Below, piece after piece: positions 1 through 64,000 of a DNA stretch of 64,000 nt. The stretch is taken from positions 434,001-498,000 of the forward strand of contig CAJYDM010000001.1 in assembly GCA_913757435.1 (NCBI GenBank), read 5' to 3'. This DNA comes from Syntrophomonas sp. DTU019 (GTDB lineage: Bacteria; Bacillota; Syntrophomonadia; Syntrophomonadales; Syntrophomonadaceae). Within the stretch, counting starts at the first letter, position 1; each line of letters opens with the position of its first letter. A program made the position numbers and the translations under genes. Below the pieces are notes generated by a model, which saw nothing but the letters and a program-made list of their open reading frames with translations, was not told where the DNA came from and ran no database searches.

Positions 1-286
1 GGCTCTTATTAAGTTTGGTTTTATATTTATCTAATTGTTTCTCCAGTTTTTCCTCTACTAGATCGATGGAACTATACATGTCCTCACTGGCTTCCTCGCC
101 CCGCAAAATGATCCCGTTTAACGGTATGGTCACCTCCACCTTGTGACGGTCTCCTTCTACGGACATTGCAACCTGGGCATCACGGCTATCATCAAAATAT
201 TTCTCCAACTTGGAAAGCCGTTTGGTGGTGTAATCCTTGAGAGCGTCCGTTACTTCGATGTTTTTTCCTCTGATCTCGAACCTCAT
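1..286 (-). CDS. hpf: Ribosome hibernation promoting factor (partial, C-terminus off the window)
   Basis: The first 95 codons of an HPF/RaiA-family protein, which binds the 30S decoding region and promotes 70S or 100S inactive ribosomes in stationary phase. The N-terminus begins MRFEIRGKNIEVTDALKDY and continues with the family's KRLSKLEKYF helix and a beta strand rich in charged residues ending near EEASEDMYSSIDL. The ATG at 286 is preceded by an AAAGGAGTGG ribosome site. The rest of the gene, including the C-terminal dimerisation domain of long HPF, lies beyond base 1. Its place at the end of the flagellar block matches yvyD (hpf) downstream of fliT in Bacillus subtilis. Confidence 0.93.
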   Translation of the reverse strand, partial: MRFEIRGKNIEVTDALKDYTTKRLSKLEKYFDDSRDAQVAMSVEGDRHKVEVTIPLNGIILRGEEASEDMYSSIDLVEEKLEKQLDKYKTKLNKS

Positions 287-400
287 GCAACCACTCCTTT
301 CCCGTTGTTACATCTATTTTACAATGCGCCTATTATTTTCTCCAGTAGATTGTCTATACTTTAGTAGTATACAAAGCTGGCGCGAATATCCATAAATTAG

Positions 401-433
401 AGAAAAAATAAACCGGGCACGAAGCCCGGTTTT
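401..433 (-). terminator. Intrinsic terminator after the zinc-ribbon gene
   Basis: Read on the minus strand, a stem of AACCGGGC paired with GCCCGGTT (411-432) is followed by ATTTTTTC. It lies 12 bases past the stop of the zinc-ribbon gene. Confidence 0.8.
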
Positions 434-444
434 GTCCGTTTATC

Positions 445-729
445 TTATAACGCTGCCTGCTTTTGTTCCTGGAAGCACTGCAAGCAGTACACAGGTCTGT
501 CTTCAACCGGTCTAAAGGGAACCTGGGTCTCGGTCCCGCATTTAGCACAAATAGCGGTAAACATCTCGCGGGTCTTGCCGCTGCGCGAGTTTCTGCGCTG
601 TGTTCTGCAGTCTCGGCAACGCTTGGGCTGGTTCTCAAATCCCTTCTCATGGTAGAATTCCTGCTCACCGGAAGTGAAGATAAACTCCTGCCCGCAATCC
701 TCGCAAATTAAACTTTTGTCCTCGAACAT
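445..729 (-). CDS. Small zinc-ribbon protein
   Basis: A 94-residue protein with two zinc-binding knuckle pairs. CEDCGQEF near residues 9-16 pairs with CRDCR near 38-42, giving the probable zinc-ribbon (zf-trcl type) domain. CAKCG near 61-65 pairs with CLQCF near 82-86, giving a second CxxC-x17-CxxC ribbon. No catalytic residues are visible, so a nucleic-acid or protein-binding role is only an inference. It has its own terminator and sits between the flagellar chaperone genes and hpf. An interaction partner cannot be named from sequence. Confidence 0.85.
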   Translation of the reverse strand: MFEDKSLICEDCGQEFIFTSGEQEFYHEKGFENQPKRCRDCRTQRRNSRSGKTREMFTAICAKCGTETQVPFRPVEDRPVYCLQCFQEQKQAAL

Positions 730-834
730 GTGATAAAATCCCTCACTTTAACTGTTAAATTGGTCCCGGAGGAAAGCATACTGTGTGACCCGGTATACTC
801 TTCAATCCGTAATGCCTATTATATATGCTGACAT

Positions 835-868
835 AAAAAAAGGCAAGGAAGCTCTGAGTTCCTGGCCT
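835..868 (-). terminator. Intrinsic terminator closing the flaG-fliS gene group
   Basis: On the minus strand AGGCCAGGAA and TTCCTTGCCT form a ten-pair stem with one mismatch and an eight-base loop. A run of seven T follows. It lies about 30 bases past the stop of the last small flagellar gene. Confidence 0.8.
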
Positions 869-897
869 GCAGCCATTAATAGGACTTTTTTCGATAT

Positions 898-1374
898 TTA
901 ACCAGGGGTTTCCTTTTTCTGTTGCACAGCCTTCTTATAAGCCTGGCGGGCTTGTTGGTTTCCGACCGGAGCAGCTTTTTTCCCGGTTCCGCTCCCCTCC
1001 CGCAAAGCCATCAATCCCTGGCTCTGACCGTCCATAGTGGTGATGCTGCCCAGCACCTGCCCTAGTTCGGTGATGAGTTGCTCCAAAATCGCCCATTCCC
1101 CATCCGGCAGTACTGGTTTCAGCTGACCCAGGCTGAATTCCTTCAGTCCGTGAGCTTGCAAAAACTCCTTTTGCAGGTGGCGGTTATCCTGCGCCAAGCA
1201 GTCCAGTTTTGCCAGCAACTGGCGGCGTCTATCCAGGATGGAGCCGATCTGGAAATGGTCATAACCGCCCTGAAGAGCCTCTAGCTGAAGCCGGGATTCC
1301 TGTTCCATCTGCTGGTAAATGCCGACCTGTACCCTGAAATTGGCGTTTATTCTCTTTACCAGACTATCGCTCAC
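898..1374 (-). CDS. Probable flagellar export chaperone-like protein (FlgN-like, unnamed)
   Basis: A 158-residue, mostly helical, glutamine-rich protein with a basic tail (QQKKETPG end). It starts at GTG 1374 behind a GGGGGGAGAATA ribosome site and is the last gene of the flaG-fliS-fliT-like group. The region near residues 95-125 (ILEQLITELGQVLGSI) resembles the second helix of FlgN-type chaperones, and the length fits, but the similarity is by eye only. A flagellar role rests mainly on position. It could instead be a lineage-specific flagellar protein of unknown function. Confidence 0.55.
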   Translation of the reverse strand: MSDSLVKRINANFRVQVGIYQQMEQESRLQLEALQGGYDHFQIGSILDRRRQLLAKLDCLAQDNRHLQKEFLQAHGLKEFSLGQLKPVLPDGEWAILEQLITELGQVLGSITTMDGQSQGLMALREGSGTGKKAAPVGNQQARQAYKKAVQQKKETPG

Positions 1375-1403
1375 TATTCTCCCCCCAGGCGTAAGGCAGC
1401 CTG

Positions 1404-1856
1404 CTATTTATAACCGTCAAAGAACTGAGAAGCACTGTACTGACCGGATGCGCCATAAGATTTCAAGGCTTGCAGGTTTTTGCGGGCTTTGCCGGCTTCT
1501 GTGCCCAATAACTGCAAAAGCCTCTCGGCATGGGCACGGCTTTCATCATCACAACTCTGGATAGCTAGTATGCTCTTACGAACTGCGGCCTCTTCCATTT
1601 CGATGGATTCTATCACCTTCACCTCACCACTCTCCAACTTTTCCCGGGATGGTTTCTGTGCCAGTTGCTGGCCCTGGTCGATCTCTTTCATGACTCTCTG
1701 GCGCTGATCGATTAATTCAGTCAGTCTGGTGATAGTGTCGTCAATATTATCAGATCCGGCCTGGCTTAGCAGCTCCGCTTGCTGGCGGGCGGTCTGCTGC
1801 AGTTCGGAAAAGAGCTGTCTGATTGCCTGTTTTTGTGCCAAAAGAGATCTCATCAT
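1404..1856 (-). CDS. fliT: FliT-like flagellar chaperone
   Basis: A 150-residue helical protein directly downstream of fliS (17-base gap), the place fliT occupies in most Firmicutes. FliT-type proteins chaperone the filament cap protein FliD before export. The sequence is a helical hairpin with many Q, E and L residues and a short, looser C-terminus (SYGASGQYSASQFFDGYK), similar in style to FliT/FlgN tails. Sequence identity to named FliT proteins cannot be confirmed by reading, so the symbol rests on synteny, size and fold type. Confidence 0.6.
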   Translation of the reverse strand: MMRSLLAQKQAIRQLFSELQQTARQQAELLSQAGSDNIDDTITRLTELIDQRQRVMKEIDQGQQLAQKPSREKLESGEVKVIESIEMEEAAVRKSILAIQSCDDESRAHAERLLQLLGTEAGKARKNLQALKSYGASGQYSASQFFDGYK

Positions 1857-1873
1857 GCTTTAACCCATAATCG

Positions 1874-2296
1874 TCAGCCCATAATATTGAGGAACAGATT
1901 CTGTTCTCGTGCCGCACTGCCAGGTCCAGCCAGGCGCGCAGCCTCCTGCCAGGTCTGGCGCAGCTCGGTAAGAAACGGCAGGATCTTCTCTAAAACCAGC
2001 CGGTCCTTATGGATATTGGCCTCTACCAACTCTCTATAAATGTAATCGTACAGTTCCCATAAGGGAGCCGAGACGCTGTAATCCATATTTAAGGTGTTGC
2101 GTAGTTCCAAGATGATATTTTGCGCCCTGACCATGTGTTTATGGGCTTCAGCGACCCGTTGCTGGTCAATATCCTCCATGGCCTTCTGCACGCTGTTGAT
2201 GGCGCCATCGAACAGCATCACCAAAAGCCGCCCCGGGGAGATGGTCTCCACACTGGTCTTTTTATACTTCTCATACATCATGAGGTTTTCCTGCAT
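1874..2296 (-). CDS. fliS: Flagellin export chaperone FliS
   Basis: FliS binds the C-terminal D0 helices of flagellin in the cytoplasm and prevents premature polymerisation. The 140-residue protein has the family pattern: YEKYKKTSVETISPGRLLVMLFDGAI at the N-terminus (residues 8-33), then the helical bundle with LNMDYSVSAPLWELYDYIYREL (residues 69-90). The ATG follows AAGGAGGAAAATA. It lies between flaG and the fliT-like gene, in the same orientation and with short gaps, so it is probably cotranscribed from the sigma-D-like promoter ahead of flaG. Confidence 0.97.
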   Translation of the reverse strand: MQENLMMYEKYKKTSVETISPGRLLVMLFDGAINSVQKAMEDIDQQRVAEAHKHMVRAQNIILELRNTLNMDYSVSAPLWELYDYIYRELVEANIHKDRLVLEKILPFLTELRQTWQEAARLAGPGSAAREQNLFLNIMG

Positions 2297-2405
2297 TATT
2301 TTCCTCCTTAGTGATTTGTTGTGCAGCTACTGATATAACTATACTTTCAAAAACTATATTTTGGGGCCAATATCTGAACAGCTCCGCGGGCTGTAACCTT
2401 ATTTT

Positions 2406-2744
2406 CTATACATGTGTGTCCAGCAATATTCCCAGTTCATGCTCGAGGACCTGTTTCAGGCGGGCGGATACCTCCAGAATAGCATCTGCCGGCCATTCGC
2501 GGATCACTTCTTGATTGATCGCATCTACCATCTTGACCTGATAGCGGCCGCTGGCCTGATGCATGGTGAATTTAAGGTTGTAATTCGAAAAGAAGTGGTT
2601 TAACTGGCTGACCGCCTTTTTCAGGTCAGTTGCTGGGACAGCGGCAGGGCTCTCCGGCTGCGCCTTTGAGGGCTTACTTACAGATGCCTTGATGCTCTTG
2701 GGGCCAATTTCAAGGTCAAGGGGCATACCGGGCTCTACTCTCAT
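2406..2744 (-). CDS. flaG: FlaG family flagellar protein
   Basis: A 112-residue protein whose C-terminal 65 residues carry the FlaG pattern: a helix (LNHFFSNYNLKFTMHQ), then the VKMVDAINQEVIREWPADAILE strand-helix unit, ending in LKQVLEHELGILLDTHV. FlaG proteins influence filament length; their biochemical role is poorly known. The N-terminal third is a variable, proline-rich linker. The ATG has an AAAAGGAGGTGCAATC ribosome site. A sigma-28-like promoter (2777-2803) lies 33 bases upstream. First gene of the flaG-fliS-fliT-like group. Confidence 0.9.
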   Translation of the reverse strand: MRVEPGMPLDLEIGPKSIKASVSKPSKAQPESPAAVPATDLKKAVSQLNHFFSNYNLKFTMHQASGRYQVKMVDAINQEVIREWPADAILEVSARLKQVLEHELGILLDTHV

Positions 2745-2776
2745 GATTGCACCTCCTTTTATTCAGGTTGATTTAA

Positions 2777-2803
2777 TTATCGTGGTTTTTGTTCAAAAGC
2801 TTA
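2777..2803 (-). promoter_or_regulatory. Sigma-D/sigma-28-like promoter of flaG
   Basis: On the minus strand TAAG, 15 bases, then CACGATAA, against the sigma-28 consensus TAAA-N15-GCCGATAA. It sits just ahead of flaG and mirrors a sister promoter on the other strand at 2853-2879. Confidence 0.6.
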
Positions 2804-2852
2804 AAGCCCTTATTAAGGGAAAGTAATCGCTTATCAGCGATTCTCCAATATT

Positions 2853-2879
2853 CAAGCCCCGCCTTTTTGCCTACGATAA
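2853..2879 (+). promoter_or_regulatory. Sigma-D/sigma-28-like promoter of the divergent EF-hand gene
   Basis: CAAG, 15 bases, then TACGATAA on the plus strand, ending 51 bases before the start codon. Spacing and the ACGATAATTAA extension match the flaG promoter facing the other way. Confidence 0.5.
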
Positions 2880-2929
2880 TTAATTATATATAAAAATTTT
2901 GGCCTATGGTCCTAAGGAGGTGAGAATAT

Positions 2930-3988
2930 ATGATCATTACTGGTAGTTTTGTGGAAATGGCCTCGCGCCGTGCTTATCAGGAGCAAAGCACCTTCGAGCA
3001 GCGTCTGCAGTCCTGGTCAGGTCCTGAGCCTGGTCTGAATCCTTCAAAGCAAAAACCTGTGTCGGCAATACAAGACCAATTGGAACTGTCTGCACAGGCT
3101 TTAAAGTCTTCTACGGCTGATGCCGTCGAAGATGACGAATGCATGCTGCGTTTGAGCCCGGAAGATGAACTTAAAATTACCATGTTGCAGATGTTTTTGG
3201 AGAAGCTGACCGGAAAACGGTTTCGCTTCAGGATTCTTCAGGACATAAAACTGCGCCAGAACAGCGAGATCAACTCTGCCGATCGGTCATCCCCCCGGCA
3301 GAATAATGCGCAACGCGTGGGATGGGGAATACGATATGATACTCGTTTCTACCACCATGAAGCCGAGAAAACCAGTTTTCAAGCCCGGGGAGTGGTAAAA
3401 ACCGTCGATGGGCAGGAGATAAGCATTTCTCTGCAACTGTCCATGAGCCGCGACTTTACGGCCTGGAGCGAAGTCCATATCCGAGCTGGCGATGCCATAG
3501 CGGTAGACCCGCTGGTCATCAATTATCAGGGCAATGCAGCTGCATTGACCCAGCGCAGTTATCTATTTGATCTAAATAGCGACGGTATTGAGGAGAATAT
3601 TGCCTTTGTCGCTTCAGGTAGTGGTTTTTTGGCTCTGGATAAAAATGGGGACGGCATCATCAACAATGGACAGGAATTGTTCGGGACGAGTAGCGGTGAC
3701 GGCTTCGCCGATCTGGCTGAATATGACCTGGATGGCAACGGCTGGATAGATGAGGGCGATACGATATTTACTCAGCTGAAAATTTGGAGCAAAGACGAGA
3801 ACGGCCAGGACCGCCTGATAAGCGTCAGCGATGCTGGCGTGGGGGCCATCTACCTGGGCAATGTGGATACTCAATTCAGCCTCACCGATATTACCAACCA
3901 GGACCGGGGGTACATTCGCCAAACCGGTCTATTCCTGAGAGAGGACGGCTCAGCAGGCACAGTTCAGCATCTCGACCTGGTAGTATAG
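2930..3988 (+). CDS. EF-hand-type calcium-binding protein, divergent from flaG
   Basis: A 352-residue protein without signal peptide. Residues 1-200 form a region I do not recognise, with beta-rich segments around 130-195. The C-terminal half has three calcium-loop motifs in order: DLNSDG (214-219), DKNGDG (237-242) with NNGQELFG after it, and DLDGNG (266-271) followed by DEGD. This arrangement is common in VCBS/EF-hand-like surface proteins, often exported by non-classical routes. The ATG at 2930 follows AAGGAGGTGAGAATAT. It is the only plus-strand gene within the flagellar block, and its sigma-28-like promoter suggests coexpression with flagella. Function unknown. Confidence 0.8.
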   Translation: MIITGSFVEMASRRAYQEQSTFEQRLQSWSGPEPGLNPSKQKPVSAIQDQLELSAQALKSSTADAVEDDECMLRLSPEDELKITMLQMFLEKLTGKRFRFRILQDIKLRQNSEINSADRSSPRQNNAQRVGWGIRYDTRFYHHEAEKTSFQARGVVKTVDGQEISISLQLSMSRDFTAWSEVHIRAGDAIAVDPLVINYQGNAAALTQRSYLFDLNSDGIEENIAFVASGSGFLALDKNGDGIINNGQELFGTSSGDGFADLAEYDLDGNGWIDEGDTIFTQLKIWSKDENGQDRLISVSDAGVGAIYLGNVDTQFSLTDITNQDRGYIRQTGLFLREDGSAGTVQHLDLVV

Positions 3989-4456
3989 CAACCCATTTCC
4001 AACAGCATTTCCAACAGAGGGACCTTCTAAGAGGGATCAATCTGACAAAGAAGGCTAAAATTCCCCTTAATTGGGTGAAACTTGAGCCCTTAATCTACCT
4101 TGCGCAAAATTTTTGATTGTCTAGAAGAATGATGTCGCTGCCTGTAGAGCTGTGGAAAGGAATCCTTTCTCCGGGTTGTTTTGGTTTGGTCGCTTAAACA
4201 ATGCCACAAAAAGTTGCTTTCCTTTTCGCTTTTTCTGAAAAGATCCATTTAGTTATTCTGGAAACCATCACAGCAGCGATTTCGTTCTTCTTGTGTCCCA
4301 TACAGCTGATGTCCCAGTGTGACTGCGACCCGGAATACTCACAAGGGATTCTTTTCCCTAAAAACCAAGGTAACTTAATGTAATCGCGGTAAATAATGAT
4401 TGCCAAATATGGTAGTATTTTATAAAGAACGTTTGTTCCCGAGAGGAGAATTAAGT
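3989..4456. other. Intergenic stretch without a convincing gene
   Basis: About 470 bases between the EF-hand gene and the endonuclease. It is less GC-rich than its surroundings. A 70-codon minus-strand reading frame (4194-4406) exists, but it has no ribosome site and no family signature. No clear terminator or promoter stands out. Confidence 0.5.
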
Positions 4457-5503
4457 GTGTTTGGCTCTAAAGAAGAATTGATCCAATACCTTTATGTCCA
4501 TTACCCTGAGGAAAAGAATGAGGTACTTGCCAGGCAGCTTGGTATTTCCAAAACTGCCCTGGCCACTATAGCGTCACGGAATAATATTAAGAAGAGTTCA
4601 TCCTTTTTGAAAAAACAACACGAAGAACTCATGTTAGCCAAACTAAAAAAATACAATAAGAATTTGAAATCTTATATCTTAAGCCAGCGGGAACAGAATA
4701 TTTTGGCCGGCAGTATTTTGGGAGATGGCAGTTTAGCCCTTTATGGCAGAAGTAAACACGCACATTACAGGGAACATGGGGCCCCAGCTCAGCTTCCCTA
4801 TCGTTTATGGAAAGTACAACAATTAGCCGGTCTCGATTTTAAAGCAGACCGTTCCGGTAACATTTCTTCCCCCAGCAATCCCCTTTATACGGAATTAATG
4901 CACCATTTCTACCAAGATGGCAGAAAGATCATTCTCCCCGAAAATCTGCAATTATTGAGCCATCCTATTGGCCTAGCTTGCCTGTATATGGATGACGGCA
5001 GTTTGGTAATTGATATCAATCGTAAGAAAAATCGCTTTTACCTATTTCCTCGTATTTATATTTACAGCCTTAATTTCACCCGCGAAGAAAACCAGTTGCT
5101 GCGTGATCATTTAGAGAACAGATTTGGCATCCCCTTTAAGCTGAAGAAGCACCCTGACGGTGAAGGAACGATGTTAGAGCTTAACCGACGTAATGAAGTT
5201 CTAAGCTTTATCCAGCTTATCGCACCCTTCGTGGAGCAAATACCATGCATGACTTATAAAATTGAAGCTGAAAAACGAATGCAGTCGACAAAAGCACGGC
5301 TGGAGCGAGATGGCAGACAGAATATTATTCTTTCCCCTTTGGAAATAGAATGTCAGAACTACAGCGCCAGCGCTGTGGATAAAATTATTCAGCTAAAGAA
5401 TCAGGGTATTCCCGACCGTATCATTGCTGAGCAGTTAAGGCGCAGTTATTGGGGCATAGTTGATAAAATCAGGCGATTACGCCAAGAAGAATTGCTTGAA
5501 TAA
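4457..5503 (+). CDS. Free-standing LAGLIDADG homing endonuclease with flanking helix-turn-helix regions
   Basis: A monomeric LAGLIDADG endonuclease would make a double-strand break at a long target site to drive homing. Both signature helices are visible: ILAGSILGDGS (residues 82-92) and GLACLYMDDGS (171-181 or so), each ending in the acidic residue used for metal binding. The N-terminal 45 residues (ARQLGISKTALATIASRNNI) and the C-terminal 50 (IIAEQLRRSYWGIVDKIRRL) look like helix-turn-helix DNA-binding units. The frame is open from a TTG at 4400, but GAGAGGAG eight bases before GTG 4457 makes that the better start (348 residues). It lies outside the group I intron, convergent with flagellin, 150 bases beyond the second flagellin tail. 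Base composition is more AT-rich than the neighbours, which fits a mobile gene. Confidence 0.85.
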   Translation: MFGSKEELIQYLYVHYPEEKNEVLARQLGISKTALATIASRNNIKKSSSFLKKQHEELMLAKLKKYNKNLKSYILSQREQNILAGSILGDGSLALYGRSKHAHYREHGAPAQLPYRLWKVQQLAGLDFKADRSGNISSPSNPLYTELMHHFYQDGRKIILPENLQLLSHPIGLACLYMDDGSLVIDINRKKNRFYLFPRIYIYSLNFTREENQLLRDHLENRFGIPFKLKKHPDGEGTMLELNRRNEVLSFIQLIAPFVEQIPCMTYKIEAEKRMQSTKARLERDGRQNIILSPLEIECQNYSASAVDKIIQLKNQGIPDRIIAEQLRRSYWGIVDKIRRLRQEELLE

Positions 5504-5546
5504 TAGCTGATTTCCTCCTAGCTAACTATTGCCCCATTACCCACCA

Positions 5547-5577
5547 AAAGGAGTCAGGGAATATCCCCGACTCCTTT
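5547..5577 (+). terminator. Terminator of the endonuclease gene
   Basis: AAAGGAGTC pairs with GACTCCTTT in a nine-pair stem, with a short GGG/CCC inner stem, followed by a weak TATAGTT tail. It lies 43 bases past the endonuclease stop. Confidence 0.7.
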
Positions 5578-5611
5578 ATAGTTAGTGACTGTCCCGGAAT
5601 AAAATGAAAAT

Positions 5612-5636
5612 GGGCTCTGGTGAGCGGCCAGAGCCC
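5612..5636 (-). terminator. Terminator of the flagellin transcript
   Basis: GGGCTCTGG and CCAGAGCCC form a perfect nine-pair stem with a seven-base loop. On the minus strand it is followed by ATTTTCATTTTATT. It sits 20 bases after the stop of the second flagellin tail, not after the first stop at 6098, so the transcript runs through the intron. Confidence 0.85.
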
Positions 5637-5655
5637 GGAATGGGGAGTTTAAATG

Positions 5656-5700
5656 CTATCTGAGCAATTGCAGTACGTTTTGAGGTTGCTGGTTTGCTTG
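5656..5700 (-). CDS. Second flagellin C-terminal tail (putative 3' exon after the group I intron)
   Basis: Fifteen codons read QANQQPQNVLQLLR and stop, the classic flagellin C-terminus. They align codon for codon with the tail of the flagellin gene upstream (QANSQPQNVLQLLR, 6142-6098): 13 of 14 residues are the same, although 11 of 45 bases differ, mostly at silent positions. It begins directly after a G at 5701 that would serve as the intron's terminal guanosine. It has no start codon or ribosome site of its own, so it makes sense only as a spliced exon or as the relic of a second flagellin gene. Confidence 0.8.
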   Translation of the reverse strand, partial: QANQQPQNVLQLLR

Positions 5701-6142
5701 CGGACCTTCAACTATCTTTCAATAGTTGCCAGACTATATCTTCAAGCAGGATCTAAGATCCTGTTTGCCGGGTACTTCGGGGCACCTCATCCCCTACGGA
5801 TTTCATCACCATGCAAAAGCAAAAAACATTAACCGACAAATAATTCGCATAAGTTGGGTTCGGTGCCTAGCACCATTGCTCTTGTTTAGGTGGTATATCC
5901 TAGTCGTTGAACCTTCTCCAGGCTTTCGCCCCAGGAGCTCGGCTGCTGATTTTCCATTGTTGCATCCCTGTATCTTTTCGACCTGTCACGTCTGACCTTT
6001 CAGTCTGCGTTGTAGGGTACAGGGCTTTAGGAGTTTCCAGCAATTCACCCGGTTGGCACCTGGAGGTTACCCCCCAGGGGACCCTTTAAATTCGCTGCTA
6101 TCTCAACAGTTGCAGAACATTCTGCGGCTGCGAATTTGCTTG
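5701..6142 (-). ncRNA. Group I self-splicing intron in or behind the flagellin gene
   Basis: Read on the minus strand, all four conserved group I core elements appear in order. P is AATTGCTGGAAACTCC (6045-6030), Q is AATCAGCAGCC (5951-5941), R is GTTCAACGACTAG (5912-5900) and S is AAGATATAGTC (5742-5732). GACTA in R pairs with TAGTC in S as P7. Other stems are visible: P5 CCCTGTA/TACAGGG (6024-6018 with 5972-5966), a GAAA-capped P6-like hairpin (5936-5916), and P9 CAACTAT/ATAGTTG (5728-5709). The 3' splice site after G5701 is well placed ahead of the flagellin tail exon. The 5' site is uncertain. Reading phase predicts it after GCT at 6143, but I found no convincing U-G-containing P1 for that position. 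No endonuclease ORF lies inside. The 5' limit given here is that prediction. Confidence 0.85.
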
Positions 6143-7597
6143 AGCCAGCATTGCGGTGGCGGCCTGAGACAAAATGTTCATCTTGGTGAACTGCATCATC
6201 TCTTTGGCCATGTCTACGTCGCGCACCCGGGATTCGGCCGCAGACAGGTTTTCAGAAGAAGTGCCGAGATTGTTGATGGTGTGTTCCAGTCTATTCTGGT
6301 AAGCACCCAACTTGGAACGTTCCTGGGATACAGTCGTTATGGCATTATTTATGGTGGTAATGGCACTGTTAGCTTTCGCCTGGGTGGATACATTAATACC
6401 CCCAGCTACTGATGCTTCGGTTGCAAAGGAGCCATCAGCATTAAAGGTGGCTGCATTGGACGCTGAGCTTGCCACCGAAAACATCGTTCCAGTAGTTGCA
6501 GATGCGGTCAAAGAAGCAAATGAGAAGTGAATGGTTACCGTGGCGTCCAAAGCGTTATTCCCAATTACTGCCTGGTTTTGATCATTGTAAATATTAACTG
6601 CATTGCCAATTAAAGTTGTTCCAGCAGTTCCATCAGCCAATTGAGCGGTGGCTTTGGAAGATGTTGCGCCAAAGGTCCAGGTATCACCTGCAGCATTAGC
6701 TGTAGCACCATCAAAAGCAACACTTATGCCAGTTCCAGTTAAGACTGAGGCAGTGCTTCCAGACACTACAATGTCTGACCCGTTAAAGGTTATTCCTCCA
6801 TCCGTGGAAAACTGGATCGCTGATACATAATTATCACCATCTACAGCGGTAGCTTTTACTACCAAAGAGGCAATATCATCACGTCCTGTATAAGTCCCAC
6901 TAACAGTCATTTCCGAACCAGCAGCATTTGATTGTGTATCTGCTACATCGGCAGTCAATCCGGTAAATGCAGCATCGGTCTTGGTTACAATTACCGAGTA
7001 ACTACTATTCGTCAACCCCTCGCCAACACCACTGACCGAACTCAACTGTGCAGTATTATTGGCTGTTAGTGATGCAGTCTGAACACTTCTACTTACCGAC
7101 AGGCTGAAGGCGTCCATAGCACTAATGCTAAGGCTCATATTTTGGTCGGCATTGGCACCAATGTGGAAAGTACTAGTTAACCCACCCGCCAGTAGATTTT
7201 TAGTATTGAATTCAGTGGTATTGGATATACGGGTGATTTCTTTGGCCAACTCATCAACTTCAGCCTGGATTTTACCACGATCATCAGCAGTATTAGTATC
7301 AGTTGCGGACTGAACTGCCAACTCCCGCATCCTCTGCAGAATACTGTGAGTCTCGTTTAAAGCACCTTCAGCGGTTTGAATCAAAGAAATACCATCCTGG
7401 GCATTCCTGGAAGCTTGGTCTAAGCCTCTAATCTGACCCCGCATTTTTTCGGAGATGGCCAGCCCGGCAGCATCGTCACCAGCACGGTTGATACGAAGGC
7501 CAGAAGACAACTTTTCCAGTGATTTGTTACCTAAGACATTATTGTTTGACAATTGACGATAGGCGTTAAGTGATGCGATATTGTGGTTAATAATCAT
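6098..7597 (-). CDS. hag: Flagellin
   Basis: The filament subunit, 499 residues. The conserved N-terminal D0/D1 region runs from MIINHNIASLNAYRQL to about residue 140 (NTTEFNTKNLLAGG). A variable Ala/Thr/Gly-rich surface domain covers about 150-400. The C-terminal D1/D0 helices start near ISTQAKANSAI and end with SQAATAMLAQANSQPQNVL. The ATG follows CAAGGAGGAATTGTGAA. A sigma-D-like promoter and a CsrA-type hairpin lie upstream. The gene is complete as read, yet a group I intron core and a second tail follow its stop. If splicing joins GCT (6145-6143) to 5700, the last 14 residues are replaced by a near-identical set (Ser to Gln). Confidence 0.95.
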   Translation of the reverse strand: MIINHNIASLNAYRQLSNNNVLGNKSLEKLSSGLRINRAGDDAAGLAISEKMRGQIRGLDQASRNAQDGISLIQTAEGALNETHSILQRMRELAVQSATDTNTADDRGKIQAEVDELAKEITRISNTTEFNTKNLLAGGLTSTFHIGANADQNMSLSISAMDAFSLSVSRSVQTASLTANNTAQLSSVSGVGEGLTNSSYSVIVTKTDAAFTGLTADVADTQSNAAGSEMTVSGTYTGRDDIASLVVKATAVDGDNYVSAIQFSTDGGITFNGSDIVVSGSTASVLTGTGISVAFDGATANAAGDTWTFGATSSKATAQLADGTAGTTLIGNAVNIYNDQNQAVIGNNALDATVTIHFSFASLTASATTGTMFSVASSASNAATFNADGSFATEASVAGGINVSTQAKANSAITTINNAITTVSQERSKLGAYQNRLEHTINNLGTSSENLSAAESRVRDVDMAKEMMQFTKMNILSQAATAMLAQANSQPQNVLQLLR

Positions 7598-7605
7598 TTC
7601 ACAAT

Positions 7606-7643
7606 TCCTCCTTGAAATTCGCTAGCCCACTTCCTTGCGGGCT
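7606..7643 (-). promoter_or_regulatory. Probable CsrA-binding hairpin and ribosome site of flagellin
   Basis: In the flagellin leader AGCCCGC and GTGGGCT (7643-7624, with one G-T pair) form a stem whose loop shows AAGGA. The ribosome site itself (TCAAGGAGGAAT, 7616-7605) offers a second GGA. This two-site layout is the known CsrA-hag arrangement in Bacillus subtilis, and csrA and fliW are encoded nearby. Confidence 0.65.
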
Positions 7644-7727
7644 GCCCCATATTACTCCTGATGATCTTACTCCAATCCTTGGTTTCTGTTGAAACTTGCC
7701 CCCTTTTCTTAAGTGATTGCATTTAAT

Positions 7728-7755
7728 ATATCGGCATCTTTTCAGGAAATATTTA
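7728..7755 (-). promoter_or_regulatory. Sigma-D-like promoter of flagellin
   Basis: TAAA, 16 bases, then GCCGATAT on the minus strand. The -10 box matches sigma-28 consensus in seven of eight positions; the spacer is one longer than usual. The leader to the start codon is about 125 bases. The rest of the 390-base gap 7598-7987 holds only this promoter, the leader and the fliD terminator. Confidence 0.7.
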
Positions 7756-7859
7756 CTACTATTTTGTATTTTTCTAGGCCTTTAGTAGTTATTTTTATTC
7801 AATTTGTCTGGTTTATGGATTAATGACCTAATCCATCGTCTATTTTGGGACCATTACCG

Positions 7860-7889
7860 AAAAATTCAGGGTGGCTGTCAGCCACCCTG
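7860..7889 (-). terminator. Terminator after fliD
   Basis: CAGGGTGGCTG and CAGCCACCCTG form an eleven-pair inverted repeat around one base, followed on the minus strand by AATTTTT. It separates the fliD transcript from the flagellin promoter. Confidence 0.85.
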
Positions 7890-7987
7890 TCTCAGTCTTC
7901 TATTAGCTTGGTTCAAAAATGCTAGGTGCAGAAGGGAAGTATTATCCCGATCAAAGTCGCAGCCTTGAATAACTCTGTTAAATAAGT

Positions 7988-9424
7988 CTACCGGCCGGAA
8001 GGGTTGCTAAACTGCTGAGCCAGCCACTGGCTCTGGGCATTCATTCGCTGAATAGCTTGTTCCATAGCTGTGAATTGCCGATAATATCTGTTCTCCACCT
8101 CTAGCAGACGCTCTTCCAGGCTGCTGATTCGCTTATTCACCCCGTCTATCTCCCGCCCCAGGCTGCTGTTGTCAACCCCCGCACTTACAGTGCCTGCGGT
8201 ATTGGTAATCTGCTTCATGCTGGCATTGACCTGATCATAGAGCCTGACGGCTATACCCTGGTCGGTGCCCTCAACACTATTGGTGAACAGCTTCATGACC
8301 CCTTCCGGGTCCAGGCTCAAGGCGGTGCGAAGTTTATCCTCGTCGAGATATAACTTACCCTGATCCTGCCATCCAGCGGTAGTGATGCCAATTGCGCTCA
8401 GGCTGGAGTATTTGCCTGTATCGGCAACGGTAGCCGAGGTCTGGTTGCGTATAACGCTGTACAAGTTAAAGAGAGTCGAGTCGCTGCGCAACAGCCCGCT
8501 TTTGGCCTTCTCTTCCCACAGTTCGATCTCTTTTTCTTTCATTTCCTTTTTCTGTTCATCACCTAGGGGGGCAAAGTCGCGGTAGCGTTTTTCACCTAGC
8601 TTCTCGGCTATGTATCCTACTGCGGCATTGTATTTTTCCACAAAATCCTTGATCTTCTCCACCGCATTGTCAATATTGGTGCTTACGTTCATATCCACGG
8701 TTTGGCCCGCTTTTAACAGATTGAAGTTGATATTATTGAAGGTGAAGCGGTTGGAGGAGAAATTCAGTTCCTGCCCACCGTTGAATTTTATTGCTGCATC
8801 AACGCCCTGCACCATGGTCAGGTCTACATTTAAGGTAGAGCCCAGAAAACCATCGGTGTCTTCCAGCTCAATTTTGGCGTCAATGCCGCTGCCGGAGGTG
8901 AAAAGATAGAATTTGTTCAGGCCGGAATCGTATGTAGCCCTGATTCCGGTGGCGGTCTGCTGTTCATTGATTTTTGCCACTACCGTCGCTATGGTATCCC
9001 CATTCTCAACGGTGATGGTGGCGGAGCCAGCCTTTCCATTCAGAGTAAAGGAAGCATCTCCTCCGCTGTGCACATAATCACTGCTTATCGGGGTGCTTTC
9101 CTTGCTGGCACCCCGGGCTAAACGAATCACTTCTATACTGAAACTGCCTTCTACCGCACTGCTGGCGGCAGTGGCGGTGAGAACCGCCGCATCTGAAGAA
9201 GTGACCGTTTTGGCTTGAAAAGTGCCCTGAAGTTTCAAATTGAGCAGAGAACTGCGCAAGGCCAAAAGTTTGGTATTGGCTTCCCGGTACTGCTCGCGCT
9301 TCCATTCCAGGATCTGCTTCTGCTGGCGCACCACGTCCACACGCGCGATCTCAGCCTTCATGGCTTCTTTGATTATGCTTTCAGTGTCGAAACCACTGGC
9401 TAATCCTGATATCCTGATAGCCAT
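7988..9424 (-). CDS. fliD: Flagellar filament cap protein FliD
   Basis: Hook-associated protein 2 caps the growing filament and helps flagellin subunits fold at the tip. The ATG at 9424, six bases after GGAGGG, gives 478 residues beginning MAIRISGLASGFDTESII, the typical FliD N-terminus. A GTG six codons upstream overlaps the ribosome site and is less likely. Residues near 20-60 form the N-terminal coiled coil (VVRQQKQILEWKREQYREAN). The C-terminal FliD domain ends in LEERLLEVENRYYRQFTAMEQAIQRMNAQS. It follows csrA with a 14-base gap and is closed by its own terminator. Confidence 0.96.
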   Translation of the reverse strand: MAIRISGLASGFDTESIIKEAMKAEIARVDVVRQQKQILEWKREQYREANTKLLALRSSLLNLKLQGTFQAKTVTSSDAAVLTATAASSAVEGSFSIEVIRLARGASKESTPISSDYVHSGGDASFTLNGKAGSATITVENGDTIATVVAKINEQQTATGIRATYDSGLNKFYLFTSGSGIDAKIELEDTDGFLGSTLNVDLTMVQGVDAAIKFNGGQELNFSSNRFTFNNINFNLLKAGQTVDMNVSTNIDNAVEKIKDFVEKYNAAVGYIAEKLGEKRYRDFAPLGDEQKKEMKEKEIELWEEKAKSGLLRSDSTLFNLYSVIRNQTSATVADTGKYSSLSAIGITTAGWQDQGKLYLDEDKLRTALSLDPEGVMKLFTNSVEGTDQGIAVRLYDQVNASMKQITNTAGTVSAGVDNSSLGREIDGVNKRISSLEERLLEVENRYYRQFTAMEQAIQRMNAQSQWLAQQFSNPSGR

Positions 9425-9438
9425 ATTGCTCCCTCCAA

Positions 9439-9693
9439 TCACCTGGAAATAGACTGAAATTGCGATTTGAACAGGTCGTCTAAGAGATGGTGTTTTTCCT
9501 GCCCCGGTTCTGCGGCGGCCGCCTGCAGGTTGGCTGCAACGATTTCCCGATATATCTCCTGGCGGTATACCCCCACCTCACGGGGCGCGTCAATGCCGAG
9601 CTTGATATAGTCGCCTTGCACATCGACTACGGTAATCTTTATCTCTTCGCCTATACAAATGCTTTGACCCTTTTTGCGATTAAGTACCAGCAT
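9439..9693 (-). CDS. csrA: Translational regulator CsrA
   Basis: CsrA is a small dimeric RNA-binding protein that blocks ribosome sites at GGA motifs. Its main known target in Firmicutes is the flagellin message, and FliW antagonises it. The 84 residues start MLVLNRKKGQSICIG and contain the IKITVVDVQGDYIKLGIDAP strands and the GVYRQEIYREI helix. The tail is about ten residues longer than short CsrA forms. ATG 9693 overlaps the end of fliW by spacing (TAA, one base, ATG), so the two are translationally linked. Confidence 0.97.
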   Translation of the reverse strand: MLVLNRKKGQSICIGEEIKITVVDVQGDYIKLGIDAPREVGVYRQEIYREIVAANLQAAAAEPGQEKHHLLDDLFKSQFQSISR

Positions 9694-9694
9694 G

Positions 9695-10165
9695 TTATCT
9701 CACCCCCTGGGCGGGGCTGATCACAGTCTCTTCAAACAAAGGATGTTTGGTATGATATCTAGATACCTGAGGGATAAACTGCATCCCCACCTGCTTTTCA
9801 AAATTTATCACCAATGGAGCCAGAAGATTGGCGGTGGTTTCCGCAAAGATCTCTGGAATTGTCAACAAGGCAAATACGTTTAAGGAGCCCTGTCCGCCTT
9901 CTTCTATTTTTAGGCGCTGCAGCGCCTGATTGTTGATCTCCACCTGGTAGTCGGGGAAAAATGTGAATATATCGGCCAGTATAAAACAGAGCCGGGCGTT
10001 GTTTACTGACTGCAAATAGAAGAAGGGTGAGTCGTACGCAAACGGTATGATGACGAATTGCCGTTCTTCTTCAAAGGCGGGCAGGCCTTCCGGGAAAACA
10101 ATAACCTGTTCGCTCTCAATCTCAATCTCGTCTAAATATTTACTCTTGATTTTTATGCAATTCAC
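9695..10165 (-). CDS. fliW: Flagellar assembly factor FliW
   Basis: FliW binds either flagellin or CsrA. When flagellin is exported, free FliW sequesters CsrA and flagellin translation resumes. The 156-residue protein has the family pattern: a short beta-strand start with a conserved EGLPAFEEERQFVII segment near residues 26-40, FYLQSVNNARLCFILADIFTFFPDY near 49-73, and ALLTIPE near 99-105. It lies immediately before csrA, as is usual. Confidence 0.95.
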   Translation of the reverse strand: MNCIKIKSKYLDEIEIESEQVIVFPEGLPAFEEERQFVIIPFAYDSPFFYLQSVNNARLCFILADIFTFFPDYQVEINNQALQRLKIEEGGQGSLNVFALLTIPEIFAETTANLLAPLVINFEKQVGMQFIPQVSRYHTKHPLFEETVISPAQGVR

Positions 10166-10180
10166 CTAAAGCGTGCCTCC

Positions 10181-10519
10181 CTATCTGAGCTGGCGAAAAT
10201 TATTTTCACTAATAAGTATATCGTGTGGGAAAGGGGGCTTCTTGATAGCAATCTGAACCTGAGTGGATATTTGAACGGCTAGTCCCAATTCAAATGGGGC
10301 TTTTATCTCCCTCCGCAACCGGCCCCCAAGGTGATGTGGGAGGAAGCATGGGAACTGCCCTTTTGCTTCCTTTGTACGCTTCCCCATTATAAATAGGACT
10401 TTTTGCCCCCCCGCCGGGATAAAGGGATGGTGTTCGACCCAATCAGCCACGTTGCAGCCAGGCGACCTGGCGGAGACACTGGTCCATCTATAGGTCGGCA
10501 TCGACCGGGGCAAAAACAA
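10181..10519 (-). CDS. Uncertain ORF at the yviE position (possible decayed gene)
   Basis: A 112-codon frame between flgL and fliW. In Bacillus subtilis this place holds yviE (DUF6470, about 190 residues). The frame here starts without a good ATG, and its first 70 residues look unlike a protein (odd runs of W, H, P and C). The last 35 (ELGLAVQISTQVQIAIKKPP) are slightly more protein-like. I see no DUF6470 signature. It may be a spurious frame, or the degenerate remains of a yviE-like gene. Confidence 0.25.
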   Translation of the reverse strand: MFLPRSMPTYRWTSVSARSPGCNVADWVEHHPFIPAGGQKVLFIMGKRTKEAKGQFPCFLPHHLGGRLRREIKAPFELGLAVQISTQVQIAIKKPPFPHDILISENNFRQLR

Positions 10520-10577
10520 ACCCCTGCTCAGATCGGCAGATGCGGATCAAGCAGAGGATGGTGTATCCGATCAGGCT

Positions 10578-11480
10578 CTAGCGGAGGTAATCTACCAGAG
10601 TGGGCTGGATAATGCGGGCTCCGGCAGCCAGGCAGGAATGGTAAACATTTTCCTGCATTCTCAGGTTCATGATGACTTCTTCTATGTCGGCATCTTCAAC
10701 CCCGCCTAAAAGGGTAGTCAGGGATACCTCCGCCTCCTCCAGACGGTTCTGCTGCAACTCCATACGGTTGATGCGGGCTCCTACCACCGCCCGGTTGCCC
10801 AAGAGATCATCTATCTTGGCATCGATGTCATCCAGCATGCCGCTGACCCCGCTGTAATCAGACCTGTTGATGGTGTCGATCAGTTCATTGACCATGGCGA
10901 AGACACCTCCATCCGGATTTCCCGAAGCATCCACCCCGCTGGGATTGCCGAAGAAGTCTTTCATATCCAGATTTAGAGCCACCTTGACCCCGATGCCGAT
11001 CTCAGTCTCTAAAAGCCGGGAATTGCCTTTCCAATGGTCTCCGTCGCAGGGGGCCTGAGTGACATTGGTCCCCGCGAAAACATATTTGGACCCGTAGGTG
11101 CTGTTGGCTACCAGCATCAGTTGCTCCTGCAGCTGCTCGATTTCGGTAGAGATGGCCTGCATATCTTCATCGGCATTGCTGCCAGTGCCGGCCTTTACTG
11201 CCAGTTCCCGAATCCGTTGCAGGATGGCGTTGATATCATTGAGCGCCACGTCGGTGGTTTCCATAAAACTGTAGGCTTCATTTATGTTGGCCAGGAATTG
11301 TTCATTTTCGGTGAGCGCGGTGCGCAGGCGCAGGGCTTTGACCAGTCCCGAAGGGTTGTCGGAGGGCCGGTTGATCTTGCGCCCAGTGGAGAGCTGACGT
11401 TGAAACTCGTCCAAACGCTGGGTGTTGGTATTTAAATTCCGGACCAAATCATTGACCATCATAGCTGAAGTGATGCGCAT
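10578..11480 (-). CDS. flgL: Hook-filament junction protein FlgL (HAP3)
   Basis: FlgL joins the hook to the filament after FlgK. The 300-residue protein starts MRITSAMMVNDLVRNLNTN and has the flagellin-like N-terminal helices (STGRKINRPSDNPSGLVKALRLRT at about 31-54). The central domain is short. The C-terminal helix ends in NVYHSCLAAGARIIQPTLVDYLR. It is five bases downstream of flgK, so the two are cotranscribed. Confidence 0.95.
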   Translation of the reverse strand: MRITSAMMVNDLVRNLNTNTQRLDEFQRQLSTGRKINRPSDNPSGLVKALRLRTALTENEQFLANINEAYSFMETTDVALNDINAILQRIRELAVKAGTGSNADEDMQAISTEIEQLQEQLMLVANSTYGSKYVFAGTNVTQAPCDGDHWKGNSRLLETEIGIGVKVALNLDMKDFFGNPSGVDASGNPDGGVFAMVNELIDTINRSDYSGVSGMLDDIDAKIDDLLGNRAVVGARINRMELQQNRLEEAEVSLTTLLGGVEDADIEEVIMNLRMQENVYHSCLAAGARIIQPTLVDYLR

Positions 11481-11485
11481 TTACC

Positions 11486-13012
11486 TTACCTCCCCACCAG
11501 GCCCAGGCGGTTTACCACCAGGTCCAGTTGTTCGTCTATGGCGGTTATAAACCGGGCTGCCGCGTTATAAGCGTGCTGATAGCGGATCATATTGGTCATC
11601 TCCTCGTCCAGGGACACCCCGGAGACGCTCTGCCGCTTGTTGTCCAATTCCCCCACCAAATTATCCTGGTTGGCAGACATACGCCCGGCCTGCTGGCCCT
11701 GCACACCTATAGTGGAAGCCACCGAACGCCAAAAATCGTCCGTGGTCATGGCTCCGTCGATGATCATGGCATGCTTGAGCTGGGCCAGTTTTAGAGCATT
11801 ACCCCCATCCCCGAAGTTGATGGGCTCGGCACTGGCCGGTGGAACCGGGTCTGCTCCGCTTAACGGATCGCCCCAGGTGCGCAGGCTGGCTGCGGCTATT
11901 CCCCGGGGATCATCGAGTATGGCCGTAGATACTTTTATATACTGCGACCAGTTGCTGACCGCATCCGGGTCGGAAGGCTGGTCAAAAAAGTTGCTGCCAT
12001 CAGGGGTGCCGCTTTGATTGAGCAGGCTGAAGCCCTGTTGGTGCACCAGATTAGTCTCTACAACAATAGCCCGGGCCAATTCATTGAGCTTGGCTATCAT
12101 TTCTGGCACCAGACCCCGGTATTGCGAAGCGGCGTCAGCGGGCAGAGAGGTAGCCCCTCTGACATCAAGCAGGCCTTTCAGTTCTCCCCCGTTGATCTGT
12201 GCCTTGACCCGGGTGTCCTGCCAGACGATCATCTGCATGCCATTGGCATCAGCTATCGTGTCCAGAGAACTGTAATTGAGTCCTTGCACCAGAGCCCGGC
12301 CTCCCAACTGCACCGTGACCAGGCCATTAGACTCTTCGAAAACCTGAATATCGGCGATGCGACTCAACTGGTCGAGGAGCAGATCGCGCCGGTCCAAGAG
12401 ATCGTTAGGCTGCTGACCGGAGACCTTGATGGCCAGAATCTGTTCATTCAAATCCCGGATCTGTTCTGCGGTGGAATTTATGTCCTGAACCTTGGTGTGC
12501 AGGATTGAATTTATATCGGTACGCAACTCTACCAATTGGCGGTAGGTATGGTTAAAGGTGTCGGCCAGGGTCGCTCCCCGTTCAGCCACCACGGTACGGG
12601 CGGAATCGTTTTCGGGGTTGTTGACCAGGTCCTGCCAGGCCTCCCAGAATTGGTCCATCACCTCTCGCAAGCCTGAAGCAGAGGGCTCATTGATGATAAC
12701 TTCCAGTTTGCTGATAGCCTCGGAAACGCTCTGCCAGTAGCCTGAGGCCTTGTTTTCGTTACGATACTGGTTGTCCAGGAATTGTTCGCGGATGCGCTGG
12801 ATAGTGCCCACTTCCACACCGGTGCCCAACTGCCCCACCTGCATCGCGGCGTTAAATGAAGGGGTACAATAAGGGATGGTGGTCTGTAATTGGGCCATCT
12901 GCCGGGTATAGCCTACCGTGTTGGCATTGGCTATGTTATGGCCGGTAATGGTCAGAGCGGTCTGCTGGGCGGTTATTGCCCGCTTTCCTATTTCCAATCC
13001 TAGAAATGACAC
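11486..13012 (-). CDS. flgK: Hook-filament junction protein FlgK (HAP1)
   Basis: The first junction protein on the hook. The 508-residue sequence opens MSFLGLEIGKRAITAQQTAL, followed by TGHNIANANTVGYTRQ, the rod-hook-family signature (residues 23-38). The C-terminus has SGVSLDEEMTNMIRYQHAYNAAARFI, the typical FlgK end. Between them are the coiled N-terminal segment (near 90-220) and beta domains. It lies between flgN and flgL in the same orientation. Confidence 0.97.
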   Translation of the reverse strand: MSFLGLEIGKRAITAQQTALTITGHNIANANTVGYTRQMAQLQTTIPYCTPSFNAAMQVGQLGTGVEVGTIQRIREQFLDNQYRNENKASGYWQSVSEAISKLEVIINEPSASGLREVMDQFWEAWQDLVNNPENDSARTVVAERGATLADTFNHTYRQLVELRTDINSILHTKVQDINSTAEQIRDLNEQILAIKVSGQQPNDLLDRRDLLLDQLSRIADIQVFEESNGLVTVQLGGRALVQGLNYSSLDTIADANGMQMIVWQDTRVKAQINGGELKGLLDVRGATSLPADAASQYRGLVPEMIAKLNELARAIVVETNLVHQQGFSLLNQSGTPDGSNFFDQPSDPDAVSNWSQYIKVSTAILDDPRGIAAASLRTWGDPLSGADPVPPASAEPINFGDGGNALKLAQLKHAMIIDGAMTTDDFWRSVASTIGVQGQQAGRMSANQDNLVGELDNKRQSVSGVSLDEEMTNMIRYQHAYNAAARFITAIDEQLDLVVNRLGLVGR

Positions 13013-13042
13013 CTGGCTTCCCTCATTTCCAATAATCGAATG

Positions 13043-13537
13043 TTACACTTTGCGGTCCAGGAGATTGATCCTGGTTCTGCTCTCTTCGGCTTGCAGACCT
13101 TTTTGGGAGTAGGTCCCGGGCTGGTCGCCAACGATGGCGGCTTCCAGAAGAGCAATGTGATCCAGGGATTGCTGCAACAGCTCATTATTGTGCTGGTTAA
13201 GGCTGCTCAAGGCACCCAGACTGGTCTCCAGGCGGCTTAGCGACTCCTGAAAAACGGCCTTTAAATGCGGACATTGCCTGGCTACCTGTTGCTGCAAGTA
13301 TTGAGCTTTACAGTCCGCCAGATCTGGGCCCAACTGTTTCTGAGCACGAAAACGGGCACCCTCCCATTTTTCAAGTTCTGAAATGACGATGCCCTCTTCA
13401 CGGATCAAGCTATCCAATTGTTTGACCTGGCCTTGAATTACCAGCCGCTTTTTTTCCTGGGCCAATATTACCAGCCTCTGCACCATCTCATTGACTTTAT
13501 CCATCAGTTCGATCAGTTCGAGATATTGCTGTTCCAT
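13043..13537 (-). CDS. flgN: FlgN family chaperone for FlgK/FlgL
   Basis: FlgN chaperones hook-associated proteins before export. The 164-residue protein is almost wholly helical, with the family's N-terminal helix (LIELMDKVNEMVQRLVILAQEKKRLV, residues 8-33), then LDSLIREEGIVISELEKWE. The C-terminal portion is charged and flexible. Its position between flgM and flgK is the conserved Firmicute arrangement (yvyG in Bacillus subtilis). Confidence 0.88.
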   Translation of the reverse strand: MEQQYLELIELMDKVNEMVQRLVILAQEKKRLVIQGQVKQLDSLIREEGIVISELEKWEGARFRAQKQLGPDLADCKAQYLQQQVARQCPHLKAVFQESLSRLETSLGALSSLNQHNNELLQQSLDHIALLEAAIVGDQPGTYSQKGLQAEESRTRINLLDRKV

Positions 13538-13549
13538 ATTTCACCGCTT

Positions 13550-13846
13550 CTATGCGAACTTATCTACGATAGCTCTCTGAATAATTTTCTCCGCAACTTC
13601 ATCATCGGCCAGAGTATAGGTCCCGGTGGATATTCTGTGCTGCAGGGAGGTGACCTTTTCCATACGTATATCATCAGTCTGCTTCACAGCCTGCATGGCT
13701 TTTTGTTTGAGCCGACTGGCATCGGAAATCATCAGCTCATCCTTTTTGGCCACGCCCTGAGTGCGCATAGATTCGGTCGGATTGAGTTTGTAGTCCCGAG
13801 CATAGGTTTTTAAAATGTGTTGTACCTGGGATTTTGAAATTATCAT
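13550..13846 (-). CDS. flgM: Anti-sigma-28 factor FlgM
   Basis: FlgM holds the flagellar sigma factor inactive until hook completion allows its export. The 98 residues include the conserved C-terminal sigma-binding region: KVTSLQHRISTGTYTLADDEVAEKII (residues 63-88). The N-terminus (ISKSQVQHILKTYARDY) is unusual but similar to other clostridial FlgM proteins. The ATG has GAGGTGGTACT ahead. A weak sigma-28-like site lies 32-58 bases upstream. Confidence 0.92.
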   Translation of the reverse strand: MIISKSQVQHILKTYARDYKLNPTESMRTQGVAKKDELMISDASRLKQKAMQAVKQTDDIRMEKVTSLQHRISTGTYTLADDEVAEKIIQRAIVDKFA

Positions 13847-13877
13847 AGTACCACCTCATACATCTAGCTGTGTTAAG

Positions 13878-13904
13878 AATCGTCTAAAGGACTTCTGTTC
13901 TTTA
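13878..13904 (-). promoter_or_regulatory. Possible sigma-28-like promoter of flgM
   Basis: TAAA, 15 bases, then AGACGATT on the minus strand. The -35 is perfect, the -10 matches consensus only in the CGAT core. Known flgM genes often have such autoregulated promoters. Confidence 0.4.
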
Positions 13905-14001
13905 TTCTCATTAGAACGGTTTTTGTTGATATTGCTTTTCATTGCGCAGGATAACTGCTATTTCAATGCCATTCTGTTGATCAATGTTCTAAGACGCGGT
14001 T

Positions 14002-14403
14002 TTATTTGCCAAATTTATTTATGTGCATTTGCTCTTTCACTGCAGTACGGGGTATTGCCTTTTCCGTCACCGGCATCACACCCTGCAACTGCTGGTCCAA
14101 TTCAAACAGACACTTGGGGCAGAAACGCCCGCTGTCGATTCTGGTTGAACAACGTTCGCATTGCAGACTGGCCACGAAGCCCCGCGATATAAGCCGGCCC
14201 TCGCGCAGAAAATGCAGGATGATCTCCTCGCTGACCCCGGTAGCCTGTGACACCTCCAGCACATCCGCCCCGTTATGATCACGGACATATTTGCGCACCA
14301 CAACAAAATCTTGGTCGATCTGGTCGAGGCATTTGCGGCACAGGCTAGCGCTCACCGAAGCAAATACGCGCCCACATTGTTTGCAATTCTTCAATTCTGC
14401 CAT
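14002..14403 (-). CDS. yvyF: YvyF-type flagellar operon zinc protein (TIGR03826 family)
   Basis: A 133-residue protein starting MAELKNCKQCGRVF at ATG 14403. A TTG six codons upstream overlaps the GAGGAGG ribosome site and is rejected. Two cysteine clusters are visible: CKQCG...CRKC (residues 7-29) and CERCS...CPKC (near 87-102), probably one zinc each. Between them is a helix-turn-helix-like segment (VLEVSQATGVSEEIILHFLREGRL). The family is found between comF and flgM in Firmicutes and is thought to be regulatory, but no mechanism is established. Confidence 0.85.
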   Translation of the reverse strand: MAELKNCKQCGRVFASVSASLCRKCLDQIDQDFVVVRKYVRDHNGADVLEVSQATGVSEEIILHFLREGRLISRGFVASLQCERCSTRIDSGRFCPKCLFELDQQLQGVMPVTEKAIPRTAVKEQMHINKFGK

Positions 14404-14421
14404 GGCGACGGCCCTCCTCAA

Positions 14422-15165
14422 TCAAAAGCCCTTACCGGTTGCCCAGGTAATAACCGCAACCTTTCCGACTCCAGCCCGCATCAAGCTGCGGGTGCATTCC
14501 CGGGCAGTTGATCCTGTAGTATATACATCGTCAACCAGCAGAACATTCTTTCCTTTTATTTTCTCGGGATCTCTGACTTTAAAAGCACACAACAGGTTTT
14601 TTTCTCGTTCCTCCCTGGTCAATTCCCTCTGTGCCGGGGTTTCCTTGACCCTTAACAGCAAGTTGTTATCCATTGGCAGTTTGAGATGCCGGGCAATATA
14701 TTTACCCAGGATTTCAGTCTGATTGAAGCCGCGCTGGGTAAGGCTGCCTTGAGAGGCCGGCACCGGGATTATCACATCGATAGGCCAGAAGCGAGGTTCA
14801 TTTTTCACCACTTCAGCCATCATCCGTCCCATTTGACCGGCCAGGTACTTGCGTCCTAAAAACTTCAAAACCTTGATGGCAATGCGATAGCTGTCCTTGT
14901 CATATGGACCTACGGCGCGAGCGATGCTGAAATCGGGGGGATTGGCACGGCAGTCCTGACACAATTCATCATCGGTCTCCAAATATTTGCCGCATCGGTC
15001 GCAGTTAGGCAGGCAGGTTTGGGCACTGCACATATCCTCGGCGCACTTGTCGCACCAGGGACGGCGACTGCTGTATCTTCCCGGCTCTCTGCATACACAG
15101 CACACAGTTTCCGGGAAAAGTATGTCCATTAAAAAGTTTAACAAACCAACCACTGCTTTCTGCAA
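14422..15165 (-). CDS. comF: ComF family phosphoribosyltransferase-like protein
   Basis: ComF/ComFC proteins are needed for late steps of DNA uptake in competent bacteria and have a type I phosphoribosyltransferase fold. The 247-residue protein has an N-terminal four-cysteine zinc element (CCVCREPG, CDKCAED, then CDRCGKY and CQDC, residues 22-72) and the PRPP-binding loop VLLVDDVYTTGST (208-220). IDVIIPVPAS and RGFNQTEIL are further family blocks. No comFA helicase or comFB is next to it. It precedes yvyF by 18 bases, as in Bacillus. Confidence 0.93.
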   Translation of the reverse strand: MQKAVVGLLNFLMDILFPETVCCVCREPGRYSSRRPWCDKCAEDMCSAQTCLPNCDRCGKYLETDDELCQDCRANPPDFSIARAVGPYDKDSYRIAIKVLKFLGRKYLAGQMGRMMAEVVKNEPRFWPIDVIIPVPASQGSLTQRGFNQTEILGKYIARHLKLPMDNNLLLRVKETPAQRELTREEREKNLLCAFKVRDPEKIKGKNVLLVDDVYTTGSTARECTRSLMRAGVGKVAVITWATGKGF

Positions 15166-15176
15166 ATATAAAACGG

Positions 15177-15204
15177 CCGTATGTGTCTTACCTTCGACAT
15201 ACGG
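15177..15204 (-). terminator. Terminator-like hairpin ahead of comF
   Basis: CCGTATGT pairs with ACATACGG (eight pairs, twelve-base loop) and is followed on the minus strand by CCGTTTTATA. The T run is interrupted, so partial termination or attenuation before comF is possible. Confidence 0.5.
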
Positions 15205-15271
15205 TAAAACATATATTAATGATAATATAGCTTACCGGTAAATAACATGATAAAGTATAAGTTTTCGGGAA

Positions 15272-15484
15272 TTAGACCGTGTACTGCGAGAGGCAGGCCC
15301 GATGCTCCGGGCATAACAGCGGAATGGAAAAATACCGGCCGATTTCCTTCTCAACGGCCGGTTTGTTTCTTTCCTGGCGGCGCCTCCGTTTCATGCGCCT
15401 AGTGCCCTGAATGCTGCCTATAATCACAGCAGCCATAATAACTGCCCATACTGAAAAAACTGCCAATTTTAAGAAGAAAGCCAT
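15272..15484 (-). CDS. Small single-pass membrane protein of unknown function
   Basis: A 70-residue protein beginning MAFFLKLAVFSVWAVIMAAV at ATG 15484, with an AAGGAGGTTATTTAT ribosome site. One transmembrane helix (about 4-24) is followed by a strongly basic cytoplasmic stretch (RRMKRRRRQERNK, near 32-44) and a short tail with two cysteines. No family recognised. It lies between degU and comF. A GC-rich inverted repeat near its middle (CCGGCCG/CGGCCGG) is followed by TATTTTT and could act as an internal terminator, so the real gene might end earlier in expression terms. Confidence 0.6.
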   Translation of the reverse strand: MAFFLKLAVFSVWAVIMAAVIIGSIQGTRRMKRRRRQERNKPAVEKEIGRYFSIPLLCPEHRACLSQYTV

Positions 15485-15554
15485 ATAAATAACCTCCTTC
15501 AAGCCTATTGGTACATAATATGCTATCCGGAGGCCGAATCATTCCTGTTAATAC

Positions 15555-16208
15555 CTAGTCTTCGTCATCCTCATCGATTACGATGTCGTTTCTTAGCGCA
15601 TAGACTGCAGCCTGGGTACGGTCTTTGACGTTGAGCTTGCGGAATATGCTGGTAAGGTGGTTTTTTACGGTCTTCTCGCTGATGAAAAGGGCATCAGCCA
15701 TATCTTTATTGGAATGGCCTTTGACCAACAGGGTCAGGACGTCCTTCTCTCGCTTGGTAAGTTTGACTTCATCTTCTTTTTTTTCATTGCGGGTCAGTTC
15801 TCTCACCAAACGGTTGGCTACTCGGGGATGAATAACGATTTCGCCGTCAATAACACGGTGGATGGTGTCGATCAGTTCGCTGCCGGCCACATCCTTGAGC
15901 ACATAAGCCGACACCCCGGCCCTGACCATTTCCACCACCTCTTCATCCTCATAGATGGTCAGCGCAATGATGCGGGTCGAAGGTATCTCCCTCTTGATAA
16001 CTTGTGTGGCCACAACTCCGTTGGTGCCTGGCATGTTTACATCCATCAGAATGATGTCCGGCTTTTCCTTGCGGGCGATGTTTATGGCCCCCTGACCGTC
16101 GCCCACTTCGGTGATCACCTCGATGGTCTGGTCTAGTTCCAGCAATTTGCGCAGTCCCTCCCTGACCAGAACATGATCATCCGCTATGACAACTCTTATT
16201 TGATCCAT
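15555..16208 (-). CDS. degU: Response regulator DegU
   Basis: A NarL/FixJ-type regulator of 217 residues. The receiver domain (1-120) has acidic pair D10-D11, phosphoacceptor D56 in DIILMDVNMPG and the K105 region (YVLKDVAG). The LuxR-type helix-turn-helix (about 150-205) reads KLTKREKDVLTLLVKGHSNK, then ISEKTVKNHLTSIFRKL. In Bacillus DegU controls motility, exoenzymes and competence. The start ATG lies inside the end of degS (32-base overlap), so kinase and regulator are translationally coupled. The C-terminus is acidic (DEDDED). Confidence 0.95.
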   Translation of the reverse strand: MDQIRVVIADDHVLVREGLRKLLELDQTIEVITEVGDGQGAINIARKEKPDIILMDVNMPGTNGVVATQVIKREIPSTRIIALTIYEDEEVVEMVRAGVSAYVLKDVAGSELIDTIHRVIDGEIVIHPRVANRLVRELTRNEKKEDEVKLTKREKDVLTLLVKGHSNKDMADALFISEKTVKNHLTSIFRKLNVKDRTQAAVYALRNDIVIDEDDED

Positions 16209-17388
16209 TATTGGCTTCCCCCTCCAACGGCACTGTTATCATCACCTGTGTTCCCTTGCCTGGTGCGGATATGATCTCCACTTCCCCACCTAACAACTCC
16301 ACCCGCTCTTTCATGCCTATTATCCCGTAGCTCTCAGATTTACCGGCGGCCCTGTCCAAGTCGAAGCCGCGGCCTTCGTCTTTGACCACCAGGACCAGGC
16401 TGCGCCCCTTGTCTTCCATTTTAACCAGGACTTGTTTGGCCCCGGAGTGTTTGCGGATATTGGTAATGGCTTCCTGTACCATCCTGAGCAAGGCGATTTC
16501 TATTGAAAGCTCGTACTTTTTCGCGGCTCCGAAAACCACGAAGTCGATATCCAAATCATATTTGGTGCCGTAGTCGCGGAAGAACTCGCTTAAGGTGGTG
16601 CTGAAATTATCCTCATGCATCAGGGAAGGTTTCAAGTCGAACATCAGGCGCCGGATATCTGCCAGACTCTCTGAGGCCATCTGCTTAATATTATCGATCT
16701 CTTCATAGATGCGTTTTACATCGTTATCCCACAGGTGCTGAATCAGATCCAGGCGGATCATCATGCCAGCCAGGTTTTGGGCCGGGCCGTCATGCAGGTC
16801 TCGCGCGATCCTGCGCCTTTCGGCCTCCTGGGATTGTATTAGCCATATCCCCAACTGGCTCTTCCTGATGGAATCCTCGATGGTTTCATTTATCCTTTCG
16901 ACATTTCCGCGCAGAATCTTGAGCGCGAAATTGGTGGAATTCAGATAGCTTTCAGCCTTCTTATTGATGGTGCGGAACTTGTTGATGCTGCGATCAAGTT
17001 CCTCCCGCCTCCTGCGCATATACATATCGCTCTGGCGCAGGTCTAAAAGCCTTAATTGCAATTCTCGTGCAACCTCATACGCCTTTTTGATGTCGCCCTC
17101 GGAAAAGGACCGGAAATGTTGGCTTACTTCGGTCAAGCGCAGTCTGGCCAGGCGTTCCAGTTTCTCGTGCTTTTGTATCTCTTCAATGGTGCGCCGATTC
17201 TCCTGATTAAGCTGTTCCAGTTCAACCTCCAGGTAGGCGCACTGCTGGCGGCTTTCTTCGGCTATATTAAAAATATCACCACGGCCTTGTTCCATGGTGT
17301 TAATTACTTGCAACAGGATCAAATCGAGTTGCTGCAATTGATTTGGTCCTGAATTTTCGTTTTGAATAGAACTTTCGTCGTTATTCAT
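16177..17388 (-). CDS. degS: Cytoplasmic sensor histidine kinase DegS
   Basis: DegS phosphorylates DegU and, like its Bacillus counterpart, has no transmembrane segment. From ATG 17388 (with GGGGAGG ahead; an in-frame GTG at 17403 overlaps this site) it has 403 residues. The N-terminal 160 residues are a long coiled coil (DegS sensor domain). The HisKA_3 box RRRIARDLHDGPAQ carries the phosphoacceptor His199. The C-terminal ATPase shows LRMVQEAITNIRKHSGA (N box), DEGRGFD (G1) and GIIGMKERVELLGG. It overlaps degU. Confidence 0.95.
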   Translation of the reverse strand: MNNDESSIQNENSGPNQLQQLDLILLQVINTMEQGRGDIFNIAEESRQQCAYLEVELEQLNQENRRTIEEIQKHEKLERLARLRLTEVSQHFRSFSEGDIKKAYEVARELQLRLLDLRQSDMYMRRRREELDRSINKFRTINKKAESYLNSTNFALKILRGNVERINETIEDSIRKSQLGIWLIQSQEAERRRIARDLHDGPAQNLAGMMIRLDLIQHLWDNDVKRIYEEIDNIKQMASESLADIRRLMFDLKPSLMHEDNFSTTLSEFFRDYGTKYDLDIDFVVFGAAKKYELSIEIALLRMVQEAITNIRKHSGAKQVLVKMEDKGRSLVLVVKDEGRGFDLDRAAGKSESYGIIGMKERVELLGGEVEIISAPGKGTQVMITVPLEGEANNGSNKSCHSG

Positions 17389-17458
17389 AAAATTCCTCCC
17401 CACAGCTGTTGATAATTTTTATTTAATAATGAAGAAAAACTCTATCCGCAACTCTTGA

Positions 17459-18880
17459 TTATATGTGCAGAGCATCACACAGAGCTTGCTCGATATCCCC
17501 TAATTTCTGCAGATCGGAACTTTCAGTATAAATGCGCAAAACCGGCTCAGTATCTGAAAGTCGGGCCAAAACCCAACTGTCGTCGGCCAGTGACCATTTC
17601 ATTTCCTCCTGAGCTGTGGCCGAAACTACTTTTATTCCGGCTATAGTCTTGGGACAAAAAGCCGATAAGCTCTCTCTGAGCAGAGTTTCCTGTCCCCTGG
17701 TTAAAACCACATCGCGACGGCGATTGACTACCCGCCCATATTCCTGATACAGTTCTTCCGCCAGAGCGTCACAGTGCTTGCCGCTGAAGGCCAGCATCTC
17801 AACTGCCAGGATGCAGGCCAGGATGCCATCCTTTTCAGGAATATGTCCCCATACACTCAAACCTCCGCTTTCCTCCCCGCCCAAAAGTCCTTTATACTCA
17901 CGCATGGCCTGACTGACATACTTGAATCCCACCGGGGTTTCAATGGCCTGCAGGCCGTTAAGCCTGGCGATGCGGTCCAGCAGGTGGGTAGTGGCCACGG
18001 TACGTACTACCGGTCCTCGTACGGTGCGGGTCTTAAGCAAGTGGTCGAGGAGCAGGGAAATAAACAGGTTGCCGTTTATGAAACTGCCATCGTGATCGAT
18101 GATGCCGAAACGGTCGGCATCCCCATCCAGGGCCAGTCCGATATCGGCGTTATAGCTTACTACCGCGCGCCGCAACTCAGCCAGATTCCTTTCCACCGGT
18201 TCCGGGGTACTATTGCCGAAGAGCGCATCACGATGGCTGTGTATGGCCTTGACCTCGACGCCCATATGGGTCAGATAGTTCTCCAGTAAACCCAGGCCGG
18301 CGCCATACATGGGGTCGACCACCACTCTGAGGTTCTTTCCTTTGAGAAAGTCCAGGCGCAGAAGCTTGTTCAAGTGGTTGAGGTAGTCATTTTCCAGCTC
18401 AATTTCCGCTAAGAGCTCAAGTTGAGCGGCTTCCTTAAGATCGATCTCGTAAACCTTGGCGCCATCACCCACCCGGCGTATCTCTGCCTCGATGGCCTCG
18501 GTCACATCCGGCAAGGCGGGGCCGGCATAAGCGGGTATGAACTTGACCCCGTTATAAAAGGCGGGATTGTGGCTGGCGGTTATCACTATAGCTCCGTGGG
18601 CCTCCAGATGACGCACCGCAAAGGCCGCCAGGGGCGTCGGAGCAGGATTTTTCATCAAATGCACTTTAATGCCGTTGCCGGCCAGGACCCGGGCGCACTC
18701 CCTGGCAAACTCGGGTGACATGAAGCGATTGTCGTAGCCGATGACCACACTTTTGCGAAGGCCTGTCAGGCTGCTGATATGGGCGGCTATAGCCTGGGCT
18801 ACAATCCGCAAATTAGCAAAAGTGAAATCCTGCGCGATGATAGCCCTCCATCCGTCAGTTCCAAAACGTATTGATGTCAT
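17459..18880 (-). CDS. Phosphoglucomutase/phosphomannomutase family protein
   Basis: An alpha-D-phosphohexomutase of 473 residues, interconverting sugar 1- and 6-phosphates for wall or exopolysaccharide synthesis. Landmarks: start IRFGTDGWRAI (4-14), phosphoserine loop TASHNP with Ser103, magnesium loop DGDADR (252-257), sugar loop GGEESGGLS (near 345) and a C-terminal phosphate loop around LSDTEPVLRIY. Whether glucose or mannose is preferred cannot be read from these motifs. It lies between wecB and degS, 70 bases from degS. Confidence 0.93.
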   Translation of the reverse strand: MTSIRFGTDGWRAIIAQDFTFANLRIVAQAIAAHISSLTGLRKSVVIGYDNRFMSPEFARECARVLAGNGIKVHLMKNPAPTPLAAFAVRHLEAHGAIVITASHNPAFYNGVKFIPAYAGPALPDVTEAIEAEIRRVGDGAKVYEIDLKEAAQLELLAEIELENDYLNHLNKLLRLDFLKGKNLRVVVDPMYGAGLGLLENYLTHMGVEVKAIHSHRDALFGNSTPEPVERNLAELRRAVVSYNADIGLALDGDADRFGIIDHDGSFINGNLFISLLLDHLLKTRTVRGPVVRTVATTHLLDRIARLNGLQAIETPVGFKYVSQAMREYKGLLGGEESGGLSVWGHIPEKDGILACILAVEMLAFSGKHCDALAEELYQEYGRVVNRRRDVVLTRGQETLLRESLSAFCPKTIAGIKVVSATAQEEMKWSLADDSWVLARLSDTEPVLRIYTESSDLQKLGDIEQALCDALHI

Positions 18881-18996
18881 CTTTCTCCTCCAAACTTAGG
18901 CGCGAGTTGATCTATAATCCTTCAAGGTGTTTATATCCGGGCTTAAAAGTTTCGGTTGAATCATTCGGTTTAACCCCGCCCGGCCTGGCTTGCTGA

Positions 18997-20130
18997 TCAG
19001 CCCTGAGCGCCGATGCGCACATACAGGAAGCTGACCAGCTCGCGCACGATCCTGCGAGCCGCTTTGCCATCGCCGTAAGGATTGATGGCTCGGGCCATTT
19101 TATCGTACTCACGTGGATCGGACAACAATTTCTTAGTCTCTTCATATATCTTACGCCGACTGGTGCCGACCAGTTTGACCGTACCAGCAGTCACCGCTTC
19201 GGGGCGCTCGGTGGTATCACGCAGGACCAGCACCGGTTTGCCCAAGGAAGGAGCTTCTTCTTGCAGGCCTCCGGAATCGGTGATGACCAGGTAAGAAGCG
19301 TTCATTAAATGGGCAAAGGGTTCGTACTCCAACGGATCGAGGAGATGGATGCGCGGCTTGTTGGACAGCATTTCTTCCGCTACATCGCGCACGATGGGGT
19401 TTCGGTGCACCGGGAAAACCACCGCTATGTCGGGAAACTCCTCCACTAGTTGCAGCAGAGCATGGTAAATCTCGCGCATACGCTCGCCCCAGTTTTCACG
19501 GCGGTGAGTGGTAACCAGAATCAGCCGTTTGCTCATATCGACTTCAGCAAATTCCGGCCCAAACTGATAATCAGCTTTGATGACGCTTAGCAGCGCATCG
19601 ATGACCGTGTTCCCGGTAACCCAGATTTTGAATTCAGCAGTGGCCTCGGCCAGTAAATTCTCCCGTGAGGTGTCAGTAGGCGCGAAATGCAGTTCGGTGA
19701 GGCGCCCGGTCAGGGTGCGGTTCATCTCTTCCGGGAAAGGCGAGTACTTGTTGCGGGTGCGCAGCCCGGCTTCTACATGGGCCACCGGAATGCGCATATA
19801 AAAGGCCGCTAATGACGCCGCCAGGGTGGTGGTGGTATCACCGTGCACAATCACCAGGTCCGGTTTTTCCTTCTCTAAGACTTCCTTCAATCCAGTCAAG
19901 GCCCCTGTGGTGATACTGAATAAATCCTGCTGGGTTTCCATCAGGTTCAAGTCGTAATCGGGCTGGATCTGGAACAGGCGCAACACCTGGTCCAGCATTT
20001 CCCGGTGCTGGGCAGTAACCGTGACCACCGTATGAATATCTGCTACCTTCTGCAACTCCTTGACTACCGGGGCCATTTTGATAGCCTCCGGACGCGTGCC
20101 AAAAACGACCATGACTTTTCCTAAATACAC
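18997..20130 (-). CDS. wecB: Non-hydrolysing UDP-N-acetylglucosamine 2-epimerase
   Basis: Converts UDP-GlcNAc to UDP-ManNAc, a precursor for wall polysaccharides and linkage units. 377 residues, starting at GTG 20130 behind GGAGGAACCATC. Family blocks: VVFGTRPEAIKMAPVV (9-24), HGDTTTTLAA (near 95), HVEAGLRT (near 117), and the C-terminal SGGLQEEAPSLGKPVLVLR (about 290-308). The match is full-length. WecB fits with the wecA-like gene and csaB at 55-58 kb, although they are far away. Confidence 0.96.
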   Translation of the reverse strand: MYLGKVMVVFGTRPEAIKMAPVVKELQKVADIHTVVTVTAQHREMLDQVLRLFQIQPDYDLNLMETQQDLFSITTGALTGLKEVLEKEKPDLVIVHGDTTTTLAASLAAFYMRIPVAHVEAGLRTRNKYSPFPEEMNRTLTGRLTELHFAPTDTSRENLLAEATAEFKIWVTGNTVIDALLSVIKADYQFGPEFAEVDMSKRLILVTTHRRENWGERMREIYHALLQLVEEFPDIAVVFPVHRNPIVRDVAEEMLSNKPRIHLLDPLEYEPFAHLMNASYLVITDSGGLQEEAPSLGKPVLVLRDTTERPEAVTAGTVKLVGTSRRKIYEETKKLLSDPREYDKMARAINPYGDGKAARRIVRELVSFLYVRIGAQG

Positions 20131-20173
20131 GATGGTTCCTCCTGTAGCCTGGCAAATGCATTTACCAGCCTGT

Positions 20174-20584
20174 TTATTTCTTTAATGTTGATACCGGCAC
20201 TATAGCGGTTATCTTAAATATCAGGCAATTCTTGAGCGGAAACTGTCGGTATGGAGTCTGGGCAAGCTTATCTTTCAGACGCTCAAAGTACTCCCCATGA
20301 TCAGTGTCGTCTTCCAACTCAACATAGACCCGTATGCCATCCTTGGTCTGCTTCTGTTCATCAGTCACCAGAACCAAGAACACTCCCTTGCCGGTCTGCT
20401 TGAGATTGGCATAGGTGCGGTCGGCGCCAAAGCGCGCGCAGATAATGCGATCATCGCTAATCATCTCCAGGACCGTCAATACCGCTATATTAACATTATA
20501 TTCGGAATCAACTGTACTTAAAGTGGTGGAAACAAGGTTGGCATTCAATAATTCTCGGGCTTTTCCTACCAGATCAGTCTGCAA
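20174..20584 (-). CDS. Pyridoxamine-phosphate-oxidase-like FMN-binding split-barrel protein
   Basis: 136 residues with the split-barrel pattern: an opening helix (ARELLNANLVSTTLSTVDSE), then VNIAVLTVLEMISDDRIICARFGADRTYANLKQTGKGVFLV, typical of flavin-binding PNPOx-like proteins of anaerobes. Substrate unknown; many family members reduce or bind flavins or heme rather than act in vitamin B6 synthesis. Start TTG 20584 follows AGGAGGTGGGGTAA. It lies alone between wecB and the TetR gene. Confidence 0.75.
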   Translation of the reverse strand: MQTDLVGKARELLNANLVSTTLSTVDSEYNVNIAVLTVLEMISDDRIICARFGADRTYANLKQTGKGVFLVLVTDEQKQTKDGIRVYVELEDDTDHGEYFERLKDKLAQTPYRQFPLKNCLIFKITAIVPVSTLKK

Positions 20585-20865
20585 TTACCCCACCTCCTGG
20601 CTTGGTCATCAATTAGCATCATAGTAATACATTACCAGATTCAAGTCAAAAGCAAGCTAATACAGCAAATAGGAGGCGGTATTTACAAGGGATCCATCGA
20701 GAATTCCGCGCGCACAGAAGGCTCAGATTTCAGATAAAGACTGCAACCCGAGCCTTGTCCATCAGTTGCCCAAAATTTCTCTAAACGCGGGGACGTTTCG
20801 ATGCCTGATTGTGTTTTTGGGCCGAATTTTTTCCCAAAAAAGTCCCCAAAAGACCCAGAAGACCA
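20585..20865. other. Intergenic stretch between the flavin protein and the TetR gene
   Basis: About 280 bases with no gene I can support. Plus- and minus-strand frames across the hairpin exist, but they have no ribosome site and no family signature. Confidence 0.5.
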
Positions 20866-20903
20866 ACCATAGGGGCGGAGAACCGCCCCTATGGTCAGTT
20901 TTT
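20866..20903 (+). repeat. Perfect 13-bp inverted repeat with T run
   Basis: ACCATAGGGGCGG and its complement flank AGAA; CAGTTTTT follows on the plus strand. It overlaps the last codon of the minus-strand TetR gene, so the T run points away from that gene's direction. It resembles a mobile or amplified intergenic palindrome as much as a terminator. Confidence 0.6.
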
Positions 20904-21482
20904 GATGCCTTCCAGTATGGTTGTGCTGATCTGCACGGCCAGGTGATGGGTATCAATTTCCACATCGTTCATTACTATATGGCTGGCGAAATAGGGAATC
21001 AGAGCGCACACCATGCGACTGACAATATCGACATCGATGTCAGTGCGTAATTCGCCCCGCTCAATGCCTGTCTCAATCATAGCCCGCACCTGTTTTTCCT
21101 TTTCCCCCTTAACCTTCAGAGCCCATTCCATCAATTCCTGGTCGATAGTATCTACCTCACAGAAGCTGACCCTGGTAAGCTGGCGATTCTCCTGAAAATA
21201 GCGCAGATGTCCATGGATCAGGCGGTGCAGTTGTTCTAATACAGGCGTCACCCCCGGTTCTTGGAGAGGGATATCCTCCTGTATCTTGCGCCATCCGGTC
21301 AGAAGAATCTCGGAGAAAAGCTCCGTCTTGCTGGCGAAGTACTCATAAATGGTTCCTTTTCCAGCCCCGGCCGCCTGCGCGATTTCCTCCATGCGGGTAT
21401 TATGGTAGCCCTTCTGGGAGAACAAGCCAATGGCTGCCTCAATAATTGCTTCTCTTTTGCTGATTTTTCGCTGCCTTTCCAT
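20895..21482 (-). CDS. TetR family repressor of the adjacent efflux system
   Basis: 195 residues. The N-terminal helix-turn-helix is canonical: REAIIEAAIGLFSQKGYHNTRMEEIAQAAGAGKGTIYEYF (about 9-48). The C-terminal ligand domain is helical and shows no sequence hint of a particular drug. It lies 75 bases downstream of the RND pump, same strand, probably cotranscribed. Two similar GACYGR-type palindromes at 25848-25863 and 28862-28873 overlap the promoters of the adaptor/pump and TolC genes and are the likely operators; this link is inference. Confidence 0.92.
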   Translation of the reverse strand: MERQRKISKREAIIEAAIGLFSQKGYHNTRMEEIAQAAGAGKGTIYEYFASKTELFSEILLTGWRKIQEDIPLQEPGVTPVLEQLHRLIHGHLRYFQENRQLTRVSFCEVDTIDQELMEWALKVKGEKEKQVRAMIETGIERGELRTDIDVDIVSRMVCALIPYFASHIVMNDVEIDTHHLAVQISTTILEGIKN

Positions 21483-21557
21483 ATCCCATGCCCTTTCCTG
21501 ATGGTTTTGCCTTCCAGGCAGCCGGGCCGTCGAGCTGGCTGCCCCGGCAGGCTTGGC

Positions 21558-24500
21558 TTAAGCAGGTGGCCTTGCAACTGCTTTCCTGGCCCTCCGCCTG
21601 CTTTTGAAAGCATTGACCCAATCATCAAGTATGGTATACACTACTGGGACCAATACCAGGGTAACCAGGGTAGAGACCAGCAACCCGCCGATCACTACTA
21701 TTCCTAAAGGTTGGAGTGACTCACTGCCTTCGCCTATTCCTACCGCCAACGGCAGCATGGCCAAGATGGTTGCCAGGGCGGTCATGAGGATGGGGCGCAA
21801 ACGCACCCGTCCGGTCTCCAGTATGGCTTCTTCGCGCTCCATGCCTTCCTCGCGCATCTGTTTGAGATAGTCCACGAAGACGATGGCATTGGCCACAACT
21901 ATTCCGACCAGCATAATCACCCCGATGAATCCGGGTACGCTTAAGGGGATCCCGGTCAGCAGCAGGGCTAGTATTACTCCGATAAAAGCGGTAGGCACTG
22001 AGAACATGATTACAAAGGGGTCGAAGAAAGATTCATACAGAATCGCCATTACCGAATAACAGAGTATTATGGCCAGAATAAGCGCCAGCACCAGGTTGAT
22101 GAAAGTTTCAATCATCTCCTGGTCGGTTCCCACATATTCGACTGTGTAGCCGGCGGGGACATCAATCTCTGCCACTCGAGCCTTGATATCCTGCATAACG
22201 CTGTTTAAGTCGCGGTTAAACAAGTCGCCGGTTATCTGCGCGCTGCGCACCTGGTCGACGCGGCTGATAGAGATGGGACCCTGGGCAATCTCGAATCTGG
22301 CTACAGAGGAAAGTTTAACTAGCATTCCGGCCGGATTCATGATGGACAGATTGGTTAGATAGTCCATATCCTTCTGAGTGTTGGGATTAAACCCCACCTT
22401 GACATCTACTTCCTGCCCGTCGACCCGGTATTGCGTGGCCACTCTGCCCTGCATGGCGGCGCTGATCTCATTGGAAACCTGCATCGGGGTCAGGCCGAAG
22501 GCTGCAGCCCGGGCCCGGTCGATATGCACCTGCATTTCGGGTTTACCCTCGGTCAGAGTTGACACCACTTCGCGGGTACCAGGCACCTGGCGGACGATAC
22601 CCGCTACCTCTTCGGAAAGCTGTTTTAAAACCTCCAGGTCAGCGCCGCGAATCTGAACGGTGATAGCGCTGGTCGACCCCATCATAGAGGCGGCATCAGC
22701 AGCCGAGACTTCTATCTTGGCACCGGCGATGTCCTGCAATGAGGTGCGCATTTTCTCGGCTATGGCATTAACGTCATCCTGACGCTCGTTTTTAGGGGTC
22801 AGTTTCACATAAAGTGTACCAGTATCGGTGCCTGAAGCCAGACTCATAGTCATCCCCCCGGAACTGCCCACACTGCTGAATATGGTCTGCACTTCGGGGA
22901 ATTCACGCAGCTTGTCCTCGGCCTCTCTTATCAACTGATCCGTCTGGGCCAATTGATTGCCTTTATCAGTTTCGATGTTTACAGCAATCTCGCCCGAATC
23001 CATGCCGGGTATGAATTCAGCTCCCACCAGGGGTATGGCGGCACATGAAGCCACCATGGCTATAGTCACCCCAATGATCACTACCCGTCGTTTGCCCAGC
23101 ACCCGGGCTAGTAAGGCCTGATAGCGTTCCCCAAAGCCATCCAGCCAATCTCCGAATTTCACGATCAACCGCGAAATAGGATTCTTAAGATTAGGCTCTG
23201 CAGCCATAACCTGATTGGTCAGCATTCGTGACGACAACAGCGGGATCACGGTCAGAGACACGATCAGGGAACAAAAGATGGCGAAACAGACTGTCATAGC
23301 CAGGGGCTTAAACAGAATGGAGGCGATACCCTCCACAAACGCCATGGGCAGAAAAACCGCCAGAATGGCCAGGGTGGTGGCAATGACCGCATTCCCCACC
23401 TGAGTGGCGCCTTTGCGGGCAGCCTCATAGGGAGACAGTCCCAGTGAGCGGTGACGGAAGATATTCTCGAACACCACGATGGAGTCGTCGACAATCCGCC
23501 CCAGACCCAAGGCCAGTCCGCCCATGGTTATAAGGTTGATGGTGTAATCGCTGAAATACATGACCACGAAAGTGGCAATGATAGAAAGCGGGATAGAAGT
23601 GAAAACGATCAAGGTGCTGCGGGCTTTGCGCAAGAATAAAAATAAGACCAGCATGGCCAAGAGTGACCCTTCCAAGATCATCCTCACTGTGCTCTGGATG
23701 GATTGCTGTATATATTGAGACTGATCCATTATCACGGCTATATCCAGGTCCAGGTTCAGTTCCTGCTCGATTATCTCCAGTTCCGCTTTTACAGACTCAC
23801 AGGCTTTGACCGTGTTGGCATCGCTCTGTTTGAGGCAGTGTATGCCTACTGCAGGGAGGCCGTTGACCCGGGTGATCTGGGTCACGTCCTGGGTGGTATC
23901 CTCAATGACCGCTATCTCACCCAGATGTACGCTGCGTCCGTCCATAGTATTGATGCTGACCTGGCGGATATCGTCCAGGGATTTGAATTGCTGCAGGTTG
24001 CGCACGTACATCTCCCGGTTGCCCTGAACAACTTTGCCTCCGGAGACATTGAAATTCTCCATCTGCAAAACCTGTGTGACCTGGGATATAGAGAGTCCAT
24101 AGTTTTCCAGTTTGACCGGATCTATGTCGACGCGCACCTCGCGGGTGTTGCCGCCGGTGATGACCACTGATGCTATTTCAGGAATGCGGGCCAGGCGGGG
24201 TTCAATAATATCTTCAGCTACAGCTTGCAACTGAGTTAAGTCGGCGGCGCCGCTGATGCCTATCTGTATCACCGGCATCATATTGGGATCCATTTTCACC
24301 ACCATCGGCTTGGTGGCAGTGTCGGGCAGGAACCCTTCCACAAGACTGATCTTTTCGCTGATCTCTTGAGCGGCATTATCGACATTCATGCCCCAATCGA
24401 ATTGCACGATGATTACAGAACTGCCTTCCGAGGATATGGAATCCAGTTGTTTTATACTGCTGACATTAGCGATAGCGCTCTCCAGGGGTTTGGTGACCTG

Positions 24501-24683
24501 GTTTTCCACTTCCTGCGGCCCGGCCCCGGAATAGGTACTCATTACCGCCACCACTGGGATCTCCATGTCCGGGTACAGGTCTAATGACAGACGTGAATAA
24601 GTAAAGAAGCCTAGAATAACGACCACCATCACCAGAATGGCCATGGATACCGGGCGGCGTATGGAGAACTCTACCAGTTTCAT
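21558..24683 (-). CDS. RND efflux pump, HAE1/AcrB type
   Basis: A 1041-residue inner-membrane proton-driven exporter. It has the twelve-helix layout: N-terminal MKLVEFSIRRPVSMAILVMVVVILGF, first periplasmic loop (about 35-330), TM2-6 including FLRKARSTLIVFTSIPLSIIATF and GLALGLGRIVDDSIVVFENI (the TM4 proton-relay aspartates, near 395-414), a second loop (about 560-850), and TM8-12. Its stop overlaps nothing, but its start overlaps the adaptor gene by four bases (24680-24683). Substrate cannot be read. Such pumps are less common in Gram-positive lineages but do occur in Clostridia. Confidence 0.95.
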   Translation of the reverse strand: MKLVEFSIRRPVSMAILVMVVVILGFFTYSRLSLDLYPDMEIPVVAVMSTYSGAGPQEVENQVTKPLESAIANVSSIKQLDSISSEGSSVIIVQFDWGMNVDNAAQEISEKISLVEGFLPDTATKPMVVKMDPNMMPVIQIGISGAADLTQLQAVAEDIIEPRLARIPEIASVVITGGNTREVRVDIDPVKLENYGLSISQVTQVLQMENFNVSGGKVVQGNREMYVRNLQQFKSLDDIRQVSINTMDGRSVHLGEIAVIEDTTQDVTQITRVNGLPAVGIHCLKQSDANTVKACESVKAELEIIEQELNLDLDIAVIMDQSQYIQQSIQSTVRMILEGSLLAMLVLFLFLRKARSTLIVFTSIPLSIIATFVVMYFSDYTINLITMGGLALGLGRIVDDSIVVFENIFRHRSLGLSPYEAARKGATQVGNAVIATTLAILAVFLPMAFVEGIASILFKPLAMTVCFAIFCSLIVSLTVIPLLSSRMLTNQVMAAEPNLKNPISRLIVKFGDWLDGFGERYQALLARVLGKRRVVIIGVTIAMVASCAAIPLVGAEFIPGMDSGEIAVNIETDKGNQLAQTDQLIREAEDKLREFPEVQTIFSSVGSSGGMTMSLASGTDTGTLYVKLTPKNERQDDVNAIAEKMRTSLQDIAGAKIEVSAADAASMMGSTSAITVQIRGADLEVLKQLSEEVAGIVRQVPGTREVVSTLTEGKPEMQVHIDRARAAAFGLTPMQVSNEISAAMQGRVATQYRVDGQEVDVKVGFNPNTQKDMDYLTNLSIMNPAGMLVKLSSVARFEIAQGPISISRVDQVRSAQITGDLFNRDLNSVMQDIKARVAEIDVPAGYTVEYVGTDQEMIETFINLVLALILAIILCYSVMAILYESFFDPFVIMFSVPTAFIGVILALLLTGIPLSVPGFIGVIMLVGIVVANAIVFVDYLKQMREEGMEREEAILETGRVRLRPILMTALATILAMLPLAVGIGEGSESLQPLGIVVIGGLLVSTLVTLVLVPVVYTILDDWVNAFKSRRRARKAVARPPA

Positions 24684-25819
24684 GCCTTACCCTCCTCGGC
24701 GGCCACTTTTACCAGGGTGCCGTCTGAAACCAGGGTGTTGCCTTTGACGATGACTTGAGTCCCCGGTTCAAGCCCGGCGGTAATCTGTATGAGGCGATCG
24801 TTGGAGATCCCGGTCTTAACCTCCAGGGGGCGGGCGCGGTTATCGGCATCCACGGTGTAGACCACGCTCTTGTCGGCTCTGGCAATAACGGCTTCAATCG
24901 GTACACAGAGGGTGTCTTCAGCCTGTTCAGTAGCCATCACCACTTCGGCAAACATGCCGGGACGCATCTGCGCCTGGGGCTCTTCTAGTTCCACCTGTAC
25001 GGTGAAGTTGCGTTTCATCAGGTCGGCCATAGGATCCACACTTATGATCCGGGCCGCAAACGGTTCGCTGCCCAAGGAAGTTATGTAAACGTTGGCTTTA
25101 CTGCCCGTCTTGATGAAATTAACATCGGACTCACTGACCAAAACCTCCACCTGCAACCGGGAGGTATCACTGACAACCGCCACCGGGCTCTGCGGAGAAG
25201 CGGTATCGCCCAGGGAAACCGATATGCTTCCTACTATGCCGCTGATAGGTGCGGTCAAGTTGCAGTTGTTAATTTGATCCTGCAGGCTGAGCAGGGCCGC
25301 TTCGGCTGAGGCTACACTGGCTTCTACTGCCCCCGCTGCCAGAGTTTCGTATTGTAAGCGGGCGGCCTCCAGGGCATTATCGGCGATGGCCCCGGCCTGG
25401 TGCAGCTCTTGCATACGTTCATAATTAAGGCGCGCATTCTCTAATTGCAGTTTATTGGAAACCTCCTGGGCGCGGGTGGAGGCTACCATAGCTTCGGCCT
25501 GCTTTAGTGCAGCCTGCAGCCCGGTGCTGTCCAAGCCCACCAGGGTCTGCCCCGCTGCTACACGGTCCCCGGGCTTCACCATAATCTGAGTCACCCGGCC
25601 CGGCATCTTGGGCATCACTGGGGCTTCATTGGCACCCCTGATTTTGCCGGCATAGCGTGCGCTCCTGGCAATAAACTGATTTTGTGCTACTGCCACATTC
25701 ACTGTCAGCTCGGTTTCTTTGGCTACTTCCTGGCTTTGATTGCAGCCGCTGACCAGGGTAAAACTGGCCAATAAAGTGAACAACAGCAGCCAAACCTTCC
25801 ACTGAGACCTTGTCTTCAC
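24680..25819 (-). CDS. RND periplasmic adaptor (membrane fusion) lipoprotein
   Basis: 379 residues linking the pump to an outer component. The signal peptide ends in a lipobox-like VSGC (Cys26), suggesting lipid anchoring. The biotinyl-lipoyl-like half motifs (ANEAPVMPKMPGRVTQIMVKPGDRV and LTAPISGIVGSISVSLGD) flank a coiled-coil hairpin (about 105-185). A beta-barrel and membrane-proximal domain follow. The gene overlaps the pump start by four bases. Its promoter (25871-25900) has a perfect TATAAT, and a palindrome just downstream of it looks like the TetR operator. Confidence 0.94.
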   Translation of the reverse strand: MKTRSQWKVWLLLFTLLASFTLVSGCNQSQEVAKETELTVNVAVAQNQFIARSARYAGKIRGANEAPVMPKMPGRVTQIMVKPGDRVAAGQTLVGLDSTGLQAALKQAEAMVASTRAQEVSNKLQLENARLNYERMQELHQAGAIADNALEAARLQYETLAAGAVEASVASAEAALLSLQDQINNCNLTAPISGIVGSISVSLGDTASPQSPVAVVSDTSRLQVEVLVSESDVNFIKTGSKANVYITSLGSEPFAARIISVDPMADLMKRNFTVQVELEEPQAQMRPGMFAEVVMATEQAEDTLCVPIEAVIARADKSVVYTVDADNRARPLEVKTGISNDRLIQITAGLEPGTQVIVKGNTLVSDGTLVKVAAEEGKA

Positions 25820-25847
25820 AAAAAACCCTCCACTTCTCTACATTGCC

Positions 25848-25863
25848 GACTGACTGGTCGGTC
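25848..25863. promoter_or_regulatory. Probable TetR operator at the adaptor-pump promoter
   Basis: GACTGACTGGTCGGTC is a near-perfect palindrome placed just downstream of the -10 box, about where transcription starts. The half site GGTCGGTC recurs at the TolC promoter. Confidence 0.6.
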
Positions 25864-25870
25864 TTTTAGA

Positions 25871-25900
25871 ATTATACCTTTAAGCCTGTCCAGAGCACAA
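25871..25900 (-). promoter_or_regulatory. Promoter of the adaptor-pump-TetR operon
   Basis: On the minus strand TTGTGC, 18 bases, TATAAT. The -35 is weak, the -10 perfect. No other gene lies in the 95-base gap. Confidence 0.6.
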
Positions 25901-25914
25901 CCAGGAATTGCAGC

Positions 25915-27516
25915 CTAGTTGCTCGTCATTTCCCGATAGTGAAGCACCGCAATAGCTGGCGGGGACGCATCCGCTCCGGCATTAGTCCTGCCATGCCATA
26001 AGAGCCAGTATTCATGGCCCGCTAAAACCTCTAATGGTCGCAGCCGCAGCAGATTTCCCAGCTGCTCGGTCTCAAAACTTATCCGCTCACCGCTTTGACT
26101 ATCGATCAATTCCAGGCCGTCACTACCATGCGGCCCTTTCTGGTTGAGGCCGTCGATGCTCAGAATAAGCGGCTCATCCATATCCAGCTGGTAGTATTCA
26201 CCCAAGAGGCGGTAATCGGGATAGTACACCGGCCAATGCCTCTTGATATCATAGCGGGAGAGTTCCACCGCGTTTTCAGTCCCGCCGCAACCATATTCCA
26301 CCTGAAGGATGTTGAGTTCATCGGTAAGGCTGTTCCAGGCCTCCCAGTAGTCATCACGGCGGGCCACTTCCAGGTCCACCACAAATTTGCCGGCTCCCAC
26401 CTCGATATAGGCTCTGCTGCAGCCCCCGACCGGCTGTGATAACAACAGCCAGGCTGCTTCCAGGGCCTGCTCAGAAGCCACCTCTACATCGGGGGCTACC
26501 CCTACTTGGTGTATTTTATGGCCTTGAGGAGAATAAAACTCGGCTACAGTCAGTTTTAATACATCACCATTCTCCAGGTTGAACATCTCCTGCATGGTGC
26601 CTTTGCCGAAACTGGTCTCCCCCACCAAGAGGGCGCGCTGATAATCTTTCAAGGCTGCCGCCAGCAATTCTGACGCGCTGGCGGTAGAGCCGTCCAGCAG
26701 CACTATCATCATTTCATCGATCATCTTCGCTTGGGGCCAGACTGGAAGCTGAAAGCGCTCCTCCTTCTGCTCCAGGACCATCATATTATTGACATCCATC
26801 AAGAATCCGGCCAGTTCCGCAGCAGTCAATATGTAACCGCCACTGTTGCCGCGCAGATCCAGTATCCATTGGTCACAGTCGGGATCCAGGGTGGTGATGT
26901 AATGCTCCATTTCAGAGGCAGTGTTGCTGCTGAAAGACCGCACCTGCAGATAAGCTATGCCATTATCCAGCTTTTGGCCTCGTACCGAGGGGATCGCCAT
27001 ATAGGCCCGCTTAAGGGTCAGGTCGAATTGTTCCTCACCCCGAACAATAGTCATTGCCACCCTGGTGTTCTCTTTGCCTTGTAATTTGGTCTGGACCTGA
27101 TCCAGAGTCAGGCCTTGCACGGATACATAATCAATTCTCTTAACGAGATCTCCAACTTTGAGCCCTGCGGCTTCTGCCGGTGAAGCGGGCAGAATGTCAG
27201 TAACCAGAATTCCTTGGGGTGCCGTGTCCATGTAAATGCCGATCCCGCAGAACGAGCCGTCCAACTCGGCCATGAAAGAGTCATATTCTGACTGCTCCAG
27301 ATAAATACTGAAGGGGTCATTGAGAGCTGCCACAATTTCTGGAGCGGAGCGGATTTTATAGATGCCGGGGTCAATCTTGCCGGGATAGTATTGTTCGATC
27401 AGATCTATGACTTCTGCCCTGACCCCAGACATTGCCAGGGCAGGTTGAGTCCAGAGCAGACTGCTTATAAGCACCACCACCAGCAGTACCCTCAAATTGA
27501 TGCTAAATCTTACCAT
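25915..27516 (-). CDS. Secreted S41 family (C-terminal processing) protease
   Basis: 533 residues with signal peptide (about 1-28, ending QPALA). A PDZ domain (about 85-170: GIGIYMDTAPQGILVTDILPASPAEAAGLKVGD) precedes the tail-specific protease core. That core has LDLRGNSGGYI (219-229), the serine box DGSTASASELLAAALKD (275-291) and the base lysine in FGKGTMQE (Lys305). A 190-residue C-terminal extension of unknown beta type follows. It sits between the adaptor and TolC genes but has its own leader after the TolC terminator. A link to efflux is only positional. Confidence 0.9.
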   Translation of the reverse strand: MVRFSINLRVLLVVVLISSLLWTQPALAMSGVRAEVIDLIEQYYPGKIDPGIYKIRSAPEIVAALNDPFSIYLEQSEYDSFMAELDGSFCGIGIYMDTAPQGILVTDILPASPAEAAGLKVGDLVKRIDYVSVQGLTLDQVQTKLQGKENTRVAMTIVRGEEQFDLTLKRAYMAIPSVRGQKLDNGIAYLQVRSFSSNTASEMEHYITTLDPDCDQWILDLRGNSGGYILTAAELAGFLMDVNNMMVLEQKEERFQLPVWPQAKMIDEMMIVLLDGSTASASELLAAALKDYQRALLVGETSFGKGTMQEMFNLENGDVLKLTVAEFYSPQGHKIHQVGVAPDVEVASEQALEAAWLLLSQPVGGCSRAYIEVGAGKFVVDLEVARRDDYWEAWNSLTDELNILQVEYGCGGTENAVELSRYDIKRHWPVYYPDYRLLGEYYQLDMDEPLILSIDGLNQKGPHGSDGLELIDSQSGERISFETEQLGNLLRLRPLEVLAGHEYWLLWHGRTNAGADASPPAIAVLHYREMTSN

Positions 27517-27624
27517 AAGGCCTCCATACCTTTTTGTACAATATTTATATATTCTGGCAATAGATTATTAATCCCTTTTATTAAAAACGACTGAGAGGGC
27601 AAGGCACCGGACTGGGCTTGCACA

Positions 27625-27660
27625 ATAAAAAACCGGCTCATGGAGCCGGCGCAATAAATC
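27625..27660 (-). terminator. Terminator of the TolC-like gene
   Basis: GCCGGCTC and GAGCCGG(C) around a three-base loop, followed on the minus strand by TTTTTTATT. It lies within 40 bases of the stop codon. Confidence 0.85.
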
Positions 27661-27665
27661 CCAGA

Positions 27666-28811
27666 TCACATTCCATTCTGCTGTTGAGCAGTGCCTCCAG
27701 CAGCACTGGACTGCATAAGCGCGCTATAAGTCCAGGGCTTGTCAAAAACCATTTTCCAGGCTCCGTGTTGAAAAGCGAGAGCATCCAGAGAATTCTGTTT
27801 GGCCTGCAGGGATAATTCTGCAGCCTGCACCTCGGTCTTGGTAATCATGCCCAATTCATACTTCAGTTGTTTGATGCGCAGGTCTTCCCGGGCCAGCCGT
27901 TCCGCTTCCTGCAAGGCCGCATAGTTCTGTTCCATGATCAACAGATTATTGTAGAGGGTGCGTATAAACTGGCTCATCTGCTCTTTGGCATCCTGCGCGC
28001 TGAGTTTGGCTTTGTTGGCATCGACTTCCTTGGCCTCATAGGGATCCTGACCCGGATAAGTAAAATCATATAGATCCAGCTGGATCTCAGCGATCTTGGC
28101 GGCCTGTTCAGCCATCCACACCGAAGGACTGGCATTCAGGGTCTTGGCTATCTTTTCAGACATTATCACCGGTTCCAGAGCACGATACTCCGGTTTATCC
28201 AACAGTATGGGCCGGGAAGCAGGTTCCAGGCCGATCAATTGATTCAGAGTAAGTAAGGCATTGTCTAACGACTGCCGGGTGGTTTCTAAATTGTTCTGAG
28301 CCGCCTTATACTGCACCTCGGCGGCAGTTTTATCATACTCGCTGGCCATACCCTGCTGCAAACTCAAATAGGCCACATTCTGCAGCCAGGCGGCCTGATT
28401 AAAAGACTTCTGGGCATACTCCAGCTCTTCGCCGGCCTTGATCACATCGGTATAGGCCTTATATGCGGCCAGAACCACTTTATCCTCTTCCATGGTCAGG
28501 TTTTTCTGCGCCATTCGATAGTACATGTCCGAGGTCACCAGGCCAGTATACAATTGCCCGGTTCCGTAATCGGTCATGCCACGAGGGATGTAGCTTAATT
28601 GTTTTGCAAGCTCGTCACGAACCTCTTCGCTGCGATTCACATCAAAAGCCGCCTGCCGAATAGCCTTGCTGTGAGTTAATGCCATATTCACCGCTTGTTC
28701 AAGGGTTAAACCCGGGGTCTCATTCCCGCTCCCGGCATCGGCAATGGCTGGCGCAATGCTGCTGAAGGCTAAAAATATTGCCAGCATTATTATAATGACC
28801 CTTTTGTGCAT
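27666..28811 (-). CDS. TolC-family outer membrane efflux-like protein
   Basis: 381 residues with a signal peptide (MHKRVIIIMLAIFLAFSSIA, cleavage near 25). Two long coiled-coil regions begin with LTLEQAVNMALTHSKAIRQA (about 35-54) and KLSAQDAKEQMSQFIRTLYNNL; TolC proteins have two such repeats. It is shorter than Escherichia coli TolC (about 470 mature residues) and the beta-barrel strands are not obvious. In a single-membrane cell it cannot work as a classical outer-membrane channel. Its promoter carries a perfect TetR-type palindrome shared with the pump operon. Confidence 0.85.
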   Translation of the reverse strand: MHKRVIIIMLAIFLAFSSIAPAIADAGSGNETPGLTLEQAVNMALTHSKAIRQAAFDVNRSEEVRDELAKQLSYIPRGMTDYGTGQLYTGLVTSDMYYRMAQKNLTMEEDKVVLAAYKAYTDVIKAGEELEYAQKSFNQAAWLQNVAYLSLQQGMASEYDKTAAEVQYKAAQNNLETTRQSLDNALLTLNQLIGLEPASRPILLDKPEYRALEPVIMSEKIAKTLNASPSVWMAEQAAKIAEIQLDLYDFTYPGQDPYEAKEVDANKAKLSAQDAKEQMSQFIRTLYNNLLIMEQNYAALQEAERLAREDLRIKQLKYELGMITKTEVQAAELSLQAKQNSLDALAFQHGAWKMVFDKPWTYSALMQSSAAGGTAQQQNGM

Positions 28812-28845
28812 AAAAACCTTCCTTCCTGGAACTATATGTAACCTG

Positions 28846-28875
28846 ATTATAGCCTCAAACCGACCGGCCGGTCAA
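28846..28875 (-). promoter_or_regulatory. Promoter of the TolC-like gene
   Basis: TTGACC, 18 bases, TATAAT on the minus strand. The -35 end lies inside the operator palindrome, so bound repressor would block polymerase. Confidence 0.75.
28862..28873. promoter_or_regulatory. Probable TetR operator at the TolC promoter
   Basis: GACCGGCCGGTC is a perfect palindrome, extended by CGGTTT. It shares the GR(Y)CGGTC pattern with the site at 25848-25863. Confidence 0.6.
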
Positions 28876-28916
28876 CTTTTATATGCGCCCGCTCAACCTT
28901 GCCATACCGGGGTTTA

Positions 28917-29858
28917 TCAGTTCTTTGCCATGCTAATGATAACGGTGCGCATGACCGGGTCCCATTCTACCGAGGCGCCTAAGGCTTCGGCAATAGGAGC
29001 GATCGGCAGCATGGTGCGATCCTGCCAGATCTCCGGGGCCACATCCATATCGATCAGGGTTCCGTTATGATTAAGGGCCCTACTGCCAATCCAGATTTGC
29101 ACCGTTTGATCACCTTTGCTCAGCACCACGCTGCGGGTCTCTGCAAGCCACTGAATATGTTCATCAACTATCCCCAGATTATTGGCCACAAAGCGCACCG
29201 GCAGATAGGTGCGGTCATCTTTAATATAAGGAGCTACATCCATCTCCGCCTGCTGTTTACCATCCAGGCTGTAAAACGGGCTACCGATGGTGAAAACCAC
29301 GTGTTGCTGAGTTGGCTGTGGGGCGGGTTCGGGATCAGGATCCGGAATCGGCACTGGCACCAGTTTATAAGGCACCCTGGCGAACAGGTAGCGCCCCCCG
29401 CTTATGTTCGAATCCAGCGGTTCAATAGTCACTTCAATGTCGCCCAGGAAGTCCTTTACGGCAAATACCAGCGGAATCTCCAGACGGGAAACCTCGGTCG
29501 GGTCAGTGTCGACAAAAGTCAGTTCAACCGTACGTGCGTTACGCAGGATGGCCTCCACCGTACAGTTCTGACAGATCAGGTATTCACTCTTATAGCTGGC
29601 TCTGCCGCTGGAATCACTAGCCCATTCCACTCCCAGTGGCAGAATTATTTCGAATGTGTCCCCAGTCTGGATCTGATCCGGAAAATCTTCCTTCTCAGTT
29701 ATAGTCAGATCAGTACGCGGATATCCAGAGTAGTCCTTGGCCACTGATACCGCCCGGTTAACTGAATTGCTGGTTTCAGCTTGGACCAGGCCTGGTGCGG
29801 ATAGCAGCATCAGTAAGGCTAGCAGCATGATCATTAACCTTCTAGATGGCAAAATCAT
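28917..29858 (-). CDS. Secreted stalk-domain protein (copper amine oxidase N-terminal-like domain)
   Basis: 313 residues from ATG 29858 (an upstream in-frame ATG contains the GGAGG site). Signal peptide about 1-24, ending LVQA. Residues 35-165 are a beta-rich module of unknown type, shared in style with the next gene. The C-terminal 110 residues have the stalk-domain repeat: DVAPYIKDDRTYLPVRFVANNLGI and DVAPEIWQDRTMLPIAPIAEALGASVEWDPVMRTVII. Despite the family name no oxidase domain is present. Likely extracellular surface or adhesive role; unproven. Confidence 0.85.
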   Translation of the reverse strand: MILPSRRLMIMLLALLMLLSAPGLVQAETSNSVNRAVSVAKDYSGYPRTDLTITEKEDFPDQIQTGDTFEIILPLGVEWASDSSGRASYKSEYLICQNCTVEAILRNARTVELTFVDTDPTEVSRLEIPLVFAVKDFLGDIEVTIEPLDSNISGGRYLFARVPYKLVPVPIPDPDPEPAPQPTQQHVVFTIGSPFYSLDGKQQAEMDVAPYIKDDRTYLPVRFVANNLGIVDEHIQWLAETRSVVLSKGDQTVQIWIGSRALNHNGTLIDMDVAPEIWQDRTMLPIAPIAEALGASVEWDPVMRTVIISMAKN

Positions 29859-30028
29859 TATTACTACCTCCTTCATTTAGCTTTACGTTTCAAAGAAGTT
29901 TTCCTTTCTCTCCATTTTATCTCACTTTCCACAACCAATCCCAGGGTCAGCAGCCATTTTGTGCGATTGAAGACAAATTAATTACAAACCCTGATTAGAC
30001 CGCGCCTAAACCTAACGCAGCCAAAGAA

Positions 30029-30053
30029 GAGAGGCCCGCTTGCCGGGCCTCTC
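30029..30053 (-). terminator. Terminator of the large stalk-domain gene
   Basis: GAGAGGCCCG and CGGGCCTCTC form a ten-pair stem with a five-base loop; TTCTTT follows on the minus strand. It ends 30 bases past the stop. Confidence 0.8.
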
Positions 30054-30082
30054 CTGTTTTCAGGTATTAGACTGTGTGTGTA

Positions 30083-32260
30083 TTACAGAGTGATGGTTGC
30101 AGTCTGAGTAGCTGCATCCCAGGCCACATTTGCTCCGAAAGCCTCGGCTACAAAGCGGATGGGCAGGCAGGTGCGGCCAGCAGCGGTGATCTCAGGAGCA
30201 GTATCCATGGTGATGGCTGCGCCGTTGACCAGCATGGTGGTGCTGCCGATCTTAACTTGAACAACTTTGTCGTTCTTCATCAGGGTTACGGTCTGGTTAA
30301 CTGCATCCCAGATGATTCCATTGTCGCCAATGCCCAGGCCATAGGCCACGAAGCGCAGCGGCAGATAGGTGCGGTCATTCTTGATGTAAGGAGCCTGATC
30401 CATCGCAGCCTGGTCAACACCGTTGATCTGGTAAATAGTGTTGCCGATCACGAAGGTAGCTACTGCATAGGCATTGGGGTCAGCCGGGGTCACAACCTTG
30501 GCTGCGACAACGTTGATGCTGCCAGTTACAAATTCGCCTTCTTCGATAGTGGTAGGATCATCACCAGCTGCACGGCTGTTTTCGATTACAGCAGTTCCGC
30601 CGACTTTGATCTTCAGGTCGCCCTCAGGGATAGCACGGTTCAAGGTGATCTTGATATCGGAAACCTTGATGGTGCTCAGCTTAGTGCCTTCGGATTTGAT
30701 GGGGATATCAAGCTGGGTGTCGCCAACTATACGTACGTTAGCCTGGCTGATTTCCAGATTGCCATCGGTTACGGTCACTGTCGGGGTGGCTGCAAAAACA
30801 GCGCCTTCGGTCAGGGTCAGGGTAATTCTGCCATTGGATTCTTCATAGTTGAAGAAATCGGCCGGACCTTCCCGGTATTCATTGCTGATAGAATTCTTCT
30901 TGCCTTCGACCAGGGTCAGGTCAGCCACCGGCTGGCTCTGAATACCGATCTTGACTTCGTTGACTTTGTCGATGCTGGGGATAACCGGAGCAACGGCCTT
31001 GGCGATTACCAGGCTGGTCTCTTCCACGCCAGCGCCAAAGATTTTGGCTTCGATGTCGCCGGTCTTGTTGCCTTCAATGCTCAGGGTAAGCTTGAATTTC
31101 AGTTTGGCAGCGCTGGTGGATGCGGTATCGATGGGGATATCCACATAATTGTCATCACCGGTTACTTCAGGGTCATCGATTGCAAATCCCGCTCCGGTTA
31201 CGCTGACTTCTTTAAACTCGGTGATCTTGACCCATTCGGGCAATTCCACTGTCAGGTCGCGGTTGTTGAGCAGGGTATTGGCAACATTTTCTTCAATGAG
31301 GATGGTAGCGGTTTTCTGTTCAAATTTCCCTGCGATCAGTTCATTGACTTCGTCAACTTCGGCTTTAACGCCCCAGTCCACATAATTGGCAATGACCAGG
31401 TCGCCGTCAAAAACCTCACCATTTTCGTCATCAACCTTGATGCCCACTTCTACTTCACCGAAGGATGCAGAGCGGTTGGGATTGACAGCAGTCTCGATAT
31501 AAATAGTTCCGCGCTGATCGCTGCCCGGAGCTGTAAATTCGATTGTCAACTCACGGCCATCGACATCTACATCAGTACCTGTAGCGCCGGTGAATCCACC
31601 GCTGAAGCTGACGTCGATGTCGCCTTCTACCCAGCTGAAGTTACTGGGAAGCTTAACGACAACTTTGGCATCGCCATAGACGGTACCAACAGCTGATTCT
31701 CTCAGTTGGATGGTGCCAGCCTTGTTGCTGGAGTTTCTGGAAATCTTCTTGACTGAGTCAACTGTGGCGGTCATGTCGCCTTCAGCAACCCGGGCAAAAT
31801 TATAATCGCCACCGGTTACCGCAGAATCCAGAGGATCGACTGTTACTGCCAGGGTGCCAGTTGCGCCGTCAACCTCAAAAGCCAGGGGAATCTCAATGGT
31901 GTCTTGTGTAGCAGCCATGTTCCGCATGGTGACTTCAACAACCTTGCTGGATATCTTTTCGGCTACAAAGTTGGAGCCAGTAACATCAATATTCATGTCG
32001 TCGGTCCATTTTACCCCACTGGGCAGAATCAGTTCGAAAACATCGCCATCCTCGAAATGACCGGGGAAATCGCTGTCTTCTTTTAGTGTCAGCACGATAC
32101 CGGAAGCTTCACCGGCTTTCGTCACATAATCATCAGCGACGCTGATAACCTTGTTGATACTGTTGTCGGATTTGGCCTGGGCTACGCCAACGCCTACAAA
32201 CATAGTTGCCAGCATGGTGAGTACCAGCAATAATGCGAGTTTGCTCTTAAATTTACGCAA
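30083..32260 (-). CDS. Large secreted stalk-domain surface protein
   Basis: 725 residues from TTG 32260, eight bases after AAGGAGG; an open frame continues 24 codons upstream but lacks a ribosome site. The signal peptide (RKFKSKLALLLVLTMLATMF, cleavage near 29) is clear. Residues 35-600 contain repeated beta-sandwich-like modules (for example GDVFELILPSGVKWTDDM near 65-82, echoed in VKLPSNFSWVEGDIDVSF and VELPEWVKITEFKEVSV). The C-terminal 115 residues repeat the stalk domain (APYIKNDRTYLPLRFVAYGL, APEITAAGRTCLPIRFVAEAFG). It shares layout with the smaller upstream-placed paralogue at 28.9 kb. Probably an abundant surface or S-layer-like protein. Confidence 0.85.
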   Translation of the reverse strand: MRKFKSKLALLLVLTMLATMFVGVGVAQAKSDNSINKVISVADDYVTKAGEASGIVLTLKEDSDFPGHFEDGDVFELILPSGVKWTDDMNIDVTGSNFVAEKISSKVVEVTMRNMAATQDTIEIPLAFEVDGATGTLAVTVDPLDSAVTGGDYNFARVAEGDMTATVDSVKKISRNSSNKAGTIQLRESAVGTVYGDAKVVVKLPSNFSWVEGDIDVSFSGGFTGATGTDVDVDGRELTIEFTAPGSDQRGTIYIETAVNPNRSASFGEVEVGIKVDDENGEVFDGDLVIANYVDWGVKAEVDEVNELIAGKFEQKTATILIEENVANTLLNNRDLTVELPEWVKITEFKEVSVTGAGFAIDDPEVTGDDNYVDIPIDTASTSAAKLKFKLTLSIEGNKTGDIEAKIFGAGVEETSLVIAKAVAPVIPSIDKVNEVKIGIQSQPVADLTLVEGKKNSISNEYREGPADFFNYEESNGRITLTLTEGAVFAATPTVTVTDGNLEISQANVRIVGDTQLDIPIKSEGTKLSTIKVSDIKITLNRAIPEGDLKIKVGGTAVIENSRAAGDDPTTIEEGEFVTGSINVVAAKVVTPADPNAYAVATFVIGNTIYQINGVDQAAMDQAPYIKNDRTYLPLRFVAYGLGIGDNGIIWDAVNQTVTLMKNDKVVQVKIGSTTMLVNGAAITMDTAPEITAAGRTCLPIRFVAEAFGANVAWDAATQTATITL

Positions 32261-33030
32261 TTTGTTTTCCTCCTTGTTAGAATTAAGTATGAATGACTTC
32301 CTAATAAAGTCGAGGTGATCAGAGTGTTTCACTCTGTCTTTGAGGTGATCTTCACTTGAAAGCTAAAGCTCAGCTCTTCCCTCCTTTGGCGGCCGGGTAA
32401 GGTTTTCCGGCTTTTTTCTAGTCCGGCATTTTGCAACTCTTTTGGTAATTTGCTGGACTACCTGTTTTATTTAGACAACCGCCGGGCAGAATTTGTTCCC
32501 AGTGAGCACAATTTTTTTCAAATAAAGCAAGCATCTTCTGTCATTACTAAATATAGATAGTTGTCCAATATATATGCCCTTTTCCTAGACCACTAAGGCA
32601 ACATAGGGGTTTTGGGGGGATGTCTAAGCAATCGTAAATTAGTGTTTCCGCTACGGGTTTACTACTGAAGTTGCCTCTATTACTCGGAAATTAAAGTTTC
32701 CGCTACCGCAATCTACTTGCAAATGGAAACTGGCAATCGGAAACTGTGTTTCCACTACTGCTTAACTTTTACAAGGGCGGCAGTTCCTAATATTATTCAA
32801 GGGGTTAAGTGAATCAGTCGTTTTCTTCCATGTTATAATGTATAAACCTGGATGCAGGAATGTAAGTTATCATAGAATGGTTTACCATGGGCAAGAACTT
32901 TGATGGACAATGATAATAGATAATAGAAGAATTTTTTTAATAATTTAGGGACCCCAGGGAACTTTTTACCTGGTGGCAATGTCTAATAAACTAACCAGGC
33001 ACAAGCCTGGAGCCGGGAGTTGTACTTAAC
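32261..33030. other. Long intergenic region between the surface-protein gene and the sigma factor gene
   Basis: About 770 bases with no supportable gene. It is AT-rich and holds the leaders of two divergent genes, plus a three-unit degenerate repeat array (32632-32760). I see no tRNA or known riboswitch signature. The length suggests a heavily regulated surface-protein promoter. Confidence 0.6.
32632..32760. repeat. Three-unit hairpin repeat array with 52-base period
   Basis: Three copies of CGGAAA-N6-TTTCCGCTACYG begin near 32632, 32684 and 32737. Each copy can form a short hairpin. Copies differ at several bases, so the array is old or under loose constraint. Confidence 0.65.
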
Positions 33031-33594
33031 TTGGTTCCGGTAAATGATCTGATAAAAGCGGCTCAGGGGGGCAGCAGGGAAGCTTTCGAGGAACTGGTGC
33101 AATTGTACCAGGATCGGGTCTTCACCCATTGCAGCCACCTGGCCAACCATAATTTCGACGCTCAGGATCTGGCCCAAGATGTGTTTGTGCAGGCTTTCAG
33201 GAATATCCGCTCCTTCAGACAAGAAGCGGATTTCGGCACCTGGCTGCACCGCATCGCCATCAACTTGTGGATCAATTACTGCCGCAAAAACAAAAAGGCG
33301 ATAGTCCTATCCCTGGATGAACCCCTGCTTATGGGGGACAGTGAACTGAGCCGTGAACTGGCCGCCACTCAGGATTCGCCTCTGCAAGTCCTGGAGCGGG
33401 CTGAGCTGGAGGATCTCCTCAAACGGGCCTTAGACCGCATCCATCCAGACTATAAAACTGCTCTGGTGTTGCGGGAGATGGAAGGCTACAGTTATGAAGA
33501 GATCGCCTCTCTGGTGGGGTGTTCGCTGGGAACGGTGAAATCCAGGTTAAACCGTGGGCGCAAGGCGTTGCTGAAGGAACTCAAGCCTCGCTAG
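33031..33594 (+). CDS. ECF-type RNA polymerase sigma factor
   Basis: 187 residues, SigW/RpoE-like. Region 2 runs from FEELVQLYQDRVFTHC (19-34) through DAQDLAQDVFVQAFRNIRSFR and FGTWLHRIAINLWINYCRK. Region 4 has LDRIHPDYKTALVLREMEGYSYEEIASLVGCSLGTVKSRLNRGRKAL (near 133-179). Its start is TTG 33031. The anti-sigma gene follows 79 bases later, the usual pairing. The target promoters cannot be named. Confidence 0.95.
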   Translation: MVPVNDLIKAAQGGSREAFEELVQLYQDRVFTHCSHLANHNFDAQDLAQDVFVQAFRNIRSFRQEADFGTWLHRIAINLWINYCRKNKKAIVLSLDEPLLMGDSELSRELAATQDSPLQVLERAELEDLLKRALDRIHPDYKTALVLREMEGYSYEEIASLVGCSLGTVKSRLNRGRKALLKELKPR

Positions 33595-33682
33595 TCCATA
33601 AGGACCGATGGGTTGCCGGTAGTGAAGTGAATCATTTATGATGACTGAAATATAGTATTGATAACAAAAAGGCGTGAATAGC

Positions 33683-34705
33683 ATGAACTGCAAGGAATCC
33701 AGACAACTTATATCGCCTTACTTGGACGGGATGCTGGAGAGCAAGGAAAGAATGACCTTGCAGCAGCACCTCGATCATTGCTCACTGTGCCGCGAGCATT
33801 ATCGGGATCTATCTCAGATGTCCAGCCTGCTGCGTTCTATGGGCAAGGATATCAAGGCTGCTCCGGCCGGTTTCACGGATGCGGTCATGCTGGCGGTGCA
33901 GCAAGAGGAAGCCGCCGGGATCAGACCTAGGGTTGGGTCTGGCTGGGTGCGGAAAACATGGAAAAAGTTGTTGCCTACGGTTGCTGCTGCAGGATTGCTG
34001 GTGTTCGCCTCGGTCAACGGTTTTGTTGCCGATAATCCACCAATGACACCAGTTGCCGTGCAGGAAGAGCCGCAAGCGCAATACTCTGATCCGCCGCCTT
34101 CCAATGCTACAGTGCCGAATCAAACTGCCCCCTCGGATAACAGATCCGTTTCACCCGTTGCGCCCAATGAAGCAGCACCTGATTCGCCCCGGGTGATTGC
34201 GGAGAATCCTCCGGAAAATGGGGGTAATGTGGCAACTATGCAGGCCACCCCGAACCAGGTCTTGTTGAGTGCGGAAAATCGCAATATCCTTTCTACTATG
34301 CTGGTGATGCGCAGTCAAAGTGATCCCAGCACCATGTTTGATCAGGTGCGTTCCATCGCATCCCCATACGGGGCCACTACTGAGCGGCTGGGACAACAGG
34401 TCAAAGACGGAGTGAACTATAATCTGTTTAAATTGGTGGTAGAGCGCAGCCAGAACCAGGCCTTGACTGATAGCCTGGCTGCACTGGGAACCGTGACCAG
34501 CCGAGACGTTGATACCCAGGATATTTCCCAGGCTTATACTCAAGCCCTGGATCAGTTCCTCAGCTTAAGCACTCAACGCGGAGAAACCCAAGACCCGGTC
34601 AAACTGAAACAGTTGGACCAGCAGATCGCGGCCTTGCAGCAGCAACTCGGTGATTGGAGGCAGAAGGCTGGTGCGGCTACCATAGTGTTATGGGTTCAGA
34701 ATTAA
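33683..34705 (+). CDS. Membrane anti-sigma factor with zf-HC2 domain
   Basis: 340 residues from ATG 33683 (a GTG three codons upstream has poorer spacing). The cytoplasmic anti-sigma zinc domain has Cys3 and the HxxxCxxC motif His29-Cys33-Cys36. One transmembrane helix (LLPTVAAAGLLVFASVNGF, about 97-115) leads to an extracytoplasmic proline/serine-rich linker and a 150-residue C-terminal domain with a coiled coil (LKQLDQQIAALQQQLGDWRQ). The C-terminal part resembles DUF4349-like sensor regions but I cannot confirm this. It presumably sequesters the preceding sigma factor. Confidence 0.88.
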   Translation: MNCKESRQLISPYLDGMLESKERMTLQQHLDHCSLCREHYRDLSQMSSLLRSMGKDIKAAPAGFTDAVMLAVQQEEAAGIRPRVGSGWVRKTWKKLLPTVAAAGLLVFASVNGFVADNPPMTPVAVQEEPQAQYSDPPPSNATVPNQTAPSDNRSVSPVAPNEAAPDSPRVIAENPPENGGNVATMQATPNQVLLSAENRNILSTMLVMRSQSDPSTMFDQVRSIASPYGATTERLGQQVKDGVNYNLFKLVVERSQNQALTDSLAALGTVTSRDVDTQDISQAYTQALDQFLSLSTQRGETQDPVKLKQLDQQIAALQQQLGDWRQKAGAATIVLWVQN

Positions 34706-34740
34706 GCATAATATCGAGTATAACAACACGACGCAAAAAC

Positions 34741-34770
34741 AAAGGCCATCGCACTGATGGCCTTTGTTTT
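34741..34770. terminator. Bidirectional terminator
   Basis: AAAGGCCATC and GATGGCCTTT around GCACT, with GTTTT on the plus side and AAAACA complement giving T-rich sequence on the minus side. It serves the anti-sigma gene and the convergent S8 gene. Confidence 0.85.
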
Positions 34771-34804
34771 GCATCTTCCCTCCTGACGCATCTAAGGCTG
34801 CATC

Positions 34805-37800
34805 TCATTCCAGGTTTGATATCAAGAAAACCACTTCCTGGCGCGACACATAATTGTGCGGTAAGAATACGCTGCGCCAGGATGCCGGCCATGATCCGCG
34901 CTTATACCCGGCAATGATGGCATCCCGGGCCCAGTCCGGGGCTAACCCGGAGTCCTGGGCCGGCTGGGCAGCTGGGCCCCGACCTGAAATCCCCAGCTGA
35001 TACAACCGGTCCATGATTATGGCGATTTCGCTGCGGGTGGCGGCTTTATTAGGACGAAATGAATGATCTTCATACCCTACTATCAATCCCGCTTCATAAG
35101 CGGCCCCGACCAGCCCTCTTCCCCACCAGGGGATGTCTTCTGCATCGGTAAACCTGCCCGCCCCTGCGCTCGGCTTCAGGTGCAGATAGCGCCCCAGCAT
35201 CTCTACCAGTTCCAGTCGGGTAACGCTTTCATACGGCCTGAAGGCCCCGTCAGCATAGCCTTGGATCACTCCCCGATCCGCCAGACTGATCACCTTTTCT
35301 CGCAAAGCCTGGTCCTCTATATCCATGAAACGGTTCCCTGCGGTTGGAGCGGTATATGAGGTTACTTCACATTGGCGGGCCATTAGCGCACCATTCTGGG
35401 TGTTAATGGCCACCACGGTCACAAAGCTCTCATCCGGGTTTTGGAGCAAGAGCAGGCCAAATCCGCCATCTACATCAGGCTGCACTGGAACCCGGCTGCC
35501 ATCCTGACGGTATATAGCCAGTTGATCTGCATCGCTGTGGCCCTGAATTATCAAGGTGTGATTGAGATCTTGGACTGAAACATTCAAGGCGGGGGCGGGA
35601 GAGCCTGGATCTTTATCGCCCTCGATAGCGGCCAGATAAGGCTGGCCATTTTCTCCTGCCAGGGTGCTTATACGCACCTCACGGTTCTCGATCATATCCT
35701 CGGGCTTAAGGAGGTAGCCTGCACTGCTTACCAAAGATGAGGGCAGCCACTGATAGCTGCTGCCATCACTCATTACGAAGCGCTGAGTTACACTTTCGTA
35801 TTTTAGCAGGGTTTTGGTTGACCTCTCCGCGATGGTGGCTATGTCCAGGCGCAATGCCTCCTCGCCTTGTCCCTTCATCAACACTCTCACCCAGGCACCC
35901 ACCTCAAAAGCGGGCCTTGGCATCAGGCTGCCCCAACGGTACGTTTTGGTCTGACGGTCCAGCTGGCACTGCTGGATCTGGTTGTCCTTATTAAATAAAT
36001 AGAGGGTTTGGGTATTCTCATTAAAATATATGACCCGCCCATAAACCACCCGGCTATAAGCCTCTAGCTGCACCCATTGCGAGGAACCGGGCAGGCACTG
36101 GGCTACTGCGTAATCACCGCTTTGAATATCCTTCAGTTTGGCCGCTTTACCATCCCGATATATGCTTGCACCCGGGAAAAGTTCATAAGAAGCTCCATGG
36201 TTAAGTTCTATGCTGCCTTCTTCAAGGGACAGAGTGGAAACTCTGCCAATTACCAGGTCTCGCTGTACGGTAATATAATTCACCAGACGGGTCTGCGGAG
36301 TAATCATCATCTTGACCTTCATCCCCGGCAGAAGCCCGTCTAAACCTACATTGTCGGCGAATCCATAGGGCATGGCTTCAGCCACACTATCAATCAGGTT
36401 GTTGCTAACAACGATAGCGCCCCCTGGATACAGTTGGTATGACTGGTCGTCGTTGATCAGCCAGATTTGCCGGCGGCTGACATCGACCCTTTTGATATAG
36501 CCCTCCACTTGACGAGCGGAAGCCTGTACCTGCCACAGCGTCTGGCCTAGCGGATTTACTACCGCGTTTATGTGAGCCCCGGTCTCAAATGCCTCAACCT
36601 GTTCAATGGCATGCCCGTTGACCTTGACCTGACCCGTTTTATTCCATGCGTAGGGCAGATAATAACCGCCTGCCCTGGCCACAGGGTTGGATTCCATAAT
36701 AAAGCTGCCGGCTGAAGTGGTCAGCATCTGTGTCCCGCTGCTCTCCCAGGCCTGCAAAAACAGATAGGCATGTTTCTGGTTCCAGTATAATTCTCCTCCT
36801 GCTCGTGAGCTCGGCAGGCCGGCCGGCTTTGGCATATCAGATTGGTATTCTAACTTATTGGAGAAGGTCCTGCCACTTTTGACCCGAAGGGAACCTCCAT
36901 CATCGGCAACCACCGTTTCATGCTGCATGGCCTGACCGTATGCCAGCGCATAATCCTGATGAGCATAAGCCGCATCCAAGCTGGCTGCATTTACATATAC
37001 GGTATACTCGCCTGGCTTGGCATGGGCTATTACTACCTGTTCAACATTATTGACATCATCGCTCCGGCCGCTGCCAAAAAAATCGTTGCCCCGGTAAAGC
37101 CTTCCCTCGGGGTCTTTGACCAGGAGGTCAAGATTATTTACCAAAGCCCGCTTAGCTCCTGCAGGCGGGGGAGGATCAGTCCAGACCAGAGTCGCTTTGA
37201 ACAGGCTTTCGGCTTCTTCAACGCTGATTCGATATTCCCGGGTCTGTTGCGCGGAAATGCTGCTCTGGTTTACATATTCAACTGTGCGGTCCTGGAGGGG
37301 GAGGATGGTCCCGGCCAGGTCTAATATGCCAAATCCCTGAGAAGAGACTGTTTGGAGATCAAAGCGGGCGCCGTTGATCAGCAGCGCTTTAAGCAGAGCG
37401 GCACTGGGATTGTCCAAATGGCGATAGTCTTGCAGGTATTGGCGCAGCAAAGCCACTCCCCCTGTAGTTACAGCAGAGGCCATACTGGTGCCGCTCATCA
37501 ACGTATAAAGCGGGTTGCTGTCAAAGTTGCCTTCTGTGATACTTGAGCAGGCCGCTATGATATTTGTGCCGGGGGCCAGCAGATCCGGTTTGATGCGGCC
37601 ATCCGCAGCGGGGCCGCGGCTGGAAGAATTTGCTATTTTACTGGTGTCGGTGCATTCCATATCCAGCCCCGGACGCGGTACCTGAGCAGCCCCTACCACC
37701 AGGGCGTTTTTGCTGTTGGCCTCAGCGCTGAGGGTCTGCATGGCCGGACCATTATTGCCTGCTCCTGATATGGCCAGGAAATCGGGGTGATCTGCTATGT

Positions 37801-38410
37801 AGGAGTCTATCTGCCGACTCTGGCTCTGATAACTGTTGCCGGGAGTGCCCCATCCGTTTACATACAGCCGCACCCCGGCTGCATAGGCGGGATCATACAA
37901 CTCGCTCAATAGGGGGGGAATTGTCAACTCACCTTGCTTATTCAACAGAGCTTGGAAATAAAGGGAACTGCCCGGTGCTATACCTGTAAATCTTCCCTCT
38001 GATGATTTCCCGCTGCCTACCAAGATTCCCGCCATATGCGTACCATGACCGGAGGGATCGTCAGGGATGTTGCGTCCGCTAACAGATTCCAGCGCAGCGA
38101 TGCGCGCCGCATTATCAGGTGTATTCCTCAAGTCGGGGTGGATTTCGGCTAGATCGCCGCTGTCCAAACCAGAATCGGCAATACCGATCAGTTCGCCTTT
38201 TCCGCTCAATCCGCCGGGGACGATCAGGTTTCCCCTGGTAAAAGGGGCGGCATTCACAATTTCAGCCGCCCGGTCACTGCATAAGACTGGCTCTGGCAGC
38301 TGTGCTGCTTCGAGGGGGGAGGTTATAGAGGTGCACAACATTATCAAGAGCAAGACCCAGGAGAGCACAGCCCGTCCCGGTCTAACCGATCTATCTATCA
38401 TCGACATCAT
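34805..38410 (-). CDS. Giant subtilisin-like (S8) protease with SLH domains
   Basis: 1201 residues with a signal peptide (about 10-36). The peptidase S8 catalytic triad is visible: Asp in GIADSGLD (near 78), His in SGHGTHMAG (near 123) and Ser in SGTSMASA (near 310). A fibronectin/P-domain-like region follows. Residues 640-900 hold several repeats of a small beta unit (for example GYIKRVDVSRRQIWLINDDQ, GRVSTLSLEEGSIELNHGAS, GRVIYFNENTQTLYLFNKD). The C-terminus has three SLH copies (DRGVIQGYADGAFRP, EAGLIVGYEDHSFRP and a weaker third, AGYKRGSW). SLH domains bind pyruvylated wall polysaccharide, and csaB is in this window. The third SLH is imperfect. Start ATG 38410 follows GCGGAGAAAT. Confidence 0.93.
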   Translation of the reverse strand: MMSMIDRSVRPGRAVLSWVLLLIMLCTSITSPLEAAQLPEPVLCSDRAAEIVNAAPFTRGNLIVPGGLSGKGELIGIADSGLDSGDLAEIHPDLRNTPDNAARIAALESVSGRNIPDDPSGHGTHMAGILVGSGKSSEGRFTGIAPGSSLYFQALLNKQGELTIPPLLSELYDPAYAAGVRLYVNGWGTPGNSYQSQSRQIDSYIADHPDFLAISGAGNNGPAMQTLSAEANSKNALVVGAAQVPRPGLDMECTDTSKIANSSSRGPAADGRIKPDLLAPGTNIIAACSSITEGNFDSNPLYTLMSGTSMASAVTTGGVALLRQYLQDYRHLDNPSAALLKALLINGARFDLQTVSSQGFGILDLAGTILPLQDRTVEYVNQSSISAQQTREYRISVEEAESLFKATLVWTDPPPPAGAKRALVNNLDLLVKDPEGRLYRGNDFFGSGRSDDVNNVEQVVIAHAKPGEYTVYVNAASLDAAYAHQDYALAYGQAMQHETVVADDGGSLRVKSGRTFSNKLEYQSDMPKPAGLPSSRAGGELYWNQKHAYLFLQAWESSGTQMLTTSAGSFIMESNPVARAGGYYLPYAWNKTGQVKVNGHAIEQVEAFETGAHINAVVNPLGQTLWQVQASARQVEGYIKRVDVSRRQIWLINDDQSYQLYPGGAIVVSNNLIDSVAEAMPYGFADNVGLDGLLPGMKVKMMITPQTRLVNYITVQRDLVIGRVSTLSLEEGSIELNHGASYELFPGASIYRDGKAAKLKDIQSGDYAVAQCLPGSSQWVQLEAYSRVVYGRVIYFNENTQTLYLFNKDNQIQQCQLDRQTKTYRWGSLMPRPAFEVGAWVRVLMKGQGEEALRLDIATIAERSTKTLLKYESVTQRFVMSDGSSYQWLPSSLVSSAGYLLKPEDMIENREVRISTLAGENGQPYLAAIEGDKDPGSPAPALNVSVQDLNHTLIIQGHSDADQLAIYRQDGSRVPVQPDVDGGFGLLLLQNPDESFVTVVAINTQNGALMARQCEVTSYTAPTAGNRFMDIEDQALREKVISLADRGVIQGYADGAFRPYESVTRLELVEMLGRYLHLKPSAGAGRFTDAEDIPWWGRGLVGAAYEAGLIVGYEDHSFRPNKAATRSEIAIIMDRLYQLGISGRGPAAQPAQDSGLAPDWARDAIIAGYKRGSWPASWRSVFLPHNYVSRQEVVFLISNLE

Positions 38411-38593
38411 ATTTCTCCGCTCGTTACTAGGCTGCTATCAAACAACCAGGTTTATAATTTCCAGAATCGGTATTTCTTGAATTGATACAAGATAAGTCTG
38501 AAACCGGGGTCGACAAATGTATTCCAACTGACATTTATATCATATTACGAGTAATTCTGTAATCAGCTTGCGCTTTCCTGCCGTTAATTTCTG

Positions 38594-39187
38594 CTATATA
38601 GTATTAGCCCCTCCATTTCTGCCCGGTTTTCCCAGGCCATTGTGGATCAGATCCAGGGACCCGGCTAAGAGACGCGCGGCCTTGAGCAACAACTGCTCCC
38701 GGTTGAGGTTCTTTCCTGATTGTTGCTGCAAAGCGTCATATAGCTGCCTGCCGCTATGCATCTGCTGTATCACATGATTAATGCTGCTCAGCACTGATAC
38801 TTCCATCCCGTTGCGTATCCGCAGGATAGTGCCCCCACCCTCCTTGGGCTCCAGGTCCGCTATGTAGCGCCAATCCATGTAACCGTAACAGCAATCATCT
38901 TTGACCCGCGCGGTCCTCATCTTCACCGGTATGAACACCCGCTCATGGTTGAGGTAAAAAGGCAAGAGCTTGCGCCTCTGCAGCGAGGCTCGCAGTTGCC
39001 GGCCTTGTTCTTTTAAGTCCATTACATAACACCTGGCTAAGGCCTTCTTAACAGTGCGCACATTGCGCTCATCCTTTGATATTGAACCATCCTCCAGCAG
39101 CAGCCGGGTTATGTCCCCATTCTCCTCGTAAGCGGGGATGAGGGCGATGATGTTTTCCCGGACTGATTCTACCGTTCCATAGGACAT
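38594..39187 (-). CDS. Possible ComK-like protein
   Basis: 197 residues. The middle part (about 45-140) recalls the competence regulator ComK: a CY pair after a lysine-rich helix, PFYLNHERVFIPVKMRT where ComK has a phenylalanine-proline-threonine stretch, CCYGYMDWRYIADL where ComK has its CGWI-HVH block, then LRIRNGMEVSVLSSINHVIQQM. The order fits, but identity is low and judged by eye. No DNA-binding proof. It stands alone between the S8 gene and galE. A comF gene exists at 14.4 kb. Otherwise hypothetical. Confidence 0.45.
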   Translation of the reverse strand: MSYGTVESVRENIIALIPAYEENGDITRLLLEDGSISKDERNVRTVKKALARCYVMDLKEQGRQLRASLQRRKLLPFYLNHERVFIPVKMRTARVKDDCCYGYMDWRYIADLEPKEGGGTILRIRNGMEVSVLSSINHVIQQMHSGRQLYDALQQQSGKNLNREQLLLKAARLLAGSLDLIHNGLGKPGRNGGANTI

Positions 39188-39327
39188 GGATATCTCACCT
39201 CATTTCAGTCAATGACGTGGTGCTTGTCACCGTCCTAAAAAATCCAAAGGTGTGATATCTTATTCTAGTTTTCCAGCCGAGGTGCCAACTTTTTCCTGTT
39301 ACGGTCACCACCTAAAAGGCTTCCCCT

Positions 39328-40341
39328 TCACCAGTTCTCGCTGTTATGCCATCGCCAGGCAGAATCCACAATGTCTTGCAGGCAGGGGTAGCGCGGCTTC
39401 CAGTTTAATTCTTCCCGGGCTCTCTGCGAACTGGCCAGCAGAATACTAGGATCGCCGCTGCGGCGTGGTCCGATATCGTAGGGCAGGGTTTGGCCGCAGC
39501 AATGCTCTACTGCCGTTATCACCTCACGGACTGAATGGGGCTGCCCATTGCCAAGATTATAAACCCGCTCTTGCATGGTTCCCGCTAACAAGGCCTGTAA
39601 GGCCAGGAGATGGGCCTGGGCCAGGTCGCTGACATGGATATAATCGCGCAGGCAGGTCCCATCGGGGGTGTCATAATCATCCCCAAAGATGGTGAAACGG
39701 TCCCTTTTGCCCATAGCCCGCAGTATGACCAGAGGAATGAGGTGTGATTCCTGGCGGTGTTTTTCCCCAATCAGACCGCTGGCATCAGCACCGGCAGCAT
39801 TGAAATAGCGCAACGATATGTAGTTCAAGCCGTAATTGACCCGGTAGCGAGGCAGCATCGACTCGATCATCATTTTGCTTAGGCCGTAAACATTTGTTGG
39901 CTGCAGGGGATGGTCCTCCAAAATGGGGTTTTGCAGCGGCTGACCATATACCGCCGCCGTAGAAGAAAATACCAGTTTATCCACCTGATGGCGTCTTAAG
40001 CTATTCAATAGCAAGATGGTCTGAGCGGTGTTGTTGGTAAAGTACTTGGCCGCATCCTGCATGGACTCTCCCACCTCACTGAAAGCAGCCAGGTGGATGG
40101 CCGCTTCAATAGGGTGTTGTTGGCAAATTTGGTCCAGCAATAATTGATCTCCACAGTCCCCCACGGTCAAATAAGTCTTTCCGGCACCGCTAAGATCGGC
40201 CAGCAGATTAATGATAACCTCTACCGCTTTACGGTTTCCAGTGGAGAGATTATCTAGAATCATAACATCGTAGCCAGACGCGGCAATCTCTTTGACTACA
40301 TGTGAGCCTATATACCCGGCCCCTCCGGTTATCAGAATCAT
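39328..40341 (-). CDS. galE: UDP-glucose 4-epimerase
   Basis: Interconverts UDP-glucose and UDP-galactose (or the N-acetyl forms) for surface glycans. 337 residues of the extended SDR type: NAD-binding GGAGYIGSHV (6-15), DNLSTGNRKAV (31-41), SSTAAVYGQP catalytic serine region, and YGLSK (Tyr-x3-Lys, near 151-155). The C-terminal NLGNGQPHSVREVI and DPSILLASSQRAREELNW blocks are typical. ATG 40341 has AGGAGGAATAAAG. It lies downstream of the RiPP operon with a 95-base gap. Confidence 0.95.
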   Translation of the reverse strand: MILITGGAGYIGSHVVKEIAASGYDVMILDNLSTGNRKAVEVIINLLADLSGAGKTYLTVGDCGDQLLLDQICQQHPIEAAIHLAAFSEVGESMQDAAKYFTNNTAQTILLLNSLRRHQVDKLVFSSTAAVYGQPLQNPILEDHPLQPTNVYGLSKMMIESMLPRYRVNYGLNYISLRYFNAAGADASGLIGEKHRQESHLIPLVILRAMGKRDRFTIFGDDYDTPDGTCLRDYIHVSDLAQAHLLALQALLAGTMQERVYNLGNGQPHSVREVITAVEHCCGQTLPYDIGPRRSGDPSILLASSQRAREELNWKPRYPCLQDIVDSAWRWHNSENW

Positions 40342-40436
40342 CTTTATTCCTCCTATTATGCGGGCGCTCCGCCGAAATATTGACCTCGGAAAAACATGGG
40401 GACATTTTTATTGCTTCCCCAATGTTGCCCATCTTC

Positions 40437-41648
40437 CTATTGCTTTTTTTGCCTGCCTGCCATCTCTTGCCCGGCCCGATAGAGCAGATAGAGGGGCTGC
40501 CACCAGCGCCGCCCGGGTTGGGAACTGCCGACTCTCCAGTGAGGTACCGCCCTGGGGTCAAACAAGTAGTACCCCAAAACCCGGCCCTTGTCGCGGTGTT
40601 TCAGCGGCAGCAGCATGTAAGCCATGTACTGTCCTCTTTTGCTGACCGGGCTGAACAGGCGGCGGCGATAAAAGGCATACTCCCCGGGAATCGCTTTTCC
40701 GTTCCAGAATGACTGCCACGGCGGCACCCCCTCAGGTTTAAGCCCGGTCTCATCCTCCACCATGCGCAAGACAACGGCGATGGCCTTGCGAAAGTCAGGT
40801 GTACCGGCCATCTGGCGAATAAGATCCCAGTCCAGTTCTAACCCCAATGTCTTCAGCATAAGGCATATATCCAGAAACCACTTCACCCCTTGAAACTGAT
40901 GGTGTAAGGCGAAATGGCTGACAATATGCAGGAATTGCATCTCCCAGCCCAGCGCGTTGAAATCCCAGTCCCCGGCCCGGGTCCGACGCGTATAACTCAT
41001 CCAGGGGTATGCTTCGATGGGAAACAGTGCTTTTAACGGAGAACCTTCCCATAAACCATCTATCCCCCAGTGTATGTCTAAATTGATCTTAAACTGGCCC
41101 AGATTCCTGGAGTATTGCATCTCGCTGCAGTAGGTTTCAGCGATCTGTTGGTAATCCTGCAGGGATCCGCGAAAATCGGCGGTCATCTGCGCCTGGTAAC
41201 CCAGCCCCCGCAAAATATCCCGCACCCGTGCATAGTCGCTCCGTCTGATGTATATGTCCAGATCGCTGATCGGACGCAGAGCACTATTAGGGTACAGTCC
41301 TTCCACCAAAGAAAAACCCTTTAAGACCAGGTAAGGGATCTGCTCTGCTTCCAAGCGGGAAGTTATTTTTATACCTTCCCGTTCGTAAAGCGCAGTTTGC
41401 AAGGCAATCATCTGGGCTGGCTGCTTTAAGGCCATTGCTAAATGGGGGGAAAGGTTCCATTCCGGGCGGCTTCGGATTTGATGATACACGAGGCCCGCCA
41501 GCCCATGCTTGGTGATATCCTGGGCAACGGCCTCCTGGTCACATTCCAGCCATTGCCGTTGTAGTTCGGCAAGGGGTAAGCTGCCAAACAGTACTTTTAA
41601 AAATGTACGTATAAATTCATTATTACTAGCTTTGGGCATGCTGTCCAC
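40437..41648 (-). CDS. NTP_transf_5-type nucleotidyltransferase, last gene of the RiPP operon
   Basis: 403 residues. The core (about 90-150) has LVLKGFSLVEGLYPNSALR followed by PISDLDIYIRRSD, with the DxD metal motif of minimal nucleotidyltransferases. Later blocks (DIHWGIDG, HIVSHFALHHQFQGVKWFLDI) match the putative nucleotidyltransferase family seen in some lasso-peptide and polysaccharide loci (PadeN-like). The acceptor is unknown. Start is GTG 41648, directly after the radical SAM stop codon. Confidence 0.82.
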   Translation of the reverse strand: MDSMPKASNNEFIRTFLKVLFGSLPLAELQRQWLECDQEAVAQDITKHGLAGLVYHQIRSRPEWNLSPHLAMALKQPAQMIALQTALYEREGIKITSRLEAEQIPYLVLKGFSLVEGLYPNSALRPISDLDIYIRRSDYARVRDILRGLGYQAQMTADFRGSLQDYQQIAETYCSEMQYSRNLGQFKINLDIHWGIDGLWEGSPLKALFPIEAYPWMSYTRRTRAGDWDFNALGWEMQFLHIVSHFALHHQFQGVKWFLDICLMLKTLGLELDWDLIRQMAGTPDFRKAIAVVLRMVEDETGLKPEGVPPWQSFWNGKAIPGEYAFYRRRLFSPVSKRGQYMAYMLLPLKHRDKGRVLGYYLFDPRAVPHWRVGSSQPGRRWWQPLYLLYRAGQEMAGRQKKQ

Positions 41649-43064
41649 TCAGTTCTTCCCTTGATGGGAGATGTTTTGCCTGGCCTTCATGGTAAAGAAG
41701 GACCACAAACGTCGGGGGCTGTTGGTGCGAATTGTATTATACCGGCGTATTAACCGTTGATATGGCTCGTAATGCTTCCTCATCCAGGCGGCGCGTTCCT
41801 CAGCAGTAAGGGCGGAAAGATTCTGCTGATAATAGTACTCCCGGACTGCCTCCTTGCTCCAGGGTATAGCCTCGAATACGCCCGGTCGAAGGCGCTCGTA
41901 CAGACGGGTTCCGGGATGTATCTCCAATTGCGACCAGCTGAAAGAATATGGCTTCACCTTTTTCAGCCAATCCAGGCGCTGCTCCAGATCGGCCATGGTT
42001 TCGCCTTCAACCCCGGTCAGCATATAACAGTGAATGCCTAGCCCGGCCTCCCGGCAAATCTTAATAGCCCGTTCATTGACCTCCACTGTGCTGTCTTTGT
42101 GCATTAGATCCAACACAGCCTGTGAAGACGATTCGATTCCCACCTCTATGATCACGCAGCCAGCCTGTTGGAGCCGTTTTACCAAATCTGGTTCAATATT
42201 CTCTGCGCGCGCCTGAATGCCCCAAATTATTCGCTTGTGAAGGCCACGCTTTATAAATAGGTCGCAAATCTTCTCAGCCCGGGCCCGGTTGATCAGAAAG
42301 TCATTGTCATGAAAATAGATGCCTTCAATGCCATAATCCTTATATACCTGATAAGCCAGTTCAGCCACATATTCGGGGCTGTGAAAGCGCACCCCTTTGC
42401 CGTAGGTTAATGATTCCGAGCAGAATTCACACTTTTTAACACAGCCGCGCGAGGTCAAGAGTGAGACGGTGGAAACATAGCGGTGGCGAATAGTATCCAG
42501 GCTGCGGTTGAGATAGTAACTCAAGTCCAGACTTGAAAAAACCGGGAAAGGGAGTTGGTCCAGATCGCCAATCTGTTGGGGTGGGCTGCCAATAATAAAG
42601 CCATTCTCCCTGAACCATAGCCCGGGGATGTCCCTAGGATCGCGGCCCTCGATGAATTGCAGCAGGGAGTATTCCCCTTCCCCGGATATTACTGCGTCCA
42701 ACTGGGGTATTTTGCGGAGGGTTGCTTCGGGGAGGGCAGTCACATGATGACCCCCGGCCAGTATAGGACCATCGAAAATCTGGCGTACCATGCTGGCACA
42801 ATCCACCAGATCATAGACCAGTGGGGATACAGAATTAAAGGCTACCACATCCGGCTGGAATTCGCTGAAGGCCTGCAGCATGGCCCTATCTACTGCGGAT
42901 TTGTCCTGTCCCAGGCGGAATTGCGCCGCATAGCGGTCAACGGTTTTAACCTCATGCCCGGCTTGGAGCAGGGGTGCTGCCAGGTAGGAGAGGCTGAGAG
43001 GCATCCAGGTCGAAGGAGGCATTACTTTGAAACTGGCGTATGGATAGATGAGCAAAATCTTCAC
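41649..43064 (-). CDS. B12-binding-domain radical SAM enzyme
   Basis: 471 residues. The N-terminal 150 residues have a Rossmann-type B12-binding domain (IYPYASFKVMPPSTWMPLSL; GPILAGGHHVTALPE; ISGEGEYSLLQFIEG), lacking a clear DxHxxG cobalt-ligand motif. The radical SAM domain has SRGCVKKCEFC with Cys208, Cys212 and Cys215 for the [4Fe-4S] cluster, then the GIEGIYFHDNDFLIN and VEVGIESSSQAVLDLMHK blocks. Such enzymes methylate or rearrange unreactive carbons. In this operon a peptide or lipid substrate is possible but not shown. It follows DUF362 by nine bases. Confidence 0.9.
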   Translation of the reverse strand: MKILLIYPYASFKVMPPSTWMPLSLSYLAAPLLQAGHEVKTVDRYAAQFRLGQDKSAVDRAMLQAFSEFQPDVVAFNSVSPLVYDLVDCASMVRQIFDGPILAGGHHVTALPEATLRKIPQLDAVISGEGEYSLLQFIEGRDPRDIPGLWFRENGFIIGSPPQQIGDLDQLPFPVFSSLDLSYYLNRSLDTIRHRYVSTVSLLTSRGCVKKCEFCSESLTYGKGVRFHSPEYVAELAYQVYKDYGIEGIYFHDNDFLINRARAEKICDLFIKRGLHKRIIWGIQARAENIEPDLVKRLQQAGCVIIEVGIESSSQAVLDLMHKDSTVEVNERAIKICREAGLGIHCYMLTGVEGETMADLEQRLDWLKKVKPYSFSWSQLEIHPGTRLYERLRPGVFEAIPWSKEAVREYYYQQNLSALTAEERAAWMRKHYEPYQRLIRRYNTIRTNSPRRLWSFFTMKARQNISHQGKN

Positions 43065-43073
43065 TATTGACTC

Positions 43074-44003
43074 CTAATACTCATATAGCCGGTAGCACTG
43101 CCACTCAGCAGCAGGCCACACCATAGCCGCATGCTGTAGTTGCGGCATTTCCAGGGGATCGGAACGGAAGTTCTCCACACAGTGGTGCCGTTGCTTGATC
43201 TGCAACAGTTCTCGGTAGGCCTGCAGATCAACCGCCGCGGGATGATCTCCGGCCAGTATCACTCCGGCGGGAGCGGTGGTTCCGACTGCCGGGCCGCCGG
43301 TAATCATGGCCACGCGACCGTCAATTATGTTGAGGTCAGCCATTACCGCCAGATTCAGCTCAACAATTTTCTGCTGCAGGTGGTCCTGGTGCAAGTTGCG
43401 CCTTTCCAAAGGGTGCACGTTCCCTACAGCGGCCTTCATGGCCATGCTGAAATCAGCCCAACGGTGCGTCTTGAGGTTGGTCAGGCTGATGATTCGGTCC
43501 ACCTCATAAACAACCGCAGGTACAGTGACGGCCTTCAGAAACTGGCCTGGCACAGACACTTCTACCCATTCCATTTCATCGAAAAATATAGGCTCGGCCA
43601 GCCCGGTTACAACCCGATCCAGGCCGATTGCACGGGCGGTTTTTCTGGTGGGCAGGCTGCTCAAGGAGGCGCAGTCGCCGACTAATATATCGTTGACTCC
43701 GCTGCGGTGCAGAAATTTCAGAAATTCCTTCAGAAAAACCGGGCAGGTCGAGGCCGGATACGGGTCCGCGGTGTTGAGGTTAACCTTGACCAGAACGCGC
43801 TGCCCCGCAAACCACTCATTCCACAAATCCTGCCAGACCGGCCAGGCCTTTTCCCAGGGATCACCGTGTGCCGCAAGGCGCAGTACACAAGGAGGTCGGT
43901 CCGGAGCCACCTTTTGTCGCGGTTCTCCTCGACTCATGGTTCGTTTGTTTTTAAGTACTGCCGGAGCAAAAACTTTTTTAACCAAATTTCGAAATTTTCT
44001 CAT
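43074..44003 (-). CDS. DUF362 family protein
   Basis: 309 residues with the DUF362 pattern: RVLVKVNLNTADPYPASTCP (about 69-88), LVGDCASLSSLPTRKTARAIG (near 107-127), DRIISLTNLKTHRWADFSMAMKAAVGNVHP (near 165-195) and IDGRVAMITGGPAVGTTAPAG (near 224-244). No ferredoxin cysteine motif is present, unlike longer DUF362 proteins. Biochemical role unknown. The start overlaps the kinase stop by ATGA, so the two are tightly coupled. The basic N-terminus is not a signal peptide. Confidence 0.85.
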   Translation of the reverse strand: MRKFRNLVKKVFAPAVLKNKRTMSRGEPRQKVAPDRPPCVLRLAAHGDPWEKAWPVWQDLWNEWFAGQRVLVKVNLNTADPYPASTCPVFLKEFLKFLHRSGVNDILVGDCASLSSLPTRKTARAIGLDRVVTGLAEPIFFDEMEWVEVSVPGQFLKAVTVPAVVYEVDRIISLTNLKTHRWADFSMAMKAAVGNVHPLERRNLHQDHLQQKIVELNLAVMADLNIIDGRVAMITGGPAVGTTAPAGVILAGDHPAAVDLQAYRELLQIKQRHHCVENFRSDPLEMPQLQHAAMVWPAAEWQCYRLYEY

Positions 44004-45010
44004 CTCATCACGCCCTCGGCCAACTCTCTGACGATATCGGCAAATTGTGCCATGTCAGTTCCAAAATCCAGTTGATAACAGGGTACAGTAGAAAGAAAAT
44101 CCATGAGGAAGTTGAATCTCTTAGTAGCAGCCTCCCGGTTGTCCCAGGCTTTCATGGTTACGGGGAAAAACTCTCCTACCACCCGGGTGGGATTGATCGG
44201 TGTCAGGCTGCTGTAAGGTTGGCCGGAGCGGTTGATAACCAGGAATTGCTTTAATTCGGTATGGGAGCGCCATCCGTCTGGGGTGATAGTACCGCATCTG
44301 AAATAATGTTCATCGTCGACCGACCCGTATGCCTGGTCCATGGGCAGGCCGGGAAAGAAGCTCACCCGGGCTGTTTCTCTGACCTTGATTATATCTGATA
44401 TGCTGCAGCCCTTATAGCCGTCGTCCTGCTTTGAAACCAGTATACGCTCATCAGACAAAACTTTAAATCCATGCTGCAGCAAGGCGAAAATCGCCGTGGA
44501 TTTGCCGCGACCGCTGTTGCCGCTGATCATAATCCCCGTACCCTGATAATCTACACAGCCGGCATGAACCGCAAACTGGTCATAATACACCATCAGCTGG
44601 TTAACCAGATTATAGGTAAAGAGCATATCGGTGTATAAGGGCAGGATATCATGGCCAGCCAGTATTACCACCCGGGCCGAGGCCTCATTTGAGCTCACAT
44701 AAGAACGGGCATAGCCCTGGTAATCAGTCCACTGTCCGCTGTGATTGCGAAAAGAACGCACCGTTACCGGTCGGTTGAGCAAAAGAGTAAAGTCCGGGAT
44801 GTTTTGTGCCGTGTCGGGTAAAGGCATGATCCGGTCGATCTGTCCGGGATCTATAACACTCAATTGTAGGGAAAGGTGCGGGGCGCCAGCCTCGGCGGAG
44901 GCTATGTTCAGATAGCTGCCCAGTTCTCTGGCCAGGCCTGGGCTGTATTCAATACGGAGGGTATATCCTGACAGGTTGTACCATCTTACCAGTGATTCTT
45001 CTTGTTGCAT
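44000..45010 (-). CDS. HprK-like kinase of the RiPP operon
   Basis: 336 residues from ATG 45010, with AAGGAT upstream; an open frame begins 29 codons earlier inside the B2 gene. It has the P-loop GNSGRGKST (164-172) after QFAVHAGCVDYQGTGIMISG, and DERILVSKQDDG (about 184-195), as in HPr kinase-related proteins of lasso and other RiPP loci. In paeninodin biosynthesis such a kinase (PadeK) phosphorylates the precursor's C-terminal serine. Here the substrate is unproven, but two of the three facing mini-genes contain serine near their ends. Confidence 0.85.
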   Translation of the reverse strand: MQQEESLVRWYNLSGYTLRIEYSPGLARELGSYLNIASAEAGAPHLSLQLSVIDPGQIDRIMPLPDTAQNIPDFTLLLNRPVTVRSFRNHSGQWTDYQGYARSYVSSNEASARVVILAGHDILPLYTDMLFTYNLVNQLMVYYDQFAVHAGCVDYQGTGIMISGNSGRGKSTAIFALLQHGFKVLSDERILVSKQDDGYKGCSISDIIKVRETARVSFFPGLPMDQAYGSVDDEHYFRCGTITPDGWRSHTELKQFLVINRSGQPYSSLTPINPTRVVGEFFPVTMKAWDNREAATKRFNFLMDFLSTVPCYQLDFGTDMAQFADIVRELAEGVMR

Positions 45011-45014
45011 ATGA

Positions 45015-45464
45015 TTATCCTTCAAAAAAGGTCGTATATTGCTCCAGCGAACCTGGTTCTTCATGGTAGGGCTGTCCGTCCAACACCAGCCAGCCATGGC
45101 CCTGCAAATCAGAACCGTCTTTTTTTACCCCGATGACCACGCGTGTATTCAGGCCCTGTTTAGCGCACCAGTGATGCAAAACCAGGCTGCGTCTCAGGCA
45201 GGGTCGTGAACTTCGCCCTATCCTGGTCATCCAATAGGTTGCTCCCCGGTAAATCTTATCCATGGTGTTGAACTGACTGGATGTAGGGGCGGGCATATCT
45301 GCTCCAGTTGTTGGCAGATCTGGTTTTATGGCATGAATTTTATCCAATATCTGCGGAAGTGAGCGCATACGCAACAGGCATTCATAGTAAAACAGCAAAC
45401 CTCCAACCCACGCCAGGAGAAGCAAATCCTTTGGGAAATGAAAACCTTTATATCGACACACCAA
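45015..45464 (-). CDS. Lasso-peptide B2-type transglutaminase-fold protease
   Basis: 149 residues. The catalytic triad of the McjB C-terminal/B2 family is visible: Cys89 in RPCLRRSLVLHHWC, His123 in GHGWLVLDG, and Asp129. B2 proteins cut the leader from RiPP precursors, usually after the residue preceding core Gly1. It follows the PqqD-like gene after 33 bases and precedes the kinase by four. Start TTG 45464 or GTG 45461 cannot be separated. Confidence 0.9.
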   Translation of the reverse strand: MVCRYKGFHFPKDLLLLAWVGGLLFYYECLLRMRSLPQILDKIHAIKPDLPTTGADMPAPTSSQFNTMDKIYRGATYWMTRIGRSSRPCLRRSLVLHHWCAKQGLNTRVVIGVKKDGSDLQGHGWLVLDGQPYHEEPGSLEQYTTFFEG

Positions 45465-45497
45465 GGTCTGGTCCCCTTTAAAATATCTTGGAAGCGC

Positions 45498-45758
45498 CTA
45501 ACCCAGAAGCAACTGGTATTCAGTTAATGCCGCCACCAATTCTCTGATGTCTTGAGACAAAACCTCGCGCTCCACCTCATACTCCAGGAGCAACTGATCG
45601 ATTATCTCTTCCAGGGAAGTTTTCCCATCTACTTTATTCCAGAATGAACAGGCCACCCGGTTTAAACCGAAGTACCTGCCGGTTTCAGGGTTTAGCAAAA
45701 CGGTTTCGCCGTCTACCTCCCGCCAGATTACATCCTGGTTTTTGCTCACCACAACCAC
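45498..45758 (-). CDS. PqqD/RRE-type leader recognition protein (B1)
   Basis: RiPP recognition elements bind precursor leaders and hand them to the modifying enzymes. The 86-residue protein (from GTG 45758, ten bases after AAAGGAG) has DVIWREVDGETVLLNPETG, RYFGLNRVACSFWNKVDGKTSLEEIIDQLL and a final helix, the usual PqqD layout. An open frame starts 14 codons further upstream at ATG 45800, but without a ribosome site. In lasso loci B1 binds the YxxP leader motif; all three facing mini-genes have it. Confidence 0.88.
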   Translation of the reverse strand: MVVVSKNQDVIWREVDGETVLLNPETGRYFGLNRVACSFWNKVDGKTSLEEIIDQLLLEYEVEREVLSQDIRELVAALTEYQLLLG

Positions 45759-45800
45759 AGGGCTTCCACTCCTTTGTTGTCGGTTATTGCTAAAAAGCAT

Positions 45801-45829
45801 TTTACAAGAAACTGCAAAAATTATATCAT
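45801..45829 (+). promoter_or_regulatory. Promoter of the precursor mini-genes
   Basis: TTTACA, 17 bases, TATCAT, ending 56 bases before the first mini-gene. A minus-strand TATAAT (45820-45825) for the enzyme operon overlaps it, so the two promoters are back to back. Confidence 0.55.
45820..45825 (-). promoter_or_regulatory. -10 box of the RiPP enzyme operon
   Basis: A perfect TATAAT on the minus strand, about 62 bases before GTG 45758. No good -35 is seen at normal spacing (best is TACTAA), hinting at an activator or an extended element. Confidence 0.45.
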
Positions 45830-45884
45830 ATGCCTATAAATATTAGTATGGAAGCATTTTGATTATCTAGGAAAGGAGTATTAC

Positions 45885-45983
45885 ATGATCAAGAAAGAGT
45901 ATCAAACTCCCATGGTAATCTGTTACGAGAGTCTGAATTCGATTACTGCAGGTGATGTCGCTATTTCCGGTCAAATCGGTTAA
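45885..45983 (+). CDS. RiPP precursor mini-gene 1
   Basis: A 32-residue peptide, ATG 45885 six bases after AAAGGAG. The leader is MIKKEYQTPMVICYESLNS, then ITAG. It contains the YxxP motif (Y6-P9) used by B1-type recognition domains. If the B2 protease cuts after TA, as in lasso peptides (Thr at -2), the core is GDVAISGQIG. Residues 7-9 of that core are not Asp or Glu, so a canonical lasso ring cannot form. A gene this small was below normal ORF limits; its reality rests on the ribosome site and the two homologous copies. Confidence 0.75.
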   Translation: MIKKEYQTPMVICYESLNSITAGDVAISGQIG

Positions 45984-46040
45984 TTCACATTACTTTTCAA
46001 ACAAAGAGTAACAGTGAATAGCTGAGGGAGTATGTTAGTT

Positions 46041-46100
46041 ATGTACAAGCTAAGTTATGAGAAGCCTCAGTTGATCACTTTTGAAGCGTGCGTAAAATAA
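46041..46100 (+). CDS. RiPP precursor mini-gene 2 (truncated)
   Basis: A 19-residue peptide, MYKLSYEKPQLITFEACVK, from ATG 46041 ten bases after GAGGGAG (an ATG at 46032 is too close to that site). It keeps the YxxP-x-L/V-I-x-F/Y-E pattern of the other two leaders but stops before the ITAG cleavage site and has no core. It may be a decayed copy or a leader-only product. Confidence 0.55.
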   Translation: MYKLSYEKPQLITFEACVK

Positions 46101-46203
46101 CGGCCGCAAGTAGTTCGATTGATTAAATTTGATTTCACGTGAAACAGTACATAATCTACAGCAAAATGTTGATATAGTACAAGATTTTAAAGGAGGTATT
46201 ATC

Positions 46204-46287
46204 GTGAACAAACAGAATTATGAGACTCCGCAAGTAGTAGCTTATGAGGACATGCGTACAATCACAGCGGGAGGATCCTCAGATTAA
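46204..46287 (+). CDS. RiPP precursor mini-gene 3
   Basis: A 27-residue peptide from GTG 46204, seven bases after AAGGAGG. Leader MNKQNYETPQVVAYEDMRT is followed by ITAG and the short end GSSD. The YxxP motif and the YE-x4-ITAG spacing match mini-gene 1. Expected core after cutting is GGSSD, only five residues with two serines. The strong ribosome site argues that it is expressed. Confidence 0.7.
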   Translation: MNKQNYETPQVVAYEDMRTITAGGSSD

Positions 46288-46399
46288 TAATTTGTTGGGT
46301 TCCTTTCCGCCAGGCTAGATAGGCCAGGCTTATTGTAGCTAGCGGCAAACAGGGTGTCGCTGTTATAGCCGTGATCCAATATAACCATACCTGTGCCTA

Positions 46400-46430
46400 A
46401 AATGGGCTGCTTCACAACAGCCCGTTTTCA
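46400..46430 (+). terminator. Terminator after the mini-genes
   Basis: AAAATGGGCTG and CAGCCCGTTTT flank an eight-base loop, followed by CATTT. The A/T ends make it bidirectional, so it also fits the minus-strand flippase remnant. Confidence 0.75.
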
Positions 46431-46438
46431 TTTGGGAA

Positions 46439-46582
46439 CTACTTTGGGCGCAATTTCCCAGCCACTTTGTTATAGAGGATATCAAATTCCTCTACCCGCA
46501 GCATTTTTACTAACAGCCCATATATCAGTGCTCCACTTGCTGCACAGCCCAAGAGGATAACCAGATTCCACTCGCTCCATAA
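46439..46582 (-). pseudogene. C-terminal remnant of a polysaccharide flippase-like membrane protein
   Basis: Forty-seven codons plus stop, beginning right after the stop codon of the upstream glycosyltransferase and in the same frame. The peptide (WSEWNLVILLGCAASGALIY, then LLVKMLRVEEFDILYN, ending KLRPK) has a last transmembrane helix and basic tail typical of Wzx/MurJ-type exporters. It has no own start and the rest of the gene is absent, so the gene was lost by deletion or recombination. Confidence 0.55.
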
Positions 46583-47725
46583 TCAAGAAGAACCCTTAGC
46601 TCCCTTAAACATTTCGTACCTGTCCCGGACAAAGCTATTTATCTCCGCTTTGAAGCGTGCTTGACTGAAGCGACGTGCGTTACGGCGCAGAACTTCGCTA
46701 TTGAACTTATCCTCATATTGCAGGAAATCTTTAACTGCTTGTACTAAAGAGTCCACGCTCTGATCTAGGAAGAACACCCCGGTAGCCTGGTCCCAATTTC
46801 TCCCATTGGCGTCAATAACGGTCTCGGTGGCGCCTCCCTGCCCATAGGCGATCACCGGAGTACCAGCCGCCTGAGCTTCCACGGGCACAATTCCAAAATC
46901 CTCATGGGCAGCGAAAACCAGGGCTCGGGCACCGCTCATCAAGGCGACCAGTTCATCGGCATCTCGATAACCCAGAAATTCCACATTCGGCCCCGCCAGG
47001 TTCTGGCAGCAGGCTTTCTCCGGACCGTCTCCAACCACTAGCAGCGGCAGTCCTAAACGAGTAAATGCCGCCACCACCAAATCAGCCCGTTTATATCTTA
47101 CTAACCTGGATACAAACAAAAAATACTCCGCCTTCTTGCCGGGAACATTATACCGTTCCACATTTACAGGCGGATAGATCACCTCAGACTCACGGCGGTA
47201 TGACCTCCAAATGCGGGCTGCAGTATAGTGGGAATTGGCGATAAAAAAATCCACCCGCGGGGAGGCACCCACATCCCAGATCCGCAGATAATGCAGCACC
47301 GCTTTGGCCAGAGTTGCTTTTATTCCCCGTTGCAGATCATTCTCCCGCAGATATTGATGGGTCAGGTCCCAGGCATAGCGGACCGGGGTATGACAGTAGC
47401 AGATGTGTAACTGTTGGGAATTGGTTAAGACCCCTTTGGCTGCACAATGGCTGCTGGACAGGACCAGGTCGTAATCACTCAGGTCGAATTGCTCTATTGC
47501 ATAAGGAAACAGCGGCAGATAGGAGCGATACTTCTTGATCACCCCTGGTCTCTGCAGGAATGAAGCCTCTGTATGGGCAGGTTCGAACCCCAGTGTTTGC
47601 AGGCTGGAGGCTTTGTAGAGCAATGTATACAGGTGTGCCTGGGGGTACAATTGATGAAAGGCTTGTAGACATTTTTCAGCTCCCCCCAATTCAATTATCC
47701 AGTCGTGTATAAGGGCGATGTTCAT
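46583..47725 (-). CDS. GT4-family glycosyltransferase
   Basis: 380 residues, GT-B fold. N-terminal MNIALIHDWIIELGGAEKCL (1-20) and the acceptor-side HCAAKGVLTNSQQLHICYCHTPVRYAWD (about 93-120). The donor domain has FLFVSRLVRYKRADLVVAAF (near 206-225) and a GT4 glutamate cluster (FAAHEDFGIVPVEAQAAGTPVIAYGQGGATE, near 278-308). Adds a sugar to a growing surface glycan; donor and acceptor unknown. Overlaps the next glycosyltransferase by four bases. Confidence 0.92.
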   Translation of the reverse strand: MNIALIHDWIIELGGAEKCLQAFHQLYPQAHLYTLLYKASSLQTLGFEPAHTEASFLQRPGVIKKYRSYLPLFPYAIEQFDLSDYDLVLSSSHCAAKGVLTNSQQLHICYCHTPVRYAWDLTHQYLRENDLQRGIKATLAKAVLHYLRIWDVGASPRVDFFIANSHYTAARIWRSYRRESEVIYPPVNVERYNVPGKKAEYFLFVSRLVRYKRADLVVAAFTRLGLPLLVVGDGPEKACCQNLAGPNVEFLGYRDADELVALMSGARALVFAAHEDFGIVPVEAQAAGTPVIAYGQGGATETVIDANGRNWDQATGVFFLDQSVDSLVQAVKDFLQYEDKFNSEVLRRNARRFSQARFKAEINSFVRDRYEMFKGAKGSS

Positions 47726-48852
47726 GATCGCACTCCCTTGATAACTTCTTCATAAACCGCCATGGTCTGCTGTGCGGTCTTGTGCCAGGTGAACATCGCG
47801 GCCCGGGATAATCCCCGCTCCCTGAGGCTCTCCCGCAGAGTACTGTCGTTAAGCAACCGGGACGCTTGGTGGGCAATCTCCTCCGGCTGCCGAGGATCGA
47901 AATACAGGCCTGCATCCCCCACCACCTCAGGCAAAGAGGCAGATGCCGCCACTGTCACCGGGGTGCCGCAGGCCATGGCTTCCAATGGTGGCAGCCCGAA
48001 TCCCTCATACAACGAAGGAAAGACCAGCATCTCCGCCCCACAATACAGATGGTGCAGATCCTGGTCCGAACAACCCTGCCATTCTTTGACCAGTTTCAAT
48101 CCCAAGCGGTGTATGCTTTTATCTACCTCGTCAGGCACGGACAAGCGTTTGCCAGCTATAACCAGTTGCAGGTCGGGGAATTCACTCTGAAGCCGGGCAA
48201 AGGCATGGAGCAGCCGTACCAGGTTTTTGTGCGCGGCGCGATTACCCACGAACAACAGGTAGCGCTGCAACCTATGGCGAGATTTGAAAGCCTCCACCTG
48301 CTCCCGGGGCAGGGGCTTAAAATCAGAAGAGACTCCCTGTGACACTACCCGGATCTTATCCTGCCAGGAATCTGCAGGAAGATACTGAATGAGATCCTGA
48401 GCTGTGGCCTTTGAAATCACGATCACCCGAGCAGCCTTTTTAACCGCATTGTTGAGGACCAGTCGGCCGGCCACGACCTGGAGGTGATTACGCGGAGTCG
48501 TTCGCAAAAAAGGAATGAGATCATGAATGGTCACCACACTGTTGGCGGGCAGACTCCAGGGAGCGTTGAAATGAGGTATATGCACCAGGTCAGCCGACAC
48601 CTTCTGGTTGATGAGCTTGCGTCCCTGCAGCTGTTCGGCCAGACTATAGACTGGGGCACTATAGACCACACTGCTGATCCGACTCTGCAGAGCGGGCTCA
48701 AGGCAAGCACTGAAGGCCTGGTTAGACTGCGGTAGTCCGGCCAGGATCACCTGCAAGTGCGGATACTCATCTAGCATGTTACGGACCAGCATCTGTATGT
48801 ACCGGCCTATGCCGGATTTTTGTATCATACGGCTATCAATTAAAATCCGCAT
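47722..48852 (-). CDS. GT4-family glycosyltransferase
   Basis: 376 residues from ATG 48852 (MRILIDSRMIQKSGIGRYIQ), the usual GT4 N-terminus; an upstream in-frame TTG adds eleven unlikely residues. The donor site includes LLFVGNRAAHKNLVRLLHAF, and the EX7E motif lies in FPSLYEGFGLPPLEAMACGTPVTVAAS. Stop overlaps the following glycosyltransferase start. With that gene, the polymerase-like gene and the flippase remnant it forms a partial exopolysaccharide cluster. Confidence 0.93.
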   Translation of the reverse strand: MRILIDSRMIQKSGIGRYIQMLVRNMLDEYPHLQVILAGLPQSNQAFSACLEPALQSRISSVVYSAPVYSLAEQLQGRKLINQKVSADLVHIPHFNAPWSLPANSVVTIHDLIPFLRTTPRNHLQVVAGRLVLNNAVKKAARVIVISKATAQDLIQYLPADSWQDKIRVVSQGVSSDFKPLPREQVEAFKSRHRLQRYLLFVGNRAAHKNLVRLLHAFARLQSEFPDLQLVIAGKRLSVPDEVDKSIHRLGLKLVKEWQGCSDQDLHHLYCGAEMLVFPSLYEGFGLPPLEAMACGTPVTVAASASLPEVVGDAGLYFDPRQPEEIAHQASRLLNDSTLRESLRERGLSRAAMFTWHKTAQQTMAVYEEVIKGVRS

Positions 48853-49048
48853 GGCGAATAATCTACTCCCGACTATTTTATCCAATCCACCCGGACCTGA
48901 AGCAGGTTAGCTGCTGAAACGATTCGGACCTGCTTGAGTTTGACTGCACGACCAGACATCCTGCGGTTGGATTATAGGTCAGCAGTTACAGAACGCATGA
49001 ACCGCTGTTCAGTATTTAACCAATAGGGTCCTCAAGCCGGTTCATACC

Positions 49049-51496
49049 TTATGCGTTCTCTTCAAGCACCTCCCACTGCATCATATCATGATACAGTTTA
49101 ACGGCACGATCCTGTGCCTGTTCTAATACACCACGGGATTCCTGACTTTTGCCCTGCATGCGCAGAGAAGCGGCATAAACTGCCTGAATGTCTGACATAA
49201 GTGGTTCCGGACGTTCCTGCCGATCCATCAAATCATGGTACGGAGTGTCAAGCAGAAGCACCGACTGTTCGTAATGGCCCTGCAGATAATGGACCCGAGC
49301 CAGGTTCAGGGCTATGGTGGGAGTAATCTCAAGCTTGTCACCCTGCCAGAAGTTCAGGGTCGGTTTGAGGCGGGCCTGCTGCTTGGAAATTTCATCAGGC
49401 AGCTGTAATATCGCTGCGCAGTATTCCCCAGCCCGCTTATCTCCGTTTTTATAAGCATGTTCGGCAGCCTTCCACAGCAATTCCGCCCGCCCTTCGTAGT
49501 TACCTATATCCAGCGGGTTAGCGGCAACGGTCCGATCGAGTCTGGCCATAATAAGCGGGAAGTTATTGGTAAGCGCGGCAGCATCCAGGAGCTGACTCTG
49601 AATAACCATGTCACCGGGTGAGAGCTTATCAGCCTCGGTCATGGAATCGAGCATCTGCTTATACAATGCGTCCAGCTCCTCTTCCCCCTGGCTAACAGCC
49701 AGGCTATACTGTTCGGCATAAACGGCTGCCAGTTCGGAGTGATACCTTCCATCCCAGGGATATATATTGATCGCCTTTTCATACAGCCTTGCTGAGCGCA
49801 TAAGGGCTTGTTTTTTATCGGACCTATCTTCCAGTTCATATGCCTGCAAAGCCCATTCACGACCAGATTCTGCTCTTTGAAAGGCAATCAGGGCGCTCGA
49901 ACCCATAATCAAGATAAAAATTCCCAGTAAGACGGACAGGGCGGCAGCGGACCATCCAGAGAAACTGAATCCCCGCGCCACAGTGGTCATTATATAAGCA
50001 GAATTGATCATAGCCACTAGAATAAACCAGACAAGGAACATGGCGGGCAGAGAAAAGTCCCAATCGATACTGGCGTGCAAGCCCATGGTGACTGCTGTGG
50101 CCGCACATCCCCAGCATATTATCCAAAGATCTGCGTCCCCTGGTTTGGCCCCATCCGGGCTGATTTGCTCCCTGACCTGCCGGTATATTGAGCCTAAAGA
50201 CCAGAACATAGCCAGCCAAATGCCGATAAAGGATAAAAACCCAATTGTGCCAGCCTCTACCCAAACTTCTATGAAATGACTGTGAACGGTTTTCGTCCAG
50301 AACAGATAATCCTGGTAGCGATGATAAAGGCCGTCCCAGCCCCCTGCTCCGGCCCCGAAAATAGGATAATCCTTGACTATGCTCATGCCCCAGCGCATAA
50401 AATCAAGGCGGGTTATGTAGCTGTAATTGTCGGCCTGGCCAATTTCCAGCAACTCTCTAACTACCATTTTTGACAATCCTAAACCACCGCTTAGGAGCAA
50501 GCCGCCGCCAATTAGCAAAACCAACAAGGCACTTCCGCCCCCCACCAACAACCTGCCCCGATGGTGGTTATGGATAAGATAGAGGGCCGACTCCCACAAC
50601 AGGTATATTACTGCCGCCAAGACTAAGCCGACAGCCATCAATATCAACCCGGAGTACGGCTGGGGTCCTAAGACCGCAGCCAGGAAACGGTTGCCGACAG
50701 CAAAAGCAACCAATCCGAGTCCGCCCAAAAAATAGACAGCTTTGAGCCTTCTCCAACCAGGTATGCCCAGAACCAGGATAAACCCTCCCATAGCCAGAGT
50801 TAACCAGGCTCCCTTGGAAACAGTGGCGAAGACCACTGCCAGCAGCAGAAATGTCACCATAGCATAGGCTATCTGCCAGCGCCGATGGTTTTCTCTGGTC
50901 AAGAGAGCCAGACCCATTACGCTCATGGCAGCCAGAAAGGCGGCGGTAGCATTGTGATATTGCAGGCTGGATTTGATCAGTCCCTCATGATACGCATCCG
51001 GATAGATGGGAAAACCGCTGGCGGCTAAAATTCCTATTAAGGCCACCCCTACCCCTCCCAGGAGCAACACCCGGGTCATTCTTTCCAGGCCTCGATGGTC
51101 ATTCACCACCTGCCCAACCAGCCAGTAGACCATAAAATAATTAAAGGCTTTCAGACAACCGTAAAGGGCTTCCCCGAAATGTACCGCCGTTATCAAAGAC
51201 AGGGCGTAAGCCACGGCCAAAGACAAGGCCGCCCAGTCTAGGGGGGTGCGGATGAAACGAAAATCGTTCCTTTTCCATTTTACCGCCCAAAAACCGATGA
51301 ACACCAATGCTACTATGATATGGTTTACGAACATGGCCCGGTTGAAGAATAAGGCGCGGAAAAACAGAGGATAAATCACTATGATAGCTACCACCGCGAA
51401 TAGCACCCATTCCAGGCTGGTTTCCTGCGCAGCTGTGGGGATGACGGGCTCCGGTGATGATTTGGTATTGCTTGTCAGCCGCTTTTTTTTCGCCAA
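49049..51496 (-). CDS. O-antigen ligase/polymerase-type membrane protein with TPR-like tail
   Basis: 815 residues. About a dozen transmembrane helices occupy residues 28-530. The Wzy/WaaL domain centre is SIVKDYPIFGAGAGGWDGLY (around 375-395), with HSHFIEVWVEAGTIGFLSF just after, which is the large periplasmic loop motif. The C-terminal 270 residues are soluble and helical, with tetratricopeptide-like repeats (for example RLYEKAINIYPWDGRYHSEL). It likely polymerises or ligates the surface glycan outside the membrane. ATG 51496. Confidence 0.88.
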   Translation of the reverse strand: MAKKKRLTSNTKSSPEPVIPTAAQETSLEWVLFAVVAIIVIYPLFFRALFFNRAMFVNHIIVALVFIGFWAVKWKRNDFRFIRTPLDWAALSLAVAYALSLITAVHFGEALYGCLKAFNYFMVYWLVGQVVNDHRGLERMTRVLLLGGVGVALIGILAASGFPIYPDAYHEGLIKSSLQYHNATAAFLAAMSVMGLALLTRENHRRWQIAYAMVTFLLLAVVFATVSKGAWLTLAMGGFILVLGIPGWRRLKAVYFLGGLGLVAFAVGNRFLAAVLGPQPYSGLILMAVGLVLAAVIYLLWESALYLIHNHHRGRLLVGGGSALLVLLIGGGLLLSGGLGLSKMVVRELLEIGQADNYSYITRLDFMRWGMSIVKDYPIFGAGAGGWDGLYHRYQDYLFWTKTVHSHFIEVWVEAGTIGFLSFIGIWLAMFWSLGSIYRQVREQISPDGAKPGDADLWIICWGCAATAVTMGLHASIDWDFSLPAMFLVWFILVAMINSAYIMTTVARGFSFSGWSAAALSVLLGIFILIMGSSALIAFQRAESGREWALQAYELEDRSDKKQALMRSARLYEKAINIYPWDGRYHSELAAVYAEQYSLAVSQGEEELDALYKQMLDSMTEADKLSPGDMVIQSQLLDAAALTNNFPLIMARLDRTVAANPLDIGNYEGRAELLWKAAEHAYKNGDKRAGEYCAAILQLPDEISKQQARLKPTLNFWQGDKLEITPTIALNLARVHYLQGHYEQSVLLLDTPYHDLMDRQERPEPLMSDIQAVYAASLRMQGKSQESRGVLEQAQDRAVKLYHDMMQWEVLEENA

Positions 51497-51575
51497 ATTA
51501 TGCCACTCCTATATTGTAAATAACTGATTACGAAATTATTCAATAAAAATCGAAATATCTCCTTTATTGGGCGAC

Positions 51576-51611
51576 AAAAACCCCATCATCTAGCCTAAGC
51601 CCGGATGGGGA
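51576..51611 (-). terminator. Terminator of the amidase gene
   Basis: CCCCATC and GATGGGG with a 16-base loop, followed on the minus strand by TTTTTGTC. The inner loop can pair further (AGCC/GGCT-like). Rest of the gap 51497-51757 has no gene. Confidence 0.7.
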
Positions 51612-51757
51612 TTTTGGGACGTTTCCTTATATAAATGCGATTTTTACCGAAGTCTTGATATTCAATCCTGCTGTACAGACTAACCTTCCCCAACCTGTCT
51701 CCAAGCCTTGTTTAGCTGACCGGAAGATAAGGTGAAGATACATTACTCAAAACTTAC

Positions 51758-54091
51758 TCAACGATTGTTCATATATTCGGTTATCGCCTCCGCAATAGCA
51801 CGGGCAGCCTGACTTCTAAACGACGCATCCCCCAGTAAGGCTTCTTCGGCCGAATGGCTGATAAAAGCGATCTCCACCAGGGCAGAAGGCATGTCGGTAT
51901 TGGTTATCACCGTGAAATTGCTCTGTTTGACCCCTCGGTCGACCCGCCGCAACTGGGCTATCAGACTTTCCTGCAAGAGGCTGGCCAGTTGATAACGCTG
52001 TTCCTTTTGCATAAATAAGGCCGGGGAATCGAAGGACGCATAATAATACGTCTCAGTACCCTCACCGGTGCGAGTGGTGCTGGAGTTGCAGTGTATGGAG
52101 ACGAACGTTGCCGCACCAAGCTGATTGGCAATATTGCACCGCTCCATAGTAGTCAAATAACTGTCATTGTCCCGAGTGTAGGCGATGTCGAAACCCCGGG
52201 AACCCAGTATCTTGCCAACTTGTAAAGCAATATCCAGGTTTACATCCTTTTCACACAGATAGGAACCATTAGCTCCGCTGTCACGGCCGCCATGGCCGGG
52301 ATCTAAAACCACCAGCTTATTATTCTTGTCCTCAGTGCGCTTGGTCTTGGTCAACACGATATTCAGGGCATTGTCATCGCTGGTCTGAAAAATGCGATAA
52401 TCACCTAAATTAGTTGTCTCAATGCGCAGAGTAGTCACCGGGGGAGTGCCGGAAGATTCTTTAATGGTCATCTTTTCCAACAGGTCGCTGCCAGGATAAT
52501 TGTAAGTAGAACGGTCCACCCCCTGATAAGTGGATTCCAATTGAATCTCCAGGATGTCGTTCTTGAATTTGTATGTATACTCGCATGGGGTTAGGGTGTA
52601 TACAATGATGTTGTCACCGATATTGCCAAACACCTTGCGGCTGATCTCTACGATCCGATTCTCGATCAGGATCGATTCGCACCGCCCTTTATTGCTGGTC
52701 ATAGTGCGGTATTGCGTTCCTGCTGGCAGAGTCACGGTTATGACCGCGTCTCCTCCCCGGTTTTCCCCCTTAACACTGAGGTTTCGCCCCCCTAGAGACA
52801 CATTGAGCGCAGTATTACCCTTCAGGCTGCGATCCTTAATGGTGTACACCACGGTATTGCCGGTCTCCACTATATCTGCATTCAGCCTCGACCCGGATTC
52901 TATATTGATTTTAAAACCATCCTCATCTTTGCTGCTGTTATACCAAACCAGATCGTCATCACTGATCGCAGGCTGATCAGCGTCATCGCCCGGTTTATTT
53001 ACCAGCCAGCCCGCAATCCAGGCCGGACTGCCGCCCCGGCTGATTTGAAACCAGCCATCCTGTTCGTCAATAACCGTATAAATCTCTCCGCTGGAAACAG
53101 AACTGACCTTGGCGAAATCCGTTCCGGGGCCGCTTCTGAGGTTTACCTCATTCCCCCGCACGATCACCGACGACTCTTGCGGTATAGCTAACACCGGAGC
53201 GGTGGGAGGCTCGGGGATCTGTTCGGGACTCTTAATGGTCACCGTTCTGGTTGCATCATCCCAGGAAACCTGACCGCCAAAGCCTTCACCGACGAAACGC
53301 AGTGGCGCCAGAGTACGACCTTGCACGATCTTGGCTGGCACGTCCAAGGGCCAGGCGGAGCCGTTGACGGTAGGACGGGTGGATCCGATCGGAAGAACTA
53401 TGACTACCCCGTCACGGCGAGCGGTAACATTGCGCGCCGCATCATCCCATTCCACGGTTGCTCCCATGGCTTCAAAGATGCCCCGTAAAGGAACCAGGGT
53501 GCGGCCATTGTCGATCTGCGGAGCAACATCGAAGCTGAGCAGTTGGCCGTCCAGGTAGACCTTTATCTCGGTGTTGGCAGAGGGGGTTGATCCTACAGGT
53601 GGGGCCGTGGCTCCATTCGCGGCTTGCACCAGAGGAGAGGAGACATAGCAAACCAATCCGCTGCTGTTCTGTACCTTGTTCCACTCAGCTCCCGCTTCAA
53701 GCAGAAAAAGCTTCTCCCCCTGCCGGGCCTGAGCGACCGTATCGTAACCGATTCCAGGGCCAGAGCGAAGATTGGCCACGGTTGCTGTAACCTGTACCTG
53801 CTGGTCCCTCTTCACTTCTATGTACTGGCTGCTGACCCAGCCGCTGCGGTTGTCGTAACTGATGTGGCACCAACCGTTCTTCTCCTCCAATACCGACACC
53901 CGGGTGCCAAGCAGCAGATTGCCGCTGACCTCATAGGTGGTGTCCGGACCGCTGCGCACATTGACCACTGTGCCGGTTATAGTCCCCGTATCCGCTAGGG
54001 TCTGTACTTGGCAGCAGAGCAGTATCGCCATTGCTGCCACCAAAAGGGCAGCTAGCTTGATGAAGCTGATACGCTGAGATGTAAATAACAT
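51758..54091 (-). CDS. Multidomain N-acetylmuramoyl-L-alanine amidase
   Basis: 777 residues, secreted (signal 1-32, ending CQVQTLA). In order: SH3b (about 33-93), SH3b (97-157), a stalk/copper-amine-oxidase-like N-terminal domain (172-292: APQIDNGRTLVPLRGIFEAMG), a third SH3b (308-366), an AMIN-like beta domain (about 395-570), then Amidase_3. Zinc ligands lie in DPGHGGRDSG (His), CEKDVN (Glu), SIHCNSS (His), and the catalytic Glu in VEIAF. It cuts peptide stems from peptidoglycan. Its SH3b and stalk domains probably fix it to the wall. It is upstream of the LCP gene with its own terminator. Confidence 0.95.
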   Translation of the reverse strand: MLFTSQRISFIKLAALLVAAMAILLCCQVQTLADTGTITGTVVNVRSGPDTTYEVSGNLLLGTRVSVLEEKNGWCHISYDNRSGWVSSQYIEVKRDQQVQVTATVANLRSGPGIGYDTVAQARQGEKLFLLEAGAEWNKVQNSSGLVCYVSSPLVQAANGATAPPVGSTPSANTEIKVYLDGQLLSFDVAPQIDNGRTLVPLRGIFEAMGATVEWDDAARNVTARRDGVVIVLPIGSTRPTVNGSAWPLDVPAKIVQGRTLAPLRFVGEGFGGQVSWDDATRTVTIKSPEQIPEPPTAPVLAIPQESSVIVRGNEVNLRSGPGTDFAKVSSVSSGEIYTVIDEQDGWFQISRGGSPAWIAGWLVNKPGDDADQPAISDDDLVWYNSSKDEDGFKINIESGSRLNADIVETGNTVVYTIKDRSLKGNTALNVSLGGRNLSVKGENRGGDAVITVTLPAGTQYRTMTSNKGRCESILIENRIVEISRKVFGNIGDNIIVYTLTPCEYTYKFKNDILEIQLESTYQGVDRSTYNYPGSDLLEKMTIKESSGTPPVTTLRIETTNLGDYRIFQTSDDNALNIVLTKTKRTEDKNNKLVVLDPGHGGRDSGANGSYLCEKDVNLDIALQVGKILGSRGFDIAYTRDNDSYLTTMERCNIANQLGAATFVSIHCNSSTTRTGEGTETYYYASFDSPALFMQKEQRYQLASLLQESLIAQLRRVDRGVKQSNFTVITNTDMPSALVEIAFISHSAEEALLGDASFRSQAARAIAEAITEYMNNR

Positions 54092-54335
54092 GGACCAGGC
54101 CTCCCAGGTTTAATGTGCTTGATAACTTGTTAGTTTTAGGTCTGACAGGGGCTTTTTCAAATCTAAATGAATAAACAGGCGACTGCGGCGAGCCGATATT
54201 TGTCGCTGCAACAGCCACATAAATCGACCTGATAATATATATATCGATATTGATGGAAACTTTCAGCAGCAGAGGATAATTTTATACTTGTCGAAAAGTC
54301 GTTGACCTGAAGATATGGTGTCAGTTCCAGCCACA

Positions 54336-55523
54336 CTATGTATTCTTGGTAGAGGGGGCCGATACGCTGTTCTTTGCAGCACTGCTACCGCTCTTGGTAT
54401 TGCTGCTATTGTTTCTGGTATTACTGCTCTCGGTCTTGGTGCTGTTGCTCTTGGTAGTAGCCGATTTCGAGGTTTTTGTGCCAGTCTGGTCAGTGCTGCT
54501 GCCAGTACCAGTCTTGGTGGTATCACTACTGACACTCTTGCCAGTCGACGAACTGTTGCTGGGAACAGTTCGCTTTACTGCTGCTGGCCCCTCCTGCACT
54601 ACCGCTACGGTCTGCCCTTCCAGCATCTTATCTATCAGGCCATTGACACTGGCTTTGTCGGCTACCCAGAAGCTGTTCAGCAACTGGTTGTCGGGCCCAA
54701 GCTGATCGTAAAAATATCCCGGCAAGGTCTGGCTTATTACCGATTCCGCCGTAAATCCAGGGGCCCAGCGGCTCAGCTTGAGCATGCTTCCCAGCCCCAT
54801 ATTGGTGTCTACATACGGACGGGTTTCATTTATCAATGCGGGCAGTTTGGTGATGGTGCTGGGCTGCAGCAGTTCGGCGGCCAAGGCAGTGAGGAATTGC
54901 TGTTGTTTGGCGGCGCGGTCGATATCGCCCAGTTCATAATCCCGAAAGCGCACAAAAGCCAGGGCTTGTTTGCCGTCCAGGCGCTGCAAGCCGGGATAAA
55001 GGTTAATCCCTTCGGAGGGCTTGTACATCCTCTGAGGAACATTAATGCTTACGCCTCCCAGAGTATCAACCACCTTGGCAAACCCCTCGAAGTTGAGTTC
55101 CACATAGTAGTCCACCGGTATGCCCATCAAGGTCTGCACTGCTTTGACAGATCCCTCCGGCCCGCCATAGGCGTAAGCGGCGTTGATCTTAGTAACCTCA
55201 CCACTGGGCAAAGTTACCCTGGTATCGCGCGGTATTGAGACAACCGCCGCTTTCTTCAGGTTGGGGTCGATGGTGACCACGATAATGGTGTCGGACCTTG
55301 AAAAGGTCTCTCCTTTCCGCTCGTCCGACCCCAGTACCAGGATGCTGACCCGTTTATCAGGTTCCGGTTCGTCTGCAGGTGGAGTCTCCTGAGCTGATAT
55401 AGTAGGCGCTCCCCCCCAATTAAACAGGCTGGCCATCCCAGCTCCGGCGCCGAAACAGACTGTAAATACCAGCACGGCCACCATAATAAATCTTAAGAAG
55501 GATTTTATGTCAAATTTTCGCAT
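54336..55523 (-). CDS. LytR-CpsA-Psr (LCP) family wall-polymer ligase
   Basis: 395 residues; a single N-terminal transmembrane helix (MVAVLVFTVCFGAGAGM, 14-30) and an extracytoplasmic LCP domain (about 55-290). Conserved residues: SILVLGSDERKGETFSRSDTIIVVTID (50-76), PRDTRVTLPSGEVTKINAAYAYGG (84-107) and FVRFRDYELGDIDRAAKQQ (near 187-205). LCP proteins transfer polyprenyl-linked glycans (teichoic acid or capsule) to peptidoglycan. The last 90 residues are low-complexity S/T/N/K, a wall-spanning or flexible tail. Follows the WecA-type gene. Confidence 0.93.
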   Translation of the reverse strand: MRKFDIKSFLRFIMVAVLVFTVCFGAGAGMASLFNWGGAPTISAQETPPADEPEPDKRVSILVLGSDERKGETFSRSDTIIVVTIDPNLKKAAVVSIPRDTRVTLPSGEVTKINAAYAYGGPEGSVKAVQTLMGIPVDYYVELNFEGFAKVVDTLGGVSINVPQRMYKPSEGINLYPGLQRLDGKQALAFVRFRDYELGDIDRAAKQQQFLTALAAELLQPSTITKLPALINETRPYVDTNMGLGSMLKLSRWAPGFTAESVISQTLPGYFYDQLGPDNQLLNSFWVADKASVNGLIDKMLEGQTVAVVQEGPAAVKRTVPSNSSSTGKSVSSDTTKTGTGSSTDQTGTKTSKSATTKSNSTKTESSNTRNNSSNTKSGSSAAKNSVSAPSTKNT

Positions 55524-55544
55524 ATTAGGCTCCTTAATTACTGC

Positions 55545-56597
55545 TTAGACATCCATACTGCGGTTGACGGCGTGGCGGTTGCGGCCGGTCAGCAATCCAA
55601 TGCGATCTGCTCCGAGAACGATAACGAACAGCAATAAAGACAGTAAGAGCGAGGCTTTGGGGCTGGTAACAGTAGTCAGCAACACTGCCACCCCGCTAAA
55701 AAAAGCACTGATGCCGTAGATAATCATCACGCTGCGGCGATGACTCATCCCCATAGCCATAAGGCGGTGATGTAAGTGGCCTTTATCGGGCAGAAATATC
55801 GGTTGGTGATTATTGATACGGCGCACGATGGCGAAAAAGGTGTCAAAAATCGGAATTCCCAATATGATGATGGGTATCAATAGGGACACCACCGCTGTGC
55901 CTTTGGTCGTACCCATTATGGCCAGGCAGGCCAGTACAAAACCCAAGAAGTTGGACCCACTGTCACCCATAAAGGTCCGGGCGGGGTGAAAATTATAGGG
56001 AAGAAAACCGATGATGGCCGCAACCAGGAGCATGGCCGCCATAGCCACATCAACCTGTCCCTGCAGAAGAGCCACGATCCCCATGGCAGTAGCAGCGATG
56101 GCGGCAACCCCTCCGGCCAATCCGTCCAGTCCATCGATCAGATTGATGGCATTGGTAATGCCAACGATCCACAGAAAAGTCAAAGGTATGCCCAGAGAGC
56201 CCAAAACCAGCATGCCGTCAAAGGGATTGGTGACAAAATGCACCATCACCCCATGGTACATGGCCACCGCAGCCGCCAACGACTGGCCGATCAGTTTTGC
56301 CAACGGGGAGAGGTGGTAGATATCGTCAGCCGCCCCAATGACGAATATAATGATTGCTCCCAATACCAGGCCCAGCATAGGTCCGGAAATACCAGTGAAT
56401 AAAAATAAACTCACCATGAAGGCGGCAAAAATCGCCAGGCCGCCCAGCCGGGGCATGGCTACCTGGTGTACCTTGCGCTCATCCGGAGGGTCGATAGCCC
56501 CCAGATTACGGGCCAGTTGAGTTGCTAATGGAACGCATAATATAGAAATAAAAAATGTACATAGTAAAGCGCTGGATATATACGAATAGGTCAGCAT
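55545..56597 (-). CDS. WecA/TagO-type undecaprenyl-phosphate GlcNAc-1-phosphate transferase
   Basis: 350 residues, about ten transmembrane helices. The MraY/WecA signature includes DPPDERKVHQVAMPRLGGLAIF (36-57), GAADDIYHLSP (about 87-97; the DD metal pair), NAINLIDGLDGLAGG (near 149-163) and FMGDSGSNFLGF (near 213-224), then HHRLMAMGMSHR. It starts lipid-linked wall polysaccharide assembly. Divergent from csaB and ahead of the LCP ligase, so synthesis, pyruvylation and attachment genes cluster. Confidence 0.92.
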   Translation of the reverse strand: MLTYSYISSALLCTFFISILCVPLATQLARNLGAIDPPDERKVHQVAMPRLGGLAIFAAFMVSLFLFTGISGPMLGLVLGAIIIFVIGAADDIYHLSPLAKLIGQSLAAAVAMYHGVMVHFVTNPFDGMLVLGSLGIPLTFLWIVGITNAINLIDGLDGLAGGVAAIAATAMGIVALLQGQVDVAMAAMLLVAAIIGFLPYNFHPARTFMGDSGSNFLGFVLACLAIMGTTKGTAVVSLLIPIIILGIPIFDTFFAIVRRINNHQPIFLPDKGHLHHRLMAMGMSHRRSVMIIYGISAFFSGVAVLLTTVTSPKASLLLSLLLFVIVLGADRIGLLTGRNRHAVNRSMDV

Positions 56598-56818
56598 TGG
56601 TTGCTCCTCCCCCCCAATCCAAAGCTAGGTACATTCTAACACCGCTAATTTGGGTTGTCTATATATCTCTATATACCAATCATAGGATAATAATCTGTCA
56701 CTTGATGACGAAATAGGCCTAACAGCGAGAAATATTGCTAACCTAAAAGCCTAGTAATATAATTAATGAGATGGTCGGGGGCCAACCTTGGCCATTTATT
56801 TTAGTGAGGAGCACTCTT

Positions 56819-57895
56819 ATGAAGATCGCCCTGTCAGGTTATTATGGGTTTGACAACGCCGGTGATGAAGCCCTTTTGCTGGCCATTACCTCATCTATCA
56901 AAACCATGGCCCCGCAGACCGACTTTGTGGTGTTTTCCGGGAACCCGACCAGGACTACCTCGACCCATGGCCTCGAGGCGGTATATCACAAAAACCCCTG
57001 TAAGCTATTTGCACAGTTGCGGCAGTGCGACCTGTTGATAAGCGGTGGAGGCAGTATTTTCCAGGATGTAACCAGCGCTCGTTCCCTGTGGTACTATATC
57101 GGGGTAGTGGCTCTAGCCAGACTTTTGGGCAAACCGGTGATTTTTTATGCCCAGGGAGTGGGCCCTATCAACCTGCCGATCAGCAAATGGCTGATGCGCC
57201 TGGTAGCCAACCGAGTAAATATAATCAGTGTGCGCGACCCCGAATCGGCCCAACTTCTAAAGCGCTTAGGAGTCGTCAAACCCCCGGTACTGGTTACCGC
57301 TGACCCGGTTTTTGCTCTGCAGCCTGATCAGGAGCATCAGCAGGCGGTAATCGGTGACCTGCCGGGTTCGCCCTGCATAGGGGTATCGGTGCGGCACTGG
57401 GCAGCCCTGGAGGGCTATCAAGCTGCTCTGGCAGAGGTGCTCGACGGACTGGCAGAGCGAGGTTATCATATCCTGTTTATTCCCATGAGCTGGCCCGAAG
57501 ATGTTCTGGAATCACGGCGGGTGATGGATCTGATGGAGCAACCCGCCGAGCTGTTGGACCGCAAACTCAGCAGCGGAGAACATTTGGCTTTGATCAGCCA
57601 ATTGGACTTGATGATAAGTATGCGCCTCCATGCTTTAATCTTCGCGGCCACCCAGGGGATTCGTTTTGCGGGCATCTCCTATGACCCGAAAGTGGCTTCC
57701 TTCTTAGGCCAGTTTGCCCTGGCTCCACTGCCTCTCGATACGGAGGGGATGTCAGCTCAGCTCAGCCAGTTATTGGAAGATGAGCACCTAAGGCAGCGGG
57801 TCAACAAGACTGCCGCTTACCTGCATAGCCGGGCTCAGGAGAACGCCCGCCTGGCATTGAATCTTATACCCACAAAAGTGCGTAATAAACTGTAA
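56819..57895 (+). CDS. csaB: Polysaccharide pyruvyl transferase CsaB
   Basis: Adds pyruvyl ketals to secondary wall polysaccharide, creating the anchor for SLH-domain proteins. 358 residues from ATG 56819, seven bases after GAGGAG; the frame extends 16 codons upstream without a site. Family landmarks: MKIALSGYYGFDNAGDEALL (1-20), LLISGGGSIFQDVTSARSLWYY (around 75-96), VIFYAQGVGPI and MISMRLHALIFAATQGI (near 263-279), with the conserved His-Ala-Leu. The S8-SLH protein at 34.8 kb is a likely client. Confidence 0.95.
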   Translation: MKIALSGYYGFDNAGDEALLLAITSSIKTMAPQTDFVVFSGNPTRTTSTHGLEAVYHKNPCKLFAQLRQCDLLISGGGSIFQDVTSARSLWYYIGVVALARLLGKPVIFYAQGVGPINLPISKWLMRLVANRVNIISVRDPESAQLLKRLGVVKPPVLVTADPVFALQPDQEHQQAVIGDLPGSPCIGVSVRHWAALEGYQAALAEVLDGLAERGYHILFIPMSWPEDVLESRRVMDLMEQPAELLDRKLSSGEHLALISQLDLMISMRLHALIFAATQGIRFAGISYDPKVASFLGQFALAPLPLDTEGMSAQLSQLLEDEHLRQRVNKTAAYLHSRAQENARLALNLIPTKVRNKL

Positions 57896-57938
57896 ACGGA
57901 GCCATCAATCTGGCTCCAGATTATAATGAGGATTTTAA

Positions 57939-59438
57939 ATGAGCAACAAGACCGGCAAGACATTCATAGGGGTCTCTATCACCATATTCATCTCCAAACT
58001 GCTGGGCTTCGTGCGCGAGATCGTGTTTGCCTCGGTTTTTGGCACCACCGTGTTGACCGATATGTTTCAGGTGGTATTTTCTTATCCCAGTTTGTTTTTT
58101 TCCAGCATCGGCACCGCATTGTCGGCAGTAAACATACCTGACCTGACCTATTTCATGACCCAGCGTTCTAAAGAGGAACGCAATCAGTACCTGGCTAATT
58201 TGTTCGCCCAGGTTACCCTGTTGGCCACCATCATAGCCTTACTGGGGATCGTATTTGCACCGGCTCTGACCCGGATCATCGCTCCTGGCTTCAGCGCTGA
58301 GGTGACCCATCTGGCCGTTCTTCTCACCCGGGTGATGATGCCCACACTGTTATTTGTCAGTTTGACTTTTCTCACTGCCGGAGTCCTGCAGGTGCACCAA
58401 TATTTCCTGGTCTCAGCCAGCATCAGTATTCCTTTTAATATGCTGATCATCGGCTCACTGCTGTGGAGAGGCAGCGACCTGGTCTTCCTGGGCTACGTGA
58501 CCACCTTTGGCTGGCTCTTGCAATTTTTGATCCAACTGCCGGTGCTAATCCGCGAGAAATATCACTGGCGCTTCAAGCTGCAATGGAGCGACCCTTATAT
58601 ACGGAATACCTTTAAGAGCATACTCCCCATATTGCTGGGCAATTCGCTTTTGCAGCTGTGCTTGATAATCGACCGCTCTTTCGCCACTCATCTCTCCCCG
58701 GGTACGGCTTCTTCCCTGGCCTTCGGCAGCAATTTATTCGTGACCATAACCAGCGTTTTTATCGTGGCCATGGCTACGGTGGTGTTTCCCCGTCTTTCGC
58801 AGTATTGCCTGGAGCTGGATTTTGAGCGTATCCGCCTATTGTTAGGGCAGGTCTTCAAAATGTTGTGGTTCATTTTGCTGCCCTATCTGCTCCTGGTGAT
58901 TTGTTACCATCAAGAGATAATAGCCCTGGTGTACCAGCGGGGCGCTTTCGGAGCCGAATCCACCGCCATGACCTCATTGGCGTTCTTCTTTTATAGTTTT
59001 GCGGTCTTGGGTTACCTGTGCCAGGAGGTTTATAACCGGGTGTTCTACGCCTTAAAACGTTTCAAAATCCCCATGATAGCCAGCGGGTGCTGTATACTGA
59101 TTAATCTGGTAGTGGACTACCTGTTGTTCAGTCACGGTGGGATCGCGGGCTTAAGCGTGTCTACTTCCGCTACTATGCTATTGTATGCCATAGTTATGTC
59201 AGTGCTTTTGACGAGAGAAATAGGGGCCTTCATTAATCGTGATCTGGTAGTATATTTGATAAAGCTCCTCTTTCCCGCGCTGGCTATGCTAGGAGTAGTA
59301 TGGGGCTTCGGCCGGTTGGGCCTGGGTATCGGACCAGGCTTGGGCTTTCTGCTGCCTCTTTTTGGCAGTATGGTGGTTTACCTGGTGGTAGCCTACGGAC
59401 TAGGTCTGGTCAAGGTGTTTTTCTTGAAGGAGGTTTAA
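57939..59438 (+). CDS. murJ: MurJ/MviN family lipid flippase
   Basis: 499 residues with about 14 transmembrane helices. The N-terminal motif SITIFISKLLGFVREIVFASVFG (11-34) and DMFQVVFSYPSLFFSSIGTALSAV match MurJ, the lipid II flippase of peptidoglycan synthesis. Other blocks are ALTRIIAPGFS (near 105) and YQRGAFGAESTAMTSLAFFFYSFAVLGY (near 328-355). It could flip wall-polysaccharide intermediates rather than lipid II. It follows csaB after 43 bases and precedes the DUF5693 gene. Confidence 0.93.
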   Translation: MSNKTGKTFIGVSITIFISKLLGFVREIVFASVFGTTVLTDMFQVVFSYPSLFFSSIGTALSAVNIPDLTYFMTQRSKEERNQYLANLFAQVTLLATIIALLGIVFAPALTRIIAPGFSAEVTHLAVLLTRVMMPTLLFVSLTFLTAGVLQVHQYFLVSASISIPFNMLIIGSLLWRGSDLVFLGYVTTFGWLLQFLIQLPVLIREKYHWRFKLQWSDPYIRNTFKSILPILLGNSLLQLCLIIDRSFATHLSPGTASSLAFGSNLFVTITSVFIVAMATVVFPRLSQYCLELDFERIRLLLGQVFKMLWFILLPYLLLVICYHQEIIALVYQRGAFGAESTAMTSLAFFFYSFAVLGYLCQEVYNRVFYALKRFKIPMIASGCCILINLVVDYLLFSHGGIAGLSVSTSATMLLYAIVMSVLLTREIGAFINRDLVVYLIKLLFPALAMLGVVWGFGRLGLGIGPGLGFLLPLFGSMVVYLVVAYGLGLVKVFFLKEV

Positions 59439-59444
59439 AGGCTA

Positions 59445-61481
59445 ATGAATAAGCACTTTATGAAGTGGCTGCTGTGGAGTGGCTTGCTGCTGTTTCTGGT
59501 TCTGTCCTACAGCGGTTGGCAGCTGCGCACCGGTATAGAAGCCAACAACCAGCGGTTGATCACCGTAGCTGATTACCGGGAGATGTCCCGCTCGGCAGCT
59601 ACGGCCAATGTTCCCATGGACAGCGTCTTAAACCGCCTGAAAGACAACGGGGTGCGCCATATAGGCTTGAAAGAGACCAGTCTGCGCGAGCTGGCTATGA
59701 AGGGCGATATCTACCTGTGGAGCTTTGCTGAATTCAGTTCCTGGCAACAGGCCAGTCAGCCCCGGTTGTGGGCTGAGGCTTCAAAAGCCATAGGTTCAGA
59801 TCAGGTCAGCCCAGCCAATCTGGTGGCAGCAACCAGTGACCCTGATATCACCGAGTTTTTAGCCTCGCAACTGGGCAGCCGTTACCAGCCCCAGCAGATC
59901 ATCCGCTTCAGCGATGCCCATCGGAATTATTTCATTATCAACAGCGCTGCCTCTGTGTTGGATAAGCGCAAGGACGTTCCTCCTCAGCTGGATATGATAT
60001 TAGGCTTTGATCCTCGGGAACTGCAACAGATCAAGGCCCATGGCATGGAAGTGGTATTGCGGCCGGAAAACAGCCGCGGCACTTCACTGGAGTATCTGCA
60101 GGAATACGAATCCATTGTGCGCGATTATGAAGTTAAGTACCTGATATTTTCTAACCAGGTGAGCGGGACACCGGATAACCTGGATGTCATATCCTCTCTG
60201 GTGCAGCGCTACGGATTGATCATCGGGGTGGTAGAAACCCCGGAACAATTGGGTTACGTAGCCACACCCGGGCTGAATGAGGTAATGGAGGTCACCGCTT
60301 ATCCAATCAACCGCGTCTATACCTCGGTAAATGACGATTTCGTTAAGTCTGTGGCCGATCGCTACTACCGCTGGGTGCGGGCTGTAGTGGATCGGGGTAT
60401 CCGCATCCTCTATGTCTCCCCATTCAAGGATCTCAGGCTGGAAGCAGGGGAGAATCTGGACGATACCATCAAGACCATCGGGGATTTCCACCAGACCATG
60501 GCGGCCAAAGGCTTTATACTGGGGGAGGAATTGCCCCTGCTAGAAAGCCACACCACTTCGCCCTGGCATCGCTTTATGATAGCCATGAGCCTGCTCTTTG
60601 CGGGCATCCTCTATTTATATTTGCTCTTCCGCTGGAAGCCGCTTTACCTGTATGTGCTGCTGCTTTTAGGAACAGTCTTGGGAATGGCTGCAAACCTGTT
60701 CACGGCTGTGGATCTGTCCAAGTTATACGCCCTGGCTGCGGCTATTATCTATCCTTCCCTGTCCGGCCTGTTGTGGCTGTTGTATCTGCGCGATCATAAG
60801 AGCCATCCGTTCTGGCTGAAGACTCTGTACAGCCTGATTATCATAGTGGGTATTAACCTCCTGGGGGGATATACGGTAATCGCCAGCCTGGCTGACCTCC
60901 GCTATATTATGAACATCAAGATCTTCAGCGGGGTCAAGTTATCCTTTTTCTTGCCCTTGCTGCTCTTTATGCTCAATTACTTCAGCGTCTTTAAAGGCGA
61001 AGAAAAACTCAGCGTGGTGTTGTGGCGAACTCTGCAGCAAAGGCCCAGCTACCTGGTTCTGTTCCTGTTTGCCGTGGCCGCCGCAGCCGGGTACTATTAC
61101 CTGGGGCGCAGCGGCAACAACATCGTAAGTGTATCCGCTCTGGAACTACGGGTGCGAGAGGTCCTGGAAATGGTGTTCCCCGCCCGACCCCGTTTCAAAG
61201 AGATCATCATCGGTTATCCGGCCTTGATTTCCGGGGTGTATCTGTACCACCGGTACCGTCAGGACTTTATCCTCTTCATCTGGGGGCTGGCAGTAGTGGT
61301 AGGCAGCGTCTCCATGGTGAACAGCTTTTGTCATGTATTCACCGCAGCGGCCATCTCACTGCAGCGCAGCATGGCCGGAGTCCTGGTAGGCACAGTGATA
61401 GGGTTCGGTGTGGTTTTGGGCATCATGGCCTTGGAATGGATAGCCAGACGCTATTTCGCAGAGATATTCAATAATCAATAG
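59445..61481 (+). CDS. DUF5693 family membrane protein
   Basis: 678 residues. A transmembrane helix (7-27) precedes an extracytoplasmic region (about 30-385), and roughly eight further helices follow (about 385-670: MSLLFAGILYLYLLFRWKP onward). The family commonly follows csaB/murJ in Firmicutes, but its function is unknown. A wall-polysaccharide role is suggested only by neighbours. ATG 59445 is seven bases from the murJ stop, so csaB-murJ-DUF5693 read as one operon. It ends in a 38-base inverted repeat. Confidence 0.88.
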   Translation: MNKHFMKWLLWSGLLLFLVLSYSGWQLRTGIEANNQRLITVADYREMSRSAATANVPMDSVLNRLKDNGVRHIGLKETSLRELAMKGDIYLWSFAEFSSWQQASQPRLWAEASKAIGSDQVSPANLVAATSDPDITEFLASQLGSRYQPQQIIRFSDAHRNYFIINSAASVLDKRKDVPPQLDMILGFDPRELQQIKAHGMEVVLRPENSRGTSLEYLQEYESIVRDYEVKYLIFSNQVSGTPDNLDVISSLVQRYGLIIGVVETPEQLGYVATPGLNEVMEVTAYPINRVYTSVNDDFVKSVADRYYRWVRAVVDRGIRILYVSPFKDLRLEAGENLDDTIKTIGDFHQTMAAKGFILGEELPLLESHTTSPWHRFMIAMSLLFAGILYLYLLFRWKPLYLYVLLLLGTVLGMAANLFTAVDLSKLYALAAAIIYPSLSGLLWLLYLRDHKSHPFWLKTLYSLIIIVGINLLGGYTVIASLADLRYIMNIKIFSGVKLSFFLPLLLFMLNYFSVFKGEEKLSVVLWRTLQQRPSYLVLFLFAVAAAAGYYYLGRSGNNIVSVSALELRVREVLEMVFPARPRFKEIIIGYPALISGVYLYHRYRQDFILFIWGLAVVVGSVSMVNSFCHVFTAAAISLQRSMAGVLVGTVIGFGVVLGIMALEWIARRYFAEIFNNQ

Positions 61482-61483
61482 GG

Positions 61484-61561
61484 TGTGACAGGGGACGGTT
61501 CTTTGACACAAGGGAACGGTTTGAACCGTTCCCTTGTGTCAAAGAACCGTCCCCTGTCACA
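61484..61561. repeat. Perfect 38-bp inverted repeat
   Basis: Two 38-base arms are exact reverse complements around two bases (TG). The core word TGACAGGGGACGGTTCTTTG recalls palindromic repeats spread through Clostridia and other Firmicute genomes. It fills nearly the whole gap between the convergent DUF5693 and lysS genes and must act as a strong bidirectional terminator. Confidence 0.95.
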
Positions 61562-61567
61562 TTACTG

Positions 61568-63052
<1,485 letters not shown>

Positions 63053-63188
63053 TCACATTCTCTTCCTCAAGAACAAAAAGCCCCGGCTGTTTCGCCGCCG
63101 CAGCCTGTCCCATCTCAAGCCAGGATAGATCAACACCGACCTATCCTGCAGTGACGTTACAGTGGCTGTGCTTATCAGCATCAAGGCT

Positions 63189-63668
63189 TTATCTCTGTAC
63201 GTTAGTAATCTTATATTCTATAAGCCCGGCCGGGGCTTCGACAGCAACAACGGCATCCACTGCTTTGCCCAGTATGGCAGATCCCACTGGAGATTCATCC
63301 GAAATTTTGCCGTCTTTCAGCTTGGACTCCACTGATGAAACCAGAGTAACAGTCACATTGCGCCCGCTTTTCATCTCCTGCAGGGTGACCTTAGAACCAA
63401 GTGAAACCACATCGGTGCGAATTTCATTATCTTCCATCAAACGGGCTTTTTTCAAGGTCTTCTCCAGGGTCAAGATCCTTCCCTCGATAAAAGCCTGCTC
63501 GTTTTTAGCATCTTCATATTCGGAGTTTTCGCTGATATCTCCGAAAGCAATGGCCTGTTTGATCCTTTCCGCGACTTCTTCACGGCGAACAGACTTGAGG
63601 TGCTCCAACTCAGCTTCCAACCTGGCCAGGCCCTCTTTAGTTAAAAGGACTTCCTTTTCTTCTGCCAT
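63189..63668 (-). CDS. greA: Transcription elongation factor GreA
   Basis: GreA rescues backtracked RNA polymerase by stimulating transcript cleavage. From ATG 63668 (AGGAG seven bases ahead; an upstream frame start lies inside that site) it has 159 residues. The N-terminal coiled coil (LLTKEGLARLEAELEHLKSVRREEVAERIKQA) has the acidic tip residues in GDISENSEYEDAKNEQAF (near 44-61). The C-terminal FKBP-like domain contains VSLGSKVTL and ISDESPVGSAILGKAVDAVV. Confidence 0.96.
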   Translation of the reverse strand: MAEEKEVLLTKEGLARLEAELEHLKSVRREEVAERIKQAIAFGDISENSEYEDAKNEQAFIEGRILTLEKTLKKARLMEDNEIRTDVVSLGSKVTLQEMKSGRNVTVTLVSSVESKLKDGKISDESPVGSAILGKAVDAVVAVEAPAGLIEYKITNVQR

Positions 63669-63791
63669 GCCATTTCTCCTCATCTGAAACTTAATAAAAG
63701 CGAGACGATGCTCGCTGCTGCCCGTATTCCTATACTAGGCTACGGCCTTGAGTGCCGATACTACTTAATGCTTTATGGTATTATAATGACT

Positions 63792-63998
63792 TCATTTGGC
63801 CTTGTCAAGGAATAACTCCCACAACCCCAGCGAACTGGCGGCCTTCTCAAAGGGAACGAACCCTGCTGGTTGAACTGTCCCGGGATCTTGATGCAACGCA
63901 TGGGCTTGTTGCTGACTTTGCGGCCCCAGGCACAGTTCCATGATGGGAGCCAGATTGTGCAGTCTCGCCTCAACCCCGTGGCTGTGCAGGCTACTCTC
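63792..63998 (-). CDS. C-terminal end of a gene cut by the window edge
   Basis: Sixty-eight codons and a TGA, open to the edge of the window. The peptide is plausible coding sequence (LHNLAPIMELCLGPQSQQQA, ending LGLWELFLDKAK) but I recognise no family from this fragment. It lies upstream of greA on the same strand, 123 bases away. Confidence 0.4.
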   Translation of the reverse strand, partial: ESSLHSHGVEARLHNLAPIMELCLGPQSQQQAHALHQDPGTVQPAGFVPFEKAASSLGLWELFLDKAK

Positions 63999-64000
63999 CA

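Follow-up and report, generated by a model that had tools for sequence, protein, structure and literature searches.

Among the described RiPP systems closest to the locus considered here, the pathway to linear polyphosphorylated peptides (LPP) combines a discrete RRE, a YxxP leader, an HprK-like kinase and an NTP transferase. Popov et al. (2026, PMC13381572) reported that N33 and D70 of LppB fix the Pro and the Tyr of YxxP, and that in this cyclase-less cluster LppK phosphorylates S3 of the core without ring formation. In the Bsf lasso subfamily, the RRE assists BsfK in phosphorylating Ser3, and the B2 peptidase reads the -2 residue of the leader, Thr(-2) being the guide for B2 in most lasso systems (PMC10368454). 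Paeninodin-type phosphorylated lasso pathways (PadeK, ThcoK, pseudomycoidin PsmK/PsmN) include PsmN, which adds hexoses onto phospho-Ser (PMC9266682). An earlier mining effort counted S. wolfei among the species with a possible lasso cluster; several clusters from that list were left out of a later study as not found or lacking key enzymes, the reason for S. wolfei being unstated (PMC4289311).

The window, that is, the whole 64,000-nucleotide stretch of DNA that was analysed, belongs to a Syntrophomonas-type host genome (G000) of 3.2 Mb and 100% completeness. It harbors a minus-strand operon (45758-40437) encoding an RRE, a B2 peptidase, an HprK-like kinase, a DUF362 protein, a B12-radical SAM enzyme and an NTP_transf_5 protein, which faces precursor mini-genes (Table 1). 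This locus is probably, with a likelihood of roughly 70%, a RiPP cassette built of lasso-type parts without the macrolactam cyclase, whose product would be a very short linear peptide. The six genes that an earlier note had named between 40437 and 46287 were all found there, each protein scoring over the curated cut-offs for its family. The tight packing claimed in that note was borne out by junctions of +33, +4, -4, +9 and 0 nt, from the RRE through NTP_transf_5 and with corrected starts; an 83-nt overlap between the B2 and kinase genes was not seen, since the kinase begins at ATG 45010, a start shared with the homologous locus of Syntrophomonas sp. UBA4807 (L007). The divergent gap, previously given as 84 bases, measured 126 bp (45759-45884), because the RRE starts at GTG 45758, preceded by AAAGGAG, and not at ATG 45800, as its homologues show stops upstream of 45758.

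Table 1. Features of the cassette, in window coordinates (a slash marks the predicted cut).
Feature	Position	Strand	Evidence
Precursor m1, 32 aa, MIKKEYQTPMVICYESLNSITA/GDVAISGQIG	45885..45983	+	SD GGAAAGGAG; profile E 5e-16
Mini-gene m2, frameshift-truncated, MYKLSYEKPQLITFEACVK	46041..46100	+	Aligns with intact L007 precursor as far as the frameshift
Precursor m3, GTG start 46204, 27 aa, VNKQNYETPQVVAYEDMRTITA/GGSSD	46204..46287	+	SD AAAGGAGG; profile E 2.5e-14
Divergent promoter block, TTTACA-17-TATCAT (+ strand), minus-strand TATAAT within	45801..45838		Conserved in four loci
RRE (PqqD-like, 86 aa from GTG 45758)	45498..45758	-	PF05402 2.6e-20, PqqD 73 bits
B2 leader peptidase (TTG start)	45015..45464	-	NF033537 over cut-off; Transglut_core3 51, lasso_biosyn_B2 44.5 bits
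HprK-like peptide kinase	44000..45010	-	PF07475 over cut-off; Hpr_kinase_C 35 bits
DUF362 protein, LarA clan	43074..44003	-	PF04015 1.2e-39, 137 bits
B12-binding radical SAM enzyme	41649..43064	-	Radical_SAM and B12-binding; CxxxCxxC intact
NTP_transf_5 nucleotidyltransferase-like protein	40437..41648	-	PF14907 1.5e-43, 150 bits

The enzymes seem equipped for their predicted roles. Catalytic residues were in place and invariant in B2 (C89 and H123), which is single-copy in the host genome, and in the kinase (H149, K170, D187 and D206), whose fold matches include HprK/P and PEPCK; a His-Lys-Asp-Asp motif has been reported for lasso kinases (PMC9266682). NTP_transf_5 kept an invariant LKG...D129xD131...D191, and in the RRE N47 and D84 were invariant in six homologues, which by our own residue counting would correspond to N33 and D70 of LppB. 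The operon genes gave dN/dS values of 0.07-0.19 relative to L007. In the divergent gap, the promoter block matched 10 of 12 promoter positions, and its 21-bp core was identical across three Syntrophomonas loci.

Profile searches recovered 21 intact mini-genes across seven genomes, nearly all with a clear Shine-Dalgarno site, the start codon of the G008o2 precursor being uncertain. In these 21 precursors Y(0), P(+3) and T(+15) were invariant and the spacing from Y to T was fixed. Of the three mini-genes with a shared leader described before, m1 and m3 were intact, and m2 proved to be frameshifted and without the ITAG end, its intact relative in L007 being MDRLVYEKPKLIVFEDLSEITAFNASVPT. Comparison of m1 with its L007 homologue gave a dN/dS of 0.05 for the leader and 0.48 for the core, and the m3 leader gave 0.14 relative to its relative. 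Moreover, of the 63 class genomes searched, the leader profile matched only five, and four of these have the cassette. Taken as sequence evidence, the SD sites, the low leader dN/dS and a leader profile that tracks the cassette indicate that the precursor genes are more than chance and that selection acts on them.

The placement of the B2 cut was made by analogy, taking the invariant Thr as -2, and predicts cores of 5-13 aa. A Ser was found at core position 3-6 in all 21 (P=3e-8 by composition and 1e-4 by pooled shuffle, both values ignoring relatedness), and the cores otherwise differ strongly; within the host genome they were almost wholly different (GDVAISGQIG, GGSSD and GSISIGLS). Across the cores only the Ser and a frequent first Gly stood out, and therefore no core residue can be assigned as the target of the radical SAM enzyme.

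Some precursors were remote from the enzymes. At least one lies between tRNA-Val and ytxC/thrS in each of G000, G007 and G008, and G008 has one further remote precursor at another site. The mini-precursors of this kind, sharing the same leader, were seen at L053 9285-9374 (G000:C8), L054 8458-8742, L055 7728-8021 and L056 7151-7234, mostly at the tRNA-Val-ytxC/thrS site and with no adjoining maturation genes. In G007, a genome of 87% completeness, two remote precursors were present and B2, kinase and NTP_transf_5 were not found, hence precursors may be retained where the enzymes are not; a search of this genome for the glycosyltransferase that flanks the cassette elsewhere gave no match, the cassette being either lost or in an assembly gap.

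All six genes, their order unchanged, were found in UBA4807 (cassette proteins 72-84% identical) and in DTU019 (L008; 56-73%). A reduced form occurs in UBA1368 (G045), in which precursors, RRE, B2 and kinase lie together on one contig (L009), NTP_transf_5 lies on a separate contig in a polysaccharide locus, adjoining an ABC transporter, and a DUF362 homologue was not detected; not all related cassettes thus contain the radical SAM and DUF362 genes. Two distant Bacillota MAGs carry rearranged versions, CSMAG_2485 (L012) with all six genes at 34-51% identity and G500 (L021) with five genes on a 4.8-kb contig, the contigs of the related MAGs being short. In L012, a C-terminal fragment of B2 (8922-9014) lies directly upstream of the kinase and beside a near-identical precursor, a sign of cassette duplication and rearrangement. 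Among the genomes sampled this type of kinase is uncommon, occurring in 4 of the 63 from the class and in 3 of the 398 in the phylum sample; a contig scan with the kinase alignment detected five loci, a scan with a single kinase sequence as query detected none, and no relatives were found in plasmid and viral collections. A distant relative of the enzyme set, comprising an HprK-like kinase, an RRE and an NTP transferase, was observed in Thiomargarita (L014 9001-11519) and was left out of the comparisons.

The absence of a cyclase, claimed earlier for the operon, held at every scale searched: no lasso cyclase was found in any related locus examined, none stood beside any homologous operon, and the complete host genome yielded none. 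The Asn_synthase matches in the host were considered as cyclases and rejected, being MnmA and LarE only. Conserved mini-genes, in turn, were present at every homologous operon found, so that neither of the two outcomes named in the earlier note as refuting its reading was observed. The cyclase searches bear on the reading that this is a true lasso pathway whose cyclase is encoded elsewhere in the genome. The RRE, B2, kinase and leader are of lasso type, and one related precursor passes the NCBIfam lasso leader model; however, the Asp/Glu at positions 7-9 with a threadable tail was not found, since 17 of the 21 cores had no Asp/Glu at 7-9, several were shorter than a ring, and the four with Asp/Glu were all of 7-11 aa. 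Together with the genome search, this makes a distant cyclase most improbable, and the reading was rejected for this genome unless the cyclase belongs to a new family.

Thus, despite its RRE and B2 leader peptidase, the cassette was not filed as a lasso peptide, because the cyclase and the ring residue are absent. It shares with LPP, besides the parts named above, a core set without cyclase, nearby polysaccharide genes, a Ser close to the core N-terminus and, in G045, an ABC transporter adjoining the NTP transferase. However, the cassette has a B2 cysteine peptidase where LPP has the SpI-like LppS, cores of 5-13 aa where LppA has 45, and Thr at -2 instead of -1, and it adds the B12-radical SAM enzyme, DUF362 and remote precursors. 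No SpI-like (SipW) signal peptidase was seen among the neighbouring window genes scanned, nor an MsbA-like transporter among those scanned around the cassette. In pairwise scores the RRE matched LppB weakly (E 0.19) and was closer to TbiB1 (E 1e-12) and PbaB1 (1.5e-6). Lacking an SpI peptidase and an MsbA among the window genes scanned, and with an RRE that scores nearer to lasso RREs, it was not filed as LPP either.

Paeninodin-type systems share the RRE, B2, HprK-like kinase, nucleotidyltransferase and Thr(-2) leader, but have what the cassette lacks, namely a cyclase, a ring acceptor and a conserved C-terminal Ser; the cores of the cassette are tiny, and its leader motif is YxxP instead of WxxP. 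The Bsf subfamily (PMC10368454) shares the kinase, RRE, B2, N-terminal core Ser and YxxP leader, but closes a ring between Gly1 and Asp8 and carries Ile(-2) where the cassette has Thr(-2). A PqqD-like protein with an HprK-related protein is also the pairing of the SynChlorMet (Scm) and HPr-rel-A cassettes of NCBIfam, although the present cassette scores far under their curated cut-offs. It would best be called a B2-type, cyclase-free phospho-RiPP, with predicted chemistry. Radical SAM genes also occur in Scm cassettes.

The LPP, Bsf and PsmN precedents suggest the route proposed here. The genes, the conserved leader and the core Ser can be read directly in the DNA, as can selection on the precursors and the lack of a cyclase; we infer each chemical step, the order of the steps and export. 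Transcription from the divergent promoter would yield precursors of ~26-34 aa, whose YxxPx[V/L] leader would be bound and presented by the RRE. The HprK-like kinase would then phosphorylate the Ser at core position 3-6, perhaps repeatedly, and B2, a Cys/His peptidase, would cleave after T-x (Thr at -2) to release a core of 5-13 residues. NTP_transf_5 could add a sugar or nucleotide to the phosphate; where all six genes are present, the B12-radical SAM enzyme and DUF362, a LarA-clan protein, would act on carbon centres or on stereochemistry. The single RRE/B2 set might also serve the remote precursors in trans. The window showed no gene for exporting the peptide.

The earlier note's guess that the product is short, linear and phosphorylated is strengthened by the Ser present in each of the 21 cores and by the report of cyclase-less phosphorylated RiPPs (PMC13381572). 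It might be argued that the peptides are unphosphorylated signals and that the kinase is regulatory or acts on another partner, since diverse short cores and remote precursor loci suit a signal family. However, such an account leaves unexplained why every core bears a Ser beside a Ser-kinase homologue, and in both LPP and Bsf a kinase of this type puts phosphate on the core Ser (PMC13381572, PMC10368454), which makes the account unlikely.

Carbon modification of the peptide by the radical SAM enzyme is a guess. DUF362 belongs to the LarA clan (PMC11770544). The best PDB matches of the DUF362 model (pLDDT 66) were all lactate racemase, at a TM of about 0.3-0.4, and no sequence relative was found in PDB, so that the LarA match is a lead and not a result, given how modest the model is. 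DUF362 carries H180-x9-K190-x14-H205, invariant in five homologues and resembling H174-x9-K184-x15-H200 of LarA, in which K184 anchors the nickel-pincer cofactor and His200 is a nickel ligand. The nickel-pincer cofactor genes larE-larB-larC were observed in the host (G000:C6, L098 9645-12679), with no adjoining larA. Among the papers searched, none of those that mention DUF362 ties it to RiPPs. A bolder version, that this is a class of ultra-short linear phosphopeptide RiPPs whose core is rebuilt by DUF362 of the LarA clan together with the B12-radical SAM enzyme, perhaps using a nickel-pincer nucleotide, and whose precursors at two chromosomal sites share one RRE/B2/kinase set, is speculative and rather unlikely as a whole.

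Another reading is a small redox cofactor of PQQ or mycofactocin style, for which the core would be a scaffold trimmed and rebuilt by radical SAM and DUF362. Cofactor precursors keep a fixed core. A PqqD-like RRE, a radical SAM enzyme and very short cores would fit such a pathway; however, no fixed core residues of PQQ type were found, the highly variable cores differing almost entirely within one genome, and DUF362 is not universal, which leaves a cofactor very unlikely.

The fate of the peptide may be linked to the surroundings. In all three Syntrophomonas genomes the cassette is flanked by GalE and glycosyltransferase genes, which suggests a modified peptide attached to, or helping to build, the exopolysaccharide of the flanking genes. 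The position of NTP_transf_5 in G045, in a polysaccharide locus beside the ABC transporter, and the polysaccharide-gene setting shared by LPP clusters point the same way, but the surroundings of the L012 cassette are housekeeping genes, and the only glycosyltransferase there is inside the cassette itself. We regard this fate as possible but doubtful; since it concerns fate, it can hold alongside the preferred reading of a cyclase-free linear phosphopeptide. In the window, a C-terminal remnant of a MurJ-like flippase was observed at 46442-46570 (minus strand; 43 aa, 81% identical), intact at the same spot in L007, and the sugar-transferase gene of L007 and L008 was missing, so the polysaccharide locus has been cut down here. 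A ComK-like gene (38594-39187, minus strand; Pfam E 0.0013, under cut-off) is kept beside GalE in L007 and L008, and a LAGLIDADG-type endonuclease gene (PF03161, E 6e-20) lies at 4400-5503 (plus strand), near flagellar genes.

Altogether, the cassette would represent lasso machinery (RRE and B2) at work with no ring being closed, in what seems to be a separate lineage from LPP, and suggests what are, to our knowledge, the smallest natural substrates for the RRE and B2 machinery. Because its cores are short and variable but for one fixed Ser, the phosphorylation rule can be tested directly, and the DUF362 family, to which no function is assigned, gains a concrete candidate substrate from the co-occurrence of its LarA-clan member with a B12-radical SAM enzyme. 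The remote precursors, in turn, bear on how one recognition protein may serve dispersed substrates.
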